From: Isosphaeraceae bacterium
Lineage (GTDB): Bacteria; Planctomycetota; Planctomycetia; Isosphaerales; Isosphaeraceae
Direction of reading: 5' to 3'
Assembly: GCA_025356475.1 (NCBI GenBank)
Contig: JANXSX010000150.1
Coordinates: forward strand, 186,001 to 250,000
DNA: 64,000 bases
Part shown: positions 1 through 64,000 of the stretch, piece after piece
How the letters are laid out: the number at the start of each line of letters is the position of its first letter
Numbering within the stretch: position 1 is the first letter of the stretch
Program-made: the position numbers and the translations under genes
The notes under the pieces: generated by a model
The model's input: only the letters and a program-made list of their open reading frames with translations
The model's database searches: none
Told to the model about the DNA's origin: nothing

Positions 1-671
1 AGCCCTCGGATCAAAGCTCCGATGCCGTAGTACTGCTTATCTTTCTGAACGATGACACGTTCGACGCGGTCGGCTTCACGCGTGAGCCGATCCTTTTCTT
101 TGCGAAGGTCGTCAATGTTCCCCTTGAGGCCGTTGATTTCCTTCCGCGCCGATCCTAAGCTGGCGGCGGCCAATTCGTACTTGCGGGTTAGCTCGCCGAG
201 CTTCACCTCGGAGGCAACGATCACGGAATCGGTGTATCGACGTGCTTCGCGTTCTTCGCCGCGATCGATCATGCCGTCATAAAGGCTTCGCTGACTGTCC
301 AGTTCCGCTTTCTGGAACTTCTTCTCGGTGTCGAGCCGGACCATGGCCCCATCAAGCTTCTTGAGTTCGCTTTCCTTCTGACGAATCGCCCGAGAGTTGT
401 CGATCGCGAGCTGTTCCGCCGCTGCGATCTTTGCCTCGACTTCAGTGATACTCGACTGGTTCTTCGTCTTTTGCTCGGCGAGCTTCTCGGTCTTGGACTC
501 TTCGAGCTTCTCGTGTTCGATCGCGTGAAACTCGCGCTGGACTTGTTTCCAGGGCCGAAGGTGATCGGCCATGATCATCCAGACGATCGCCAGAGTCATC
601 GCGATCGAGGAGATCGCGAAGACGACATGGAGCGTCGTTTGACTGCGATATGTTTCCTCGTTTGCCGGCAT
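1..671 (-). CDS. Membrane-anchored coiled-coil protein, last visible gene of the cytochrome b6-type operon (partial)
   Basis: The frame begins with ATG at 671 (MPANEETYRSQ) and stays open to the window edge, so the C-terminus is missing. One transmembrane segment lies at about residues 14-35. It is followed by some 170 residues of charged heptad-like sequence rich in Glu, Lys, Ala and Leu, typical of a long coiled coil. The gene follows the subunit-IV-like cytochrome b gene on the same strand after 84 bases and so belongs to the respiratory operon. In planctomycetes this position is often taken by a membrane-anchored c-type cytochrome, with haem motifs after the coiled coil. No CxxCH is visible in the part present, so a cytochrome role is inference from position. 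Alternatively it could be a structural or assembly subunit. Confidence 0.7.
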   Translation of the reverse strand, partial: MPANEETYRSQTTLHVVFAISSIAMTLAIVWMIMADHLRPWKQVQREFHAIEHEKLEESKTEKLAEQKTKNQSSITEVEAKIAAAEQLAIDNSRAIRQKESELKKLDGAMVRLDTEKKFQKAELDSQRSLYDGMIDRGEEREARRYTDSVIVASEVKLGELTRKYELAAASLGSARKEINGLKGNIDDLRKEKDRLTREADRVERVIVQKDKQYYGIGALIRG

Positions 672-755
672 GACGGGCTTTCTCCGTGCACAAGGGGCGG
701 TGATCGGTGGGCGAAAGAATCAAGACCGATCCCGGACCGAGGCATTAGTATGATC

Positions 756-2348
756 TTAGATGTTGAAGAAAAATTCGGGAATGTAGACAAGGTACTTCAG
801 GTTGATCGTCCAGCGCAGGACCATCTTGATCGGCAGGCTGGCCATGAACAACAGAAGCATCGCCAGCACGCTGAACCGGATGAACCCCGCTTCCGCTGTA
901 TATTTGCGGAAACAGTAACGGTAGAGCAACGCAGGCAAGACCGTGAAATAGCCGAGTACGATGAGAATTCCCGGCAATTCACGGAGTAAGAAGTTCGTCG
1001 GGCGGCTCGTCCCCAACAACTGTACCCAGAAAATGTCCGAGAGGTTCACGTTGTTAAGAGGAATCAGCTTGTGAACATCCCAGTACTCATAAGGTCCGAA
1101 GAAGTTCCAGTTCGGGCCTCGCAGGAAGGTTCCCAGGATGATGAGCACGACCCAGAGGACAAGGTAGCCGTACTGGAACGTGAGCCATGCAAACTTGCGC
1201 TGGGAGATCGTGTAGTAACCGTTTCCAGCCTTGTTTGTGTCGATGTAGGGGACGGCCATCAGGCCTACGACGATCATGGAGGGGAGCACGACGCCAGCCA
1301 TCCAGGGGTCGAAGTAAACGAGCATTTCTTGGAGACCGAGGAAGTACCAAGGGGCCTTCGACGGGTTGGGGGCGACGGTCGAAGAGGCTGGCTGCTCTAG
1401 TGGAGCTTGGAGGACAATCGCCCAGATCGTCAGGAAGATCGTTTGTCCCACCATGGCGATCAGTTCGGTATAGACGAGGTCCGGCCAGGTGAGGGTCTTC
1501 TCGGGTTCGAGCTCCTCGAGATTCGGCAGCCCTTTGGCCATCCGGGAATCATTGATCACCGCCCGTCGAAGACCGATCCAAGTGAAGAACGCGACGAGCA
1601 CGATTAGACCGATAATGGGCACATTGTCGGGCTTGACGACGATATCGCGGAAGTCGAAGTCGGTGAGGCTGAGCCCGAAGAAGAGCAATGTCGCGTTCAT
1701 CAAGCACCAGGCGACCAGTGCGTTTGCCACATACTTGCGGTAGGCATAGAGGGCAACAAACGCGAGTGTCGCGCCAGTGAAGAAGGTCGTCGGACCGGAG
1801 ACATAATCGATGGCGTCACGGAACAGCGACGGCATCGTGAATCCGCCGCCCAGGATGTAGGAAACTCCCATCGCCTGGAACATCACCGAGATCATGCCCC
1901 AGATCAACGTCCACAGGGTGCGGTTAACCGGTCCCCCTAATCCGACGGCGGGGATATGGTCATCAAGGGTCGGTTTGTGGTCATCCGCGCCAACTCCATG
2001 CCCGTGATCCATCACCTCAGCAAAATGGGCCGCATCGGCACCGGCAGCGATCGCAACAATGACATTCGCAATTGCAGCGAGTCCATAGGCTAAGGTAAAG
2101 CCCATCTCTCCGAACATGCCCCGGAACAACACAACAACACTTGCGAGCCCGTTCAGTCCGAAGAAGGTGATCATCAGCCAGTCCGGGAGTCGCCGGCTAC
2201 GAGCCCCGAGGCCCGCTCGGCTGGCCCCCTCCGAGACCATTTCCATATAAGCAACGTAGCAAGCCGCCGCTGCGTTCAGCATCGCGGCAAGCAAGTAGTA
2301 CCAGGCGAGCCCGGCATTTACGCCGGTAGTCAGGTCTTGATGATGCAT
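756..2348 (-). CDS. Cytochrome b C-terminal (subunit IV-like) protein of a bc/b6f-type complex
   Basis: A 530-residue polytopic membrane protein. The core, about residues 285-350, has the features of the C-terminal half of cytochrome b: a WPDLVYTE helix start, then NPSKAPWYFLGLQE at the position of the PEWY quinol-site loop, here with APWY, a form known in many non-chloroplast bacterial complexes. It is far longer than plant subunit IV (about 160 residues). Several hydrophobic helices precede the core (residues about 15-240) and more follow, including a Trp-rich loop near LRGPNWNFFGPYEYWD. It lies 243 bases downstream of the b6-like gene, so the cytochrome b is split into two polypeptides as in b6f. 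It should form part of the Qo quinol-oxidation site of the electron-transfer complex in the inner membrane. Confidence 0.88.
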   Translation of the reverse strand: MHHQDLTTGVNAGLAWYYLLAAMLNAAAACYVAYMEMVSEGASRAGLGARSRRLPDWLMITFFGLNGLASVVVLFRGMFGEMGFTLAYGLAAIANVIVAIAAGADAAHFAEVMDHGHGVGADDHKPTLDDHIPAVGLGGPVNRTLWTLIWGMISVMFQAMGVSYILGGGFTMPSLFRDAIDYVSGPTTFFTGATLAFVALYAYRKYVANALVAWCLMNATLLFFGLSLTDFDFRDIVVKPDNVPIIGLIVLVAFFTWIGLRRAVINDSRMAKGLPNLEELEPEKTLTWPDLVYTELIAMVGQTIFLTIWAIVLQAPLEQPASSTVAPNPSKAPWYFLGLQEMLVYFDPWMAGVVLPSMIVVGLMAVPYIDTNKAGNGYYTISQRKFAWLTFQYGYLVLWVVLIILGTFLRGPNWNFFGPYEYWDVHKLIPLNNVNLSDIFWVQLLGTSRPTNFLLRELPGILIVLGYFTVLPALLYRYCFRKYTAEAGFIRFSVLAMLLLFMASLPIKMVLRWTINLKYLVYIPEFFFNI

Positions 2349-2591
2349 GGGCGTCTCGTTCGATGCATGAAGCGATCAGTGTCTTTTGGGCAGAAGCCGA
2401 ATACTGGGAATCGAGCGGCTCTATCGACCTGTCTGGGGAGAAATCCCGCGAGACCGAACATGGGCGGTCAGCTCTGCACGCGCTGACGATAGGTCCGATC
2501 GATGGGACGCTCGAAAGTCGCAGCAGGTAGCAAGTGGACTCGGGTCCAACTGGGCTCCTGCTGGGACCCCGAGCGCCTTTGAGGGTCGAGG

Positions 2592-3365
2592 TCACATTGG
2601 ACCACTGATGCCGCCGTCCTTCCGGACTCGCCAGAAGTGAATCATGATGAGCAGGGAGACCGCCAGCGGGATCGCCACGCAGTGAAGCACATAGAAGCGG
2701 TTGAGTGTCATCTCACCCACGCTCCGACCCGCCAAAAGAGCGAACTTGGCATCAGAGCTGGACGTGATCAACTTAACCCCATTCAACTCCAAGAGCGATG
2801 CTCCCGGCCCTTCCACCCCCACACCTGGCGTGGCCCGGGCCATATTCGAGCCGACCGTGATCGCCCAGATCGCCAACTGGTCCCAAGGTAGTAGATACCC
2901 AGTGAACGAAAGGAGCAATGTGAAGACGAGTAGCAGGACACCAATGACCCAGTTGAATTCGCGAGGCGGCTTATAACTACCCGTCAAGAAGACCCGGTAC
3001 ATGTGCAACCAGACCGCGATCACCATCGCGTGGGCACCCCAGCGGTGTAGCTCGCGGAGGATGCCCAGGGTCGTGACGTCTCGGAGGTCGAGAATGTCGT
3101 TGTACGCGTGTTCGAGGGTTGGCCGGTAGTAGAACATCAAGAGAACGCCGGTCACCACTTCAACCATGAAGAGGAAGAACGTCGTTCCCCCCATGCACCA
3201 GGTGTAGGACAGGGCGATGCCCTGCTTTCGCACGCTGACGGGATGGAGGTGAAGGAAGAAGTTCGTCAACATCACGACGACGCGGTTGCGACGATCGCGA
3301 GGCATTGGGTGACGAAAGATGCTCTTCCAGATCTGGTTGTCTGTCAACTTATCGACGATGGCCAT
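2592..3365 (-). CDS. Cytochrome b6-like N-terminal cytochrome b subunit
   Basis: Start taken at ATG 3365 (MAIVDKLT), preceded by AGGAAGAG; an ATG seven codons upstream lacks such a site. The 257-residue product carries four His that fit the two b-haems: [15 protein letters not shown] (14 residues apart) and a second pair in [12 protein letters not shown]...IHFWRV. The sequence [18 protein letters not shown] and the end [10 protein letters not shown] closely resemble chloroplast cytochrome b6. A Cys at about residue 57 in YTWCMGG sits where b6 has the Cys that binds the extra haem ci/cn. The protein oxidises quinol together with the subunit-IV-like protein and the Rieske protein encoded either side. 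Intergenic spacing is 116 bases to the Rieske gene upstream. Confidence 0.92.
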
Positions 3366-3481
3366 GGCTCTTCCTGGAAGTCCCACCGCGCTGAGGGGCG
3401 ACCCAGCGCGGATACGTCGGCAATATTCGAGGGTTGCAAGGCAAGGAGTTGTTCAGAGCAAATCGTTTCGCAGGCGCTGGC

Positions 3482-4714
3482 TTAGACCGGGATAAAGCTA
3501 TCGGGATCGGACCACTGACCCAGTTCCTGCTGGAACTTCTGACTCTTGTCGACCACAAGCTGTCCATCGTCGGAGGTCGAGATCTTGAATCGTTCCAAAG
3601 GCCGAGGAGCAGGCCCCTCGAAGTTGATACCAGAGATGTAGAACCCGCTACCGTGGCAAGGGCACTTGAACTTTTGTTCGCCAGCGAGCCAATTCGGCGG
3701 GCAACCCAGGTGGGTGCAGACCGACTGGATGGCATAGATCTGGTCCTGACCTTCGTAGGTCGAACGCACGATCCAAAACCCCCACTCCGCCTTCCAGCGT
3801 TCGTTCACTTCATTCGGCTCAAATTGGCTTCCGACTCCGACCTTGATCGTACTTGGCTTCTCAGCGAGTACGTTGGGGAACATGAATCGACCGCACATGA
3901 TCGTCAGTTGGAGCATTGCGGCTGAAAACGTCGCCCAGCCGATCACGATCCAGCCGATGATCGGGATCATTAAGATAGTGCGACGTTCGACCCCATTTTC
4001 CGAGGTGGCCGCTGACTTGGAGGGCTTGGGAGCGACGGGCTTCGCCTTGGGATCCGCCTTAGCGGTCGCCTTGCCGGCAGCTTTGGCCGCAGCAGGAGTC
4101 GCTCCTGCCTCGGCAGCCTTGGCGGCGGCCGCTGCGGCGGTGACGTCCTTCGTCTTTTTGGCACCAGCCTGACGAAGGGCCTCGGCCAGATCTTTGGGGT
4201 CGGTGATCTTATCGAGCGGAGGAAGAACTCGGGCAGTTATCGCTTTCGCGGCTGTAACTGGTTTGGCCGCACTCGCGACTGGAGCAGATCCAGATCCAGT
4301 GGCGGGGGCCGAAGTACCAGTACCGCGGGCGGCTGCCAGTTTTTCCTTGAGGGTCATGGGCCGACCCAAAGCCGCAGCGGGAGGAGGAACTACTTTCTCG
4401 GTGCTCACCTCAGAAGCTTCGACACTCTTGGCGGCGGCAACTGGTTTGGGAGCGGGGGCCACGACTGCGGACGCGGGTGTGCCCCCAGCTCGTGCGGCGG
4501 CGAGCTTTTCCTTGAGGGTCATGGGCCGACCCAATGATGCAGCGGCAGCGGCAGCGGCAACGGCAGCGGGTGCGGGTGCGGGTGCTTCAGTCTCCTCAAC
4601 GGGAGCCGATACGGCTTCCTCGGCTTCGACGGGTGGGCTGGCGTCGTCGACCGGTTGGGCCGCGCCACCTGCTCTCGCCGCAGCCAATTTCTCTTTGAGA
4701 CTCATTTTTGCCAT
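3482..4714 (-). CDS. Rieske iron-sulfur protein with a repetitive Ala/Pro/Lys-rich N-terminal extension
   Basis: Start chosen at ATG 4714 (MAKMSLKEKL), which has a GAGGGGG site six bases upstream and begins the first copy of the repeat; a longer frame opens at 4822 without conserved sequence. The 410-residue product has the Rieske motifs CTHLGC (about 333-338) and CPCHGS (about 351-356) that bind the 2Fe-2S cluster. One membrane helix lies near residues 245-270, just before the globular domain. The first 240 residues are low-complexity and contain LKEKLAAAR three times (about 6-14, 67-75, 122-130), twice as GRPMTLKEKLAAAR. Ordinary Rieske proteins have only about 20-40 residues before the helix. 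This is the first gene of the cytochrome operon. The extension should face the cytoplasm; its role is unknown. Confidence 0.93.
   Translation of the reverse strand: MAKMSLKEKLAAARAGGAAQPVDDASPPVEAEEAVSAPVEETEAPAPAPAAVAAAAAAASLGRPMTLKEKLAAARAGGTPASAVVAPAPKPVAAAKSVEASEVSTEKVVPPPAAALGRPMTLKEKLAAARGTGTSAPATGSGSAPVASAAKPVTAAKAITARVLPPLDKITDPKDLAEALRQAGAKKTKDVTAAAAAAKAAEAGATPAAAKAAGKATAKADPKAKPVAPKPSKSAATSENGVERRTILMIPIIGWIVIGWATFSAAMLQLTIMCGRFMFPNVLAEKPSTIKVGVGSQFEPNEVNERWKAEWGFWIVRSTYEGQDQIYAIQSVCTHLGCPPNWLAGEQKFKCPCHGSGFYISGINFEGPAPRPLERFKISTSDDGQLVVDKSQKFQQELGQWSDPDSFIPV
4341..4533. repeat. 28-base exact repeat inside the Rieske gene
   Basis: The same 28 bases occur at 4341-4368 and 4506-4533 and encode GRPMTLKEK on the minus strand. 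A third, more diverged copy lies near 4688-4705. Exact identity at the DNA level suggests recent duplication or conversion within the gene. Confidence 0.85.
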
Positions 4715-5048
4715 CGTCGCCCCCTCAACCCCTTCCGATGATCCGCTGGGCGCGGTCATCGAACGATATGCCAACTTGGACGCAAACCGAACGCCAATGC
4801 GCTCGATTCCGAGGATTGCCATAACCTATTGCAAGAAAAGTTCTTCCGATAGATGACTTGCTCGTCCAACTATCGATCTTTCTCACAAGCAAGAAAAGAA
4901 AGCCCGCATCCGTCTCAATCTTGAGAATCCGGCGCTTACCTCTCTCATCCTCGCTCAAAACTCTGCGGAAATGACGAAATCAGACCTGCGAATGGTAGCA
5001 GGCTGAACCTCACTTGGCAACGGGGTACGCTCGGTGATCGCAAGCCAA
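4715..5048. other. Intergenic region upstream of the cytochrome operon
   Basis: These 334 bases separate the end of the enzyme I gene from the start of the Rieske gene, both on the minus strand. The stretch around 4850-4920 is AT-richer than its surroundings and may hold the operon promoter, but no convincing -35/-10 pair was found. The short open frames here have no recognisable protein character. Confidence 0.5.
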
Positions 5049-6824
5049 TCAAGCGGAGTCGAAGACTTCGAGCGTGCTGGAAACTTCACGGAGCCGCGAG
5101 GTCAGGTAACCCCGGATCTCCTCGCTCGTCTTCAGTTGCAAGACATGATGCGCGAACCGCTCGGCCTGGGCGGTCGTCACGGAGCTCAAGAGTTCCTTGA
5201 TGGTCGGGACGAACGCCGGGCTCATGCTGAATCGTCGAAGGCCGAGCCCGAACAGAGTCAACACCGACCGAGGTTGGCCAGCCATCTCTCCGCAAAGCGT
5301 CACAGGAGTCCCCATCCGCTGGCAGGCCTCAAGGACCATCTGGAGAACCTTGAAGATGGCCGGGCTTAAGGGCTCGCAGAGGTGGGCGACTTTGGGATTA
5401 TCGCGATCTGCGGCATTCAAATATTGGATCAAGTCATTGGAGCCAATGGAGATAAAGTCGGTCTCTCGCAGGATCGCGTCAATGCAGATTGCGGCGGCAG
5501 GGACCTCCACCATGACGCCGGTTTTCACATTTTCGCCGAAGGGGACCCCTTCGCGACGGAGGTTTCGCTTTGTCTCTTCAACGATCAGGTTGACCTGCCG
5601 GAGTTCTTCGAGGCGGGTGATCATCGGGAACAGCATTGAGACGCGGCCATGTCGTCCTGACCGAAGAATCGCCCGAATCTGTCGTTCGAACAGGCGTGGG
5701 TGTTCAAAGGAGAGCCGAATCGACCGCCAACCCATGAAGGGATTGGGTTCGTTTCGTCGTCCAAGATACGGAACAGTCTTATCCCCACCCAGGTCCAAGG
5801 TCCGGATCGTCACTGTCTTGTTCGGGGCGTCCTCAATGATCTGTCGGTAGTATTGATACTGTTCCTCCTCATCGGGAACGTCCTGATGGGTGAGGAAAAG
5901 ATATTCGGTTCGAAGGAGACCAACACCGGTGGCGCCCACGGTCATTGCGGTTTGGGCATCGGTGACGTTGTTGATGTTAGCGAGGAGCTCGACCTGAGTA
6001 CCGTCGGAACTGATGGAGGGGAGGTCTCGATTGAGGATCAGCCGATCTTTGAGGTTGAAAAACTCGCGCTGCAACTTGCGGTAAGCGGAGTTCGTCTCGC
6101 TATCGGGTCGAATGAGGACGACCCCCTCGCGACCATCGACGACCATATGGTCTCCCGTGGTCACCTGCGAAGTGATGCCGATGACTCCCGAAACGGCAGG
6201 TATGCCACGACTTCGGGCAAGGATCGCGGCATGGCTGGTACCCCCACCGATCTCGGTGACGATTCCTGCGATCACGAGGTTTCCGAGGCTGATCGCTTGA
6301 CTGGGTAAGATCTCGTGAGCGACCAGGATCACGGGTTGATCTTGGTGGTCAAACTCGCCATTCGCGACAGTTCCCGGGCCAAGGTTGGGCTGGAGGGTCA
6401 GATGGCTACCAATCTTGGAGATGACGTCGCGAATATCTCCCAATCGATCTCGGAAATGATCCTGCTGGATCTGGGCGAAGGTGGCAGTGAAGCCCTGCAT
6501 GACGATCTGGAGCGCAGAGATCGCTGTATTTTGATGGGTGCGGATCAGCTCGTGAACTCGGCTCAATAGCGATTGATCGTTGACGATTTGGAGGTGGCTC
6601 TTAAAGATTTCGGCTTCGGCCTGCCCAAGCTGCTGGGCGATCTTCTGGACAAAGGTCTCCAATTCCACCGAGGTGACGGCCACTGCGTGGTCGAACTTGG
6701 CGATCTCGTCGTCTACGAGGCTCGGGTCGGCCAGGGTTTGCTTCTCAGTTGGGGCGAACACGGAGTCGACCCGATAGGCCACTCCCACCACGACCCCAGG
6801 ACTGACCGCAATTCCTTTGAACAT
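5049..6824 (-). CDS. ptsP: Phosphoenolpyruvate-protein phosphotransferase (PTS enzyme I)
   Basis: A 591-residue protein of the usual enzyme I length, starting MFKGIAVSPGVVVG as is typical. It takes phosphate from phosphoenolpyruvate and passes it to HPr. The phospho-accepting His is about residue 198 in GGGTSHAAI. The C-terminal PEP-binding barrel shows TIRTLDLGGDK, MVEVPAA, FISIGSNDLIQY and the catalytic Cys in VTLCGEMAG. There is no N-terminal GAF domain, so this is the basic enzyme I layout and not the nitrogen-PTS form. No HPr or sugar permease gene is in view. In planctomycetes enzyme I often acts in regulation, but that is inference here. It follows the NCS2 permease gene by 56 bases. 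Confidence 0.95.
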   Translation of the reverse strand: MFKGIAVSPGVVVGVAYRVDSVFAPTEKQTLADPSLVDDEIAKFDHAVAVTSVELETFVQKIAQQLGQAEAEIFKSHLQIVNDQSLLSRVHELIRTHQNTAISALQIVMQGFTATFAQIQQDHFRDRLGDIRDVISKIGSHLTLQPNLGPGTVANGEFDHQDQPVILVAHEILPSQAISLGNLVIAGIVTEIGGGTSHAAILARSRGIPAVSGVIGITSQVTTGDHMVVDGREGVVLIRPDSETNSAYRKLQREFFNLKDRLILNRDLPSISSDGTQVELLANINNVTDAQTAMTVGATGVGLLRTEYLFLTHQDVPDEEEQYQYYRQIIEDAPNKTVTIRTLDLGGDKTVPYLGRRNEPNPFMGWRSIRLSFEHPRLFERQIRAILRSGRHGRVSMLFPMITRLEELRQVNLIVEETKRNLRREGVPFGENVKTGVMVEVPAAAICIDAILRETDFISIGSNDLIQYLNAADRDNPKVAHLCEPLSPAIFKVLQMVLEACQRMGTPVTLCGEMAGQPRSVLTLFGLGLRRFSMSPAFVPTIKELLSSVTTAQAERFAHHVLQLKTSEEIRGYLTSRLREVSSTLEVFDSA

Positions 6825-6880
6825 AGAGAAGAGTCTAGCAACCTCCGGTGAGAGCGTCCAAACCCAACGAATTGCCAGGC

Positions 6881-8548
6881 TCAGATTGGCTTCGGATCAT
6901 CGAACTGTTCGGCAGACGGGGGAGTTCCCCATTTTCCGATCGCGAGTAAGGTTACAGCCACAGCCGCGTAGGCCCCTGCCCAATGATATGGCGTTTGAGC
7001 AAGCGACGTCTCGTAACGACCAAGCTCCTTCATCTGTCGAATCGCCTCATCAGGGAGCACGATCGGCCCAGACGGAAGCCCGGAATGGATGATACCGAAC
7101 AATGAGAAGAGAGCACACAGACTGAAAGTGCTCGCGGCGATCCTAATTTTGCCGTCGATTAGACTGGCGAGCCCCGCACCCCACAGTAGGCTTGTGACAA
7201 TAAATCCGCCCGAAAGCATCGTCACCGTCTGGACCCAATGTCGGGTAGGAGCACCTAGCTCAGCAAATGGCTTGCCAATCTCGGGAAGAAGTTGATTGAG
7301 ATTTACCAGCGCGAGGTAGGCCAGCGCAGGCACGCAGGCCAAAGCAACTGCAGGATAATGCCGCTTGGCGGTCGCGGCAAACGACTGGGCCGTAATCTCG
7401 AGGCCGACGAAAATGAGGATGGGGAAGACCACGGGTTTGGGTAGTACGTAGTAGATCCAGTCGAAGAAGCCGAAGATTCCTGCGGCTCCAATGAAAATGG
7501 CGGTCGCAAGCGTGTAGCCGGTTCGTGCCCCCATCGCCTTGTAGGCGGGGTGACCGATGTACGGGGTCGACTGGATCACCCCTCCGAAGAACCCACCTGC
7601 AAGGGTCGCGATCCCCTCGACCGCGATGATCGGGCCGGTCGGATAATCGTCACCGGCAGCGGCAGCGCTTTCGGTACAGTCGATCCCTCCGACCACCGTG
7701 GCAAGGGCCAGCGGGATCGCGACCGGCAGGTAAGTCAACGCTTCGGTGACGTTCAGTTGAAACCAGCTCCACCACGCTTCGATCGGAGTTGGTAATGACG
7801 TGCGGAGGACCCAGGAGGGTGCATTCCCCTCAGCACCGGGCCCTGGGCCGAGTCCGCAGAGGGCCAACCCATAATAGACGATACACCCGACCACAACGGC
7901 GACCAAGGCTCCGGGCAAGTCTTTGGGCATTTTCCAACGCGCTGTGAGACTGGCGAGAATGATCGCCAAGGCGACCAGGCCGCTAATCGGTTGTGCCGCG
8001 ATATCGAGCAGTGGCAGGAAGCTGATAATGACCAAGGCGATCGCGGTCAATGACCCTAATAGACCGGCTCTGGGAACGACCCGCCGGACCCATGCGCTCA
8101 CTAGGGCGCACGCCAGTTTAAAGATCCCCGAGGCGAGGATCATGGCAATCCCGACAAACCAAGCATGTTGGGCCGCCGCCGTCGGGTCGAGCCCCCTCCC
8201 CTTTGCGGCGAGGAATGCTGGACCGATGATCAGGAACACGGTGCCGAACGTGCTCGGAGTATCGAGTCCTAACGGCATGGCCGTGACGTCAGATCGTCCC
8301 GTCTTCTTTGCCAGCCGGAAGGCCATCACGCTGTAGATTAGGTCACCGGCCAGCACCCCGACAGCGGTGCCAGGGATCATTTTGGTGAGTACAAAGTCAC
8401 TGGGCATCCCGAATGCGCCCACGAGCAGCCCAGCCATCAAGATCATATCGCCGACATTGTCGAGCATCAGCCCGAAGAAGGCGTTGATATCACCTCGACT
8501 GAGCCACGCGTAGGACGATCTCTGCTGGGCATCCCGGGTTGTTGCCAC
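6881..8548 (-). CDS. NCS2/AzgA-like nucleobase permease family protein
   Basis: Start chosen at GTG 8548 because GGAAGAGGA lies six bases upstream; the frame is open to 8644, but the extra 32 residues look uncoded. The 555-residue product is a polytopic inner-membrane protein with about 12-14 hydrophobic segments. Features of the NCS2 (xanthine/uracil and AzgA-type) families include NAFFGLMLDNVGDM near the start, TAMPLGLDTPS, VVGGIDCTESAAAAGDDYP and GGVIQSTPYIGHPAYKAMG. Substrate cannot be fixed from sequence: AzgA-type members carry adenine, guanine or hypoxanthine, and others are uncharacterised. It precedes enzyme I on the same strand with a short gap and may be co-transcribed. Confidence 0.85.
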   Translation of the reverse strand: MATTRDAQQRSSYAWLSRGDINAFFGLMLDNVGDMILMAGLLVGAFGMPSDFVLTKMIPGTAVGVLAGDLIYSVMAFRLAKKTGRSDVTAMPLGLDTPSTFGTVFLIIGPAFLAAKGRGLDPTAAAQHAWFVGIAMILASGIFKLACALVSAWVRRVVPRAGLLGSLTAIALVIISFLPLLDIAAQPISGLVALAIILASLTARWKMPKDLPGALVAVVVGCIVYYGLALCGLGPGPGAEGNAPSWVLRTSLPTPIEAWWSWFQLNVTEALTYLPVAIPLALATVVGGIDCTESAAAAGDDYPTGPIIAVEGIATLAGGFFGGVIQSTPYIGHPAYKAMGARTGYTLATAIFIGAAGIFGFFDWIYYVLPKPVVFPILIFVGLEITAQSFAATAKRHYPAVALACVPALAYLALVNLNQLLPEIGKPFAELGAPTRHWVQTVTMLSGGFIVTSLLWGAGLASLIDGKIRIAASTFSLCALFSLFGIIHSGLPSGPIVLPDEAIRQMKELGRYETSLAQTPYHWAGAYAAVAVTLLAIGKWGTPPSAEQFDDPKPI

Positions 8549-8855
8549 TTGCCGTCCTCTTCCAAGCTCGATGGGTCGGTCAGGAGTTGTTCGGAGGGAT
8601 TGAACAGTCTGCCGTCGAGAGCGGAGAGGACTCGCCCGAAGCATGCCTGGCTATCATACTCAGAACCGCGCGAGGGGGAAGCAGGCAGCGACCGAATCGC
8701 CAGCCTCCTTAGAAAGAACCAACCGACGCGACACGGTCACCCCTGCCCGACCCACTTTTATAGTTCGCATGCTTGATCTTTGACAATTCGGATGCTTCAC
8801 AGGGTGCATCATCACTTTATGGATGATAGACAAGGAGAGTCGTCGTGTCTTGTTC

Positions 8856-10106
8856 TCACTTCCAGGCTGGACGGACCACCAGCGACGCGATCAGGGCGAA
8901 GCATGAGCCCAGGAGATAGACCGCAGCCGTGGAGCCGATCGCGGTGCTCAATCCGTAGAGGTCGCCCGCGATTCCGACGAAGAGGGGAGCAAGACTTCCA
9001 AGCGACCAGCCGACGGTGTTCATCAATCCTGCAGCGGTCCCCCGGACCTCAGCGGGTACAACGTCGAACAGGGACGCGAAGATATTGGAGTCGTAGACCC
9101 CTTTGGTCAGGCCGATCCCGACGAGTGCAATGCCGAGACCAAGCACGGTCGAAGCGATACCCGCCTGGAAAACACAAGGGGCCGCCAGGAGAAGGGCGAG
9201 GGCTTGGACTCGCATCCGGCCCCCAGTGCGACGCGCAGCGAGGTCCGCCAACCAGCCGCCGGAGAGGGCTCCGACGACACTACCAGCCTGGAGGAAGACC
9301 GTTCCCGTGATCGCCGCGTTGGTCAGGCTCAGCGCGAACTTTTCGTAGACGAACATGGGGAGCCACGTTAAAAGCGACATGGCGACGAAGTTGGCGCAAC
9401 CGAAGGCAGCAAGGAGGAAGACCGCCGAAGGAATCGACACGATCGTGATGATCCGACTCCCGAGTGAGCCTTGAACGGGCGCGATCAGAATCTCGGCTTC
9501 GGTTGTTCCTGATCGGGCAGGCTCGATTAACAGGAACCAGAGCAGGACGGCGTAGCCCATGCCGATGATCCCCAAGCCCCAGAACGGTGTTCGCCAGCCG
9601 TATTTCTCCCCCAACCAGCCCGCCAGTGCCCCCCCGCCGATCGTGCCGAGGTAAACACTCGTCTGATGGAGACCCATGGCGCGGGATCGGGTCCCCTTGG
9701 TGTGGTAATCCGAGAGCATCGACATTGAGGCTGGGAAATAGAACGACTCGCCTAGCCCTTCGGCCGCCCGGAAGATGAGGAGTTGCGTGAAGTTTCGGGC
9801 CATGGCCGTTCCTGCGCAGACGATGCTCCAGAACCCAAGGCCGAGGACGATCATGCCATTGCGGGGTCGCCCGTCGACGACGTAACCGGCCAGAGGTGCC
9901 ATCAAGGCATACACCACCATGAACGACATCCCGATCGCGCCCAGGTGGCTCTTCGAGAGTCCGAATTCCAGTTGGAGCGCGGGGAAGACGGAGTAAACCG
10001 CCTGGCGATCGGCGTAGTTGAAGAAGCCACAGAACCAGAGCAAGCCGACCACGAACCAAGGGTTGTGCCGGATGTCGCGAGGTCGATAAGGATTCACCGT
10101 GCTCAT
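8856..10106 (-). CDS. MFS transporter, anion:cation symporter-like
   Basis: A 416-residue, 12-helix major facilitator protein. Near the N-terminus it has GFFNYADRQAVYSVFPALQ, a signature of the ACS group that imports hexuronates, glucarate, sialic acid and similar organic acids. The loop 2-3 motif is GYVVDGRPRNGMI and the helix 4-5 region is RAAEGLGESFYFPASMSM. The gene follows the secreted sialidase-like gene by 73 bases on the same strand, so a role in importing a sugar acid released by that enzyme is a reasonable inference. AAAGG lies about ten bases before the start. Confidence 0.88.
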   Translation of the reverse strand: MSTVNPYRPRDIRHNPWFVVGLLWFCGFFNYADRQAVYSVFPALQLEFGLSKSHLGAIGMSFMVVYALMAPLAGYVVDGRPRNGMIVLGLGFWSIVCAGTAMARNFTQLLIFRAAEGLGESFYFPASMSMLSDYHTKGTRSRAMGLHQTSVYLGTIGGGALAGWLGEKYGWRTPFWGLGIIGMGYAVLLWFLLIEPARSGTTEAEILIAPVQGSLGSRIITIVSIPSAVFLLAAFGCANFVAMSLLTWLPMFVYEKFALSLTNAAITGTVFLQAGSVVGALSGGWLADLAARRTGGRMRVQALALLLAAPCVFQAGIASTVLGLGIALVGIGLTKGVYDSNIFASLFDVVPAEVRGTAAGLMNTVGWSLGSLAPLFVGIAGDLYGLSTAIGSTAAVYLLGSCFALIASLVVRPAWK

Positions 10107-10179
10107 GGAGTCGTGGCCTTTGGCAGGTCAGTTAAGGAAAGGCTTTGACGATCGTGGAAGTGGGCGAAACGACTTATCG

Positions 10180-11364
10180 CTATGGCTTTGCATCGCCCTG
10201 TCGGACCCACTCCTCATTAAAGTGAGCATGGCGGATCGTACTACCGATCGGTAAGCTCCCCTCGGTATAGGTCACGTGCAGTGATCCGTCCTTCGACTGA
10301 AGGATCGACGGATAATGATACGAACCCATGCCGACCCCATGCGCTTCCAGGTGCCGGGTCTTGCCCCAAGTGGCCCCCTCATCGTCCGAGATCGAGACCG
10401 CCAGCGTGTGGCGTCCCTTGATGCTGTCGTTATAGATGATCGCCCAATGTCCATTTTGGAGAGCGATTGCTTCGACCCCAGCTCCTGGGTTGGCAAGAAT
10501 CGACTCGGTGACCGGCCCCCAGGTTTGCCCTTCGTCCTTGCTGGTGCAGAGTCGGATCCTCAGCCGAGGGCCATTCTCACGCATGAAAGCGACAATCGAG
10601 CCGTCCGTTTTGCGAACGAGACTGGGCTGGATGTTTCCGAATCCGATCATTGGACCGGAAGTGGTCCAGGTCTTGCCTTGGTCGTCGCTAATCGCCACCA
10701 GAGACACGGAGAAGGTGTCGGTGTAGAGGGGTAAGAGCCAGCGTCCCGAAGGCAAGACGGTCGGATGGACGCGTGGCATCCACCCCAGCCGTTGATAGAG
10801 CAGATCCTTCGATAACACTTCGAGCTTGTCGAAGAAAGGTTTGAGAAGGGCGACGCTCTCAGGTTTGATGGTCGAAACGGCCTTGGCCCATTCCTCCGCG
10901 AATCCAGTGGGAGTGATGTGGATCACCCCTTCACGTGTCCATTCCGGAGCGCCATTCGACTCGGTCGGCTTGCTCGATTTTGCGAATTTGAGCAGGGCGC
11001 TCTCCCATCGGTGGTCAAGGATGGTCGGCCAGAACATCCACAGCGAACCGTCGGGCCCGGCGAAGAGTGCGGGGTTACAGTCCGGATAACCGATCGTGTC
11101 GGCCAGCTCGAATCTGGGGCTCCAGGTCTTCTCGCCATGTTTGAGCCGGGAGCCCACGATCCGCACATCATCCGACTTGCGCTCGCCCGTCCCCGTATAC
11201 CAAGCTGTCAGGAGGTCACCATTGGACAACTCGACAATGCACGACGCGTGATTATGTTTATTCTCATGGGGAAAGAGGACCGACGTTACATGGAACGGGT
11301 CGGCGGCATTGAGTGAACTTGTGAATGTAAGAAGTAGCGTAAATGAGAACATAAGACGATGCAT
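10180..11364 (-). CDS. Secreted exo-alpha-sialidase-like (BNR/Asp-box) protein
   Basis: Start set at ATG 11364 (MHRLMFSFTLLLTFTSSLNAADPF), which gives a clean signal peptide; the open frame extends 121 codons upstream across a repeat element without coding character. The 394-residue product has three Asp-box motifs on a six-bladed beta-propeller: SDDQGKTW, SKDEGQTW and SDDEGATW. The N-terminus NHASCIVELSNGDLLTAWY and the GYPDCNPALF segment match the bacterial sialidase-like family widespread in planctomycetes. It is probably periplasmic or exported and acts on glycans, but many relatives are not proven sialidases. The MFS gene 73 bases downstream may import the product. Confidence 0.87.
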   Translation of the reverse strand: MHRLMFSFTLLLTFTSSLNAADPFHVTSVLFPHENKHNHASCIVELSNGDLLTAWYTGTGERKSDDVRIVGSRLKHGEKTWSPRFELADTIGYPDCNPALFAGPDGSLWMFWPTILDHRWESALLKFAKSSKPTESNGAPEWTREGVIHITPTGFAEEWAKAVSTIKPESVALLKPFFDKLEVLSKDLLYQRLGWMPRVHPTVLPSGRWLLPLYTDTFSVSLVAISDDQGKTWTTSGPMIGFGNIQPSLVRKTDGSIVAFMRENGPRLRIRLCTSKDEGQTWGPVTESILANPGAGVEAIALQNGHWAIIYNDSIKGRHTLAVSISDDEGATWGKTRHLEAHGVGMGSYHYPSILQSKDGSLHVTYTEGSLPIGSTIRHAHFNEEWVRQGDAKP

Positions 11365-11421
11365 TGTGGAGTTTCCCTGAGAAGGTGTGTCATAGTCGTG
11401 AGCTTGGGAGTCTTCTCTCGT

Positions 11422-11562
11422 CGCCCTGAAAGGGTGGCCACAGATCAGCCCCGGGCATCGCTCGGGCGACGATAGCGGAGCTGGCGACTGCGTTCGGGAT
11501 GAGGCACGCCCTTTTCCCCGGTCGATGCCCGGGGCTGGTATGTCGGATCGCTTTCGGGCAAG
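11422..11562. repeat. REP-like palindromic element
   Basis: A perfect 15-base inverted repeat, CAGCCCCGGGCATCG at 11446-11460 and its complement at 11523-11537, surrounds about 62 bases. Imperfect outer arms (around 11423-11433 and 11551-11560) extend the symmetry. It fills most of the 349-base gap between the beta-helix gene and the sialidase-like gene. Spurious open frames through it read on both strands, which is common for dispersed GC-rich palindromes in planctomycete genomes. No transposase is encoded. Confidence 0.7.
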
Positions 11563-11713
11563 AATTGCAGAGTCCGCGACAATTGGGAGTGCCAATGGGC
11601 AGGGATCTACGAAAGAGTCGTAGAGACACATGTCCGGTGGCACATGCTTCGGACTTTGCGAACCTCCGGGCACGCCGGTCGTGAAACCCGACTCTAGTCG
11701 GCCCGGTGCCCGG

Positions 11714-14128
11714 TCACAAGCTGCCACTCTTGGTGACCACGGGCCAGGAGAACGACTTGGAGGGAACTTTGACCCCGTTCACAGTCGCGTTGAAAATGTC
11801 GATTCGGTTGGGAGCCGTGGTCGTGTTGTCCTTGTCGAAGTAGAGCAACTCGCCGGGATCGAGCCCTCCTTTGACCCCGATCCGAAGGGCTTCCCGAGCC
11901 TCTCGACTCGGCTTCGACCACATGGTCCGATTCCCCTTGGCCTCAAGGGTCAGGTAGACTCTCCCTGCGCCCGGCTCGACCGCATCGGAGTGGTCAACCA
12001 CGATGGTCCCCTCTCGGACGCAGTCTTCCAGCCGATTATTGGTGAGCCGAACCCCCAGAAAGGGGGCGTGGGTCCAGCCCCATCGCACAGGTTCTTCGGT
12101 GGGGGCGGCAGAGAGTCGGAACGGCTCGACGGCACCTGTGAACACGTTCCCCTCGATCTTAGTCCCGAAATGATTACCCACCAGGACGAGCGGAACGGCC
12201 TGATCGTGACCCCGGCTATCCAGGGTATTGCCCACGATCGCCAGGTCGACAAAGCCCGTTGTAATTGAGATCGAGTGGGTCGAGCTCGGGATCGGCGCGT
12301 CGAGTTTGAAGAGGGTTGGGCCATCGACACGCAGGACTCGACGCCACCGACCCGCTTCGGGTCCGTCGAGCAGGGCCACGATCGCTCCGACTCCGACCGG
12401 GGTCCCTTGCGGTTGGTGGATCGCCAGGGCCCGGCCATCTTCGGACAAGCCTGCGATTTCCCCTTCATAATGGATTCGGTACGACTCGGTGAGGATCGTT
12501 TCGGGGGCGTTCGGGTGGGGCACCTGGTCCGACTTGGCAGGCCCGACACCTCGGATCACGTTATTGGCGACCTGGATCCCATCGCCGGAACGGGTCAGGA
12601 CCAGGAACCGCCAGAGCTTGCCGGTCCCTCGTGGTTCCACCTGGTTTCCCTTGAGGATCAGCCGATCGGCCGCATGCCCCGAGAAGGCGGATGAGGTTTG
12701 GGCCCCATCGACACTTCCCTCATGTCGGTTGTCGGTGATCGTCCAGGGGCCACCAGTGAACTCGATGATTCCCCCTTGGAGGGTGCAGTCGTGAATCGAT
12801 CCTCCTACAATCCGGAAGAGCCGAGCCAGGCGAACGGCCTCGGGCCAAGTCTTCGAAGTGGGAATAGGAGACCGGAGGTCAAGCGAATCGAGTTCGAGGT
12901 CGCTGGCTCGATCGTTCCCTTGGACAGGACCACCGATCAAGGCCGGTCCATAGGAGACCTCTTCGTTCCAGCGGATTGGCCCCTCAATGCGGAGAGCGAA
13001 CCCTTTGAGCCGGACCCGGCTGGCTCGAATCTCGATGGCGCTGGTCCAAGCCGGATCGGTCGGCGGTTGCCGGAACTGGAGGGTCGTATTCGGCTCAGCT
13101 TCGATGACCAGCGGCCTCGACAGAACGAGAGGGGCATCAAGCCGATGGAGCCCCTGCTTGAGCACCAGGTGGTCGTTTGTCTCCAGGATCGCGACGAGGT
13201 TCTCGCCCGGTTTGACCTCGCGAGCCGGGGTGTTCGCGATGGAGTCCTGCGTAGGGGGCAAAGCCTTAACGCTGACATCTTCCCCGCTAGGGTTGGGGAT
13301 CGGAACGAGATTTGTCAGCTTTCTGGGATACTTACCGCCTCGAACGATGGCCCGATCCTGGTACTGGTTCGCGTAGGTCAGCTCGACAAGAAATGTTTTG
13401 CCGTTGGGATCGGTCTCGGGTTGGAAGTGGAGTGGGGCGACCTTCGCGTCCCCCGACCGGTTCAATTCTGCCCGGTTGCCGGCGAGCTTCGTCGGACCTT
13501 GGCTCCATCGCCCACCTTTGAGTTCCAAGAGGAGCACGGTCTGGATCGGCGACCGTCGAGAAAGCCCCGTCAGCTCGATGATCGCATCCTTAACCCCGTC
13601 GGGACCCGGGGCGCGAGTACTTCCGAGTATGTCTGCATCCGTTGCCCCCACCCACCGACCTGAAAGTTTGGCATCGGCAACACGAACCATCGGATCGGCG
13701 CGACCCCCTCGGAAGGTGAGGTCTGCCGTCGAGTTGTCGCTATAGCGAATCTTTAATGCGAACCCACGCCCACGTTCCACACGTGAGGGTTCGAGGTAGA
13801 TGTCGGCCTGGGGGCTGTTGTCCGACCGCTCGACCGACGCCGCGAAGGGACCTGGGGAACCACCAAACCGCCAGAGGTCACCGCCATCGCCGCTGACTTC
13901 GAGCTGCGTGATGACTCGATCGATCGGCAGGCCCTTGAGGATCAGGTGGATATCCTGAACGTCGCTAGGTTCCAGCCGAGGGCTCGGTCCGACCTTGTCC
14001 GACCCGTCCTGGCCGATCCACTCGACGCTGAGTCGCCCAACACCTGTCGGCTTGGTCTGGCTCCATGCGTCACCCAAGCAGATGGCGAGCACGCACCCGA
14101 CCCATAGGACATTCTTCCACATGTGCAT
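11714..14128 (-). CDS. Secreted right-handed beta-helix protein, function unknown
   Basis: An 804-residue protein with a signal peptide (MHMWKNVLWVGCVLAICLGDAWSQ). The first 260 residues are beta-rich and contain two related modules about ligand or mechanical properties that cannot be named. From about residue 300 the sequence has the short-turn pattern of parallel beta-helix proteins, with recurring phrases such as LVIEAEPNTTLQF, RVRLKGFALRIEG, GGSIHDCTLQGGIIEF and LAIVGNTLDSRG. Such proteins are usually polysaccharide lyases, glycosidases or binding proteins, but no catalytic set is evident. GGAAGG lies upstream of the start. The sialidase-like gene follows after the palindromic element, so a shared role with surface glycans is possible. 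Confidence 0.75.
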   Translation of the reverse strand: MHMWKNVLWVGCVLAICLGDAWSQTKPTGVGRLSVEWIGQDGSDKVGPSPRLEPSDVQDIHLILKGLPIDRVITQLEVSGDGGDLWRFGGSPGPFAASVERSDNSPQADIYLEPSRVERGRGFALKIRYSDNSTADLTFRGGRADPMVRVADAKLSGRWVGATDADILGSTRAPGPDGVKDAIIELTGLSRRSPIQTVLLLELKGGRWSQGPTKLAGNRAELNRSGDAKVAPLHFQPETDPNGKTFLVELTYANQYQDRAIVRGGKYPRKLTNLVPIPNPSGEDVSVKALPPTQDSIANTPAREVKPGENLVAILETNDHLVLKQGLHRLDAPLVLSRPLVIEAEPNTTLQFRQPPTDPAWTSAIEIRASRVRLKGFALRIEGPIRWNEEVSYGPALIGGPVQGNDRASDLELDSLDLRSPIPTSKTWPEAVRLARLFRIVGGSIHDCTLQGGIIEFTGGPWTITDNRHEGSVDGAQTSSAFSGHAADRLILKGNQVEPRGTGKLWRFLVLTRSGDGIQVANNVIRGVGPAKSDQVPHPNAPETILTESYRIHYEGEIAGLSEDGRALAIHQPQGTPVGVGAIVALLDGPEAGRWRRVLRVDGPTLFKLDAPIPSSTHSISITTGFVDLAIVGNTLDSRGHDQAVPLVLVGNHFGTKIEGNVFTGAVEPFRLSAAPTEEPVRWGWTHAPFLGVRLTNNRLEDCVREGTIVVDHSDAVEPGAGRVYLTLEAKGNRTMWSKPSREAREALRIGVKGGLDPGELLYFDKDNTTTAPNRIDIFNATVNGVKVPSKSFSWPVVTKSGSL

Positions 14129-14185
14129 CTCACGACCTTCCCTGATTGTCTCGACGTCCGCACCAGTCCCTTGGTCGATCGTGTC

Positions 14186-14536
14186 CTAGGCGTCCAGTCG
14201 GGCGACCGCCTCGGCCCAGTCTTCGGCGATGGTGAAGAACTGGATGAGCTTCATCGTACGCAGGACATCCTGAACGAACGGCTGGACCTGGAAGAGGACA
14301 AGCTTTCCTTTGCGGACATCCACCCGCCGCTTGATCGTGATCAGGACCCCGACATCCGCGCTCGAGAGGTACTCAATGGCACCCAGGTTGACGGCAAATC
14401 TCGGATCATCGCGAGTTTGGATCGAGGCGTAGAGTTGCTCGCGAGGGATCGAGCGGTGCTCGTCATTAGGAGCCCCTGTATCCTCGCAAGTGATTACGAG
14501 GATCCCTTCGACATCATGGGTCAAGTAGGAAAGCAT
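14186..14536 (-). CDS. STAS-domain protein (anti-sigma factor antagonist-like)
   Basis: A 116-residue single-domain protein. The centre IEYLSSADVGVLITIKRRV matches the STAS helix that carries the phosphorylatable Ser of SpoIIAA/RsbV-type antagonists, here the Ser pair in LSSAD. The C-terminus KLVLFQVQPFVQDVLRTMKL is also typical. These proteins bind an anti-sigma kinase when dephosphorylated and release a sigma factor, or act in related partner-switch pathways. GAGGCGG precedes the start. No anti-sigma or sigma gene is adjacent. The nearest possible kinase domain in the window is the receiver fusion at 26.5 kb, but pairing is only a guess. Confidence 0.85.
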   Translation of the reverse strand: MLSYLTHDVEGILVITCEDTGAPNDEHRSIPREQLYASIQTRDDPRFAVNLGAIEYLSSADVGVLITIKRRVDVRKGKLVLFQVQPFVQDVLRTMKLIQFFTIAEDWAEAVARLDA

Positions 14537-14688
14537 CGTCGCCGCCTCTGTCAGTGGGGGTTCACGCGACTCACTCTAGCCGACCAACCCTGTGACTTCC
14601 ATCGATTCCTGGGGCAGTTTCCTGTAAGCCACGTTCTCATGTCGGCCTCGAGACTTCCCGCTTGGGCTGAGTTGGCTTGTGTCCCTGC

Positions 14689-17415
14689 TTACGAGAGCCA
14701 TTCCAGCACCTGACCCGGTCGGACCCGTTTAGGTTTGACTTCGGAACTTTGGGTCGCCGGTTCGGGAGGTGACTCGCGGATGATCCGCATCGAAACCGGC
14801 TCGGACGAGGTTAGGGGATCGCCCAAGAAGGCACCGGATTCCAGGTTGAACCGTTGGGAGAGCAGCTTCTGGGCAGGTGAACCCCCCGTTCGTTTAGGGA
14901 CACCGGTCGAAGAGAGGATCAAGTCGTCTTGGGCTCGTGTGACTGCGACATAGAACAGCCGAAGGGCTTCTTGGCGTTCGCCAGATTTCTTGATCTGCGA
15001 GGACAGGAGCCACCCGAGGGCGTTCACATCACGATCCCCTTCCCCTTCGAGCTCGGCGGATTTCACGACTACGCCGAGGTCCCAGTCGAGGACGATACTC
15101 GTCCGGTCGCTGTTCGCCTTTCGGTTAAGGTCGGGTATAACGACGATCGGGAATTCGAGCCCTTTCGCCTTGTGGATAGTCAGGATTTTGACCGCCTCAC
15201 CAGCCTCATCGGTGGTCGTTGCTTCAGCTTCGTCGGGGGTCTTGCGAAGGTCCAGCCTGAGCCTGGCGACAAAGTCATTGAGGGTAAATCCCCCTCGCTC
15301 GTCGAACGACCGAGCCTTATCGACCAGCTTCCGCACATTGGCCAGCTTCCTCTCGCCGAGATGTTCGACCAGCAAGGCCGGCTCGTACCCAGCTTCGTCG
15401 AGCACCTGGCGCACAAAGGTCGCGATCGGCAACCGATCCTTGGCGATTCGCCAAGCGTCGAGTAGTCGCCGAGCCCGCTGGACTCGGATCAGATCGATGT
15501 CGGATAGCTTGGCTTCCGAACGCTGAGACTCGACCCAGAGCCCTGTGTATAGGTCTCCATCCCCACCGATCGTGAGCTGGTAGAGCCCCTGATCGCTGAC
15601 TCCGAAGAACGGACCTCGAAGGCACCCTGCCATGGCAAGAGAATCGGTTGGGTCTTCGATCGCCGAGAGAATATTGACGAGGTCGATGACTTCTTGCTGT
15701 GAGTAAAAGGCTTTGCCACCGATCACGTGGTAATCAAGGTCGACACTTGCGAGGGCTTGTTCATGATATCGCGTGTGATTCATGTTTCCGAGCAGGATCG
15801 CAACATCACCCGCATGGGCATGACGCTGACCACTAGGGCTCTCTGGATCGCGAATCAACCAGCCCTGATCGAGCCGGTTTCTCAGAAGTCGTGCGATCCA
15901 GGTCGCTTCGGTTGCGCGACGATGGTCCGCGTGAGTATCGTCATCTGAGTCACTGTCGATGGAGGCGGGGGCAAGTAACTCGACCCTGGGGCCGGAATTG
16001 GGCGTTTGATCGACGAGCCCCGCGCGGAGACTCTCGCCGGGGAACGTCGTATCGAAGAGTGCGTTGATCCAAGTGATGAGAGTTGGATGGCTCCGGAAAT
16101 TCGCCGAGAGCCGCAGTTGGCCCTGCTCGGGCATGGCGTCGTGGAGGTCGTCGAAGAGTTGGGGGCGAGCGTTACGGAACCGATAGATTGACTGCTTTCG
16201 GTCTCCAACGATGTAGAAGCCCCCCCCGGTCAGGGATCTCCCTTGTAGAAGCCGGAGAATCTCGACCTGGGTAGGGTCGGTGTCTTGGAACTCATCGACC
16301 AGAAGAAACTCGATCCGAGCCCGGATCGCCATCAGCGTTTGAGGAGTAGCCGCACGCAACAGGTCACGCGTGAGAATCATTTGATCATCAAAATCGATCA
16401 GCCCGCGTGCTCGCTTGATTTCGGCGTAGGACGTCCTCGCCTGAACGATCAGCCTGGCCAACGCTTGTCCTTTGACAATCGCGGCTAGGCTGGCCGTTGG
16501 GTCCCACTGAAGGATCTTGTCGCAACCATCAACTGCGCCTCGAAAGGCTTCATAGAGGTCCTTAACGGATTCATAGATATCCGGATTCTGCCAATGCGTC
16601 TTCTTATCCCCCTGGACCTTCGCTTGTTCACGCAGGTCTTTGAGCAGGGCTAAGGGGTCAGGGGACCCGAGCAGGTGTGGAAGCTCTGCGAGTAATACCT
16701 CGCGACGGTGCCGCCCCACCCCCGCAGTGGGCTCATTCCCCCGAAGGAAATCGAGCAGCGCTGCCGAATCTTCAATAAGCTGCCTGAGCAGGGCCGGAAC
16801 CAACTCGGTTCGCAGAAGGAGTTCCCAATTGGCCAGGATCTCCGACGGGTCCCGCTCTGACCACTCCTCAAGGTCGAGGCCGCCTCGAGTTCTCAATCCA
16901 TCGGAGATCGCCGTTTGGATTGGCTCGATCCCATACTCAATCGCAAGCTCCAGGAAGCTTGCATCCTGGGCTGAGAGCCACTGGCTGATCGACCGAGTTA
17001 CCGCTTCATCACGTAAGATCGGCGCAATCTGTTCGTCGGCGATTTCGAACTCGGGGTCGAGCCCGATCTCGATCGCGTGCCGCCGAAGGATCTGGCCGCA
17101 ATAGCTATGAAAGGTGCCGATCGGAGCGGCATCAAGTCCCAAGAGGATCGACCGCCAATAGCCCCGATCTGCTTCGGGATCGCTCAACCTGAGGTAACAA
17201 CGTCGGCGAATCCGCTCGCGAAGTTCCCGGGCGGCCTTATCGGTGAACGTCAATGCGACGATCGAAGGTAGCGGACGTGGAGAATTTCCCGAAAGCTCAC
17301 GCAGGTAGCGTTCGGTCAGTACGGTGGTCTTGCCACAACCTGCTCCCGCACGCAGGGCTACGCTGGTCTCCTCCTGGGAGATCGCCCGCTCTTGTTCCTC
17401 GGTGAGAGCGGTCAC
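14689..17415 (-). CDS. UvrD/RecB-family helicase, AddA-like but without nuclease domain
   Basis: A 908-residue superfamily 1A helicase. Walker A is GAGCGKTT (about residues 23-30), motif II is LLVDEFQDTDPTQ, motif III covers GDRKQSIYRFRNARP, and motifs V/VI include ILTIHKAKGLEFPIV and RLFYVAVTRAQDDL. Canonical AddA and RecB continue into a C-terminal RecB-type nuclease domain of about 250 residues. This protein stops at RPGQVLEWLS after the helicase core. The start is GTG at 17415, overlapping the stop of the upstream nuclease gene as GTGA, which indicates translational coupling and a two-subunit complex. The likely role is double-strand break end resection before recombination. Confidence 0.9.
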   Translation of the reverse strand: MTALTEEQERAISQEETSVALRAGAGCGKTTVLTERYLRELSGNSPRPLPSIVALTFTDKAARELRERIRRRCYLRLSDPEADRGYWRSILLGLDAAPIGTFHSYCGQILRRHAIEIGLDPEFEIADEQIAPILRDEAVTRSISQWLSAQDASFLELAIEYGIEPIQTAISDGLRTRGGLDLEEWSERDPSEILANWELLLRTELVPALLRQLIEDSAALLDFLRGNEPTAGVGRHRREVLLAELPHLLGSPDPLALLKDLREQAKVQGDKKTHWQNPDIYESVKDLYEAFRGAVDGCDKILQWDPTASLAAIVKGQALARLIVQARTSYAEIKRARGLIDFDDQMILTRDLLRAATPQTLMAIRARIEFLLVDEFQDTDPTQVEILRLLQGRSLTGGGFYIVGDRKQSIYRFRNARPQLFDDLHDAMPEQGQLRLSANFRSHPTLITWINALFDTTFPGESLRAGLVDQTPNSGPRVELLAPASIDSDSDDDTHADHRRATEATWIARLLRNRLDQGWLIRDPESPSGQRHAHAGDVAILLGNMNHTRYHEQALASVDLDYHVIGGKAFYSQQEVIDLVNILSAIEDPTDSLAMAGCLRGPFFGVSDQGLYQLTIGGDGDLYTGLWVESQRSEAKLSDIDLIRVQRARRLLDAWRIAKDRLPIATFVRQVLDEAGYEPALLVEHLGERKLANVRKLVDKARSFDERGGFTLNDFVARLRLDLRKTPDEAEATTTDEAGEAVKILTIHKAKGLEFPIVVIPDLNRKANSDRTSIVLDWDLGVVVKSAELEGEGDRDVNALGWLLSSQIKKSGERQEALRLFYVAVTRAQDDLILSSTGVPKRTGGSPAQKLLSQRFNLESGAFLGDPLTSSEPVSMRIIRESPPEPATQSSEVKPKRVRPGQVLEWLS

Positions 17416-20400
17416 TTCAAGCCCTCCATCGACACGAGGTCCCGCCCCGCCTTACCTGTCATTCGGACCTGTTTGATCCGGCAGATCTTCGCGTAATCGC
17501 AGTGGGTCTCGCACCCTTCGACACGCGGATTCACCTCAAATCGCCCGTCACGCACCCGGGACACTTGCGCCAAGATCAAGGACTCAACCTGTTCGACGAG
17601 TTCATCCCAATCCCCGAGTCGTACCGAACGAAAGCCCTTGTTTCTCAAACCCCAGTACCCAAAGTCCAAAACAGGCACGGGCTTGTTGAGCAGGTTCAAT
17701 CGCTCGACCGCCATGGCATAGACTGGCAATTGAACCAGATACTTGGTTTTGACATCCTTGATTTCGGGGGGCGTCCCCGACTTGTAGTCGATGACCCTTA
17801 CCCCTCCTCCCGAGGAGTTCGAGACGAGATCGACCCGGTCGATACTCCCTTGAATCAAAACTTGTTCCGATCCTGACCCAAGCTGCAGGGCTGGAGCGTC
17901 CGACGGAGATTTCTTATTGCCGAACTTGATCTCAAAGCCTTCGGGAACACTCGTCTCTTTCTTGGTCGCCTTCGGTTCCAGATATTTCTCACGTTGCGTG
18001 AGGTACAAGTTCAGCATACGAACCAGCCGTTCATCTTCAATGATTCGCAGACCCTGGACTACCGGTGAGAAAGGAGTTGTCCGCTGGTCGAGTGACACGC
18101 GGAGTTGGCTCTGAGCCACGATCGGATCAAGTTCAAGAGATGTGCTGATCTCGGCTTGGCGATTTATGTGCAGTGTGCGTTCGAGGGTTTCCAGGACCCT
18201 GTGGATCTCGGTTCCCAAGGCGGCTCGATCGGTCTCGAACTCATCTCGCTCGTCCCGAGGCGCAAGACGGAGGACATATTTCATGAAAAACTGGAATGGG
18301 CATAAGTTGTAGGATTCAAGCTGGCTCGCGCTGAAGGTGTATGACGGGCCAAAGTTGCGAGCGACGGTATCGCGAAGTTCGAAATCCAGCCATCGGCCTT
18401 CGTAGATTCCGAATCCGGCCCGTTGGGTTCGTTCGTCGAGCAACGAAAGCGCGATCGCAGTTCCAATCATCGGTTCCTGATGGATCGGCTGGCGAGCCAG
18501 TTCTTGCAATGCCCGGACAGCGTCCTTGGGTCGACGGGCAGGTGGCTGCAACGCCAATCCAACCGTCCGAACTCGGACGTCGGCGGCGGACCGGGCCAAC
18601 GACGCAAGCGCTTCATCGATCAACGCCGGTTGCACACGTTCAATTCGTGTGTGAATGCGCGAGCATTCCTCGGGGCTAAAGAGCCGGATCAAGTCTTCGA
18701 CGAAGCCAGCCGCGAGCAAGGGTTGGCCGTCATCCTTGCGAGTTGGGTAGATGACCGAGAGGTCGGTCTGAGCCGAGCCGACCAGGCTGAGAAATCGCTG
18801 CTCTTCGTTGGCGATCGACTCCGTATTCTCGTCCGCGTCGAGCCGAGTCCGATCCGGAAACGTCCCCTCTCCCAGTCCCGCCACGATGATATGGTTCGCC
18901 CAGGCCCCCAACGCTTCGTCCAGCGCCGCGACCTGAATCACCCCTTCTACTCGCTGTGCAGGAACCACTTCGGCAAGGGCGATGGTCGATTCCAGCCGTG
19001 CGACGAACTCGGCCCAGGTTGAGATTCGTTCAGGCCCCTCAAGGGACGCGAGGACCTCTCCCTCTTGGTCGAGGGCAGAGTAAAGCGCCCCGAGCGGCTC
19101 CCCTGCGACCGCCTCTTCGCGATCGAGGCCAAGTTCCTTAATCAGCGATTGAAGATTCGAGGTCTGTTCGGACCAGGTCCCCTCGCGGGCGAAGCGATCG
19201 AAGATACTGAGGAATCGCTCTAGCAGTCTGAGTGCCAAGGCGGACCCACGCTGGGGGTGAGCCAGCTCACGTCGGAGTGATTCGCGACCGCGAAAGGCTC
19301 GGCTCATCTGGACTGCGCTCGCGGCGCGAGGGAAATTCTCCGGGAGTGAGGCTTCCGGCCAATCGGGCTTCAGTAATGTGTTGCGCCACAAACCGACCAA
19401 GGTCACCGCATCATACTCTTCGACCGGCCAACGAACGGCCCTCTGAATCGTCGCGATCACTGGTTCGGCGGCCAGTCTCTTGGGGGTTGAAGTTCGAGCG
19501 GGAACACCCCACGACTCCAAGGTCTCGACGATCAACGAACCCAGCGGCTCGCCCCGAGGTAACAGAACGAGGAGATCCTCCGGCATCGCTCCGTTATCAA
19601 GTCGGGCAGTGACCTCGCGTGCGACAACGCGAGCCATCACTCGCCGTTCGGGAGATCCGATGATCGAGATCCCGGTCAGAGCACCGTGCGCCGGATCGGT
19701 AGGGGTTTTCGCGAACAGATCGCGCTCAACTCGGACCAAACCCTCCGGTCGTTGATCATCGCCCACGACCGAATAGGAGGTAAATCCCCACTCGAGGATT
19801 CGGTTGCTGGTCTCATCGGCTTCCGCAGAGGGCTGGCGGGTCAGGGCGATTGTCAGGCTGGGGCACCTTTTTCGCCAAGCTTCGATCGCACGCCAAACGA
19901 AGGGGAACTCGGGAAGCGGGCCGACGATCGCGATCGCTTCCAGCCCTGCAAGCCATTTGCCAGGGGCATCGCGGACGATTCGTGATCCCCAGACGGCTAG
20001 CCCCGCCTTATCGACCCAACGATGGTGTATGCAAATCGCCTGATACGCGTCATGGATCCGTTGTTCGGCACGAATGAGACGATCGTCGGAGGTATCACTC
20101 GAGTGCCGCTCTTGCAAGCTCCAGCGCCGGACCTTGCGTTCGAGCCGTCTCCGGACGCCAGGTAGGCTGGACACATCAGCGAGCGGCCCCAGTCCATTGG
20201 CGTCACCGACCCGTTTGATCGCTTTGAGCAGGACCGCGCGACTCGCGACCGGACTCAGCAATCGAGGAGGTCGAGGCGCGTGGCTTGCAAGATCAATCCA
20301 GAGATCATCCCAGGTCAGGACTTGTGTGGCGTCGGCCCGATGCGGGGATCGGATCGCCTGATCACGAGCGATCGGGCTCGCTGTCAGGATCAGCGATGAG

Positions 20401-20486
20401 GGGGAGTTGGAGATCCCCGCCAGTGCGAAACTGGTCAGGCGACCGATGTGGGACCCGGTCAAAAAGAGTCGAGACCTGCTGTCCAC
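17412..20486 (-). CDS. PD-(D/E)XK nuclease family protein, AddB-like
   Basis: A 1024-residue protein starting GTG at 20486 with AGGGGG six bases upstream. The first 650 residues resemble an inactive helicase-like AddB scaffold with no Walker A. The C-terminal nuclease has GTEIHRVLE (about 758), GSIDRVD (about 880), VIDYKSG (about 898-904) and a QLPVYA helix. Four Cys at about 729, 992, 996 and 1002 fit the 4Fe-4S clasp of AddB. The last three are spaced C-x3-C-x5-C, against the usual C-x2-C-x5-C. It is the only visible nuclease of the pair, as the coupled helicase lacks one. The first 125 bases overlap the 3' end of uppP in another frame. Confidence 0.87.
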   Translation of the reverse strand: MDSRSRLFLTGSHIGRLTSFALAGISNSPSSLILTASPIARDQAIRSPHRADATQVLTWDDLWIDLASHAPRPPRLLSPVASRAVLLKAIKRVGDANGLGPLADVSSLPGVRRRLERKVRRWSLQERHSSDTSDDRLIRAEQRIHDAYQAICIHHRWVDKAGLAVWGSRIVRDAPGKWLAGLEAIAIVGPLPEFPFVWRAIEAWRKRCPSLTIALTRQPSAEADETSNRILEWGFTSYSVVGDDQRPEGLVRVERDLFAKTPTDPAHGALTGISIIGSPERRVMARVVAREVTARLDNGAMPEDLLVLLPRGEPLGSLIVETLESWGVPARTSTPKRLAAEPVIATIQRAVRWPVEEYDAVTLVGLWRNTLLKPDWPEASLPENFPRAASAVQMSRAFRGRESLRRELAHPQRGSALALRLLERFLSIFDRFAREGTWSEQTSNLQSLIKELGLDREEAVAGEPLGALYSALDQEGEVLASLEGPERISTWAEFVARLESTIALAEVVPAQRVEGVIQVAALDEALGAWANHIIVAGLGEGTFPDRTRLDADENTESIANEEQRFLSLVGSAQTDLSVIYPTRKDDGQPLLAAGFVEDLIRLFSPEECSRIHTRIERVQPALIDEALASLARSAADVRVRTVGLALQPPARRPKDAVRALQELARQPIHQEPMIGTAIALSLLDERTQRAGFGIYEGRWLDFELRDTVARNFGPSYTFSASQLESYNLCPFQFFMKYVLRLAPRDERDEFETDRAALGTEIHRVLETLERTLHINRQAEISTSLELDPIVAQSQLRVSLDQRTTPFSPVVQGLRIIEDERLVRMLNLYLTQREKYLEPKATKKETSVPEGFEIKFGNKKSPSDAPALQLGSGSEQVLIQGSIDRVDLVSNSSGGGVRVIDYKSGTPPEIKDVKTKYLVQLPVYAMAVERLNLLNKPVPVLDFGYWGLRNKGFRSVRLGDWDELVEQVESLILAQVSRVRDGRFEVNPRVEGCETHCDYAKICRIKQVRMTGKAGRDLVSMEGLK

Positions 20487-21360
20487 GCTCGCCCCCTGGT
20501 CGCAGACTGAGATAGGCCAACAAGCCTAACCCGAGAACGATGAGGTATACAGAAAAATACCAGAGCTTGCCCGACCGGACAACTCGAACAAGCCAGACGA
20601 TCGCTCCGTAACCGACGATGCCTGCGACGATTGTCCCCGCCAGCATCGGCCAGATCGCCCCATGAGCTAGAGAGATATGACTCTCGGGCTTGAGGAAGTC
20701 CTTAAATTCGAGGGTGGCTCCACCGAGAATCGCGGGGACTGCCATGAGAAGGCTGAAACCGACCGCCCAGCTCTTGGAGAACCCGCAAGCGAGAGCGGAG
20801 GAAATCGTCAGACCGCTCCGGCTCACACCTGGGAGAGGCGCGAAGCTCTGTGCGATACCGATCAACAGTGCATCACGCCACGTCATCTCATCAAGCCCCT
20901 TCTCCCCTCCCTTGAGCTTGGTCGTGACCAGGAGGACTGCGGCGGTGATCAAAAAGCCGACCGCAGCGGCGAACGGGCTGGCGAAGGCCGCCTCTAACTG
21001 CTTCTTGAGGAGGAGACCGACAGGGATCGCCGGTAGGGTCGCAATCACCGTATAAATACCCGCTTTGATCACAGAGCGACGTTGCAGGTGCGTTGCCACA
21101 TCGGTTGCACCCATCAGCCCACGCGCACCGGCCCAGCCGATCCGTCTGTAATGGATCAAGAGGGCTGTGAGCGTCCCCAGGTGAAGGAGAACGATAAAAA
21201 AGAGGTTTTCCTCAGCTTGGGCTTCGCGTCCATGGAGCGCATCGAAAAGCTTCTGAGTGATCGAGAGATGTCCATCACTGGAAATCGGCAGGAACTCGGT
21301 CACACCTTGGACCGCACCGAGGACGAGGCTTTCGATCCAGTCAAGCGAGGTCGGGGACAT
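20362..21360 (-). CDS. uppP: Undecaprenyl-diphosphatase
   Basis: A 332-residue membrane enzyme that recycles undecaprenyl diphosphate to the monophosphate carrier for envelope glycan synthesis. It shows the family's two motif regions: AVQGVTEFLPISSDGHL near the N-terminus and LPGVSRSGLTISSALA in the second half, with about eight helices. Family members are usually about 270 residues. Here about 45 polar residues follow the last helix, and this tail is encoded where the downstream nuclease gene begins. The ATG at 21360 overlaps the pgsA stop as TGATG, so translation is probably coupled. Confidence 0.95.
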   Translation of the reverse strand: MSPTSLDWIESLVLGAVQGVTEFLPISSDGHLSITQKLFDALHGREAQAEENLFFIVLLHLGTLTALLIHYRRIGWAGARGLMGATDVATHLQRRSVIKAGIYTVIATLPAIPVGLLLKKQLEAAFASPFAAAVGFLITAAVLLVTTKLKGGEKGLDEMTWRDALLIGIAQSFAPLPGVSRSGLTISSALACGFSKSWAVGFSLLMAVPAILGGATLEFKDFLKPESHISLAHGAIWPMLAGTIVAGIVGYGAIVWLVRVVRSGKLWYFSVYLIVLGLGLLAYLSLRPGGERGQQVSTLFDRVPHRSPDQFRTGGDLQLPLIADPDSEPDRS

Positions 21361-21923
21361 CAGGCGGTCTCATTTCGAAACTTGGGCCAAGCGAGAGTCA
21401 GATACCCAAAGCCGCTATAGAGGGTCAGGCCGACGGCGAGCCACGTCAGGGTGTCCCGACCATAGAGCCAAGCCGCGCTAGGACGGAGCCAGAGACATGC
21501 GAGGATCCCGCAGATTGAGAGGCATTGCATGACCGTCTTGATCTTGCCGGCCATCATGGCACCGAACGCCTGACCTTGTCCTTCGAGATGGCTCCGCAGC
21601 CCTTGAATTAATAGCTCACGAACGATGATCGTCGTGACCATCCAGGGGGCGAGGCCGGTCTCGGGAACCGTGAGCAGGTAGATGAATCCGCCCGAGATCA
21701 GAACTTTGTCTACCAGCGGGTCGAGCTGGCGTCCCAAAGCGGTCGCTTGACCAAGCCGGCGCGCGAGATAGCCGTCGAGAGTGTCAGTGATCGCGGCGAT
21801 CGCGAAACAGACCAAAGCCGCCAGAAACTGATCCTGGGCGATCATCACAAACACGATGATCGCCAGGAGCAGACGTCCAAACGTCAAGGTGTTGGGAACG
21901 TTGAAGATCCGCACTTTCTTCAT
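21360..21923 (-). CDS. pgsA: CDP-diacylglycerol-glycerol-3-phosphate 3-phosphatidyltransferase
   Basis: A 187-residue inner-membrane CDP-alcohol phosphotransferase that makes phosphatidylglycerol phosphate. The family motif D-x2-DG-x2-AR-x8-G-x3-D-x3-D is complete in DTLDGYLARRLGQATALG followed by RQLDPLVD. The N-terminus NVPNTLTFGRLLLA is typical of PgsA, with further helices after the motif. Its TGA stop overlaps the uppP start by one base. The rimO stop lies 80 bases upstream. Confidence 0.94.
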   Translation of the reverse strand: MKKVRIFNVPNTLTFGRLLLAIIVFVMIAQDQFLAALVCFAIAAITDTLDGYLARRLGQATALGRQLDPLVDKVLISGGFIYLLTVPETGLAPWMVTTIIVRELLIQGLRSHLEGQGQAFGAMMAGKIKTVMQCLSICGILACLWLRPSAAWLYGRDTLTWLAVGLTLYSGFGYLTLAWPKFRNETA

Positions 21924-22003
21924 CAGCGAGACCTCTCCGGCTCGAAGTCAAACAGTCCGATCCACCAAGCGGGTTGGCTAATCCTCTGTCGACTCCACGG
22001 TTC

Positions 22004-23431
22004 TCAGTTGAGGATCGTGAACGGAGAGATAGGTTTTTTGCGGGGCTTGGGACGGCTTCGTTTCCGTCGAGGTGGGCTAGAGTCGGCAGTAGCGACCAGG
22101 TCGTAACCTTGTGAGGCCACAACTTTTACGCTGACCATGTCTCCAGGCTCGATGCCTCGTCCGCGAACATAGGCGAGGCCATCGACATCGGGGGCATCCG
22201 CATAAGATCGCCCGATCCAGAGGTGCTCTTCGCCCGGGACCGGCCCGTCGATCAGGACGTCGAGGGTCCGCCCGATCAGGGAGTCGTTGAACTCAAACGC
22301 AATCGGCTGCTGGGCTTCCATGATCCGGTCACGACGTTCGAGCTTGACCTCTTCGGACAGGTGCCCAGGAACCTTTGCGGCGGGCGTGTCGGGTTCAAAC
22401 GAGTAGGGGAATACCCCAAGACGCTCGAACCTCGTCGTCTTGACGTAGTCGAGCATTTCCTCAAATTCCGCATTCGTCTCGCCAGGGAACCCGACGATGA
22501 ACGTCGTCCGGAGCACCAGATTCGGGATGGCGTCGCGCAAGCGTGTGATGATGGATTCGGTCTCGCCTCGGGTGTGGCGGCGATTCATCACCTTGAGCAT
22601 GCGGTCATTGATATGCTGGAGCGGCATATCCAGGTAAGGAACGATTTTCTTGGCCGTCGCAATTGTTTCGACCAGCTCGTCGGTCACGTAGTTCGGGTAG
22701 TTGTAGAGGATGCGAATCCAGTCGATGCCCTCGACCTGGTCGAGCTCCCGGAGAAGCTCCGCCAGTCTTGGCCGACCATAAAGGTCGACCCCGTAATAGG
22801 TCATGTCTTGGGCGACGAGGTTCAACTCGCGAACGCCATCGGCGGCGAGTTCCTTGGCCTCGGCGATCACGGCCTCGATCGGCTTGGTGACGTGCTTGCC
22901 ACGCATTGCGGGGATCGCGCAGAAGGTGCAGAGGCGGTCGCACCCCTCAGAAACCTTGAGGTAGGCCAGGTGCTTGGGGGTGATCCGAAGCCGAGCTGTA
23001 TCATCCTGCGCACGGATTGCAGCGGGCCGAAAGATTGTCCGCTGCTCGTGGAGGTCGCCCATAATCCGGTCGGCGGCCTGGGCGATTTGTTCACGACCGA
23101 AGACTCCGACGATCTGATCGACGTCGGGAACCTCATCGAGAAGCAGCTCTTTCTGACGTTCTGCGAGACAACCGGCAACGACAACTCCCTTGATCTCGCC
23201 TCGCTTCTTGCGGTCGAGCATCTCGCGGATCACGCCCAACGACTCTTGACGAGCGGATTCGATAAACCCGCACGTGTTGATGATCACGATGTCCGAGGGT
23301 TCACTATCCGGAACGAGCGTGTAACCATCTTGGGAGAGAAGGCCGAGCATACGCTCAGAGTCGACGAGGTTCTTCGGGCAGCCAAGGCTGACGAAAGAAA
23401 AGTTGCCTTTATGCGAGGATGAGGGGGTCAT
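22004..23431 (-). CDS. rimO: Ribosomal protein S12 methylthiotransferase
   Basis: A radical SAM enzyme that adds a methylthio group to an Asp of ribosomal protein S12. Start taken at ATG 23431 (MTPSSSHKGNFSF); an ATG 18 codons upstream gives unrelated sequence. The 475-residue product has the N-terminal UPF0004 domain with three cluster Cys (VSLGCPKN, INTCGF, VAGCLAE), the radical SAM motif CDRLCTFCAIP, and a C-terminal TRAM domain. The sequence SLGCPKNLVDSE distinguishes RimO from MiaB. It opens the rimO-pgsA-uppP-helicase series on the minus strand. Confidence 0.96.
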   Translation of the reverse strand: MTPSSSHKGNFSFVSLGCPKNLVDSERMLGLLSQDGYTLVPDSEPSDIVIINTCGFIESARQESLGVIREMLDRKKRGEIKGVVVAGCLAERQKELLLDEVPDVDQIVGVFGREQIAQAADRIMGDLHEQRTIFRPAAIRAQDDTARLRITPKHLAYLKVSEGCDRLCTFCAIPAMRGKHVTKPIEAVIAEAKELAADGVRELNLVAQDMTYYGVDLYGRPRLAELLRELDQVEGIDWIRILYNYPNYVTDELVETIATAKKIVPYLDMPLQHINDRMLKVMNRRHTRGETESIITRLRDAIPNLVLRTTFIVGFPGETNAEFEEMLDYVKTTRFERLGVFPYSFEPDTPAAKVPGHLSEEVKLERRDRIMEAQQPIAFEFNDSLIGRTLDVLIDGPVPGEEHLWIGRSYADAPDVDGLAYVRGRGIEPGDMVSVKVVASQGYDLVATADSSPPRRKRSRPKPRKKPISPFTILN

Positions 23432-23685
23432 TCGTCTCTTGAGAGTTGGGAGTTCGGGTTTCACGAGGATACATGCATTGAACAATGATCGCTCTTCCGA
23501 CTATCTCCGTCCGAAATCCGGTTCTAAGTGACAGAGGCGGCACCGATTGCTTCGAGAATACCCAAGCTGGAACGCGTGCGTAACCCGACCGCTTTTCAAG
23601 TTATACCATAACAGAGGACTCATCGGCCTGCAAAAAGCGAGAAAAAAGGTCGTTGATGCCACGTGACCTCACTCAAGCCGCCCTC

Positions 23686-23713
23686 TTGCGTTCCTTGCGT
23701 GCCACGTTATCAT
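23686..23713 (+). promoter_or_regulatory. Candidate promoter of tRNA-Arg
   Basis: A -35-like TTGCGT (23686-23691) and a -10-like TATCAT (23708-23713) are 16 bases apart. Transcription would begin about 8-10 bases before the tRNA 5' end. Predicted by eye only. Confidence 0.4.
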
Positions 23714-23728
23714 AAGATTCGTTCGGAT

Positions 23729-23802
23729 GCGTCCGTAGCTCAATTGGATAGAGTAGCGGTCTTCGGAACCGCGGGTTGGGGGTTCGAATCCCTCCGGGCG
23801 CA
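23729..23802 (+). tRNA. tRNA-Arg (anticodon UCG)
   Basis: A 74-base cloverleaf. The acceptor GCGTCCG pairs with CGGGCGC, the anticodon stem GCGGT/ACCGC holds the loop CTTCGGA (anticodon TCG), and the T arm has GGTTCGAATC. The discriminator is A, and CCA is not encoded. It is followed directly by a strong terminator hairpin. Confidence 0.97.
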
Positions 23803-23811
23803 CTCATAGCG

Positions 23812-23854
23812 AAAGGCCGACCGCCACTTTTCCAAGTGGCTGTCGGCCTTTTTA
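23812..23854 (+). terminator. Rho-independent terminator after tRNA-Arg
   Basis: Outer arms AAAGGCCGAC/GTCGGCCTTT and inner arms GCCACTT/AAGTGGC with a TTCC loop form a 17-pair stem with one mismatch, followed by a T run on the plus strand. The glutathione peroxidase gene ends 15 bases away on the other strand, so the hairpin may serve both. Confidence 0.88.
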
Positions 23855-23868
23855 TTCACTGCCGCAAA

Positions 23869-24459
23869 TTACTTCGATTCCGCGATGGCGGCCTCGATGG
23901 CCTTGGTAACCTTGGCACCCTCAGGCTCGTCGCCAGGCGCGAACCGAGCGATGACTTCGCCCTTTCGATTTACCAGGAACTTGGCAAAGTTCCAGGGGAT
24001 ATCACCTGCGAACTTGGGGTCTGTCTCTTTGCTGGTCAGGAACGAGTAGAGCGGGTGGATACCATTGCCCTTGACCACAATCTTCGAGAAGATCGGGAAC
24101 GAGACGTCATACTTGGTCCTGCAAAAGGTCTTGATCTCGGCGTCGGTGCCCGGCTCCTGCTTGCCGAATTCGTTGGCCGGGAAGGCTAGAACCGTGAAGC
24201 CCTGGGCCTTGTACTTCTTGTAGACGGATTCGAGACCGTCATACTGCGGGGTATAGCCACACTTGCTGGCTGTGTTCACAATCAGGAGGACCTCACCCTT
24301 GTACTTGGCGAGATCGACGTCCTTGCCATCAATGTCTTTGACCTGGTGTTCGAGCACGGTTGAGGCTTTCGTGGGTGGGTTGGCGGTCACTTGAACCGAA
24401 GCGAGCAGCGCCAATGAGGCCAGACCGAGGCTGAGGCCGAGAGTCGAGACGCGAATCAT
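23869..24459 (-). CDS. Exported glutathione peroxidase family protein
   Basis: A 196-residue thioredoxin-fold peroxidase. The peroxidatic Cys is in NTASKCGYTPQY; the other active-site residues are Gln in FPANEFGKQEPG and Trp-Asn in PWNFAKFL. A second Cys in IKTFCRTKYDV is the usual resolving Cys of thioredoxin-dependent members. The first 26 residues form a signal peptide (MIRVSTLGLSLGLASLALLA, then SVQVTA), so the enzyme should act in the periplasm on peroxides. GGAG lies eight bases before the ATG. The gene is divergent from the membrane protein gene at 24.6 kb. Confidence 0.94.
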   Translation of the reverse strand: MIRVSTLGLSLGLASLALLASVQVTANPPTKASTVLEHQVKDIDGKDVDLAKYKGEVLLIVNTASKCGYTPQYDGLESVYKKYKAQGFTVLAFPANEFGKQEPGTDAEIKTFCRTKYDVSFPIFSKIVVKGNGIHPLYSFLTSKETDPKFAGDIPWNFAKFLVNRKGEVIARFAPGDEPEGAKVTKAIEAAIAESK

Positions 24460-24600
24460 GAGGGAGGCTCCAGGGGTGGGTTGGTAAGGTGTCGCATACT
24501 GGACACCTTCTCTTTCAGACTTTATGGTGCATCCCTTGAGCCACGAATCAAGTGGCTCCCCTCCGAATTGGTCAAGATTCCCCCCTGGGCGAACTCTACA

Positions 24601-25104
24601 GTGAGATCATTGCGTTCCGACTTCAGACTGTTCGTTCGCTGGCTCTTGATTCTGGGGTTCTCGGTCTGGTTCGGAGGTTTCACCTTTTACGGAGCCGTCG
24701 TGCTGACCGTACTCCACGACCAGCTCGACCAGCTCACTGCTGGCTCGATTACTCGGGACGTCACGTTTCTGATGAATCTCATTGGACTTGTGTCCATTGG
24801 CTTGATCTGGCTTGATCTGGCGATCGAGGCTCCAAAACGAAAGAGCAAGTTCACCTTTGGGTTACTTGCTCTTCTGAGCTTCATCTCGATCATCCAGATT
24901 GGACTGCTCTGGGGCCATTCCTACCTGGCTCATTGGATCGATGAACGAGGCCTCCGTGGCTTCTACCGAGTCCATACCATCTACCTCAATACGAGCACGG
25001 TCCAGTGGGGGGCGTGCATCCTGTTGATGCTCGCCCTGGTTTACCACTGGACGAAGATCGACCAAATTCGTCAGAATCAACCGTCAGATCAGGCCCCAGC
25101 CTGA
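24601..25104 (+). CDS. Four-helix membrane protein, DUF4149/TMEM205-like
   Basis: About 167 residues from GTG 24601; the frame is open from TTG 24481, but the added 40 residues look uncoded and would overlap the peroxidase promoter region. Four hydrophobic helices are visible, the first two containing WLLILGFSVWFGGFTFYGAV, a pattern seen in DUF4149 proteins (small, GGF-containing membrane proteins). The function is unknown. The 3' end overlaps, on the opposite strand, the last 16 bases of the PEP-CTERM tail described at 25089. The start is uncertain. Confidence 0.65.
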   Translation: MRSLRSDFRLFVRWLLILGFSVWFGGFTFYGAVVLTVLHDQLDQLTAGSITRDVTFLMNLIGLVSIGLIWLDLAIEAPKRKSKFTFGLLALLSFISIIQIGLLWGHSYLAHWIDERGLRGFYRVHTIYLNTSTVQWGACILLMLALVYHWTKIDQIRQNQPSDQAPA

Positions 25105-25217
25105 ACACGCCGCCGTCCGCGTATGACGGTCCCAAGAATTCCCATGCATCCAAGCAGAAGGGTCGATGGCTCGGGTACGGCTGCGCTGGTGAAGTTGACT
25201 GGCGCGTCTAAGCCATT
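25089..25217 (-). other. PEP-CTERM tail in frame behind the TAG stop of the choice-of-anchor A gene
   Basis: Directly after the TAG at 25218-25220 the same frame stays open for 42 codons to TGA. It encodes NGLDAPVNFTSAA, then VPEPSTLLLGCMGILGTVI and RGRRR. This is a textbook PEP-CTERM sorting signal: the VPEPST motif, a hydrophobic helix and a basic end. TAG ends other genes in the window (for example cimA and the receiver fusion), so the codon is not reassigned. Confidence 0.85.
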
Positions 25218-26057
25218 CTAGTAGGGGACGTGGATCTCGTTCGACTGAGTCAATTGGTTGACGAAGACTCCACCATCGACGTTGGCATTCTGGGAATTGA
25301 AGTTTGCCAGAGGTGCCAGAATCGAGGCTGTGAACTGGTTGGAGATCGAGAGTGTGCTGGCGTTCACGAAATTGAAGAGGATATGGGACCGCAAATTTGA
25401 GAAGTCCCCCCCGAACGTATGTCCAACGACAACGTTGGTACCAGTCACATTGATCACAATATTGGATGCACCATTGGCGTTGAGCCGAATCTGATTCCCC
25501 TGGGGATCGTTCAGAATGCTGCCGTTGATCGCAAAGACCGTCAACCCGTTTGCATTAGGGTGGCCATTGAGTACCAGGTCGTGATTCGCCACATTTTGGG
25601 GGAGTGTGACAGTTCCGGTCGAGGTCAGGCCCGAAAAGTAGGTTGAGTCGTTCGTCAGTTCGTTCGCAATTTGGGATCGGGTTGGAACGGCAGTTGTGGA
25701 GTCATAGAAGACGTTGCTCGAGTTGCCGGAATTATTATTGATCTGGCCCGAGATGGCTCCCAGAACTCGCAACCGACCCGATTGGATGTTCGCGTTTGCG
25801 GTCAGGTTGCCCAGGACCGTCAACGAATCGACAGGACTCGCATTCCCCAGGTTTCCGCCGTTGAACCCGACGTTTGAGAAACTACCATTGGCGTTTCCGC
25901 CGATCAAGACCCGGCCCTCGACCTCCGAGCTACCGTTGCGATCACCAATGACGACCAGGTTGTAGTCCGTGAGCAAGCCAGCCCAGGTGAAATTTGCCGA
26001 AACGCAGAACGACAAAGAGACAAAAACCAGATGGGAGACAGTTCGCCAGCGAGTCAT
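25218..26057 (-). CDS. Choice-of-anchor A domain secreted protein, separated from its PEP-CTERM tail by a TAG codon
   Basis: Start taken at ATG 26057 (MTRWRTVSHLVFVSLSFCVS), which begins a signal peptide ending near WAG; the frame is open to 26231. The 279-residue product is the choice-of-anchor A domain: LLTDYNLVVIGDRNGSSEVEGRVLIGGNA, repeated Asn-rich beta turns, and ILAPLANFNSQNANVDGGVF before the end. Proteins of this family are exported and anchored by a C-terminal signal. Here the frame ends at TAG (EIHVPY) and the anchor signal follows in the same frame. The gene is therefore a recent nonsense mutant that secretes an unanchored protein, a readthrough gene, or a sequencing error. Tandem palindromes lie about 135-170 bases upstream of the start. 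Confidence 0.85.
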   Translation of the reverse strand: MTRWRTVSHLVFVSLSFCVSANFTWAGLLTDYNLVVIGDRNGSSEVEGRVLIGGNANGSFSNVGFNGGNLGNASPVDSLTVLGNLTANANIQSGRLRVLGAISGQINNNSGNSSNVFYDSTTAVPTRSQIANELTNDSTYFSGLTSTGTVTLPQNVANHDLVLNGHPNANGLTVFAINGSILNDPQGNQIRLNANGASNIVINVTGTNVVVGHTFGGDFSNLRSHILFNFVNASTLSISNQFTASILAPLANFNSQNANVDGGVFVNQLTQSNEIHVPY

Positions 26058-26189
26058 CAGTGGGTTTTCCGTGGGGCCGAGCGTGTGGATATACGACAAT
26101 GGAAAAACAGAAACATCTTGGACACGATTTATTCTTGGCGGGGTCTGCCAAAAGACAAGGCGTAGATGCAATTTGTTCTTGAGCGTAAG

Positions 26190-26229
26190 TTTTTGTCGCA
26201 AAAAACCTCTTTTTGTCGCAAAAAACCTC
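26190..26229. repeat. Two tandem 20-base palindromic repeats (operator-like)
   Basis: TTTTTGTCGCAAAAAACCTC occurs twice head to tail with no mismatch (26190-26209, 26210-26229). Each copy contains the dyad TTTTTG-TCG-CAAAAA. A spacing of 20 bases is close to two helical turns, so two dimers could bind side by side on one face. It lies upstream of the choice-of-anchor A gene. Confidence 0.8.
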
Positions 26230-26472
26230 AATGACGTCGTCAGCTAGCCTATTAGTAACGAAATCGAGCTATGCTCTAGGTTCAATCTGATGCGTGTTAT
26301 CTCACATGGCTGTTTGAAGTTCTTCCGGTCGACAACATTTCTGTGCCAACCAATTCTCACGAATTGAAGAACTGAACTAAGTTAGAGTGGGTGAGCCCTC
26401 CACAGGATCGGTTCGTCGCGACTCTAGCTGAGATCGAATCATGATCTGAACTGAAGTGCGTTGCGTGATTGA

Positions 26473-27513
26473 TTGCAAACGGAAGTTGCTGAGCGTTCTG
26501 ACTTCACATTCGACATCTCGGAAGACATTCCGTGGGAGTCTGAGGCTATGTCGTCGATCGGTGTGCCCGCCCAGTCTCATATCGCAAGCCAAGCTCCCCA
26601 GTCGATCCCTAAGGAAAGTGGTGTGAAGACCCCGACAGTCCTTGTGGTGGATGACTCGAACGTCACCCGTCTCTATGTAGCTGCTTTGGTCGGGAGGCGC
26701 GGGCGGTTTCGATCCCTCATGGCTTCGGGCGGGATCGAAGCGCTTCGGATGATTGAACAGGACCCGCCCGATGTCGTGGTCACCGACGTGCAGATGCCGG
26801 ATATGTCGGGTCTAGAACTTGTCGGTGAAATTCGCAAACGCTACGCCGGACTCCCTGTCATTCTCATGACCGCTAACGGAAGTGAAGAAATCGCAATTCA
26901 AGCTTTACGTGCGGGTGCAGCCAACTATGTTCCTAAGCAAGATATCTCACGCGACTTGTTAGAAACGATCGAGGCCGTTCTTTCACTTTCGACGATTCTT
27001 CACCAGCAGCCCAAGAAGCGCCAGACCGATTCGTCGATCCGTACCACATTCCAGATTGGCAACGACTCGCAACTCATCGCGCCTATGGTCGCGATGCTTC
27101 AGGCGGGGCTAGACGTGATGGGGATCTGCGACGAGAACGGGCGAACTCGCGTGGGCGTCGCGCTTCAGGAAGCATTGGCTAACGCTCTTTTTCATGGCAA
27201 TCTTGAGGTATCCTCCGACCTACGACAGGAGGACGAACGACTCTTCTACGTTCAAGCCGACGCCAACCGACTCAAAGAGCCCTATCGCTCCCGCCAAATT
27301 GAGGTCACGGCAGATATCAATCGCGACTCAGCGACGTACACGATCCGCGATGAGGGGACAGGCTATAAAGTACCAACGGGCGAATCTGCCCTTGAGCCGG
27401 TCGACCTTATGCGGATTGGGGGACGAGGCCTGATCTTGATCCGTACGTTCATGGACGAGGTCCGTCACAACGAACTCGGTAACGAGATTACTCTGGTCAA
27501 GCGGAAGACATAG
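26473..27513 (+). CDS. Receiver domain fused to an RsbW-like HATPase domain
   Basis: 346 residues from TTG 26473; ATG 26548 is an alternative start that keeps both domains. The receiver domain (about residues 53-170) has VLVVDDSN, the phospho-Asp in VVVTDVQMPD, the Thr in LMTANG and the Lys in YVPKQD. The C-terminal half is an HATPase_c_2 domain like anti-sigma kinases RsbW/SpoIIAB: an N box in VALQEALANALFHGN, DEGTGYKVP and GGRGLILIRTFMDEV. There is no His-containing dimerisation domain, so it is not a sensor kinase. It probably links a two-component signal to a partner switch. AT-rich sequence precedes it. No partner gene is adjacent. Confidence 0.88.
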   Translation: MQTEVAERSDFTFDISEDIPWESEAMSSIGVPAQSHIASQAPQSIPKESGVKTPTVLVVDDSNVTRLYVAALVGRRGRFRSLMASGGIEALRMIEQDPPDVVVTDVQMPDMSGLELVGEIRKRYAGLPVILMTANGSEEIAIQALRAGAANYVPKQDISRDLLETIEAVLSLSTILHQQPKKRQTDSSIRTTFQIGNDSQLIAPMVAMLQAGLDVMGICDENGRTRVGVALQEALANALFHGNLEVSSDLRQEDERLFYVQADANRLKEPYRSRQIEVTADINRDSATYTIRDEGTGYKVPTGESALEPVDLMRIGGRGLILIRTFMDEVRHNELGNEITLVKRKT

Positions 27514-28321
27514 GTCCGCATGAACTGAGAGGTCGTTCTTGGTCGGGTTTCCTGGAGAACAGTCGTCGGGAAAAGTGAGGATCTCGCGAAAGCATGACCA
27601 CGAATCAACGAAAACGGACATCAGATATTGATGAAAAAGTTGTTTACCTTGCTACAAGATGCGATGAAACGAGTGTTGCGTTAAGTAAGCGTCCCGTATG
27701 TGCGTCGCAGGGAGGGGTGCGGTCTCGAAAATGCCAGAGTCCTGAGGCTCAGAATTTCCATCTGGCTGACCCTTTCGATCGGGATAGCCCAAGCCGGCAC
27801 GCGTGTACGAAAACCTGATCGACAAAGTTCGTCGCGTCGCGCTCCCAACATCGGCAAACGAATCCTTACTTTCGTCTCCGATGAACCACTCCCCGAGCAT
27901 CGCCCACTGCCCATCCCGACTCGCAGGGTGACCCATGAGTGGGGGAAACTCCGGCCTCAATGGACGGATTGGCGAGTCGTCCGCTGACGGGCTGGCCAGT
28001 CGGCGAGTTTCAGTGCAATCTGTCTTGTTCTCTTGAGGCAGGGACGAGGCGAAATCTGGTTCGCACTCGAACGGATGTATTGGGTCGGCTTCTCTCCGAA
28101 TCATGTGGATTCGTGTTGTTTTGTGAGACGGGTCAATCAGTCATGGTCATGAAATCTTAGCCCTCAATGTGTTTAGGTATGGATCGACTCTCGGTGATTT
28201 TAGTGAACGTGGGTCACATTCTGCCCTCGGAACTTCAATCTAGGCTATCCCTTGATCACTTTTGCGCGGGTATACTACCTCCTGCTGTGAGCTTTCTTTG
28301 ACCATCGACTTTGGGTGAAGC
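27514..28321. other. 808 bases without a supported gene
   Basis: Both strands were read. Open frames at 27652-28104 (minus) and 27700-27987 (plus) overlap each other, lack good ribosome sites and give Arg/Pro/Ser-rich sequence without recognisable domains. No tRNA, clear terminator or repeat was seen. It may be a decayed gene or hold a non-coding RNA. Confidence 0.5.
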
Positions 28322-28633
28322 GTGCAAACTGAGTCTGCAAGTTCTTGGTCCTGGGGAATCCCGGATTATTGGTGGAGTGGTTTTATGTGGACGCTTCAAT
28401 GGGCTGCAACGATCGCTGTTCTTTCGCAGTTGGGAATTCTGCTGGTTGTGATCTGGGATTGGTTTTTCTTCTCCCGTTTGCCATATGCCCGGTGGAAGAC
28501 TGCCCAATTCTCCCCTCAGGAGAGGAACCTCCTTCGTGAACTCATCCGGGTCCGACGGATCGAAGCAGGTCGCCCCAACCATCGAGCCGAGGTTCAGCAC
28601 CCGCCGGATTCCGCTAACGGACTATATTCCTGA
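28322..28633 (+). CDS. Small single-helix membrane protein, hypothetical
   Basis: 103 residues from GTG 28322, with GGTG just upstream. One hydrophobic helix lies at about residues 25-48 (QWAATIAVLSQLGILLVVIW). It is followed by a basic and Arg-rich cytoplasmic-looking tail of 50 residues with ERNLLRELIRVRRIEAGR, likely helical. ATG 28385 is an alternative start. It resembles no family I can name. The two-part layout and the codon pattern suggest a real gene, but this is uncertain. Confidence 0.45.
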   Translation: MQTESASSWSWGIPDYWWSGFMWTLQWAATIAVLSQLGILLVVIWDWFFFSRLPYARWKTAQFSPQERNLLRELIRVRRIEAGRPNHRAEVQHPPDSANGLYS

Positions 28634-28767
28634 AGTCGGTTCCTTTCCACAAGACAGCCATACTCGATGATTCTTGGTCGGATGTCTTGATTCGAATTGT
28701 TCAGGGAACCTCCGAACTCCGCCCAGCGCTCGGTGGTCCGGTTGCCTAATGAATTGTCTTACTCAAG

Positions 28768-28775
28768 TATAAAAT
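28768..28775 (+). promoter_or_regulatory. Candidate -10 box for the haem protein gene
   Basis: TATAAAAT lies 23 bases before the GTG start, which would leave a leader of about 16 bases holding the AAGGGG ribosome site. No strong -35 box is seen at the proper distance. Confidence 0.35.
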
Positions 28776-28797
28776 TGAGTTGAAGGGGTGTTTTGCT

Positions 28798-29796
28798 GTG
28801 AATGCAACTCTGCTACTCGTCATGGGACTAATCGTTATTGGACAGGCCGATGCGAAGAAGGTGCCTGAGCCTGCAGCCGTTCGACTGGCGGTCGAGAGAG
28901 GAATCTTGCCGATCGTCAAGAGCATGACCGAGTACCAAGAGCATCGTGATTGCTTCTCCTGTCACCATCAAGCGGTGCCAGTCTTCGCGTTGACAACCGC
29001 TCGTGAGCGGGGATTTTTCTTCGATCCAGACACGATCAACAATGCAGTGGATTATACTGAGACCGACCTGACAAGTGCCATTGAGAGCTATGCGAAAGGG
29101 ACCGGGCAGGGAGGCGGAGTCACTCGGGCTGGGTATGCGCTGCTCACGTTCGAGCTTGGCGGCAAGAAGTCGGACAAGGTGACTGACGCAGTCGCGGGTT
29201 ACCTGCTCACCAAGGATGTAGACCTTGACCATTGGCAGGGTTCGTCGAAGCGCCCTCCCTCCGAAGCGAGCGAGTTCACCGCGACCTATCTCGCGCTTCG
29301 TGCCCTTCATGCCTATGCCAAAGATGAGGACAAGGAACGGACGGCGGCCCGATTTCTCAAAGTACGAACCTGGCTAGAATCGGCCAAGCCCAAAGACACG
29401 GAGGATCGGGTCTTCCAACTCTTGGCCTTGAAGCAGGCCAGATCCAGTGAGCAATCGATCAAGATTGCAACCGAGGCATTGCTTACAAGGAAGCGTGAGG
29501 ATGGCGGGTGGTCACAGCTCGATGACGGGAAATCTGATGCCTATGCGACAGGATCAGCGCTTGTTGCTCTGTACATCGCAGGGGGTCTCAGCACTGATTC
29601 CAGCGCATATCGATCTGGTCTTAGGTTTCTGATCGGTGACCAGCGGAAGGATGGAACCTGGTTCGTCGCTTCCCGGAGCCGCCCATTCCAGCCATACTTT
29701 GAGAGTGGGTTCCCGTACGGCAAGGACCAGTTCATCTCGATGGCGGCGAGCTCCTGGTCGGTAACAGCACTCGCTCTTGCATGCCCCAAGAACTGA
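28798..29796 (+). CDS. Secreted single-haem protein with a squalene-cyclase-like alpha/alpha barrel
   Basis: Start chosen at GTG 28798, with AAGGGG nine bases upstream; TTG 28780 adds six residues before a good signal peptide (VNATLLLVMGLIVIGQADA). The 332-residue product has one CxxCH haem-c motif, DCFSCHHQAVPV, at about residues 51-62. The rest is helical with the repeated pattern of the prenyltransferase/squalene-oxidase superfamily, for example KREDGGWSQLDDGKSDAYAT and QRKDGTWFVASRSRPFQ. It should be exported to the periplasm, where haem is attached. This combination is seen in planctomycete proteins of unknown role. A redox or sensor function is inference. Confidence 0.83.
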   Translation: MNATLLLVMGLIVIGQADAKKVPEPAAVRLAVERGILPIVKSMTEYQEHRDCFSCHHQAVPVFALTTARERGFFFDPDTINNAVDYTETDLTSAIESYAKGTGQGGGVTRAGYALLTFELGGKKSDKVTDAVAGYLLTKDVDLDHWQGSSKRPPSEASEFTATYLALRALHAYAKDEDKERTAARFLKVRTWLESAKPKDTEDRVFQLLALKQARSSEQSIKIATEALLTRKREDGGWSQLDDGKSDAYATGSALVALYIAGGLSTDSSAYRSGLRFLIGDQRKDGTWFVASRSRPFQPYFESGFPYGKDQFISMAASSWSVTALALACPKN

Positions 29797-29904
29797 CTTG
29801 AGGGTCGCGGGACTGACCTAACAAGTGTCCGCGTTAAGTTGAGCCCGGAGGAGCAAAGCCTCGCTATGAACCGACGCGGGCTTAGCTAGCTTTCAAGCGG
29901 ATAG

Positions 29905-29991
29905 CGGAGGGGGAGGGATTCGAACCCCCGGAGAGCTTGCACCCTCTGCGGTTTTCAAGACCGCCCCAATCGGCCACTCTGGCACCCCTCC
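29905..29991 (-). tRNA. tRNA-Ser (anticodon UGA)
   Basis: An 87-base cloverleaf on the minus strand. The acceptor GGAGGGG pairs with CCCCTCC, the discriminator is G, the anticodon stem GCGGT/ACCGC holds CTTGAAA (anticodon TGA), there is a long class II variable arm, and the T arm has GGTTCGAATC. CCA is not encoded. It starts 24 bases after the end of the BFN gene on the same strand. Confidence 0.97.
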
Positions 29992-30015
29992 GAGTATTCT
30001 CTTGGCTTGCGAGTT

Positions 30016-30417
30016 CTAGGTGATGTCGTCGATCACATCCTCAGAGACGTAGATCGGTACCTCGACGGTCAACGCTAAGGCAATCGCATCACTTGGTCGG
30101 CTATCCACCTCGACGACTTCTCCGTCGTGTTTGATCCGTAGCTTCGCGTAGTAGGTATGGTCGCGAAGTTCACTGATGACCACGTCTCGAAGCTCTCCAC
30201 CAAGTTGCTCGATCGTGCTGGCGAGCAAGTCGTGGGTCAGGGGCCTGGGGACCTGTTTGCCTCGTACCCGGCGATCGATGTGGGTCGCTTCGAAGATCCC
30301 GATGACAATCGGAAACATCCGAGGGCCGTCAACCTCCTTGAGGAAGATGATCTGCTGGTCGCCGTTTTCGTTAATGATGATTCGGGAAAGTTCCATCAGA
30401 ACGGCCACGGCGATCAT
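30016..30417 (-). CDS. Bifunctional nuclease (BFN, DUF151) family protein
   Basis: 133 residues from ATG 30417, with GAGGCGGGG directly before; an internal ATG at 30396 (MELSRIII) is the other choice. The BFN domain fills the protein: ENGDQQIIFLKEVDGPRMFPIVIG, then PLTHDLLASTIEQLGGE and the conserved VDSRPSDAIALALTVEVPIYVSEDV. Plant relatives have RNase and DNase activity. Bacterial ones are mostly untested, and in planctomycetes they are common. The protein is probably cytoplasmic. The tRNA-Ser gene lies immediately downstream. Confidence 0.93.
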   Translation of the reverse strand: MIAVAVLMELSRIIINENGDQQIIFLKEVDGPRMFPIVIGIFEATHIDRRVRGKQVPRPLTHDLLASTIEQLGGELRDVVISELRDHTYYAKLRIKHDGEVVEVDSRPSDAIALALTVEVPIYVSEDVIDDIT

Positions 30418-30602
30418 CCCCCGCCTCGATCGATAACCTTCTTCGACAACTCATCATAGAGTGAACGTACACCCTGGGTCAACGCGCGACTCGGCTTCGC
30501 CACGCAAACGCGAATCGCAAGCGCAGAAGGTCTGCTCGGCGGCGTTCGCGCGAGGCGAATTCTCCGACCAACCTGGCCGCCCCAACTGCGTTCTGACGAG
30601 CG

Positions 30603-30788
30603 TTATCTGAGCTCACGCGAGGTCTCAAATCCCTGCCAGAGGATAAAGGCTCCAGCGATCATGAATAAAATATCGAGCGCGAGACTCGTCCGTCCCAGAA
30701 CCCCTGCTGCAGCATCGAGCGCGAAAATCAGGGTCAGCAAGCCAGCCACAACCATGGCGGCGTAACAGAAGATCTTCTCAATTTCCAT
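30603..30788 (-). CDS. Small two-helix membrane protein
   Basis: 61 residues from ATG 30788 (MEIEKIFCYAAMVVAGLLTL), with GGGAG about nine bases upstream. Two hydrophobic segments are separated by a short loop with Asp and Arg (ALDAAAGVLGRTSLALD), and a polar end follows. The function is unknown. It stands alone between the BFN gene and the M56/BlaI pair. Its length and clean helix pattern support a real gene. Confidence 0.65.
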   Translation of the reverse strand: MEIEKIFCYAAMVVAGLLTLIFALDAAAGVLGRTSLALDILFMIAGAFILWQGFETSRELR

Positions 30789-30879
30789 GACCACAACTCC
30801 CATCTAGACCAATAAGGAAGATACCCTAGTCTACCATGACGATCAGCACATCGCATGAGGTCCGTGCTGGAAAGCCCTG

Positions 30880-32295
30880 TTACCAACTGACAGTCAAGTC
30901 ATGGATGAGGATCTGTGAGTCAGGAGCGGCTTCAATGGAGAGCCGGGTCGGAAGCGAAGGGACGACGGCATGATTGGTCAACTCAACATCGTCCGCCCAG
31001 ATCGTGACGTCTGTGGCCGTCCGTAAGACCCGAACGTGGTGGGTGCTGAGCGGCGAGGGAGGAACGTCTTCTCCGACGTGGCCGGGCAGGCTCGGAATGG
31101 GATACCCTGCTAGCCTCATCCTTCCGATCGTGGCGAGATCCGCCTCAACGGTGATCGAAACGTCGAATGTCTCCGCGAGCGGGATTGGCAGGTGGATAGG
31201 ACGAACTCGTCCGTCGGGTCCAGCGCGACTGCCGATCAGCATGAGGTTGCGGGCAAAGTAAGTCTGCGTTGGTGTCGGGGGCCTCGCCGCAGGTGCGATG
31301 AATATACCCCCCGCTGGCTTGGTTGCATCAAGTGCGAGCATTGAGGAGGACAGGAGTCCGATCGTTGTGACGACGAGTACCAAGCCTGTCCACCACCTTG
31401 GGGCTTTGGTCGCGACGGAAAATGGACAGCCCACGAGCATCGCAATTCGCTGTGAGAGGGCCGATCCTCGCCCATAGGACCCGGTCATCGCCTTGGAACC
31501 GATCCGACTCATTCGCGTGGGGAGGCCAACCGCCCAGTTCAGCAATGTCCTGGCGTATGAACGCGAAGTTCCGTACCCTTCGGTCGCCTGTCGATCCGCC
31601 AGAAACTCGTGATCGAGCCTGAGCTGATCCTGAATGAACCAGACAGGGGGAATCAAAACTCCGAGCACTCTGGCGAAGGTCGCAATGAGGTGGAATCCGA
31701 AATCCCCTGCTTTAATGTGGGCGAGTTCGTGCAGAATCGCCAGTCTGAGTCGCTCCTGGTCACCAGAAACGATCAGGGTTGCAGGCAGGTAGATCGTGGG
31801 ATGAAAGAAACCGATCAGGACCGGTCGAGAAATTCGCGCTGAGACTTTCAGACGTGGTGCGTGTGATGGGTTGTTTCTGAGACTCTCGAAGAGTTCGAGA
31901 ATTTCGCGATCGGGCACAAACGAGGTGCTGGACACCCATCGCGAGGCAAGCCACCCTAAGGTTGCCCACAAAATTGAGATCACGATCGCAACATACTGGA
32001 CGAGAATGAGCGAGGTCTCGATTGCTATCCCTTGGACGGACTCGAGTCGCGGAAAGTTCAGGTTATCGCAGATACGTCCTAGACCCGCGATCCAGTTCAA
32101 CCGTCCCAAAGGGGCGATCCAGCAGAGTAACGGGAGAATGAGAATTCCCGTTAAACATGACCGTCCAACGACCCGCCGCCAAGCCGGTTGGCGGATCAGA
32201 ACCAGCCAGGAAGCAAACAGGCACGAGTAGGCGAACGCAGCCACGGTGAGGCCGACTAAAAATCGACTTACCTCAGTTGCCCCGGCGTTCATCAT
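30880..32295 (-). CDS. M56 family (BlaR1/MecR1-like) membrane metallopeptidase with a C-terminal beta-rich domain
   Basis: 471 residues. The N-terminal half has four to five membrane helices and the zinc peptidase motif HELAH in ILHELAHIKAGDF, with the third ligand region in DHEFLADRQA. This is the BlaR1 signalling protease layout. After a last helix near residue 300 come about 150 residues that are extracytoplasmic and beta-rich (for example FDVSITVEADL, HHVRVLRTATDVTIWADDVEL, TRLSIEAAPDSQILIHDL). They resemble a jelly-roll or LamG-type fold, not the penicillin-binding sensor of BlaR1. The blaI-like gene lies 32 bases upstream on the same strand. On sensing its ligand, the protease probably leads to cleavage of that repressor. 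Confidence 0.9.
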   Translation of the reverse strand: MMNAGATEVSRFLVGLTVAAFAYSCLFASWLVLIRQPAWRRVVGRSCLTGILILPLLCWIAPLGRLNWIAGLGRICDNLNFPRLESVQGIAIETSLILVQYVAIVISILWATLGWLASRWVSSTSFVPDREILELFESLRNNPSHAPRLKVSARISRPVLIGFFHPTIYLPATLIVSGDQERLRLAILHELAHIKAGDFGFHLIATFARVLGVLIPPVWFIQDQLRLDHEFLADRQATEGYGTSRSYARTLLNWAVGLPTRMSRIGSKAMTGSYGRGSALSQRIAMLVGCPFSVATKAPRWWTGLVLVVTTIGLLSSSMLALDATKPAGGIFIAPAARPPTPTQTYFARNLMLIGSRAGPDGRVRPIHLPIPLAETFDVSITVEADLATIGRMRLAGYPIPSLPGHVGEDVPPSPLSTHHVRVLRTATDVTIWADDVELTNHAVVPSLPTRLSIEAAPDSQILIHDLTVSW

Positions 32296-32327
32296 TCGTG
32301 CCGCCCCCCGTATGGGGACCGAAACTG

Positions 32328-32744
32328 TTACTCGTCGAGAGCGACCGGCTGGAGGGAAGACTGTTTCTGAGCTTGATCGATCATCGCCCGAAGTCGGTCA
32401 AACTCATCAGCGGTCGGTGGCTTCGAGTCGAGAAGCGCCACCATCACGCGGTCGAGTGCGCCATCGAAGACCCGATCAACGAAGCGCTTGGTCAACTCGC
32501 GAATCGTCCGGTCAGACGACTTCTTGGGGGTGTAGATGAAGGTACGGCCCTCGACAATGTGCCGAACAAGCCCCTTCTTGTCTTCCATGATATTCAACAA
32601 TGTCTGAACGGTGCTATAGGCGACAGGAGTGGCCGAGAGGCTATTGAGGTCATCTTGAACCTCTCGAACGCTCGCTTTGCCTCGCGTCCAGAGCACTTTC
32701 AAGATCTCTAACTCGCGATCGGTCACCATCTGCACTTTACGCAT
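32328..32744 (-). CDS. BlaI/MecI-family transcriptional repressor
   Basis: 138 residues from ATG 32744 (MRKVQMVTDRELEILKVLW), with GGGAGG five bases upstream; the frame is open ten codons further. The winged-helix domain has ELEILKVLWTRGKASVREVQDDL and the wing segment VAYSTVQTLLNIMEDKKGLV, both typical of BlaI. The C-terminal part is the dimerisation helix with the region where these repressors are cut. It forms an operon with the M56 gene. It probably represses its own operon and other targets until the M56 protein is activated. Confidence 0.94.
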   Translation of the reverse strand: MRKVQMVTDRELEILKVLWTRGKASVREVQDDLNSLSATPVAYSTVQTLLNIMEDKKGLVRHIVEGRTFIYTPKKSSDRTIRELTKRFVDRVFDGALDRVMVALLDSKPPTADEFDRLRAMIDQAQKQSSLQPVALDE

Positions 32745-32782
32745 CTCAACCTCCCGTTCGGGGAAGGAAGTCACCTATCATG

Positions 32783-32811
32783 AGAGTACCGCCGGAATGC
32801 CTCCCGGGCAA
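32783..32811 (-). promoter_or_regulatory. Candidate promoter of the blaI-M56 operon
   Basis: On the minus strand TTGCCC (32811-32806) and TACTCT (32788-32783) are 17 bases apart, about 40 bases before the blaI-like start. An imperfect dyad around CATGAT just downstream could be the repressor site. Predicted by eye. Confidence 0.35.
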
Positions 32812-32882
32812 GTCCTCTTGAGCAGTGGAATGGAATTAACTTGAGACAGGATGTCTGGTTACGACTTGTGAAAACGGTCCCC

Positions 32883-33566
32883 TTAGGAATTCGCCGATAC
32901 AGGACCTTTCAGGCGACTTGCGAGCAGCTCTGGGAACTTCGCGAACCAGCGTGCATTGAGAGGAGATGGGTGTGGTAGTGGCTCGACCTTCAAGGTTTTG
33001 GGCCATCGCCCGAACGGAGACGCCGGAAGGCGACATGAGATCGAATCAGTATATCGGTCTTCACGAGCCCAGAAGAGGTCCATCGCTCCAGCTTCGCTAT
33101 ATGGCTCGAACCACTGAAACGCTTCGTTTCCAAGAGTGATGAGTCGATTTCCTTGCCAGTGGTCTGTCAGAAACTCAAGCAGAAGAGGTCGGAAACGATC
33201 CTTGACCGTAGGCGCGTAGGCTTTGTTTCCTGGTGGCTTATACGGGACGGTGTTCGTCATCACCGCAAGCCGAAGTCCCTCGGCAAGACGCCGATCTCGG
33301 GGCTCAGGCTCGCGACCCGTGGCCGCTCGAAAGAGCCCGGAACGGACCAGACGGCCCCCTGCACCGATCAAGGGCTCGCCTTCGGCGACTTCGTCTTTGC
33401 CGAGGTCGCGTCCTAAGATACAGATCGGCGCATCAAGTCCTCCAACGTAGAGGATCGGATCGGTCGGAGCCCGCCCTGCCTTCTCGTAGACTGGCGTGTC
33501 GATCGGGAATGGAGCCCGTTCGGCTTCCGTTCGAAAGGCAGCGATGAGGTCAGCCAATGGTCGCAT
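32883..33566 (-). CDS. Uracil-DNA glycosylase family protein
   Basis: 227 residues with AAGGG before the ATG. The superfamily's first motif appears as CILGRDLGKDEVAEGEPLIG followed by AGGRL, matching the GxxPGxxEDxxGxPFVGxAG pattern of family 4/5 enzymes with changes. The last motif is PLPHPSPLNARW, with the catalytic-loop His. The four Fe-S Cys of families 4 and 5 are absent. It probably removes uracil or related bases from DNA. It lies 138 bases upstream of the blaI-like gene on the same strand and is divergent from cimA. Confidence 0.85.
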   Translation of the reverse strand: MRPLADLIAAFRTEAERAPFPIDTPVYEKAGRAPTDPILYVGGLDAPICILGRDLGKDEVAEGEPLIGAGGRLVRSGLFRAATGREPEPRDRRLAEGLRLAVMTNTVPYKPPGNKAYAPTVKDRFRPLLLEFLTDHWQGNRLITLGNEAFQWFEPYSEAGAMDLFWAREDRYTDSISCRLPASPFGRWPKTLKVEPLPHPSPLNARWFAKFPELLASRLKGPVSANS

Positions 33567-33720
33567 TCCGAACCCTTTTGGTGTGGAACGGGTCGAAGAG
33601 ACATGAGTTTGAACTGTATCACACGTTCCAACGTCGGGGATGCGGCTCGGGTGTCGCCATGAGGACCGAGTTTGCTATCATGTGAGTCCGACCTCAAGAA
33701 CTCTGGAAGATGAGAAGGCT

Positions 33721-35301
33721 ATGACGCGGATCGCCATTTACGACACAACGTTACGAGATGGTAGCCAGGGTGAAGGAGTCAACTTTTCGCTCCAAGATAA
33801 GTTGCTGATTACGAAGCGGCTCGACCTTTTGGGCGTCGATTATGTTGAAGGGGGTTACCCTCTCTCGAACCCGAAGGACGCTGAGTATTTCCGCGCGGTC
33901 CGCGACCTCGACCTTTCTCATACGAAGGTCGCTGCATTTGGTATGACTCGTCGTCGCGATCTGGATGCCTCGGAGGATGTTGGCCTCAAGGCGCTCGTCG
34001 CCGCGAAGACGCCTGTGGTGACCGTCGTCGGCAAGAGCTGGGATCGGCACGCAACCGATGTTCTTGGTGTCTCAACCCAAGAGAATGTGCGGATGATCGC
34101 CGACTCCGTCGCCTTTCTTGTCGCCAACGTGCCCGAGATCGTCTACGACGCTGAGCATTTCTTCGATGGGTATAAACATAATCCTGACTACGCCCTCGAA
34201 ACCCTCGGAGCGGCAGTAGCCTCAGGGGCCAGGTGCCTCGTCCTGTGCGACACGAACGGGGGCACGCTTCCCGAAGAGGTCGCCGAGGCTGTCAGAATGG
34301 TTCGACAGACATACCCATCGACACCGATTGGTATCCACACTCACAACGATGGCGATCTGGCGGTCGCGAACACTCTCTCAGCGGTCCTCAATGGTGCCAC
34401 CCATGTCCAGGGGACGATCAATGGGATTGGCGAGCGCTGCGGAAACGTTGACCTTTGTAGTGTCGTCGCCAATCTCGCCGTCAAATATAAGGGTTTTGAG
34501 GTTCTCAAGTCGGATAGCCTGGCACTTCTGACTGAGGTTTCCCGAGCGGTCTATGAAACGGCAAACATGAACTTCCGGACTGGCCAACCCTTCGTGGGTT
34601 CGAGCGCCTTCGCCCACAAGGGGGGAATGCACGTCCACGGAGTTCGGAAGTTTGCATCGAGCTATGAACACATCGACCCAACAGTCGTTGGCAACGAACG
34701 ACGAATTCTTGTCAGTGAGCTCTCAGGGCGGTCGAATATCTCTGAGAAACTGGCAGAGTACGGTCTTGAACAAGACGCCGCATTGCTTGCGAAAGTGCTC
34801 GACCGGGTCCAGGACCTTGAAAACCAGGGCTACCAATTCGAGGCTGCTGAGGCGTCATTCGTGATCCTTGTCGAAACGCTCGCTGGTCGCTACAACCCTC
34901 CGTTCCGGCGATTGAGCTATCATATCAGCGTCTCCAATGATCAGCAAACGCCCAGGACCGAAGCGACGGTCAAGATCGAGATCAACGGTCGGGTCGAGCA
35001 TACGGTGAGTGAGGGCGACGGACCCGTGAATGCTCTCGATGGCGCTCTCAGGAAGGCTCTAATCCGGCAGTTCCCGAGGCTCGCCGAGATGCTGTTGGTG
35101 GACTACAAAGTCCGTGTGATCAACGAACGAGAAGGAACTGCCGCCCGGGTGCGGGTCGTGATCGAGAGCAAGGACGATACGGATGTCTGGGGAACCGTTG
35201 GTGTGTCTGAAAACGTCATCGAAGCGAGTTGGCTGGCGCTGATCGATTCGTTTGAGCATAAACTCACCAAAGATATGCATTCGGCTGCATTTTCCGTTTA
35301 G
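33721..35301 (+). CDS. cimA: (R)-citramalate synthase
   Basis: Start at ATG 33721 (MTRIAIYDTTLRDGSQGEGV), with GAGAAGG upstream; the frame is open 27 codons further. The 526-residue enzyme joins pyruvate and acetyl-CoA to citramalate in the threonine-independent route to isoleucine. The HMGL barrel shows DTTLRDGSQGEGVNFS, the metal ligands in VGIHTHNDGDLAVAN and the CimA-type AEHFFDGYKHNPDYALE. The C-terminal LeuA-type regulatory domain (about 390-526) is present, so feedback inhibition is likely. valS follows 118 bases downstream. Confidence 0.95.
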   Translation: MTRIAIYDTTLRDGSQGEGVNFSLQDKLLITKRLDLLGVDYVEGGYPLSNPKDAEYFRAVRDLDLSHTKVAAFGMTRRRDLDASEDVGLKALVAAKTPVVTVVGKSWDRHATDVLGVSTQENVRMIADSVAFLVANVPEIVYDAEHFFDGYKHNPDYALETLGAAVASGARCLVLCDTNGGTLPEEVAEAVRMVRQTYPSTPIGIHTHNDGDLAVANTLSAVLNGATHVQGTINGIGERCGNVDLCSVVANLAVKYKGFEVLKSDSLALLTEVSRAVYETANMNFRTGQPFVGSSAFAHKGGMHVHGVRKFASSYEHIDPTVVGNERRILVSELSGRSNISEKLAEYGLEQDAALLAKVLDRVQDLENQGYQFEAAEASFVILVETLAGRYNPPFRRLSYHISVSNDQQTPRTEATVKIEINGRVEHTVSEGDGPVNALDGALRKALIRQFPRLAEMLLVDYKVRVINEREGTAARVRVVIESKDDTDVWGTVGVSENVIEASWLALIDSFEHKLTKDMHSAAFSV

Positions 35302-35419
35302 TCCAGCGCCTGATCCTATTAGGGAAGACGCTTTCTCTCCCTTCCGCACAGCCTCAGTCCGCTCGTCGAGTCCGTCGTTCTCCGAGCGATCTTTTGTCAT
35401 TTGAACACGAGTCTATTCC

Positions 35420-38197
35420 ATGAGTATGCAAGACCTTCCCAAACAGTATGACCCCCAGAAGGCACAAACGCGTTGGTACGCGCTCTGGCTGGAGCGCGGA
35501 TACTTTCACGCCGATCCCACGAGCAACAAGCCGCCGTACACGATTGTGATTCCCCCGCCCAACGTGACAGGCGCTCTCCACCTAGGCCACGCCCTCAACA
35601 ACACCATTCAAGACATACTGATTCGCTGGAAACGGATGCAAGGGTTCGACACCCTGTGGATGCCAGGCACGGATCACGCGGGCATCGCGACTCAGGCGGT
35701 TGTTGAGAAGCGGATTTTTACGGAAGAGAAGAAGTCTCGCCATGATCTCGGTCGTCCCGAACTTGTCAAACGAATCTGGGCCTGGAAGGATGAATACGAA
35801 GCACGAATCCTGAGTCAATTGCGGTTGATGGGGTGCTCGTGCGACTGGTCCCGAACACGATTTACGCTTGATGATATGTGTGCCAAGGCGGTGCGTGAGA
35901 CGTTCTTCCGCCTGTTTCAAGCTGACAAGATCTTCCGAGGCAAACGGTTGGTCAACTGGGATGCCCACCTTCGGACAGCGGTTGCTGACGACGAGATCGA
36001 ATATCAAGACGTGAAGGGAAGTCTCTGGACGATCGCCTACCCCGTGGCAGGTTCGACCACTGGCGAGAAGCTCCATGTGGCAACCACCCGTCCGGAGACG
36101 ATGCTCGGAGATACCGCAGTCGCGGTTCATCCCGACGACCTTCGGTATAAGCACTTACTCGGCCGGGAGATTGAACTGCCCTTGACGGGTCGGAAGATCC
36201 CGATCATTGCCGACGCAATTCTTGTCGACCCCAAGTTCGGTACCGGCTGCGTCAAGGTAACCCCCGCACACGACCCCAACGACTATGCCACGGGCCTGCG
36301 TCATAAGCTACCGATGATCAATCTTTTGAATCCCGATGGAACTTATAACGAAGAAGCCGGTCCCTATGCAGGTCTCGACCGCATCGTGGTCCGGAAACGG
36401 GTGGTGGCCGACCTTGAGGCTCAAGGGTTCCTTGTGAAGATCGAGCCTCACGAGAATCGCGTGGGCTACTCGGACCGTAGCAAGACGCCGATCGAGCCTT
36501 ACCTCTCCGACCAGTGGTTTGTGAGGATGGACGAGCTTGCGCAATCTGCTATGGATGCCGTGACCTCGGGCGCTGTGAGGATCCATCCCGAGCGTTACGC
36601 CAAGAGCTACCTCGACTGGCTTGGTGAGAAGCGTGATTGGTGCATCAGCCGCCAGCTTTGGTGGGGGCATCGGATCCCGATCTGGTATTGCGATGAGGCT
36701 ACGGAAGCAGAGATGATCGGGGCCTTTGGCCATCAGCCAGGTGTCGCCTACACCCGATCAGAGCTGGGCGGTTGGCTCATTTGCTCGAAGCAGGATTTGA
36801 GTGAAGACGCTCTGCCTGGTCGGCTCATTCGTCAGGACCCCGATGTTCTCGACACCTGGTTTAGCTCGGCGCTGTGGCCGCACTCGACTCTTGGCTGGCC
36901 CGAGAAGACGTCCGAACTGGCTAAGTATTACCCGACAAGTGTGCTGTCCACTGCTCGCGACATTATCACACTTTGGGTCGCCAGGATGGTAATCTTCGGC
37001 CAGTTCAATATGCACGATGTACCATTCAAGGACGTCTTCATCCACCCGGTGATTCAGGATGGCAAGGGCCAGCGGATGTCGAAGTCGCTGGGGAACGGTA
37101 TCGATCCGATCGATATTGTTGACCTCTATGGCGCGGATGCCTTGCGGTTCACGCTTGCCCTCGCTGCCACCGAAACCCAAGACCTTCGGATGCCGGTCGA
37201 GAAGGTGAAGCTCCCCGACGGTCGCGAGGTCAACACGTCTGAGCGGTTTGACCAAGGTCGGACCTTCCCTAACAAGTTCTGGAACGCTTCCCGGTTTGCT
37301 TTGATGAACCTCGAAGACTTCAAGCCCGCCACATTCGACTATTCCGACCTGCCGATCGAAGATCGCTGGATTCTCAGCGTGTTGGCTGCGACGACGATTG
37401 AAGTGACCGCCGACCTCGAAGCATTTCGCTTCGCGGAGGCAACGAAAACCCTTCGTGACTTTACCTGGAACGACTTCTGTGACTGGTACGTCGAATTTGT
37501 CAAGTTACGCTTACGCGATGATTCTCAGAAGCCACTTGCCCAGCGCATCCTGGCCACGGTTCTGGACGGTCTCTGCCGACTCCTGCACCCCATCACCCCG
37601 TTCGTCACCGAGCAAGTCTGGCAGGCCTTGAACGAAGTTGCCCCGCATCGAGGTATCGACCTGAAGATCTCGGCCGAGAGCGTCTGTATCGCCGACTGGC
37701 CGAGCTACCCCGCGAACTGGTGTGATCCCGGAGCAACCACGGCGGTGGATGGTTGGCGGGAAAAGATCACGGCGATCCGCAACCTCCGGGCTGAACGGGA
37801 TATCCCCCCCTCCACGAAGATTGCCCCGATCATCGTGGCCGACGGTACAGTGGCCGAAGGTCTACGAGCGGGACAAGCGTTTCTCCAGTCGCTCACAAAT
37901 GCTACGTCTGTTACGATCACTGCCCGGAGTGACCGACCAGTCGGGTCAGCAATCGCGGTTTTAGCCGATGCCGAAGTGATCCTTCCGCTCGAAGGATTGA
38001 TCGACAAGGGAGCGGAATTGGCGAGACACCGAAAGACTTTGGCGGACCTCGATAAGCAGATCAACCCGATCGCGGCAAAACTCAACAACGAGGGCTTCGT
38101 GAGCAGGGCCCCTGCCGATGTGATCGCCCAGCAGAAGACAAAGCTTGCCGAGCTGTCGGCCCAGAGAGCCGCCGTCGCCGCCCTGATTGGGCTCTAA
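35420..38197 (+). CDS. valS: Valyl-tRNA synthetase
   Basis: A 925-residue class I synthetase that charges tRNA-Val. The HIGH motif is in PPNVTGALHLGHALN, the WPHSTLGWP segment is present, and the KMSKS motif appears as RMSKSLGNGIDP. An editing domain lies between about residues 200 and 340 (THRPETMLGDTAVAVHP-like region: TTRPETMLGDTAVAVHP). The C-terminus has the ValRS-specific coiled coil (LIDKGAELARHRKTLADLDK...). It starts MSMQDLPKQYD; ATG 35426 would remove two residues. It is likely co-transcribed with cimA. Confidence 0.97.
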   Translation: MSMQDLPKQYDPQKAQTRWYALWLERGYFHADPTSNKPPYTIVIPPPNVTGALHLGHALNNTIQDILIRWKRMQGFDTLWMPGTDHAGIATQAVVEKRIFTEEKKSRHDLGRPELVKRIWAWKDEYEARILSQLRLMGCSCDWSRTRFTLDDMCAKAVRETFFRLFQADKIFRGKRLVNWDAHLRTAVADDEIEYQDVKGSLWTIAYPVAGSTTGEKLHVATTRPETMLGDTAVAVHPDDLRYKHLLGREIELPLTGRKIPIIADAILVDPKFGTGCVKVTPAHDPNDYATGLRHKLPMINLLNPDGTYNEEAGPYAGLDRIVVRKRVVADLEAQGFLVKIEPHENRVGYSDRSKTPIEPYLSDQWFVRMDELAQSAMDAVTSGAVRIHPERYAKSYLDWLGEKRDWCISRQLWWGHRIPIWYCDEATEAEMIGAFGHQPGVAYTRSELGGWLICSKQDLSEDALPGRLIRQDPDVLDTWFSSALWPHSTLGWPEKTSELAKYYPTSVLSTARDIITLWVARMVIFGQFNMHDVPFKDVFIHPVIQDGKGQRMSKSLGNGIDPIDIVDLYGADALRFTLALAATETQDLRMPVEKVKLPDGREVNTSERFDQGRTFPNKFWNASRFALMNLEDFKPATFDYSDLPIEDRWILSVLAATTIEVTADLEAFRFAEATKTLRDFTWNDFCDWYVEFVKLRLRDDSQKPLAQRILATVLDGLCRLLHPITPFVTEQVWQALNEVAPHRGIDLKISAESVCIADWPSYPANWCDPGATTAVDGWREKITAIRNLRAERDIPPSTKIAPIIVADGTVAEGLRAGQAFLQSLTNATSVTITARSDRPVGSAIAVLADAEVILPLEGLIDKGAELARHRKTLADLDKQINPIAAKLNNEGFVSRAPADVIAQQKTKLAELSAQRAAVAALIGL

Positions 38198-38232
38198 TTG
38201 TCAGCCTGTATGACAGGATTCGAAAGCATCGC

Positions 38233-38261
38233 GAGGCATCAACTTACTCCGTTGATGCCTC
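38233..38261. terminator. Hairpin between convergent valS and AAA genes
   Basis: A perfect 11-base stem GAGGCATCAAC/GTTGATGCCTC with a seven-base loop that contains the AAA gene's stop codon (TAA on the minus strand at 38246-38244). There is no T run on either side, so termination is likely but not certain. Confidence 0.55.
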
Positions 38262-39467
38262 CGATTGCGCCGTAGGTTTGTGGTTCTGGGCCCGCATTAC
38301 TGCGACCTGTTCGGCAAGTATCCTGTCCATCGATCCAACAACTTGGGTCTCGATCCAGGCCATGGTCGCTGAGAGCATTGATTCTTTGAGTGTGGCGAAC
38401 GAAAAGCCCTGGGTCCCCTCCGCCGCCAGATCGAGTCCGGCCTCGCTGAGCTTGAGCGACGAGTCCCAGGACTCATTCCACCGGCTCAAATAGTTTTTGC
38501 GTTCCGCGACCTCGGGGAGTCCGAAGACGAATTTGCGGTCGAATCGACTGGGCCGGTTCAGGATCGCCGTGTCGAGCCGGTCGGGGTGGTTGGTGCTCGC
38601 GATCGTGACAACCCCTTCATTCGCGGCGAACCCATCCATTTCGTTCAAGAAGAATGAGCGGTTTTCGTCATTGATCAAGGCATCGAGATCCTCAAGCACG
38701 AGCAAGCAAGGCGCGCTCTGTCGGGCTCTGTCGAACACCGAGCGCATGTTGCCACTCTCGACCACGTCGCGGTTATCGCCGGCGAAGCTCTTCACGTACA
38801 GGCAAGGCTTGCTTGATTGATTGACGAGCGCCTTGATGGCGTGGGTCTTGCCGTTACCTGGAGGGCCTGTCAGCAAGAGTCCCCGTTTCCAGGGAACTCC
38901 GTGCTGTTTATAGGTTGACTCCGCAGCAAAGAAACGTGGAATGTCGGCCATCAGCGACGACTTCAAGCTCGGTTCAAGAACGAGGTTTTCGAAGGTCGTC
39001 CCCTGAATCGCTTCATGAAGTGGTTTACTCGAAACCCAAGAGCCGCCGTCAAAGACGAGGACCGCGCCACGGACATCGTCGGTGAAGCTGCAGACTTCGA
39101 CAAAAAAGTTTTCAGCGATGGGTCGACTTTCGGCAATGACCCACTGCCTCCTTTCGCAGCCCCACTGCATAAGGATGACTTCAAGGGTATGACCACGCCA
39201 TTCCACTTCGAACCAAGCATTCGTAGGATCGGTTTGCAGGCCTCGGTGGTGCGACCACGAGGAGATGAGCTGCGAGTAAACATCGGCTGACAATCTCAAT
39301 TCACAGAGGCGGGCCTCAGCAAACGGCCTCAAGTCGAAGGCATATTCCTCGCCTTCCAGCAAGTAGCGATCGGGAAACATCACGCTTAAGCCGTGACTAA
39401 TAACGTAGGGCAATCCCTCCGTCTTCTCGCGGTATGCTTCGAGGAAGATCTGGTCGGAATAAAGCAT
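38244..39467 (-). CDS. BCS1-like AAA+ ATPase with an unassigned N-terminal domain
   Basis: 407 residues. The AAA module (about 170-370) has Walker A in LLLTGPPGNGKTHAI, Walker B in LLVLEDLDALI, the sensor in IASTNHPDRLD and the Arg finger in NRPSRFDRKF, an order close to BCS1 and the ClpX-like solo AAA proteins. The first 165 residues (MLYSDQIFLEAYREKTEGLP...) form a separate domain without a membrane helix that I cannot assign; it is probably for substrate binding or assembly. The protein is likely cytoplasmic and hexameric. It is transcribed towards valS, and a hairpin covers the shared end. No clear ribosome site precedes the ATG. Confidence 0.85.
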   Translation of the reverse strand: MLYSDQIFLEAYREKTEGLPYVISHGLSVMFPDRYLLEGEEYAFDLRPFAEARLCELRLSADVYSQLISSWSHHRGLQTDPTNAWFEVEWRGHTLEVILMQWGCERRQWVIAESRPIAENFFVEVCSFTDDVRGAVLVFDGGSWVSSKPLHEAIQGTTFENLVLEPSLKSSLMADIPRFFAAESTYKQHGVPWKRGLLLTGPPGNGKTHAIKALVNQSSKPCLYVKSFAGDNRDVVESGNMRSVFDRARQSAPCLLVLEDLDALINDENRSFFLNEMDGFAANEGVVTIASTNHPDRLDTAILNRPSRFDRKFVFGLPEVAERKNYLSRWNESWDSSLKLSEAGLDLAAEGTQGFSFATLKESMLSATMAWIETQVVGSMDRILAEQVAVMRAQNHKPTAQSEASTE

Positions 39468-39692
39468 GGCAGGGATTATTAGCTCGGGTGATTGAGGTGT
39501 TGCCCTGAACGGACACCGGGGGAATCAATGAAGTTCACAAAAACTTTGGATTTGATTCTACCGATAATGCCGTTGACTGCGGTTGTGGCTCGGGGGGAGA
39601 TCCGATATTGTCCGCAGAGAATGGATTCACGCTGCGCTGACCCATGAGGGGTGTCGTCGCCATGAGGTTGACGGCTGGGAGAATTGCGTACT

Positions 39693-40943
39693 ATGCGATG
39701 TTTGCGCAAGTTCTTTAGAAAGCGACGCCTTCAGATCGGGGTCGTTCTGCTGCCGATCGTGCTCTGGGCGGTCTTTCTGACAGTTGTACCCACCGACTGG
39801 GCAAGGACTAAGCTCGCTGCCAGGCTTTCTCAAGAGATTGGGCAACCCGTCAGTCTTGGGGCGGTGCGGATTGGTCCGTTTGGGGGGGTCACGGTTGAGG
39901 ACCTCAGAATCGGGTCGGTCGAAGCCATCGGTGGCTCGTGGCTCAAGGCGAGCTCGACTCACCTGAATCTTGGCTTGACGGAACTCCTGATGGGGCAATG
40001 TCTTCCGAGCGAAGTACGGGTCGACGGTCTTTCGTTGACTTACCATCGTGGCTCGGATGGTTACTGCCCGATCGAGACAGCTTTGTTTGAGAAACGACTC
40101 TATGACCACGCTCCATCGGGGGGGGCGTCGATGGGTCCTCGTGGAACCGTTCGGCTCAAGATTCAGGCAGGAACCGTCCTGCTGATCGACGACCCCAGTG
40201 ATACCCGCATTGAGCTAACCACGCTCGATGGAACCGTAGTCTGGGAGCCACAACGTCTTGTTGCAGAGAAGGTTACGGGGCGACTCAACGGCGGTACCCT
40301 CGACCTGGTGGCCCACTTTGATCGGTCGGGCCTTGTCCCCTCAATGGAAGGGCAATTTCGGGTCAAAGAGGTGGCCGTCGACGGCGATTGGCAGGGACTC
40401 AGCATGCTTGTGCCCTTGCTTGCATCGAGTGGGGATGCACTCGAGGGTCAGATGGATCTGACACTCTATTTACGTGGCCATGGAATAACCGCCGAAGCGT
40501 TGCGGAACTCATTCGTCGGGCAAGGGACGATTCGTCTCGACCCGGTTCGACTTGATGGATCGAGGCTGCTCAATGAGTTGCTTCCTCCTCAAGGACTCGA
40601 CCAGAGAATTGGAGCGATTCGGAGCAACTTTCAAATTGCGACTCGGAAGATCGCCAGTGAGAACCTCACGATCGAGATTGGCTCGTTCCCGATCGTCATG
40701 TCAGGTTGGACCGATTTTGATGGACATGTCGACTATCGCGTGAAATCTGAGGCTCTGACAGGTCAACTTCGCGGTCACCTTGGGGATTTTGCCGACTTGT
40801 TTGACGACCTCGCCGACCTTCGCGTGACTGGGACCCTTCAAGAACTCAGCCTGACTTCCGGCGGCAAGCCGCTGAGCCGACAGGAGGGCCGCGAGCGTCT
40901 CAAGCAGCTTGGTCGCGGTCTCAAGGATCGAATATTAAGATAG
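39693..40943 (+). CDS. AsmA-like membrane-anchored envelope protein
   Basis: Start taken at ATG 39693 (MRCLRKFFRKRRLQIGVVLL), with GGGAG eleven bases upstream; the TTG at 39684 is too close to that site. The 416-residue product has a basic N-terminus, one membrane helix (about residues 14-33) and a long beta-rich periplasmic part. The segment LAARLSQEIGQPVSLGAVRIG followed by VTVEDLRIGS is the opening of AsmA/TamB/YhdP-like proteins, which form lipid-carrying beta-grooves between membranes. The C-terminal SEALTGQLRGHL... fits the AsmA C-terminal region. A lipid-transport role is inferred from the family. The TPR gene follows after 33 bases. Confidence 0.75.
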   Translation: MRCLRKFFRKRRLQIGVVLLPIVLWAVFLTVVPTDWARTKLAARLSQEIGQPVSLGAVRIGPFGGVTVEDLRIGSVEAIGGSWLKASSTHLNLGLTELLMGQCLPSEVRVDGLSLTYHRGSDGYCPIETALFEKRLYDHAPSGGASMGPRGTVRLKIQAGTVLLIDDPSDTRIELTTLDGTVVWEPQRLVAEKVTGRLNGGTLDLVAHFDRSGLVPSMEGQFRVKEVAVDGDWQGLSMLVPLLASSGDALEGQMDLTLYLRGHGITAEALRNSFVGQGTIRLDPVRLDGSRLLNELLPPQGLDQRIGAIRSNFQIATRKIASENLTIEIGSFPIVMSGWTDFDGHVDYRVKSEALTGQLRGHLGDFADLFDDLADLRVTGTLQELSLTSGGKPLSRQEGRERLKQLGRGLKDRILR

Positions 40944-40976
40944 GCAGGGACGGGGATCTAGATCAAGGAGCTTGGC

Positions 40977-41498
40977 ATGCCGAAACGTCTTTGGATCGCG
41001 CTACTTTCGGCGTGGCCAGGTTTGCCTCAGATCTGGTCGGGCCAAGAAGCACTGGGCTTGTTTCTGGCAACGTTCTTTGCCGTTGTTTTGAACCTCGCTC
41101 TGGTCAGTCGTTTTGTCTGGACAGATCTCGTCGGGCCAGTGTGGGTCGGCTTCTTCGGAACGTCGGCGGCTCTAACATGGTGTGTGAGCCTGATTTACAC
41201 CTTGTGGTGGATCTTCCGGTGTCACCCGGACCGGCATCGGATCGAGATCGATCGGCTCTATCGAGAGTCCCTTGAGGCTTACCTCGGTGGAAGGTGGAAC
41301 GAAGCTCGAAATGGGTGGGAGCGAATTCTCACAATGGACGACACCGACGCCGACGCCTTCATGCAGCTTGGCGTACTGTATGTGAGGACTGGGCAGGAGG
41401 TCTCCGCCCGTCGAGCCTTCCGCCAGTGCCTCGAACTTGAGGCGGGGGGGAAGTGGCGGTGGGAGATTCAACAGATTCTTGGTCGGTTCGATGGCTGA
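40977..41498 (+). CDS. Membrane protein with a C-terminal TPR segment
   Basis: 173 residues, with GGAG directly before the ATG. Two or three hydrophobic helices fill residues 5-85 (LGLFLATFFAVVLNLALVSR, ALTWCVSLIYTLWWIF). The remaining 85 residues hold tetratricopeptide-like helices: AYLGGRWNEARNGWERIL and AFMQLGVLYVRTGQEVSARRAFRQCLEL. It is probably a scaffold in the inner membrane with a cytoplasmic TPR. It forms a likely operon with the AsmA-like gene. The specific partner is unknown. Confidence 0.75.
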   Translation: MPKRLWIALLSAWPGLPQIWSGQEALGLFLATFFAVVLNLALVSRFVWTDLVGPVWVGFFGTSAALTWCVSLIYTLWWIFRCHPDRHRIEIDRLYRESLEAYLGGRWNEARNGWERILTMDDTDADAFMQLGVLYVRTGQEVSARRAFRQCLELEAGGKWRWEIQQILGRFDG

Positions 41499-41723
41499 TC
41501 AATCGTTGTTGAATCGATAAAGAATGGAAAGAAACCGTCCATCTCGGTTTGAGGACTTGGTCAATTTTCCTCGGCGTTTTTTCAATTTCTTCACTAGCCC
41601 AGGTGAGACTCCTCTCGCCGCCACTGGACTCAAGAGGATACAATCCCAAAGTGATCGGTCAGTGCGTGACCCGACGACGTATAGTGAAGGGCTGGAACGC
41701 GAAGTAAGTACGACCTTGGACCG

Positions 41724-41740
41724 ACCGGCGTCGGGCCGGT
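41724..41740 (+). other. GC-rich hairpin in the clpC leader
   Basis: ACCGGC/GCCGGT with a GTCGG loop lies 22 bases before the clpC start. It may influence translation or be incidental. The 263 bases before clpC hold no credible gene. Confidence 0.4.
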
Positions 41741-41761
41741 GTAACCGTCGGAGTCGCCCGA

Positions 41762-44287
41762 ATGTATGAACGCTTCACCGATCGTGCTCGTAAGGTGTTG
41801 CAACTGGCCAATCAGGAGGCCCAGCGCTTCAACCACGAGTACGTCGGCACCGAACATGTTTTGCTAGGACTAGTCAAGGAAGGCTCGGGCGTCGCGGCCA
41901 ATGTCCTCAAAAATCTCGAAGTCGACCTCCGTAAGATCCGGGTCGAAGTCGAGAAGATTGTTCAGTCGGGCCCGGATATGGTCACGATGGGGAAATTGCC
42001 CCAGACCCCAAGGGCCAAGAAAGTGATCGAGTATGCGACTGAGGAAGCGCGCAACCTGAACCACAACTACGTGGGGACGGAACACCTCTTGCTCGGGCTT
42101 CTGCGCGAACAAGAGGGCGTTGCCGCCCAAGTGCTGATGAACCTCAATTTGAAACTTGAGGAAGTCCGCGAGGAGGTGCTGAACTTGCTCGGTCACGGGA
42201 TGGACGCTGGTGGCGGCGGTGGCGGCGAAAGTGAACGCTCCGCAGCCAAGGGGGGAAAGTCCAAGACACCGGCCTTGGACTCGTTCGGTCGTGACTTGAC
42301 CGATCTAGCTCGGCAATCGAAGCTGGATCCGGTCATCGGCCGTGCTAACGAAATCGAGCGAGTGGTGCAAATCCTCTCGCGTCGTCAGAAAAACAACCCA
42401 GTCCTACTGGGTGAAGCTGGCGTCGGCAAGACTGCCATCGTCGAAGGTCTTGCCCAGCTAATCGTCGAAGGGAACGTCCCTGAGCTGCTCAGAGATCGAC
42501 GGATTGTCGTACTCGACCTGGCGATGATGGTCGCCGGAACGAAGTATCGCGGTCAGTTCGAAGAGCGGATCAAGGCGGTTATGAACGAGGTCCGTCGGGC
42601 GAAGAACACCATCCTCTTCATCGACGAGCTCCACACACTGGTCGGCGCTGGTGGAGCGGAAGGGGCAATCGATGCCTCCAACGTCCTCAAGCCCGCTCTC
42701 GCTCGCGGAGAGGTCCAGTGTATTGGAGCGACGACTCTCGACGAATATCGCAAGTACATCGAGAAGGATGCCGCGCTCGCTCGCCGGTTCCAGTCGATTG
42801 TGGTCGAGCCACCGTCGAAAACCGAAGCCCTGGAAATTCTCCGGGGACTTCGCGATCGGTATGAAGCCCACCACCGCGTCCAGATTACCGACGAGGCGCT
42901 GGAAGCGGCCATCGAACTTTCGGATCGGTACATCACCGGTCGTTGCTTGCCCGACAAGGCAATTGACGTCATGGATGAAGCAGGCGCTCGCGTCCGTCTC
43001 AAAGCGATGACTCGTCCCCCGGACCTGAAAGAACTCGACGAGCAGATCGAACGGCTCAATCAGGACAAGGAAGAGGCGGTCGCCAATCAGGACTTCGAGC
43101 GAGCGGCTGCCCTTCGGGATCAAGCCGACAAGCTCAAAAAGAAGAAAGAAACGATCAATCGCGACTGGCGCGAACGGTCGAGAGAAGTAGACGGTACGGT
43201 TGACGAGGAAGTCGTCGCCGAGGTCGTCAGCAAGATGACCGGCATTCCCCTGACTCGTCTCGAAGCGGAAGAGACAGCGCGTCTTCTCCGCATGGAAGAG
43301 GAGATCCAGAAAAAGGTCATCTCGCAAAGCGAGGCGATCAAACGGATCAGCTTGGCGGTGCGTCGAAGTCGGGCGGGCCTGAAGAATCCGAACAAGCCGA
43401 TCGGCTCGTTCATCTTCGCAGGTCCGACCGGGGTCGGCAAAACCCTCCTCGCAAAGAGTTTGGCGGAGTTCATGTTCGGCAATTCGGATGCGTTGATCTC
43501 GATCGACATGTCCGAATATATGGAGAAGCACAACGTCAGCCGATTGATCGGTGCTCCTCCAGGTTACGTGGGTTACGAGGAAGGTGGGCAGCTTACGGAG
43601 AAGATCCGTCGCCGACCTTATTCCGTCATCCTGCTCGACGAGATCGAAAAGGCCCATCCTGATGTCTACAACATGTTGTTGCAGATCATGGAAGAAGGCC
43701 GATTGACGGACTCGTTTGGTCGGGTCGTGGACTTCAAGAACACGATTCTGATCATGACCACGAACGCCGGCGCTGAGGCCATCTCGCCGACCAACAGCTT
43801 CGGATTCCCTGGTAACCGCGACGATGCTTCATCCTATGAACGGATGAAGGGTAACTTGATGGAAGCGATCAAACGCTACTTCAGGCCCGAGTTTCTTAAC
43901 CGCTTGGATGACACGATCGTCTTCCACTCGCTAGGACGCCCCGACCTGAAGAAGATCGTTGATATCGAACTATCGAAGGTCAAAGCCCGCTTGAAAGAGC
44001 GAGGTCTGGATTTGATCATGACCGACGATTCCCGGGAATTCCTGATCGATAAGGGCTTCAACCCCGACTACGGGGCTCGACCCCTTCGTCGCTCGATCGA
44101 GAACTTCATTGAGGATCCAATGTCCGAAGAGATCCTTCGCGGATACTTCAAGGGTAAGGACACGATCACCGTTCGGATTGCCGGTGAAGGCGAGACGAAG
44201 AAACTCGAGTTTGACGCTACGAATTCGAAAGACATCGTCGTCGAACCGACCCCTGCCGTAGCCGGGACTGAGCCTGTGACCTCCTAA
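41762..44287 (+). CDS. clpC: ATP-dependent Clp protease ATP-binding subunit ClpC
   Basis: 841 residues with GGAG eight bases upstream of ATG. Domain order: two N-terminal Clp repeats ([32 protein letters not shown]), first AAA with GEAGVGKTA, a middle region with a UVR motif ([20 protein letters not shown]), and second AAA with [10 protein letters not shown]. The IGF-type ClpP loop lies in the second module as NSFGFPGNR, so it should feed ClpP. ClpC unfolds misfolded or regulatory proteins for degradation. No clpP or mcsA/mcsB is next to it. A perfect 16-base terminator stem follows. Confidence 0.97.
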
Positions 44288-44318
44288 GAGAGTTCACTTC
44301 GCAACGTTGAGATCAATC

Positions 44319-44354
44319 AAAAGGCGGACGAGTCGAAGGACTCGTCCGCCTTTT
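44319..44354. terminator. Bidirectional terminator after clpC
   Basis: A perfect 16-pair stem, AAAAGGCGGACGAGTC with its complement, around a GAAG loop. Its A and T ends give a T run on either strand. Confidence 0.92.
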
Positions 44355-44399
44355 GGCATTCTGGCGAGAGTACCGGAACCCTCGAATCTAATCCTGCGT

Positions 44400-44425
44400 C
44401 GGACCCTTCCACTCGGAAGGGTCCG
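44400..44425. terminator. Second hairpin between clpC and the amidohydrolase gene
   Basis: A perfect 11-pair stem CGGACCCTTCC/GGAAGGGTCCG with an ACTC loop, 23 bases beyond the stop of the minus-strand amidohydrolase gene. It has no T run. Confidence 0.5.
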
Positions 44426-44448
44426 AAAGCGACCAGCCAATGATTGGC

Positions 44449-47400
44449 TTAGCGTTGGCTCCCAGCTCCTACCCCTGCGGTTCCTGCGGCAGGAACGCTT
44501 GGCGTGGTGCGATTTGACTTCGGTCGGTCGAGGCCGAGGGGAGCGCTTCCTGCCTGAACTTCGTCCAGTCTTTGACTGTACTTGGCGTAGAGCTTCGTCT
44601 GCTTGCTCTCGGGTGCAATCGGTTTGCCGCCGATGAACAGGACCTTGACCTCGGTTGTGGGCTGAAGGATGTGTCCTGCCGATATGACGAGGTTGGCCCG
44701 CTTCCCAACTTCCAGTGAACCGACGAGGTCGTCGATTCCCAAGATCTTGGCCGGATTGATGGTCACTGCCTTGATCGCTTCGGCTTCAGGGAGCCCGTAT
44801 GCGACTGCGGTTGCTGCTTCGTATGGCAAGTTTCGTGCAGCGGTCGCTTGATCCGGTCCGCCACCGATCGAGCGGATGGCGAACGGAACTCCCGCAGCGA
44901 ACAATTTGCCGGGGTTGGCATAGGCAGCGTCATAGGGCTCGGTCTGCCCACCGGGGTCGACAAGCGTTCCTGCCACCAGCACAGGCACATTCGCCGCCTT
45001 CAACTCGGAAGCGACCTTCCAGGCTTCGGTTCCACCTGTGATCGCGCCTTTAAGTTTGAGATCCTTGATCATCGCCAAGGCGTCGAGGATCTCAACCTTA
45101 TGCGAGGCCCTAAAGATCACCAGTTTCTCCCCCTTGGCGAACGGGAGCAGGGCGACGAGCCGAGGATCGGGAGTTGGCAGGTTCACCTTTCGCGTCACGG
45201 CCCCTGTACGGACCTTGTCGTAAGCCAGAGCCTTGGTGAACTCGTCTTTGATCGCATCCAGGCGTTCTTTACGACGGTTGTTGCCCGCGTCATCGCCACC
45301 GGCTGCAGCCCCTCCACCCCGGCGACGAGCTGAGTCAGGATCAACCGCCACATAAGTTGGCAAGTTGATGACCAGGCCCACGCCATCGCGAATGGTCATC
45401 TCTGTCGGAATCCAGCCGCTCCACTCAACGGCGGCCCCCTGCCCTGCAATGATGCCACCCGAGGGCATGACAAAACTGGTCAGGATTCCATTCGCACGAG
45501 TGACAGGGATGATCTCGCTGTCTGGGTGCAAGGCTGTGCTCGTCCTGAGTTCCGGCTGATATTGAGCGCTATCGGCGAAATCCTTGGTCTCGTCCAGACT
45601 ACCGATCTCGATCAGCCCGACAGGCGTGCCGGCATCAACCAGGCCTGGCCAGACGTCAAATCCTTTGGCATCAATGACCTGGGCATTGGTTGGGATTGCC
45701 AGCGATGGGCCACCGATCGCCGCGATCTTTCCAGCGTCGATCACTACCACTCCGTCCGCGATGTCAGGGCCGGACACAGGATGGACATTGGCACCGACAA
45801 TCACATAGAGACCTTTGGGGTTGACAGCGACATCCAGACTCTTCCCCTTCCCGTCCGAAGTTGGCATCTTTGTGCCACTCTCATGAGGAGAAAGCTTGGC
45901 ATTCTGACGCTCGAAGTAGACCTCCCCTTCGATCAATGTCAATTCACAACGTGCGAACGCGTTGAAAGGATGGGAGTTGAAGAGGGCGATGTCGCCATCC
46001 TTACCCACTTCCAGCGAACCGATCCGGTGATCGAGGCCCAGCTCCTTGGCGGGGTTAATCGTGATGTAAGATAGGGCCGTCTGTTCATCGGCAGTCCCGT
46101 ATTTGAGCATCTTTGCCGCTTCAAGATACAGGTGTCTCACTAACTCTTCGCTATCGCTCTTGATACAGACACGACCGCCTGCCTTGGTGATCAACGCGGC
46201 ATTATGTGGGATGGCGTCGTACGCTTCGACCTTATAGGCCCACCAGTCGGAGAAGGTTGACGAACTCGCCCCATGAGCGGCGATTTCGGCGGCGACTTTG
46301 TAACCCTCGAGGACATGCTGGAGCGATTGAACTCTCACCCCGAAGCGCTCGGCAGTGCGAAGGAGCATCAAGATTTCATCACTACGATAACAGTGACTGT
46401 GGATCTTGATCGATCCATCAAGGATGCCCGCCATGGCTTCGAGACGCAGGTCTTTGCGAGGAGGGGGAACCTTCTTGCCCACCGCCAAATCGGCCTTATA
46501 GGATTGCCACATTGCCTTGTAGGCTTGGCCTTCGAGGAACGCTCGCTCGATGACCGCCTCAACTCCCATACGTGTGTTGGGGAATCGGCCACGAGATCTC
46601 GTCACATTTTCACCAAGGGCAAATTTGATTCCTTGTGGCCCGTCCTTGATCAAGAGGTCTCGACCTGCGAGGCCATACTTGAGCTTGATCACAGCGTCCT
46701 GGCCACCGATCGTGTTGGCCGACCCATGCAAGAGGCGAGCCGAGGTTGTCCCCCCTGCGGCTGCTCGGTAGATCGTGGTATCGTCGCCACTGATGACATC
46801 TTTAACCCGCACATCGGCAACAATTGACAAGCTCATTTCATTGACACCACCGGCGATCGCCATATGCGAGTGAGTATCGATGATGCCTGGCATCGCGACC
46901 ATTCCCTCCGCATCGATCACCTTCGAGTCGGGGAGCGGCGTTACGTCGGGACCGATCGCGCGGATCTTGCCTCCAACCACCAGGATCGAACCCTTCTCGA
47001 TTGTCCCTTGTGGTGATGCAGTCAAGATCTTGGCGTTCTTGATGAACACGTTGCCGCCGGTCTGGAAGCTGGGTTTCCGTGTCGACTCGAACTCGGTCGC
47101 GACGTCAGCGAAGGGGAGTTCCTCTTCCGTCTCCTTGGGCTTGTCGCCCCCTTTTTCTTTGGGCTCGTCTTCGTTCTTGGGGGCCTCTTTCGGATCTGCC
47201 TTCACGGCTTCCTTCGGCTCCACAGCCTTCGGTTCAATCTTCGGATCATCGGGCGTCGGTGTGCCGGCTCGCTTGCGGGCCTCCCCCTTCTTCGTCTCAG
47301 GGGCCTCTTTGGATTCTGCTGCCTTGTCGTCTCCCTTGGTGGCAGCCCCCTTGCCGAAGGCTTTCTTCGAGGCTCCTGCTGGAGTCTTCTCCAAGTCGAA

Positions 47401-48948
47401 CTTCAAACCGTCGGCGAAGACGTAGCGGGGCTTGGCCTTCTCATCTCCGTAGGAGGCGGAGAAAACGACGAGATGTCCAAGTTTGCCGGGTTCGATTGTG
47501 CCTAAACGCTTATCAAGTCCAGCGATCTCCGCCGGACGGATGGTCAACGACTCGATGGCGGCTTCCAGCGGAAGTCCGGCAGCGATGAGCTTGCGGACCT
47601 GGGCGTGAATGGTGTCGGTCTTTGTGAGCCCATCGGTCGCAAGCGCGATCTTGACGCCTGCCTTGTTCAGCACAGAGACGCCTGCGACCCGCTCTTTCCA
47701 GCGGTCGTTCTTGATCTTCAACGTGGCGAGTGCGTCGTCGCGTTCCTTAACCTTCTTCTTGCGATATTCGGCTTCGCTCGGCAGTGTAGGCTCATCGGGG
47801 AAGTCGATCTTATAGACGACCGGAATGTTGCCGCTCCTGAGTCGGTCGGAGACGCGCCAGGCATCGCGTCCACCTACGATCACGGCAGTAGTCCCGAACT
47901 CGTCAGCCAAGTCAAGTACCCGATGGATCTCATCGCGGCTGTTCGCTTCCCACCAGACAGGAAGGGTCTTGATTCTCGCCGCGTACAGAGCCCTCAAGGT
48001 GGGATCGAAAGCCGGCCGTGAGCCACCTATCAACTCGTAGTATGAATCAAGGCTATGTGCATGCTCTGAATCGAGCATGGCTTGTCTTAAGTGAGAAACA
48101 GCCCCCATCAGCGACATGGGGAAGCTGATTGGGGGACGATTGTTGCCGCGACCGGCCGGGGAGATCGCGAGTACCAGTGCCGGAGGGTCGGCCATCGGCC
48201 CGTTGTTGATCCTGGTTGAGAGCGAATCAATCTCGTCACTTCGCGGGCCGGCGGCCATCGCTTCCATCTCGCTGGCACTCATGTGGCAGACGTCGTGATC
48301 GTTACCAAACAGGAACCCACCTGGCGGACGAACGTTGATGTGAAGCGCGACGGGTGACTTGATCAAGGCTTCACGACGGGGCAGACCGCTCAGGCTGGCG
48401 ATCGCGCTTTGGCCAGTTGCAATCGAACCGCCGGGAGCGGCCAGAAGGCTGGTGAAGCCCAATCCACGTCGTTCATCGGCGATCGCATCGGTGAGATCGA
48501 GAGCTGTGGAGACCTCGAACTCCGGCGTCAAACCTGATCGGTTGTCGGGAGGTGTGCTCGGGAGTGCGAAGTCGTTGTATGGGATCGCTCGACCAGTACC
48601 GGTCTTGGACTTGATGGTCTCGGGAGGGATGCCGACCGTCGTGTAGAGATCGATGAAGCCCGGATAAACGAACAGGCCCTTCCCATCGACAACCTCTGCG
48701 TCAAAAGGAATCTCAACCTTATCGGCGGGGCCGACCGATTCGATGACCCCATCGCGAATAATGACGGTGCCCGGAAGGATCGTCGCCCCACGCACTGGAA
48801 CGATGGTCGCCCCTTGAATTGCGTAGGCAGCCGGCTTGTAGTCGGGACGTCGATCGGCCATCACAGCCGCCGCTGATGCCGTTAAGACGGCGGTGAAAAG
48901 CAGGGTAAGACCGCGCGAGCGCGCGAGTCCACGGAGCAGAAGGATCAT
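44449..48948 (-). CDS. Exported protein with three tandem amidohydrolase-like domains
   Basis: About 1499 residues from ATG 48948 (MILLLRGLARSRGLTLLFTA), which begins a signal peptide; the frame is open 48 codons upstream. Three copies of the amidohydrolase layout are visible, each opening with a small beta-domain phrase: AIQGATIVPVRGATILPGTV, NVFIKNAKILTASPQGTIEK and VIVGANVHPVSGPDIADGVV. Each ends in a PAE/PAK-type closing motif (PAEIAGLDKRLGTIEPGK, PAKELGLDHRIGSLEVGK, PAKILGIDDLVGSLEVGK). Only the second domain has the metal-binding HxH (IIDTHSHMA). The first has DLYTT and the third DAGTP at that place. A Lys/Glu/Pro-rich linker of about 90 residues separates domains one and two. The substrate is unknown; peptidase- or imidazolonepropionase-like relatives are exported. 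Confidence 0.88.
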   Translation of the reverse strand: MILLLRGLARSRGLTLLFTAVLTASAAAVMADRRPDYKPAAYAIQGATIVPVRGATILPGTVIIRDGVIESVGPADKVEIPFDAEVVDGKGLFVYPGFIDLYTTVGIPPETIKSKTGTGRAIPYNDFALPSTPPDNRSGLTPEFEVSTALDLTDAIADERRGLGFTSLLAAPGGSIATGQSAIASLSGLPRREALIKSPVALHINVRPPGGFLFGNDHDVCHMSASEMEAMAAGPRSDEIDSLSTRINNGPMADPPALVLAISPAGRGNNRPPISFPMSLMGAVSHLRQAMLDSEHAHSLDSYYELIGGSRPAFDPTLRALYAARIKTLPVWWEANSRDEIHRVLDLADEFGTTAVIVGGRDAWRVSDRLRSGNIPVVYKIDFPDEPTLPSEAEYRKKKVKERDDALATLKIKNDRWKERVAGVSVLNKAGVKIALATDGLTKTDTIHAQVRKLIAAGLPLEAAIESLTIRPAEIAGLDKRLGTIEPGKLGHLVVFSASYGDEKAKPRYVFADGLKFDLEKTPAGASKKAFGKGAATKGDDKAAESKEAPETKKGEARKRAGTPTPDDPKIEPKAVEPKEAVKADPKEAPKNEDEPKEKGGDKPKETEEELPFADVATEFESTRKPSFQTGGNVFIKNAKILTASPQGTIEKGSILVVGGKIRAIGPDVTPLPDSKVIDAEGMVAMPGIIDTHSHMAIAGGVNEMSLSIVADVRVKDVISGDDTTIYRAAAGGTTSARLLHGSANTIGGQDAVIKLKYGLAGRDLLIKDGPQGIKFALGENVTRSRGRFPNTRMGVEAVIERAFLEGQAYKAMWQSYKADLAVGKKVPPPRKDLRLEAMAGILDGSIKIHSHCYRSDEILMLLRTAERFGVRVQSLQHVLEGYKVAAEIAAHGASSSTFSDWWAYKVEAYDAIPHNAALITKAGGRVCIKSDSEELVRHLYLEAAKMLKYGTADEQTALSYITINPAKELGLDHRIGSLEVGKDGDIALFNSHPFNAFARCELTLIEGEVYFERQNAKLSPHESGTKMPTSDGKGKSLDVAVNPKGLYVIVGANVHPVSGPDIADGVVVIDAGKIAAIGGPSLAIPTNAQVIDAKGFDVWPGLVDAGTPVGLIEIGSLDETKDFADSAQYQPELRTSTALHPDSEIIPVTRANGILTSFVMPSGGIIAGQGAAVEWSGWIPTEMTIRDGVGLVINLPTYVAVDPDSARRRGGGAAAGGDDAGNNRRKERLDAIKDEFTKALAYDKVRTGAVTRKVNLPTPDPRLVALLPFAKGEKLVIFRASHKVEILDALAMIKDLKLKGAITGGTEAWKVASELKAANVPVLVAGTLVDPGGQTEPYDAAYANPGKLFAAGVPFAIRSIGGGPDQATAARNLPYEAATAVAYGLPEAEAIKAVTINPAKILGIDDLVGSLEVGKRANLVISAGHILQPTTEVKVLFIGGKPIAPESKQTKLYAKYSQRLDEVQAGSAPLGLDRPKSNRTTPSVPAAGTAGVGAGSQR

Positions 48949-49167
48949 CAGAAGAGGCTCCCGGCGCTGGGCGGCACCGCGAAAGGTGTGGGAATCGGTA
49001 CGTCGGTCGAAGGCGTCGAACCGTCCGATCCGCAGGGAGAGTCGCGAACCGAAGCGAGGCAAAGACGAGCCTCGGGCGGTGCCCGCTCGCATTTGTGACC
49101 TGTCAGTCTTAACATCCCATCAGGCCAGGGACAAGCACTGACTCACTCCCGATCCCAAGAGAGACCC

Positions 49168-51540
49168 ATGCCGCTCACTTTCCGCTGTCTTAGCATCCTC
49201 ATTCCACTTTCGCTCGGGGTGGCAGTCCATGCCGATCCGGCAAGTCAGATCTTCACCGGAGCCCAGTTGCCGGAGACGGTTCAGGTCGCAAAAGACAAGG
49301 ACCTATTCGTCAAGGTTTGGAGTTCGCCCGACACGAAATATGCACTCAGTCAGGACGGCACTCGAGTCGAGATTCGTTACGAATCGGGTACTGAGGCCGC
49401 TCGACCGCGCTGGAATACAATCGGCAAAGTGTCATCCCCAACAGGATCGATCCGCTTCGAGGCCAATGCCGAGAGGGCAACGAGGCATCCATCCCCCGCT
49501 CTTCTCTTGATCACGGAGGACGAGAAGTTCGAGCCCAAGGCCGAAATGGACATCCTCCGAGGTCGGCTCGATACTGCGGCACCAACTGCGGACTTGCGAC
49601 GCATGAAGATCCGCACCAATGCGGAGGGGGCGGGCTTCCGGGCTCCCGAGAACGTCCAGGCTTGGAAGGATCGGGCCGAAGCCGTTCGAACTCAGTTGCT
49701 CGTCACTCAAGGGCTTTGGCCCCTCTTCCCGAAGACCGATCTTAACCCCAAGATCGGAGGCATGCTTGATCGCGACGGGTACACCATTGAGAAAGTGGTT
49801 CTTGAGACGATGCCCGGCTTCACTCTGAGCGGGAATCTCTATCGTCCCAAGGGTAAGGAGGGCAGGCTACCCGGCTTGCTCTGCCCTCACGGACACTGGG
49901 CGGATGGTCGGGTGAATGAGACGGTCCAGCAGCGCTGCATCGCGTGGGCAAAGTTAGGCGCGGTGGTTTTCATGTATGACATGGTGGGCTATGCCGATAG
50001 TAAAGAGTTCAAGCATGTCTTCTTGAACGATCGCCTCAATCGTTGGGGCCTGAGTCTGGTCACGCTCCAGACGTTTAACAGCATCCGGGCTCTCGACTGG
50101 CTGTCGAGTCTGACGGATGTTGACCCTGCCCGGATCGGTTGCACAGGTGAGTCGGGCGGGGGCACCCAAACGTTCTTACTGACCGCGATCGACCAAAGGA
50201 TCAAAGTCGCCGCTCCGGTCGTGATGGTTTCCGATAGCTTCCAGGGGGGCTGCGTCTGCGAAAATTGTGCGGGATTAAGGCTGGGGACAGATAACGTCGA
50301 GTTCGCAGCTCTCTGCGCGCCCCGACCGATGAAACTGGTCGGAGCCACCGGCGATTGGACTGCGATGACGATGACGAATGCCTACCCTGCTCTGATGGGT
50401 GTCTATTCTCTCTACGGTGCGCCCGATCGGCTCTCAGCCGACGTTTATGACTTTGAGCATAACTACAATCAAACGACACGCAACTCCGTTTACGCCTTCA
50501 TGGGGAAATGGCTCCTGGGCATCAATGATCCCGAGAAGACGCGTGAAGGGGCTCAGACGATCGAGAAGCCTGAGGATCTGTTCACGTTCAACAAGGAGAA
50601 TCTCGCACCCTCCGACCTGAAGACGGTCGATCAACTTGAGAGAACCTTGATCGACTTGATGCAGCGGCAAGTCGAGAAGTTGGCACCAACGAGTGTCACC
50701 GCCAACTGGGAGGCCTCACGAGACTTACTCCTCAAGGGGCTGACTGTCCGTTTGGGACACAAGAACCCAAGTCCCGGTGAGTTGGTCGGCCAGAAGGTCC
50801 GGCGGGTGAGACGACACGGACTCCTGATTATCCACGAGACCGTAGGTCGCAAGCATCAGGGCGATCAAATCCCAGTGGTTCGCCTCATTCCGGAGAAGGC
50901 GACCGGTCGTTCGACAATAATTGTGAGTGAACGAGGCAAGGCCGCCTTGCTCGGGCCGGACGGCACACCGAGCGGGTTTGTGCAGGCACTCCTCGATCGC
51001 GGTCAGGAGGTTATTGGATTCGACCCGTTCCTTGCGGGCGAAGCGTTTGATCCAGTGACCGGTGCAAAGTCTCGTCCCCAGACTGTGCACTTCGATACCT
51101 ACAATCCATCACTGGCAGCCGACCGGATCCAGGATCTAGCCACAGTACTGGCGTGGGCGGGATCGCAGCCCGAGGTTCGAGAGGTCAGTCTCTTTGCGAG
51201 TGGTTCGATTGCGCCGCTCGTTCTGCTGGCGAGGCCTACTTTGCCGGGACTCGCTCGGACGGTGATCGACTTGGATGGCTTCGACTACGGCGATGGTTCA
51301 GGAGCGATTCCTAAGGGTATCGACCTTCCTGGCTGCCTCCAGTTCGGCGGACTCAAAGTTGCGACCGCTTTGACCGCTCCTCAGTCTCTCTGGTTGGGGG
51401 GGCATCCCGGCAGCTTCGATCGGGCATGGCCGATCAAGTCCTATCAGCTCGCAGATGGGTCTCAGCTCTTGAAGCTCCAGCCGAATTCCATCGACCTCGC
51501 CGATGCTGCATCTTGGATCGATACCGGCGAGGTCAAATGA
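49168..51540 (+). CDS. Exported alpha/beta hydrolase, acetyl-xylan-esterase-like, with a second hydrolase-like half
   Basis: 790 residues with a signal peptide (MPLTFRCLSILIPLSLGVAVHA). The catalytic module (about 200-480) has LLCPHGHWADGR, the nucleophile elbow GCTGESGGGTQT and the His in DFEHNYNQTTR. This is the planctomycete esterase/dienelactone-hydrolase-like family often linked with polysaccharide de-acylation. From about residue 560 a second alpha/beta-like region follows (RLIPEKATGRSTIIVSERGK, VSLFASGSIAPLVLL), without a nucleophile Ser in a GxSxG elbow. It is divergent from the amidohydrolase gene, with 219 bases between. The substrate cannot be named. Confidence 0.85.
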   Translation: MPLTFRCLSILIPLSLGVAVHADPASQIFTGAQLPETVQVAKDKDLFVKVWSSPDTKYALSQDGTRVEIRYESGTEAARPRWNTIGKVSSPTGSIRFEANAERATRHPSPALLLITEDEKFEPKAEMDILRGRLDTAAPTADLRRMKIRTNAEGAGFRAPENVQAWKDRAEAVRTQLLVTQGLWPLFPKTDLNPKIGGMLDRDGYTIEKVVLETMPGFTLSGNLYRPKGKEGRLPGLLCPHGHWADGRVNETVQQRCIAWAKLGAVVFMYDMVGYADSKEFKHVFLNDRLNRWGLSLVTLQTFNSIRALDWLSSLTDVDPARIGCTGESGGGTQTFLLTAIDQRIKVAAPVVMVSDSFQGGCVCENCAGLRLGTDNVEFAALCAPRPMKLVGATGDWTAMTMTNAYPALMGVYSLYGAPDRLSADVYDFEHNYNQTTRNSVYAFMGKWLLGINDPEKTREGAQTIEKPEDLFTFNKENLAPSDLKTVDQLERTLIDLMQRQVEKLAPTSVTANWEASRDLLLKGLTVRLGHKNPSPGELVGQKVRRVRRHGLLIIHETVGRKHQGDQIPVVRLIPEKATGRSTIIVSERGKAALLGPDGTPSGFVQALLDRGQEVIGFDPFLAGEAFDPVTGAKSRPQTVHFDTYNPSLAADRIQDLATVLAWAGSQPEVREVSLFASGSIAPLVLLARPTLPGLARTVIDLDGFDYGDGSGAIPKGIDLPGCLQFGGLKVATALTAPQSLWLGGHPGSFDRAWPIKSYQLADGSQLLKLQPNSIDLADAASWIDTGEVK

Positions 51541-51573
51541 GAGGGCGATTGTGGACGTTCGGTGACTCGTGAC

Positions 51574-52521
51574 CTAATTCAGGTCGGCGACGAGTGGTCC
51601 TGCGAGTCCCCGGTGGAAGAACAGCTTTCCGGGGAGAGTTGGCATGAATGAGCTGGGGACCCACGGGTCGGGGCCGTAGCGCAAGGTCATCCAGAGGCTG
51701 AGCCCTTGCCACTGCATGCCACGATCGAAGACGCCGTCGGCCCCACCAATGATCCGATCGGCCTGGAGGAAAAGTCCTGGGCCGATCGTATTGGCAAAGG
51801 CGGGTACAAGGGTGGTTCGACTCTTAAAGCTTGTCAGGGCGTTCTGCTCAATCGTCAGTGGGTGGAGCATCGCTCCGATCCGATGGGTCTGCTTTTTCCA
51901 CTCGTCAAGTGTGAACTCAGCAGCGAAGTGGGGCTCCCAGAACGCAATGTGGCAGACTCGGCCAATACCGAAGATCACCGACAGCTCGGCTCCTTTGGCT
52001 TTCAGGTCAGCGATCTGATCGGCATAGTTTGGAAGCGAGTCCTTGGTGGCAAAGTGGCGCTGAGCGATCGGGACCGTCAATGCACCAAGTGGGCCGTAAA
52101 AGGCGGCCTGCATCGCGTATTGGAATGCGCCTGGATTCGTGGGAGGAAGCGTATCCCCTTCGCGATTTGACCACTCGTCCATGTTGAATCCATGGACATG
52201 ATCACACGGGATGTTCCACTCTTTGAGGAAGTAGACCGCCCACCGGTACATCCCCATCGGGCCGACAGGCAAGATCAAGGCTGAGGGTCTGCCCAGTTCG
52301 CGTGCCTTGCGGATCGTCTGGGCAATCTCGTGGCCGAGCATCACGTCGAAGTCCTGGGTGCTCTCAGTCAGGATCAGTTCGAAGTCCGGATGCCACCAAG
52401 GCTGGCGGACCCCGATCGATTCTGGAGTGTCGGATGCACATGCATCAATGAGACCGAGGTCCCATCCCTTGGGAAGGAACCCCTCCATCATCGAGCCGGC
52501 GAAGGTCGTCAATAAATTCAT
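51574..52521 (-). CDS. Glucosamine-6-phosphate deaminase-like protein, diverged active site
   Basis: 315 residues of the NagB/6-phosphogluconolactonase fold. NagB-like features are [10 protein letters not shown], with the Asp that in NagB opens the catalytic sequence, and [15 protein letters not shown] at the second motif. NagB has GIGxDGHIAFNEP there, so the catalytic Asp is Val, the following Gly is Cys, and Asn is Trp, while His and Glu are kept. It also has [16 protein letters not shown] where NagB binds the phosphate. It belongs to a side branch of the family with unknown substrate. The gene is convergent with the esterase gene, 33 bases apart. Confidence 0.75.
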
Positions 52522-52720
52522 GACGCTGCTCGATCTGTTTGGAGAACGACACGCGATAAGTGACGAACCGGATCGGATGATCCAGGAGGCGGACCGAGCC
52601 CTCTACCAGGAGAAGTCCGCTAGAAGTAACGTCGTCTGGGGCTGGGATCCAGGTCGTCCCTTACCGATCTCAGGGGAATCCCTGATCCCAGACCTGCTGA
52701 CAAGTCACTCGATGCGCTGA
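52520..52720 (+). pseudogene. Possible GGDEF-domain tail remnant
   Basis: A 66-residue open frame between genes contains [20 protein letters not shown], which looks like the last helix of GGDEF diguanylate cyclases (the ADxALYxAKxxGRN pattern). Nothing upstream on the same strand gives the rest of the domain; that stretch is antisense to the NagB-like gene. It could be a decayed fragment or coincidence. Confidence 0.35.
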
Positions 52721-52723
52721 AGT

Positions 52724-53719
52724 TTAGGGAATTGTGACGACGACCTTACCGTGGAGGGTTCCGGCAGCGTCGATAGTGTTCTGCTCGAGGAGCTTTTGAG
52801 CGTTGCTGACCTCCTCTAGTGGAAAGGTTCGACCGATCAAGGCCTTGAGCTTTCCTTCGCTGGCCCACTGGGCGAGTTCTACAGCCGCTGTACGTTGCTC
52901 CTCGGGAGTGGCATTGAACATGGCAAAGCCGATCAAGGCGCAATTGCGAGGGTAGAATGCACCCAAGGGCAGGATCGGCTTTGCGGTCCGGCCAGCCATC
53001 AGGATCATTCGGCCACGTTTGCGCAAGAGCGGGATGCTGATCTCAAGATTCGGCTCGCGCTGGGTTTCGTACCATACGTCGACCCCATCGGGGGCGAACT
53101 CACGGATCCGGGCTGGGATGTCGTCGGTCTTGTAATTGAGTGCGAGATCGGCTCCGAGTTGCGTGCTGAGGGCAACCTTGGCGTCGCTTCCCGCAGAGGT
53201 GATGACCTTGGCTCCAGCGGCCTTGGCCATCTGAACGACCATCGAGCCAACCCCCCCTGTTCCACCAGGGACATACACCGTTTCGCCAGACGCGAGCCTG
53301 CCGAACTGGAATAATCCGAGGTGGGCGGTAATCCCGGTCAATGCCATCGACGCCGCATCTGCGTCTGTCACCGAGTCCGGAGTCTTGTATAAGTACTCCT
53401 CCGAGATCGCAGCGAACTCCGAGGTGCAACCTTGGCGTCCCAACAAGCCATTGTTTGAGCCCCAGACTCGATCGCCAACCGCAAAGCGTGTCGTTCCTGG
53501 CCCGAGAGCTTCGACCGTTCCTGCCACGTCGGTGCCGACGATATAGGGGAATGCCAGCGGCATCGCAATCATACCAGACCTGACATAGAGATCGATCGGA
53601 TTGTAGGAGACTGCATGAACCTTGACGAGGACTTCGCCGGCTTTCGGGGAAGGCTTGGGGAGATCGCCGATTTTGATCGACTCGGCGGGACCGGTTTCCG
53701 TCACAAAGGCAGCACGCAT
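52724..53719 (-). CDS. NADPH:quinone oxidoreductase family (zinc-independent MDR) protein
   Basis: 331 residues of the medium-chain reductase family. The N-terminal GroES-like domain has YNPIDLYVRSGM and PYIVGTDVAGTV, and the nucleotide-binding domain has YVPGGTGGVGSMVVQMAKAAG. The zinc-ligand Cys/Glu set of alcohol dehydrogenases is absent, so it reduces quinones or enones with NADPH. The gene follows a Rieske-type ferredoxin gene by 55 bases on the same strand. Electron transfer between the two is possible but not shown. Confidence 0.9.
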   Translation of the reverse strand: MRAAFVTETGPAESIKIGDLPKPSPKAGEVLVKVHAVSYNPIDLYVRSGMIAMPLAFPYIVGTDVAGTVEALGPGTTRFAVGDRVWGSNNGLLGRQGCTSEFAAISEEYLYKTPDSVTDADAASMALTGITAHLGLFQFGRLASGETVYVPGGTGGVGSMVVQMAKAAGAKVITSAGSDAKVALSTQLGADLALNYKTDDIPARIREFAPDGVDVWYETQREPNLEISIPLLRKRGRMILMAGRTAKPILPLGAFYPRNCALIGFAMFNATPEEQRTAAVELAQWASEGKLKALIGRTFPLEEVSNAQKLLEQNTIDAAGTLHGKVVVTIP

Positions 53720-53774
53720 GGTGTGATCCTTTCAGGATATAAAACGTGTTTCTTGAATAAGAGCTTAATCCCTT

Positions 53775-54089
53775 TCAAACGACACAGATCTGGATTGCAT
53801 CGCCTTCAACCCGGACCGGATAACTACCGATCTTGGTTCGAGGGCTATCGAGCCAGGTGCCGTTTTCGAGGCTGAAACGCCATCCGTGCCAGAGACACGT
53901 GACGCTCTTATCAAAAATTACTCCCTCGCAGAGGGGGGCACCTTGATGGGGGCAGGCATTGTCGAGTGCGTAATAGGACCCTTCGTCGAAAAACAAGGCG
54001 ATTTCCCGGCCATCAATTTCGACACAGACCCCACGCCCCTCGATCAACTCACCGACTTGGGCCACAGTTCGGTACGAATGCTCGGCCAA
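53775..54089 (-). CDS. Small Rieske-type 2Fe-2S ferredoxin
   Basis: 104 residues from TTG 54089, with GGAG eight bases upstream. The cluster ligands are CPHQGA (about residues 46-51) and CLWHGW (about 65-70), the two-Cys, two-His set of Rieske ferredoxins of dioxygenases and NirD. There is no membrane segment, so it is a soluble electron carrier. The oxidoreductase gene follows closely on the same strand. No dioxygenase or nitrite reductase gene is nearby. Confidence 0.9.
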   Translation of the reverse strand: MAEHSYRTVAQVGELIEGRGVCVEIDGREIALFFDEGSYYALDNACPHQGAPLCEGVIFDKSVTCLWHGWRFSLENGTWLDSPRTKIGSYPVRVEGDAIQICVV

Positions 54090-54253
54090 GAGTTGGCTCC
54101 ATGTATCAGATTCGAGACCAGTGAGGCGTCCGTCGGTGAGAGTATGAGATCTTCCGGGGTGCCCGGGCTTCTCGTCAACGCGTCATTTTCGCATCATAAC
54201 AGACGAACGGCGTCGAAACAGGCGGTAGCCTCGACCGGTTGGGAGTCTGGCTG

Positions 54254-54832
54254 ATGGACGAGACGCGATTCCTTTGTGTTTTTTGCGGTTCTTCGATGGG
54301 TGTTCGATCAATCCATGCCGAGATGGCCGCGAGAGTCGGATCCTCGATCGCCCGAGAAGGGCTTGGGCTGGTTTATGGCGGCGGTCGTGTGGGACTGATG
54401 GGGGTCGTCGCCGATGCGGCTCTGTCTGCAGGCGCTCCAGTGATTGGGGTTATTCCTGAGCATCTCTCGCGAAAAGAGATCGCTCACGCAGGGCTCACGG
54501 AGCTTCATGTTGTTGAGGATCTGCATCAACGTAAGGCGATGATGGCCAAGCGCGCATTCGGATTCTTGACCCTCGCCGGTGGGATCGGCACGTTCGAAGA
54601 GTTTTTTGAAATCCTCTCCTGGGCGGCACTCGGCCTCCACGCCAAGCCCATGGGGGTCCTCGACACCGAGGGAATCTATGGACCCCTCAAAGCCCTGATC
54701 GCCCACTCAGTCACCGAAGGCTTCACCCGTCAGTCGTACGCGGATTTGATTACCTATCGTAATGATCCCGAATCGCTCGTGGCCGAACTCGCCCGCCAGC
54801 GCCCGGAACCCCTCAAATTGCGCTGGTCGTGA
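54254..54832 (+). CDS. LOG family protein (cytokinin riboside monophosphate phosphoribohydrolase-like)
   Basis: 192 residues from ATG 54254 (MDETRFLCVFCGSSMGVRS). The family's nucleotide site is VYGGGRVGLMGVVADAAL, and the signature PGGxGTxxE appears as AGGIGTFEEFFE with Ala for Pro. These enzymes cleave the N-glycosidic bond of AMP or cytokinin nucleotides. In most bacteria the physiological substrate is not known. It is divergent from the Rieske ferredoxin gene. An SdpR-type repressor gene follows after 73 bases. Confidence 0.93.
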   Translation: MDETRFLCVFCGSSMGVRSIHAEMAARVGSSIAREGLGLVYGGGRVGLMGVVADAALSAGAPVIGVIPEHLSRKEIAHAGLTELHVVEDLHQRKAMMAKRAFGFLTLAGGIGTFEEFFEILSWAALGLHAKPMGVLDTEGIYGPLKALIAHSVTEGFTRQSYADLITYRNDPESLVAELARQRPEPLKLRWS

Positions 54833-54905
54833 CAAAATCATTGACCATCCAGTTCACTTCGACGATAATTCGATAGAAATCGAAATAAGCGTCTGGAGCG
54901 GGCGA

Positions 54906-55214
54906 ATGAATGATGTGTTCAAGGCATTGTCGGACCCGACTCGACGCGAGATCCTGCGATTGCTCGCCAGTGGCGAGCAAACCGCAGGGGATCTCGCCAG
55001 CCGATTCGACATGACCAAACCGACGGTCTCGCATCACTTTAGCGTCTTGAAAGCAGCGGATCTGGTGCGGACTCGGCGGGAGGGGCAGCAGATTTTCTAC
55101 GCTCTGAACACGACCGTGATGCAGGACGTCATGACGCGGATTTATGACCTCTTCAAGGTCGCGGACGAAGATCCAAGCAAAATCGGCCCAGCCGGGCCAA
55201 AGGACGATGCGTGA
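54906..55214 (+). CDS. ArsR-family repressor, SdpR-like
   Basis: 102 residues from ATG 54906 (MNDVFKALSDPTRREILRLL), with GGAG eight bases upstream; the frame is open 48 codons before. The winged helix has AGDLASRFDMTKPTVSHHFSVLKAADLV and the wing TRREGQQIFYALN. There are no Cys metal sites, as expected for SdpR and not for metal-sensing ArsR. Its TGA overlaps the SdpI start as TGATG, so the two are translated together, and it probably represses this operon. Confidence 0.94.
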   Translation: MNDVFKALSDPTRREILRLLASGEQTAGDLASRFDMTKPTVSHHFSVLKAADLVRTRREGQQIFYALNTTVMQDVMTRIYDLFKVADEDPSKIGPAGPKDDA

Positions 55215-55864
55215 TGAGTCGGGTCCATTGGTTTTGGTGGGTGGCGATCGGCATGATCGTGTCCGTTGTCATGCTAAATGTCTGGATCTTACCTGGCCTA
55301 CCGGAGAAAGTGCCGACCCATTGGAACATCAAAGGAGACATTGATGCCTATGGCTCGAAATCGACCTTGTGGCTGATGCCTGGCATGATGGTCGGAATGT
55401 TCGTAATCTTCGCGGTGATCCCATTGGTCTCGCCCAAACCGTTCGATCTCGACTCAACCAAGGCCCCGTTTCGGCAAATGATGCTGATCACGGTCGCGCT
55501 GATGGGTTACATCCAACTGATCGTGGTTGCGGGAGCATCCGGAACGATCTTGAGGATCGATCGAATACTCGTGGCGGGGATCTGCCTGTTCATGGCGTTG
55601 ATGGGAAATCTGATGGGCAAGATCAAGCGAAATCTCTATATGGGAATCCGCACGCCTTGGACAATTGCCAACGACCGTGTCTGGGCAGACACTCACAGAT
55701 TGGCCGCGTGGCTCTTCGTCGCAGCCGGCCTCTCGGGAATTCTCATCAGTCTATTTTGGGAACCGATTATCGCACTCGCCCCAATTTTTCTCGCCGCGAT
55801 TGGATCTGTTGTTTACTCCTATGTGCATTACAAACGCCTGGAACGCAGCGGGGGTCTTGAATAA
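55214..55864 (+). CDS. SdpI-family membrane protein
   Basis: 216 residues starting ATG 55214, one base inside the repressor stop. It has six hydrophobic helices. The first loop has LPEKVPTHWNIKGDIDAYGSK, the DUF1648 signature, and the second half has the SdpI motif NLYMGIRTPWTIANDRVWADTH. In Bacillus subtilis SdpI gives immunity to the SdpC toxin and holds SdpR at the membrane. No SdpC-like gene lies in the window. A signal-transducing role with its repressor is inferred. Confidence 0.93.
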   Translation: MSRVHWFWWVAIGMIVSVVMLNVWILPGLPEKVPTHWNIKGDIDAYGSKSTLWLMPGMMVGMFVIFAVIPLVSPKPFDLDSTKAPFRQMMLITVALMGYIQLIVVAGASGTILRIDRILVAGICLFMALMGNLMGKIKRNLYMGIRTPWTIANDRVWADTHRLAAWLFVAAGLSGILISLFWEPIIALAPIFLAAIGSVVYSYVHYKRLERSGGLE

Positions 55865-55891
55865 GAACGCGGAGACTCAATCGGTGAGAGT

Positions 55892-55915
55892 CAAGAACCC
55901 CTAACCTGGTTCTTG
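55892..55915 (+). terminator. Hairpin after the sdpI-like gene
   Basis: An eight-pair stem CAAGAACC/GGTTCTTG with an eight-base loop, 27 bases after the stop. It lacks a T run and is weak as an intrinsic terminator. Confidence 0.4.
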
Positions 55916-56020
55916 GACCGGCTTGTTGTCACTTTCCAAGGGACAGCGTCGTGCCTACGGTCGCCACATCTTCAGCAAGGACGAACCCCCGCAGACGAAG
56001 CCCATAAACCCGAACCCACC

Positions 56021-56275
56021 TCATAAGATCCAGAGGGAGAGCCGCGCCTGGGCTGAGTCCGTCTCAGGTGCGGCAAGTGCTTGAAACGTGCGATCGCTTG
56101 TGAGAACAGCGAGAGCAACCCCGGCCACGATGAGATGAGCCAGGGCGAAAACGGCCAGGGAGGCAGGATTCTCGAACGGCCGTAATCGCCAGTCGTTCAG
56201 TCCCACTCCGAGAACCCAAAGCACGGCGTAGCTGAGGCATACTGCAAAAGCGACGTTGCGTTTGACGATGGGCAT
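56021..56275 (-). CDS. Small membrane protein, hypothetical
   Basis: 84 residues from ATG 56275 (MPIVKRNVAFAVCLSYAVLW), with GGGGAG seven bases upstream. Two hydrophobic helices are visible (residues about 7-26 and 44-64), separated by a polar loop with DWRLRPFENPA, and a polar C-terminus follows. No family recognised. The intergenic DNA on both sides is short, and the SDR gene start lies well upstream on the same strand. Confidence 0.5.
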   Translation of the reverse strand: MPIVKRNVAFAVCLSYAVLWVLGVGLNDWRLRPFENPASLAVFALAHLIVAGVALAVLTSDRTFQALAAPETDSAQARLSLWIL

Positions 56276-56359
56276 CCCGTCGCTCCCCACGTAACCGTTA
56301 GGGTTCCCCTCACGACCTAAAGTGCAGGTCGCCCGGGTGCATCATGAATCCAGAAATGC

Positions 56360-57130
56360 TCAAATCGCCGAGGTATAACCACCATCGACTGCCACGGCAA
56401 CTCCGGTCACGTAGTCGCTGGCGGGGCTTGAGAGCCAGATGGCGGTTCCGGCAAGGTCGGCGGGCTTGCCCCAGCGGCCATGGGGGATGCGGACGAGAAC
56501 TCGCTCATGAAGTCCAGCGACTTCTACGCGGGCCTTTTCGGTTAACTCGGTATCGATCCAGCCGGGAAGGATCGCGTTGACTTGGATATGGTCAGGTGCC
56601 CAGGAAAGCGCCAGGCTCTTGGTGAGCTGGACGATCGCTCCTTTACTGCTGGCGTAGGCGCTCGCGAAGCTCGACCCATAGATCGAAGTCATGCTGCCGA
56701 TGTTGATGATCTTCCCAGCCCCAGCCGATTTCATGGCGGGATAGGCGGCCTTGGACATCAGGAATGCACTCGTCAGATTGACGTCCATGACCTCCTGGAA
56801 TTCGGCGAGCGAGAGGTCCTGGGGCTGCTTGCGAATGTTGATCCCAGCGTTGTTGATCAAGATATCAATCCGACCCAGGCCCTCGACGATCTGTGCGATC
56901 GCTGCGTTGACCTGGCTCTCCTTGGCCACGTCACAAGTGATGGCAAGGGTCTTGACCCCTGTCTCATCGGCGATTTTCTTGGCTGCCTTGGCGCTCTTCT
57001 CAGCGTTACGGCCGACAATTGCAATGTTGGCCCCCTGGCCGGCCAATCCAAGGGCCATCCCCAGGCCGATGCCGCCGTTTCCACCCGTGACGATCGCGAC
57101 TTTGCCGGACAGATCAAATAAACCCTTCAC
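56360..57130 (-). CDS. Short-chain dehydrogenase/reductase (gluconate/deoxygluconate dehydrogenase-like)
   Basis: 256 residues from GTG 57130 (VKGLFDLSGKVAIVTGGNGG), with GAGG close upstream; a TTG at 57208 adds 26 unlikely residues. The Rossmann motif is TGGNGGIGLG, NNAG is in ILINNAGINI, and the catalytic set is Ser in IGSMTSIYG, then Tyr and Lys in YASSKGAI. The DLSGKVAIVTGGNGGIG opening and the LPGWIDTELTE segment resemble gluconate 5-dehydrogenase and 2-deoxygluconate 3-dehydrogenase. The exact substrate is uncertain. Confidence 0.9.
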   Translation of the reverse strand: MKGLFDLSGKVAIVTGGNGGIGLGMALGLAGQGANIAIVGRNAEKSAKAAKKIADETGVKTLAITCDVAKESQVNAAIAQIVEGLGRIDILINNAGINIRKQPQDLSLAEFQEVMDVNLTSAFLMSKAAYPAMKSAGAGKIINIGSMTSIYGSSFASAYASSKGAIVQLTKSLALSWAPDHIQVNAILPGWIDTELTEKARVEVAGLHERVLVRIPHGRWGKPADLAGTAIWLSSPASDYVTGVAVAVDGGYTSAI

Positions 57131-57477
57131 CGCTACCTCGCTTATGTCTGGGGTCGGGGGAGTTCGGCTGCCGCTCAGGCTGTTCAGGGGACTCGATTCA
57201 ACAGCCAACTCGGAGCAAATTGCTCACGAGGGCTATCCATTTGACGGCACTGATGGAACCGAACTCACTGATGACTCAGGCCTCGGGCGTTGTGCCCGAC
57301 GCTCTGGGGTCGCATAATATTGGCCGACCATCTCAGAGTAATCATGGGTGGGGTGCGACGCAACATGTTGGGCCTCATCGGCTCTGGTCGATCTACCTTC
57401 CTGCTCAGCATCCGCTCTCTGAGAATTAGTTCCAATCTTACGCCGCCTGACGCATTCTCGATAAGGCTTGAACCTCA

Positions 57478-58596
57478 ATGCCCGACCCGCGATGGGAAGC
57501 CCTGGCCGATATCCTGATCGGCCACTCGACTAAACTTAAGGCCGGTGAAACCTTGCTGGTCGAGTGCTTCGACCTAGAGGACAGCACCCTCCCTCGCTTG
57601 CTCGTCAAAAAAGCTGCCCAGAAAGGGGCGAACTGCCTGGTCGAGACCAAGGACACCAGGGTCGTTCGCGAACTCATCAAGCAAGGCAGTGAAGCCCAGA
57701 TGAAGCTCTGGGGCGAGTACGAACTCCACCGCATGGAGTCCGTCCAAGCGTATATTGCTCTCCGAGGGGCGCGTAATATTAGCGAGATGTCGGACGTCCC
57801 CAACGACAAGCTTAATCTCTACAACACGCATTATTTGAAGCCTGTCCACTTCGATCGACGGATCAAGCATACGAAGTGGTGTGTGCTCAGGTTGCCGAAT
57901 GCCAGTATGGCTCAGCAAGCGGGGATGAGCACCGAAGCCTTCGAGGACTTCTACTTCGAGGTCTGCAACCTCGATTATCCCAAGCTCGCCAAAGCGCTCG
58001 AGCCGCTGGTGGCGCGGATGGACGCTGCAAAAGATGTCCACATTCTCGGTCCAGAAACCGATCTCCGGTTCTCGATCGATGGGATTCCGACAATCCCGTG
58101 CTCTGGCGAGATGAACATCCCTGACGGAGAGGTCTTCACTGCTCCTGTGAAGGACTCGGTCGAGGGAACGATTCGGTTCAACACGCCTACGATCTATCAG
58201 GGAACCTCCTTCGACGGCATCAAGCTCACGCTTACCCAAGGCAAGATCATTGAGGCGGATTGTAGCGGTGGTGACGCCAAGAAGCTCCGCCGGATCTTGT
58301 TCGAGACCGACGAAGGCTCGTCTTACATTGGCGAATGGTCGATTGGTTGTAATCCTCGGATCCTACAACCAATGCGGGACATCCTGTTTGATGAGAAGAT
58401 CGGCGGCAGTTTCCACTTCACTCCTGGGAACGCTTACGACGAGGCTGATAACGGCAATCGTTCCAAGGTCCACTGGGACATGGTCCAAATCCAAAGACCA
58501 GACTACGGCGGCGGCACGATCGCGTTTGATGGCGAGATCATTCGGATCGACGGCAAATTCGTGCCCGAGGATCTGAAGGTGCTCGATCCCGACTGA
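57478..58596 (+). CDS. M29 family aminopeptidase
   Basis: 372 residues, the normal length of AmpS/PepS-type enzymes. These cytosolic metallo-exopeptidases remove N-terminal residues from peptides. The family's metal sites appear as GEMNIPDGEVF (two Glu), GEWSIGCNP (Glu), FHFTPGNAYDEA (His) and SKVHWDMV (His, Asp). The start MPDPRWEALADILIGHSTKL matches other family members. The 269 bases before it hold no gene. The AI-2E-family gene follows after 29 bases and may share the transcript. Confidence 0.92.
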   Translation: MPDPRWEALADILIGHSTKLKAGETLLVECFDLEDSTLPRLLVKKAAQKGANCLVETKDTRVVRELIKQGSEAQMKLWGEYELHRMESVQAYIALRGARNISEMSDVPNDKLNLYNTHYLKPVHFDRRIKHTKWCVLRLPNASMAQQAGMSTEAFEDFYFEVCNLDYPKLAKALEPLVARMDAAKDVHILGPETDLRFSIDGIPTIPCSGEMNIPDGEVFTAPVKDSVEGTIRFNTPTIYQGTSFDGIKLTLTQGKIIEADCSGGDAKKLRRILFETDEGSSYIGEWSIGCNPRILQPMRDILFDEKIGGSFHFTPGNAYDEADNGNRSKVHWDMVQIQRPDYGGGTIAFDGEIIRIDGKFVPEDLKVLDPD

Positions 58597-58625
58597 GTTT
58601 TCGCAATCCCCAGAGGAATTGGCTG

Positions 58626-59696
58626 ATGATCAAGTCTCTCGACCAAGATCACTCTGATCGCAGAGTGCGTACGGTATGTTTATTGATCCTGACGATGATC
58701 GCGTCTGGGATGGCATTGACCGAGTTCCGCGGTGTTTTGGTTCCGTTCGTGTTGGCGGTCTTCTTCTCGTATTGCCTGGCACCGATCATTGATTTTCAGG
58801 TCAAGAAGCTCAGATTTCCCCAAGGGTTGGCGATTGTGGGGACGGGGTTTCTGGGACTGGCAACCTTGGCGGTGCTTGGAGTTTTCCTGTCGTCATCGGT
58901 CAGTCAAATGTTGGCCCATCAGACGGAGTACCAGCAGCGATTCGCCGCGATTAACGACTGGCTGACGACCCGGTTCGGAGGCTCATCTGGTCCCGATGGG
59001 GAGTCTCGCCAGTTCATTAATCTGACGGAAGAAACCGTGCGATCGTCAATGTCGACGGTTCTGGGCGAGATCCTCAACCTGATCTCGAGCGGAGTGATCG
59101 TCGGAATTTTCGTGCTCTTCCTACTCCTGGGCCGATCGACTCGCTCTGAAGGCCAGAGCCGTGGCTTACTCGAAGAAATCGAACGCAAAGTGATGCGGTT
59201 TATCAGCGAAACAGTCTTCTTTGCCGCTTTGACAGGTGCATTGGTCGGGGCCACGCTCACGCTTCTAAGAGTCGAATTTGCCTGGGTCTTTGGCTTCCTG
59301 ACCTTCTTACTCAACTTTATCCCGAGCTTGGGGTCGTTCATCGCCGTGTTACTACCACTGCCGATGATCCTGATCGACTCGCATATGTCGGTCGGCGCGA
59401 AAGTGCTAGCTCTCGTGATTCCAGCGACCGTGCAGTTTGTGATCGGTAACATCATTGTCCCCAAGGTTCAGGGCAAGTCGCTCGACCTCCATCCGGTCAC
59501 GGTAATGCTAGCCCTGATCTTCTTCGGACAGATCTGGGGAATGGTCGGCGCGTTTCTGGCGACTCCGATCACGGCAGTGATCAAGATCGTGTTCGAACGC
59601 ATACCAGCTACAAAACCGGTTGCCGATCTCCTTGCAGGAAACCTGGCATTCCTCAGTCAGACGGAAAGTCTGATCCTGGTGACGAAGGAGGCCTGA
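58626..59696 (+). CDS. AI-2E family transporter (PerM/TqsA-like permease)
   Basis: 356 residues, with GAGGAA seven bases before ATG. It has about seven helices with the long amphipathic region after helix three, as in PerM/YdiK/TqsA. Family phrases are LVPFVLAVFFSYCLAPIIDF, FLTFLLNFIPSLGSFIAVLLPLP and IPKVQGKSLDLHPVTVMLAL-like sequence (IVPKVQGKSLDLHPVT). Members export small molecules, and some act as Na+/H+ antiporters. The substrate is unknown. Confidence 0.92.
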   Translation: MIKSLDQDHSDRRVRTVCLLILTMIASGMALTEFRGVLVPFVLAVFFSYCLAPIIDFQVKKLRFPQGLAIVGTGFLGLATLAVLGVFLSSSVSQMLAHQTEYQQRFAAINDWLTTRFGGSSGPDGESRQFINLTEETVRSSMSTVLGEILNLISSGVIVGIFVLFLLLGRSTRSEGQSRGLLEEIERKVMRFISETVFFAALTGALVGATLTLLRVEFAWVFGFLTFLLNFIPSLGSFIAVLLPLPMILIDSHMSVGAKVLALVIPATVQFVIGNIIVPKVQGKSLDLHPVTVMLALIFFGQIWGMVGAFLATPITAVIKIVFERIPATKPVADLLAGNLAFLSQTESLILVTKEA

Positions 59697-59740
59697 GCAT
59701 CGTGCCCAGAGGTTCGTTCCAATATTCGCCAAGTGAATAT

Positions 59741-60265
59741 CTAACGACCTATGGGCGTCTTCCAGACAAAGTGCCCGATCATCAATCCGGCAACGAACGT
59801 TGCGAGCTGGGCCAGGATCACGAACATCGACCAGTAGAGAACCACGGCTCGGGGAATCGTCACATCGCTCCTCCTTCCGCTGGATCGGGGAGCGGCGATC
59901 GCCTCGGGCACGGGGACTTCGAACTCGGGTAACTCGGGGGCAGACCTGGTTTCGGGGTTTGGATCGGATGTGAGGTGGCTGAGGTCGGGGAGCGGTTCTG
60001 ATGGAAGCTTGGGGACCGCAGATTTTGCGGCTTGTAGGGGCTGCGCGGTGTTGATTGAAAGATTCAGAGAATCGTCGCCGGTGAGGATTTCGGCAACGTC
60101 GGGGGAGTCGGAGACTAGCGGGCCGTCGTTGGGTTGGTCGGGGTCGGGCACAATCAGCCGTTCTTCGCACCTTGGGCAAGCCACGATCGTGCCAATGCGT
60201 GCCGGGCTGATGGCCAGCAACTGGCTACATTTGAAACAACGGAAGCGAACTTTCTCGACAGGCAT
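59741..60265 (-). CDS. Zinc-ribbon protein with a C-terminal membrane helix
   Basis: 174 residues from ATG 60265 (MPVEKVRFRCFKCSQLLAI); the frame is open 45 codons upstream. A four-Cys zinc ribbon lies at residues 10-33 (FRCFKCSQ and ACPRCEER). About 90 Pro/Glu/Ser-rich residues follow, probably unstructured, and a single helix near the end (LYWSMFVILAQLATFVAGLM) anchors it. This layout is frequent in planctomycetes and its role is unknown. It is divergent from the esterase-like gene. Confidence 0.78.
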   Translation of the reverse strand: MPVEKVRFRCFKCSQLLAISPARIGTIVACPRCEERLIVPDPDQPNDGPLVSDSPDVAEILTGDDSLNLSINTAQPLQAAKSAVPKLPSEPLPDLSHLTSDPNPETRSAPELPEFEVPVPEAIAAPRSSGRRSDVTIPRAVVLYWSMFVILAQLATFVAGLMIGHFVWKTPIGR

Positions 60266-60406
60266 AGACGTTGTCCTTGATGACCAGCTACGTTCGATTG
60301 AGGCTCGTGGAGTTTCCAGCGGGTTCCGCATGCTTGACCTGTGAATGCGAAGTGTCAAAATGACGATGCGAGTCAAATCCCGACCTCGGAGTAGGGACAC
60401 CCAGGC

Positions 60407-62668
60407 ATGATGATCCGCGTTACCTTCGTTTTCCTGGTGATGCTCACTCGACTGGGCGCTGATACGGTCGTACTCAAGAACGGCCTGGTTCTGCGAGGGA
60501 CTGTCGATAAAGACAACACGATTGTCTCAGTTTTCGACGGAATCAAGCGAACAATCGTGAAAGACACGCGAATTCAATCGACCGAGGTCAAGGATTCGTT
60601 CCCGAATCTCGAAGGCTTTCAATACTACCAACCGCTAATCCAGCACGGTGGTTCGATGCCGGCGTATGCGATTGAGATTCAGAGCGAGCCTTGGGACAAG
60701 AATGGGCGACGCCGATTCAGCTATAAAGGCCCCAAGCCGACCAAGCCGATGACCCAGGCGATCAACTTCCTCAACCCTCGCTTCGCCAAGTATCGAGGCG
60801 TCGATGGCTTTTGGTTGGGACAGATCTCGACCAACCAGATTCCTCGACCGACGATCATGGAACTGTTACGAGTGGTCGACAAGGCGAGTCAGGCCGAACG
60901 ATTGAGGGCAGGTCGATTCTTGATCCAGGCGGAGATGTACCCTGAGGCCAAGGCATCCCTCGAAAAGCTGGCTCTCGACTATCCCGACCTCAAAGAGACG
61001 ATTGAAGAGGTGAGGAAAACCGTCTGCGACCTGGAGGCTCGGCAAATCCTTGATGAGCTAACTTCGCGACGGCGCGGCGGTCAACCTCGGAAAGTCCTAG
61101 CCGGTCTCAAGGCGTTCCCCGCTAAGGATGTTAGCCCTGAAATTCTCTCGGATGTTCAAGAATTATTGAGTAAGGACGAGGATCAGGCCGAGGCCGACCG
61201 TGCGCTTGTGGGGCTCGTGCAGATGCTCGCCGACGAGTTGATCCCGAAGGTCTCTGAGGGGTGGTCGCTCGCGATTGTTGAAGTGCTTGGCGCACTGACG
61301 GATGCGCCTGATGCCGTGCGGAATCGTGTGGAAGGGATGAACAAGCCCGAGGCAAAGACGATCCCGCAGAAGTTCGCCTTGGCGATGTCGGGTTGGGTTA
61401 TAGGAGCTGATCTCGCAGTGTCCGACCTGGCAAAAGCCAAGAAGTTGTGGGAACTTCGAGGTTTGGTCACCACCTTGGTCAATAGTGCCAATGACGCGGA
61501 GCGTGCCAGGGCCTTGGCACTTTTGCAGGCTGATGACCCGGGAATCGATATCGTCGTCAGGATCATCGACCGTCTGGCCCCAGCTTCAACCACGTTGCCT
61601 GCGGAAACCGCCCTCGTCGAGAATGCCCCTCGATCGGCCCGGATCGAGACGAAGCGAGTCCTGAACGACAATAACGCTCAGCCCACGGAGTACATGGTTC
61701 GACTACCGACCGATTATAGCCCATATCGGCAGTACCCGACCGTCGTGGCGCTCCACATTGGCTTTGGGCCGGCGACAGCGCTCAAGTTCTGGGGTGAAGA
61801 GGCGGACAAGCGTGGATACATTGTGGTCGCACCGGAATACAATACTCCGGGGCAACGCCCCGACTATACCTATAGTATCTCGGAGCATGCCGCCGTTGAG
61901 CTTGCTCTTCGCGATGCCAAGAAGCGGTATAACATCGATTCGGACCGGGTGTTTCTGGGGGGACAAGTCCTCGGAGCGAACATGGCCTGGGACTTCGGGC
62001 TTGCCCATCCCGACATGTTTGCGGGCGTGATGGTCGTCTCAGGAATACCTGCTAAGTATGTGAACAAATACTTGCCGAATACGGAGAAAGTACCACTTTA
62101 TGTGGTCGAGGGAGACCTCGCCCCGTCCGCCAACGAGATGATCTTCGGGGTTATCCTCAAGCCTATGATCAGCCGGGGCTGGGATGTGACCTATACCGAA
62201 TACTACAAGCGTGGCATGGAAGACTTCCCCGAGGAGGTGCCTAGCCTCTTCAATTGGATGGATAAACACAAACGTGAACCGTTCCCCAAAACTTTCAGCG
62301 GCATCACTGCCCGCGCGAGCGACGACCGCTTCTATGGGGTTGTGATCAAGGAGTTTGCGAAAGATACCATTGTCGATCCATCCGCCGTGGAACCACTCGG
62401 GAAGAATATCACCAAACCGGCAAAGATCGAGGGAAAGCTGAGTGCGACGGCGAACCTGCTGAACTTGACTATGACCGGGGTGAAACGAGCCGATATTTGG
62501 CTTAGCCCCAAGATGATCGACTTCTCGAAGAAGGTCGAGGTCAAGGTGAATGGCGATAAGTGGAAATTCAAGGGGATCATCAAGCCCGATTACGGGCCAA
62601 TGTTGGAAGATTTACGCTTGCGCGGAGATCGAAAACAACTGTACTGGGCGAGGCTCGTGGTAAAATAA
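60407..62668 (+). CDS. Secreted esterase-like alpha/beta hydrolase that has lost Ser and His of the triad
   Basis: 753 residues, signal peptide MMIRVTFVFLVMLTRLGA. Residues about 20-430 are a helical and beta N-terminal region with repeats of unclear fold. The C-terminal part (about 430-620) is a PHB-depolymerase/feruloyl-esterase-type alpha/beta domain: TEYMVRLPTDYSPYRQYPTV, then DSDRVFLGGQVLGANMAWDF. Family members have GxSxGG at this elbow, but here the Ser is Val. The usual RGHE before FxEE...FxWM is RGMEDFPEE, so the catalytic His is Met. It is therefore expected to be catalytically inactive and possibly a binding or regulatory protein. The family assignment is firm; the activity loss is read from sequence. 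Confidence 0.85.
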   Translation: MMIRVTFVFLVMLTRLGADTVVLKNGLVLRGTVDKDNTIVSVFDGIKRTIVKDTRIQSTEVKDSFPNLEGFQYYQPLIQHGGSMPAYAIEIQSEPWDKNGRRRFSYKGPKPTKPMTQAINFLNPRFAKYRGVDGFWLGQISTNQIPRPTIMELLRVVDKASQAERLRAGRFLIQAEMYPEAKASLEKLALDYPDLKETIEEVRKTVCDLEARQILDELTSRRRGGQPRKVLAGLKAFPAKDVSPEILSDVQELLSKDEDQAEADRALVGLVQMLADELIPKVSEGWSLAIVEVLGALTDAPDAVRNRVEGMNKPEAKTIPQKFALAMSGWVIGADLAVSDLAKAKKLWELRGLVTTLVNSANDAERARALALLQADDPGIDIVVRIIDRLAPASTTLPAETALVENAPRSARIETKRVLNDNNAQPTEYMVRLPTDYSPYRQYPTVVALHIGFGPATALKFWGEEADKRGYIVVAPEYNTPGQRPDYTYSISEHAAVELALRDAKKRYNIDSDRVFLGGQVLGANMAWDFGLAHPDMFAGVMVVSGIPAKYVNKYLPNTEKVPLYVVEGDLAPSANEMIFGVILKPMISRGWDVTYTEYYKRGMEDFPEEVPSLFNWMDKHKREPFPKTFSGITARASDDRFYGVVIKEFAKDTIVDPSAVEPLGKNITKPAKIEGKLSATANLLNLTMTGVKRADIWLSPKMIDFSKKVEVKVNGDKWKFKGIIKPDYGPMLEDLRLRGDRKQLYWARLVVK

Positions 62669-62739
62669 AATCGTTCACCAGAGCGGTATGTGAGAATTCC
62701 TCGAGGTGAACGCTTCCGCCTACTCCTGGAGCTTCGAGC

Positions 62740-64000
62740 TTGCCTCAACCTAATCCCCCAGCGTGGGTCCGCGACGCGATTTTTTACCAGATCTTCCCCG
62801 ACAGATTCGCACGAAGCGAGTCGGTGGATAAGCCGAGTGGGCTTGCACCGTGGGGCGCGGTGCCCACCCCGCATGGCTACCAAGGGGGGGATCTCATCGG
62901 CGTGGCAGAGCGACTCGACTATCTCTCGGAACTGGGTATTAACGCGATCTACTTCACGCCGATTTTTCAATCGGCGAGTAATCATCGCTATCATACGCAC
63001 GACTACGAGAAAGTCGATCCGATGCTCGGGGGTGACCTCGCGCTGCGTCGGCTCATTGATGAGGCTCATGCCCGAGGGATCAGGGTTGTCCTCGACGGGG
63101 TGTTTAATCACGCCAGCCGTGGCTTCTTCCAGTTCAACGACATCCTCGAGAATGGCCCCAATTCTGCCTATCTCGACTGGTTCACGGTGAGTGACTTTCC
63201 ACTCCGCGCCTACGACTCGGAGACCCCACCGAACTACAACGCTTGGTGGGGGCTCCCCGCCCTGCCCAAGTTCAATATTCAGACCCCCGCCGTCCGCAAG
63301 TTCCTCTTTTCGATCGCCAAAAAGTGGGTCGACTTTGGGATCGATGGCTGGCGGCTTGATGTTGCCAACGAGATCGATGACGACGACTTCTGGCGTGAAT
63401 TTCGCGACATTGTGAGGTCTTCGAATCCCGATTGCTACATAGTCGGTGAGGTCTGGCACGATGCAAGACACTGGCTCCAAGGAGATATGTGGGACGCGGT
63501 GATGAATTATTTGTTCACCCGTGCGTGCATCGCCTTCTTCCCCGCTGTCCAGAATATGGAGGTGTTGCACGGAACAACCCTCGCCAAGTCCGCCCCTCGC
63601 GGCGCTAGAGAATTTCGCGAGTCAATCGAACAATTGCTCGCGCTTTATCATCCCGATGTGACAGCGGCTCAACTCAATCTGCTCGATAGTCACGACATGG
63701 CGCGGTTCGTCTCGATCGCTGCTGAAGATACGTCCGCCTTTCGCCTTGCCACTCTCTTTCAGATGACCTATCCGGGCGTCCCATCCATCTATTATGGGGA
63801 TGAGATTGGTATAAGTGGCGGTCATGACCCACTTAACCGAGCAAGCTTTCCTTGGCAACAGCCAGAGGCTTGGGATCGGGATCTCCTGAACGACGTCCGG
63901 CGTATGATCGGTTTGCGGAATGCCAATCCAGTTTTTCGAGGCGGTCGATTCGGGTTCGTCGATGTTTTCAACGACCAGGATGACGTGACCGCATACGTAC
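62740..64000 (+). CDS. GH13 amylase-family enzyme, neopullulanase/cyclomaltodextrinase-like (partial)
   Basis: Starts at TTG 62740 ([20 protein letters not shown]), the only start after an in-frame stop at 62707, with CTGGAG eight bases upstream. It is open to the window end, so the C-terminal domain is missing. Catalytic regions are present: [17 protein letters not shown], the nucleophile Asp in [12 protein letters not shown], the acid Glu in IVGEVWHD and the third Asp in [10 protein letters not shown]. The MDR/WWG-type region ([14 protein letters not shown]) fits the CDase/neopullulanase subfamily. There is no signal peptide, so a cytoplasmic role in glycogen or maltodextrin use is likely. 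Confidence 0.92.

Follow-up and report, generated by a model that had tools for sequence, protein, structure and literature searches.

A choice-of-anchor A family gene of a planctomycete ends at an amber codon directly in front of an in-frame, intact PEP-CTERM tail. We consider it probable that a single-base nonsense change, most likely Tyr to TAG, ends the protein before its PEP-CTERM anchor, and that the tail has kept its form because little time has passed since the change. At the level of the sequence the finding is real, and it is ordinary in kind: either Tyr has mutated to amber or the one assembly contains an error.

An amber codon lies between a complete domain and a PEP-CTERM tail

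In the window, by which we mean the whole stretch of 64,000 nucleotides analysed, translation of a minus-strand frame (26057-25089) gives 279 codons followed by TAG (25218-25220), then 42 codons and TGA (25089-25091). The residues encoded between the two stops are NGLDAPVNFTSAAVPEPSTLLLGCMGILGTVIRGRRRVQAGA. The features of the gene are the following:

25218-26057, minus strand: choice-of-anchor A family gene, 279 codons plus TAG (TIGR04215, 138.2 bits; PF20597, 140.3 bits)
25980-26057, minus strand: apparent N-terminal signal peptide (MTRWRTVSHLVFVSLSFCVSANFTWA), judged by eye from the translation
25230-25982, minus strand: choice-of-anchor A / putative ice-binding-like adhesive domain (PF20597, residues 26-276, profile positions 2-253 of 254)
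25218-25220, minus strand: in-frame TAG, aligned with Phe or Tyr in each of the 31 homologues
25212-25223, minus strand: Y-*-N-G, what remains here of the [YF]-x-G motif conserved at the domain's edge (Gly at +2 in 30 of 31 homologues)
25089-25217, minus strand: in-frame tail of 42 codons with its TGA stop, from the translation
25110-25181, minus strand: PEP-CTERM signal (VPEPST, hydrophobic stretch, RGRRR; PF07589, 30 bits; G000:C163:211110-211181)

The protein belongs to the choice-of-anchor A family by its TIGR04215 score (138 bits against a cut-off of 29), and the PF20597 and TIGR04215 matches describe one complete domain upstream of the TAG, with no frameshift. The TAG is found at the very edge of this domain, on an invariant aromatic column and not in a free linker. 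By its C-terminus, the encoded protein as written is not a PEP-CTERM protein, as it ends without the motif, which lies beyond the TAG. A search of the PDB returned no sequence match, an AlphaFold single-sequence model of the read-through protein was uninformative (mean pLDDT 36.8), and no promoter or terminator sites above chance were found. About 130-175 bases upstream of the ATG, a 20-base unit (GAGGTTTTTTGCGACAAAAA) is present in two head-to-tail copies (window 26188-26233, minus strand). On the other side, a convergent ORF resembling a membrane protein (24481-25104, plus strand) overlaps with its end the last bases of the read-through frame, which extends to 25089.

The tail itself is a genuine PEP-CTERM signal and more than a chance resemblance. 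It matches PF07589 with 30 bits (E 3.6e-7; cut-off 20.7) and TIGR02595 with 20.9 bits (cut-off 16), so that the preliminary description of a TAG followed by a 42-codon in-frame PEP-CTERM tail up to the TGA is borne out by both the translation and the profile match. By Pfam score the tail ranks sixth among the 22 PEP-CTERM matches in the whole genome; a small held-out model, derived from this genome and family and scoring each tail in its absence, puts it 19th of 22, which is low, yet within the range of intact tails. Its codon-usage score (-0.3) is also within the range of other tails, a measure that does not discriminate between extensions. The other 21 matches are in frames of at least 195 codons; the tail behind the TAG, in its frame of 42 codons, is the only one severed from a long open frame.

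Homologues carry Phe or Tyr in place of the stop

The read-through protein, with X at the stop, was aligned with 31 homologues, representing 29 loci from the same family of genomes and two loci from a more distant genome; the compared genomes include none of the host's genus. The stop column is occupied by Phe in 16 homologues and by Tyr in 15, with the codons TTC (14), TAC (11), TAT (4) and TTT (2), and the residue at +2 is Gly in 30 of the 31, the two positions defining a conserved [YF]-x-G motif at the domain's margin; relatives typically have LPYYQG, SPYYSG or TPYYRG, as against VPY*NG here. A PEP-CTERM-type tail follows in frame in all 31 homologues, with PEP in 30 and the variant PEL in one. 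An alignment with relatives had been called for in the preliminary description, with a tail in another frame as the outcome that would speak against it; the codon is sense (Phe or Tyr) in every case, and a displaced tail did not occur.

Because TAC and TAT are one transversion away from TAG, and the Phe codons two changes away, an ancestral Tyr is the simplest reading, and the residue replaced was most likely a Tyr encoded by TAC or TAT. What is expected of a nonsense allele is found here: relatives have a sense codon one step away and the remainder of the gene is intact. In several genomes of the family, choice-of-anchor A genes also occur in adjacent pairs (L093/L104 in G013:C1; L102/L089 in G062:C2), and one of the G013 copies sits in an open frame of 785 codons.

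A profile covering the final part of the domain together with the tail was run across 398 genomes of the class, reading through stops, to see how widely the stop occurs. Among the matches listed, about 44 other full-length C-termini were found, none with an internal stop; none of the 31 aligned homologues and none of the roughly 44 surveyed shares the in-frame stop. The only TGA flagged among these C-termini, in G149, is an ordinary terminal stop directly after the arginines, and one flagged in G254 as an internal stop was rejected, being the ordinary terminal stop of an unrelated PEP-CTERM protein. DNA searches for close homologues in the 398 genomes gave short matches only, in 80 loci anchored on RimO a tblastn search with the gene detected no homologue next to RimO, and a first scan of contigs with the read-through protein gave no confirmed close homologue.

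The host has the machinery for sorting and for termination at UAG

The source assembly is a draft of 5.9 Mb in 232 contigs, 99.98% complete. RimO, encoded next to the gene, shares 79% and 76% identity with two Singulisphaera records, which places the host as a planctomycete near Singulisphaera. Three exosortase genes were detected by PF09721 (198-211 bits; G000:C179:5541-6296, G000:C179:32638-33390 and G000:C90:30874-31629), two of which lie on one contig (C179), about 26 kb apart. With three exosortases and 21 other PEP-CTERM frames, a sorting system exists in this organism. RF1 is present (443.7 bits, equivalog match), as is RF2, and no tRNA with a CUA anticodon was found among the 46 tRNA matches in the genome.

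These elements suggest a course of events. The ancestor would have encoded a secreted choice-of-anchor A protein with a PEP-CTERM/exosortase signal, in which a TAC or TAT codon inside the [YF]-x-G motif that closes the domain became TAG. RF1 would then terminate translation at the TAG, and the product, ending in ...EIHVPY, would be exported as a nearly complete domain devoid of the exosortase signal. The three exosortases could not act on such a product, which would presumably be released, or soluble in the periplasm, and not sorted to the surface. The edge of the domain may also be weakened by the loss of its [YF]-x-G motif.

Age of the stop

In a neutral simulation, a rough one with unselected substitutions, a small model and indels ignored, 29% of the trials at 0.05 substitutions per site, and 8% at 0.1, ended with a tail that was still open and scored within 3 bits of the original. 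This suggests that a tail in such condition would rarely outlast about 0.05-0.1 substitutions per site, and gives a hint, no more, of a young stop, of one that does not exist in reality, or of continuing selection on the tail. The last of these bears against a young mutation: weak readthrough that still exposes the tail to selection would be expected to leave it just as intact.

Interrupted PEP-CTERM genes occur elsewhere. Eight loci with short PEP-CTERM frames were taken from the listed best matches of 45 genomes of the family; five were at contig edges, two were fragments within contigs and one (L154, G022:C91:1-1400) is a PEP-CTERM gene interrupted midway by an in-frame TAA (NYSGQPL*TLLATP), on either side of which the frame is open. 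The present case is a neat one in that the stop falls right at the domain edge. PEP-CTERM tail fragments with no normal gene in front were seen at L153 (G004:C44:165700-168000) and L150 (G005:C548), and the stretch upstream of the former repeats 'DTIYPL/TPFIL', resembling a short tandem insert.

An assembly error, readthrough or a reassigned codon

The main competitor of a recent nonsense change is an assembly or base-call error, in which case the organism would have a sense codon for Tyr here and make the usual anchored protein. The source is a draft in 232 contigs, one substitution restores the family pattern exactly, the domain and the tail are both intact apart from the stop, and the stop was seen in no other homologue surveyed, all of which would fit such an error. 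Against this, a wrong consensus base is uncommon where a contig is well covered, and the contig here, at 290 kb, is a long one; moreover, the TAG is not in a homopolymer. We regard an error as a serious but rather unlikely explanation.

Functional partial readthrough of the UAG, for example by a near-cognate tRNA-Tyr restoring the aromatic residue, would yield a minor anchored form alongside a major released form. The tail is intact and in frame, the genome encodes exosortases, and basal readthrough is measurable in E. coli, where at one reporter position 0.7-6% of readthrough of a premature stop was found, depending on the stop (PMC11126739). Low basal readthrough at the TAG is possible. In the same work, however, TAG was less leaky than TGA (PMC11126739), and here it replaces a conserved residue. 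Conservation of an in-frame stop is a published criterion for distinguishing readthrough genes from pseudogenes and sequencing errors, one which species-specific readthrough escapes (PMC1914089), and this stop is conserved in no homologue. Nor is there any sign of special leakiness at the site: the RNA downstream folds no better than shuffled sequences (z 0.38), and the base after the TAG is A, the commonest follower of TAG stops in this genome (20 of 66, in a set of called genes with a stricter length cut), these being measures of a stimulatory context that is poorly defined in bacteria. A suppressor tRNA was not found among the 46 tRNA matches. Functional partial readthrough is thus improbable, and harder still to credit is a translational switch in which the UAG is read at a useful rate, perhaps by tRNA-Tyr, to give a released adhesive domain and a minority of exosortase-anchored protein. 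The one observation in favour of regulated readthrough is the intact tail, and a literature search found nothing joining PEP-CTERM with readthrough, or PEP-CTERM with choice-of-anchor.

Genome-wide reassignment or efficient suppression of UAG, with a full-length protein, would leave the frame open with TAG read as Tyr; reassignment of the code was rejected and the reading as a whole is scarcely tenable, since TAG terminates 80 of 548 called genes in the 790 kb sampled (66 of 452 under the stricter length cut), RF1 is present and the 99.98% complete genome has no detected CUA tRNA, an unassembled suppressor tRNA being the only remaining route to genome-wide suppression.

Of the three origins that the preliminary description had left side by side, a recent stop and an error both agree with the sense aromatic codon and in-frame tail of all 31 homologues, whereas readthrough gained no specific support. 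A recent nonsense change is the one that we favour.

Comparison with known systems

If the allele is real, nature has in effect set up a small experiment in which one domain can be compared with and without its exosortase signal, in a phylum with many PEP-CTERM proteins. For now the case is chiefly a warning, since a recent mutation or a consensus error can be expected to leave just such a picture in a single draft genome: one stop with an intact tail in frame behind it.

The gene resembles other choice-of-anchor A substrates of the PEP-CTERM/exosortase (EpsH) system in its signal peptide, as judged by eye, its single domain, its in-frame tail of normal composition and the exosortases of its host; it differs in the TAG between domain and tail, a region uninterrupted in all 31 aligned homologues. 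In Listeria, premature stop codons in inlA are described as giving a truncated, secreted internalin A (PMC5131979, citing Nightingale et al. 2005). As far as that account goes, the likeness is that a stop placed upstream of a C-terminal sorting signal leads one to expect secretion without anchoring; the signal here, however, is for an exosortase and not a sortase, and the allele is known from the sequence of one assembly. In mammalian LDHB and MDH1, translational readthrough exposes a hidden targeting signal (PMC4359377; PMC5133446), which likewise lies in frame just after the stop. Here, in contrast, the stop is unconserved and has no known readthrough context, it is a bacterial UAG as opposed to a stop in a mammalian context, and the case rests on the DNA. 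Were regulated readthrough demonstrated, the gene would be a bacterial counterpart of the hidden peroxisomal signals; as a recent nonsense allele, it would be comparable to inlA in its outcome.
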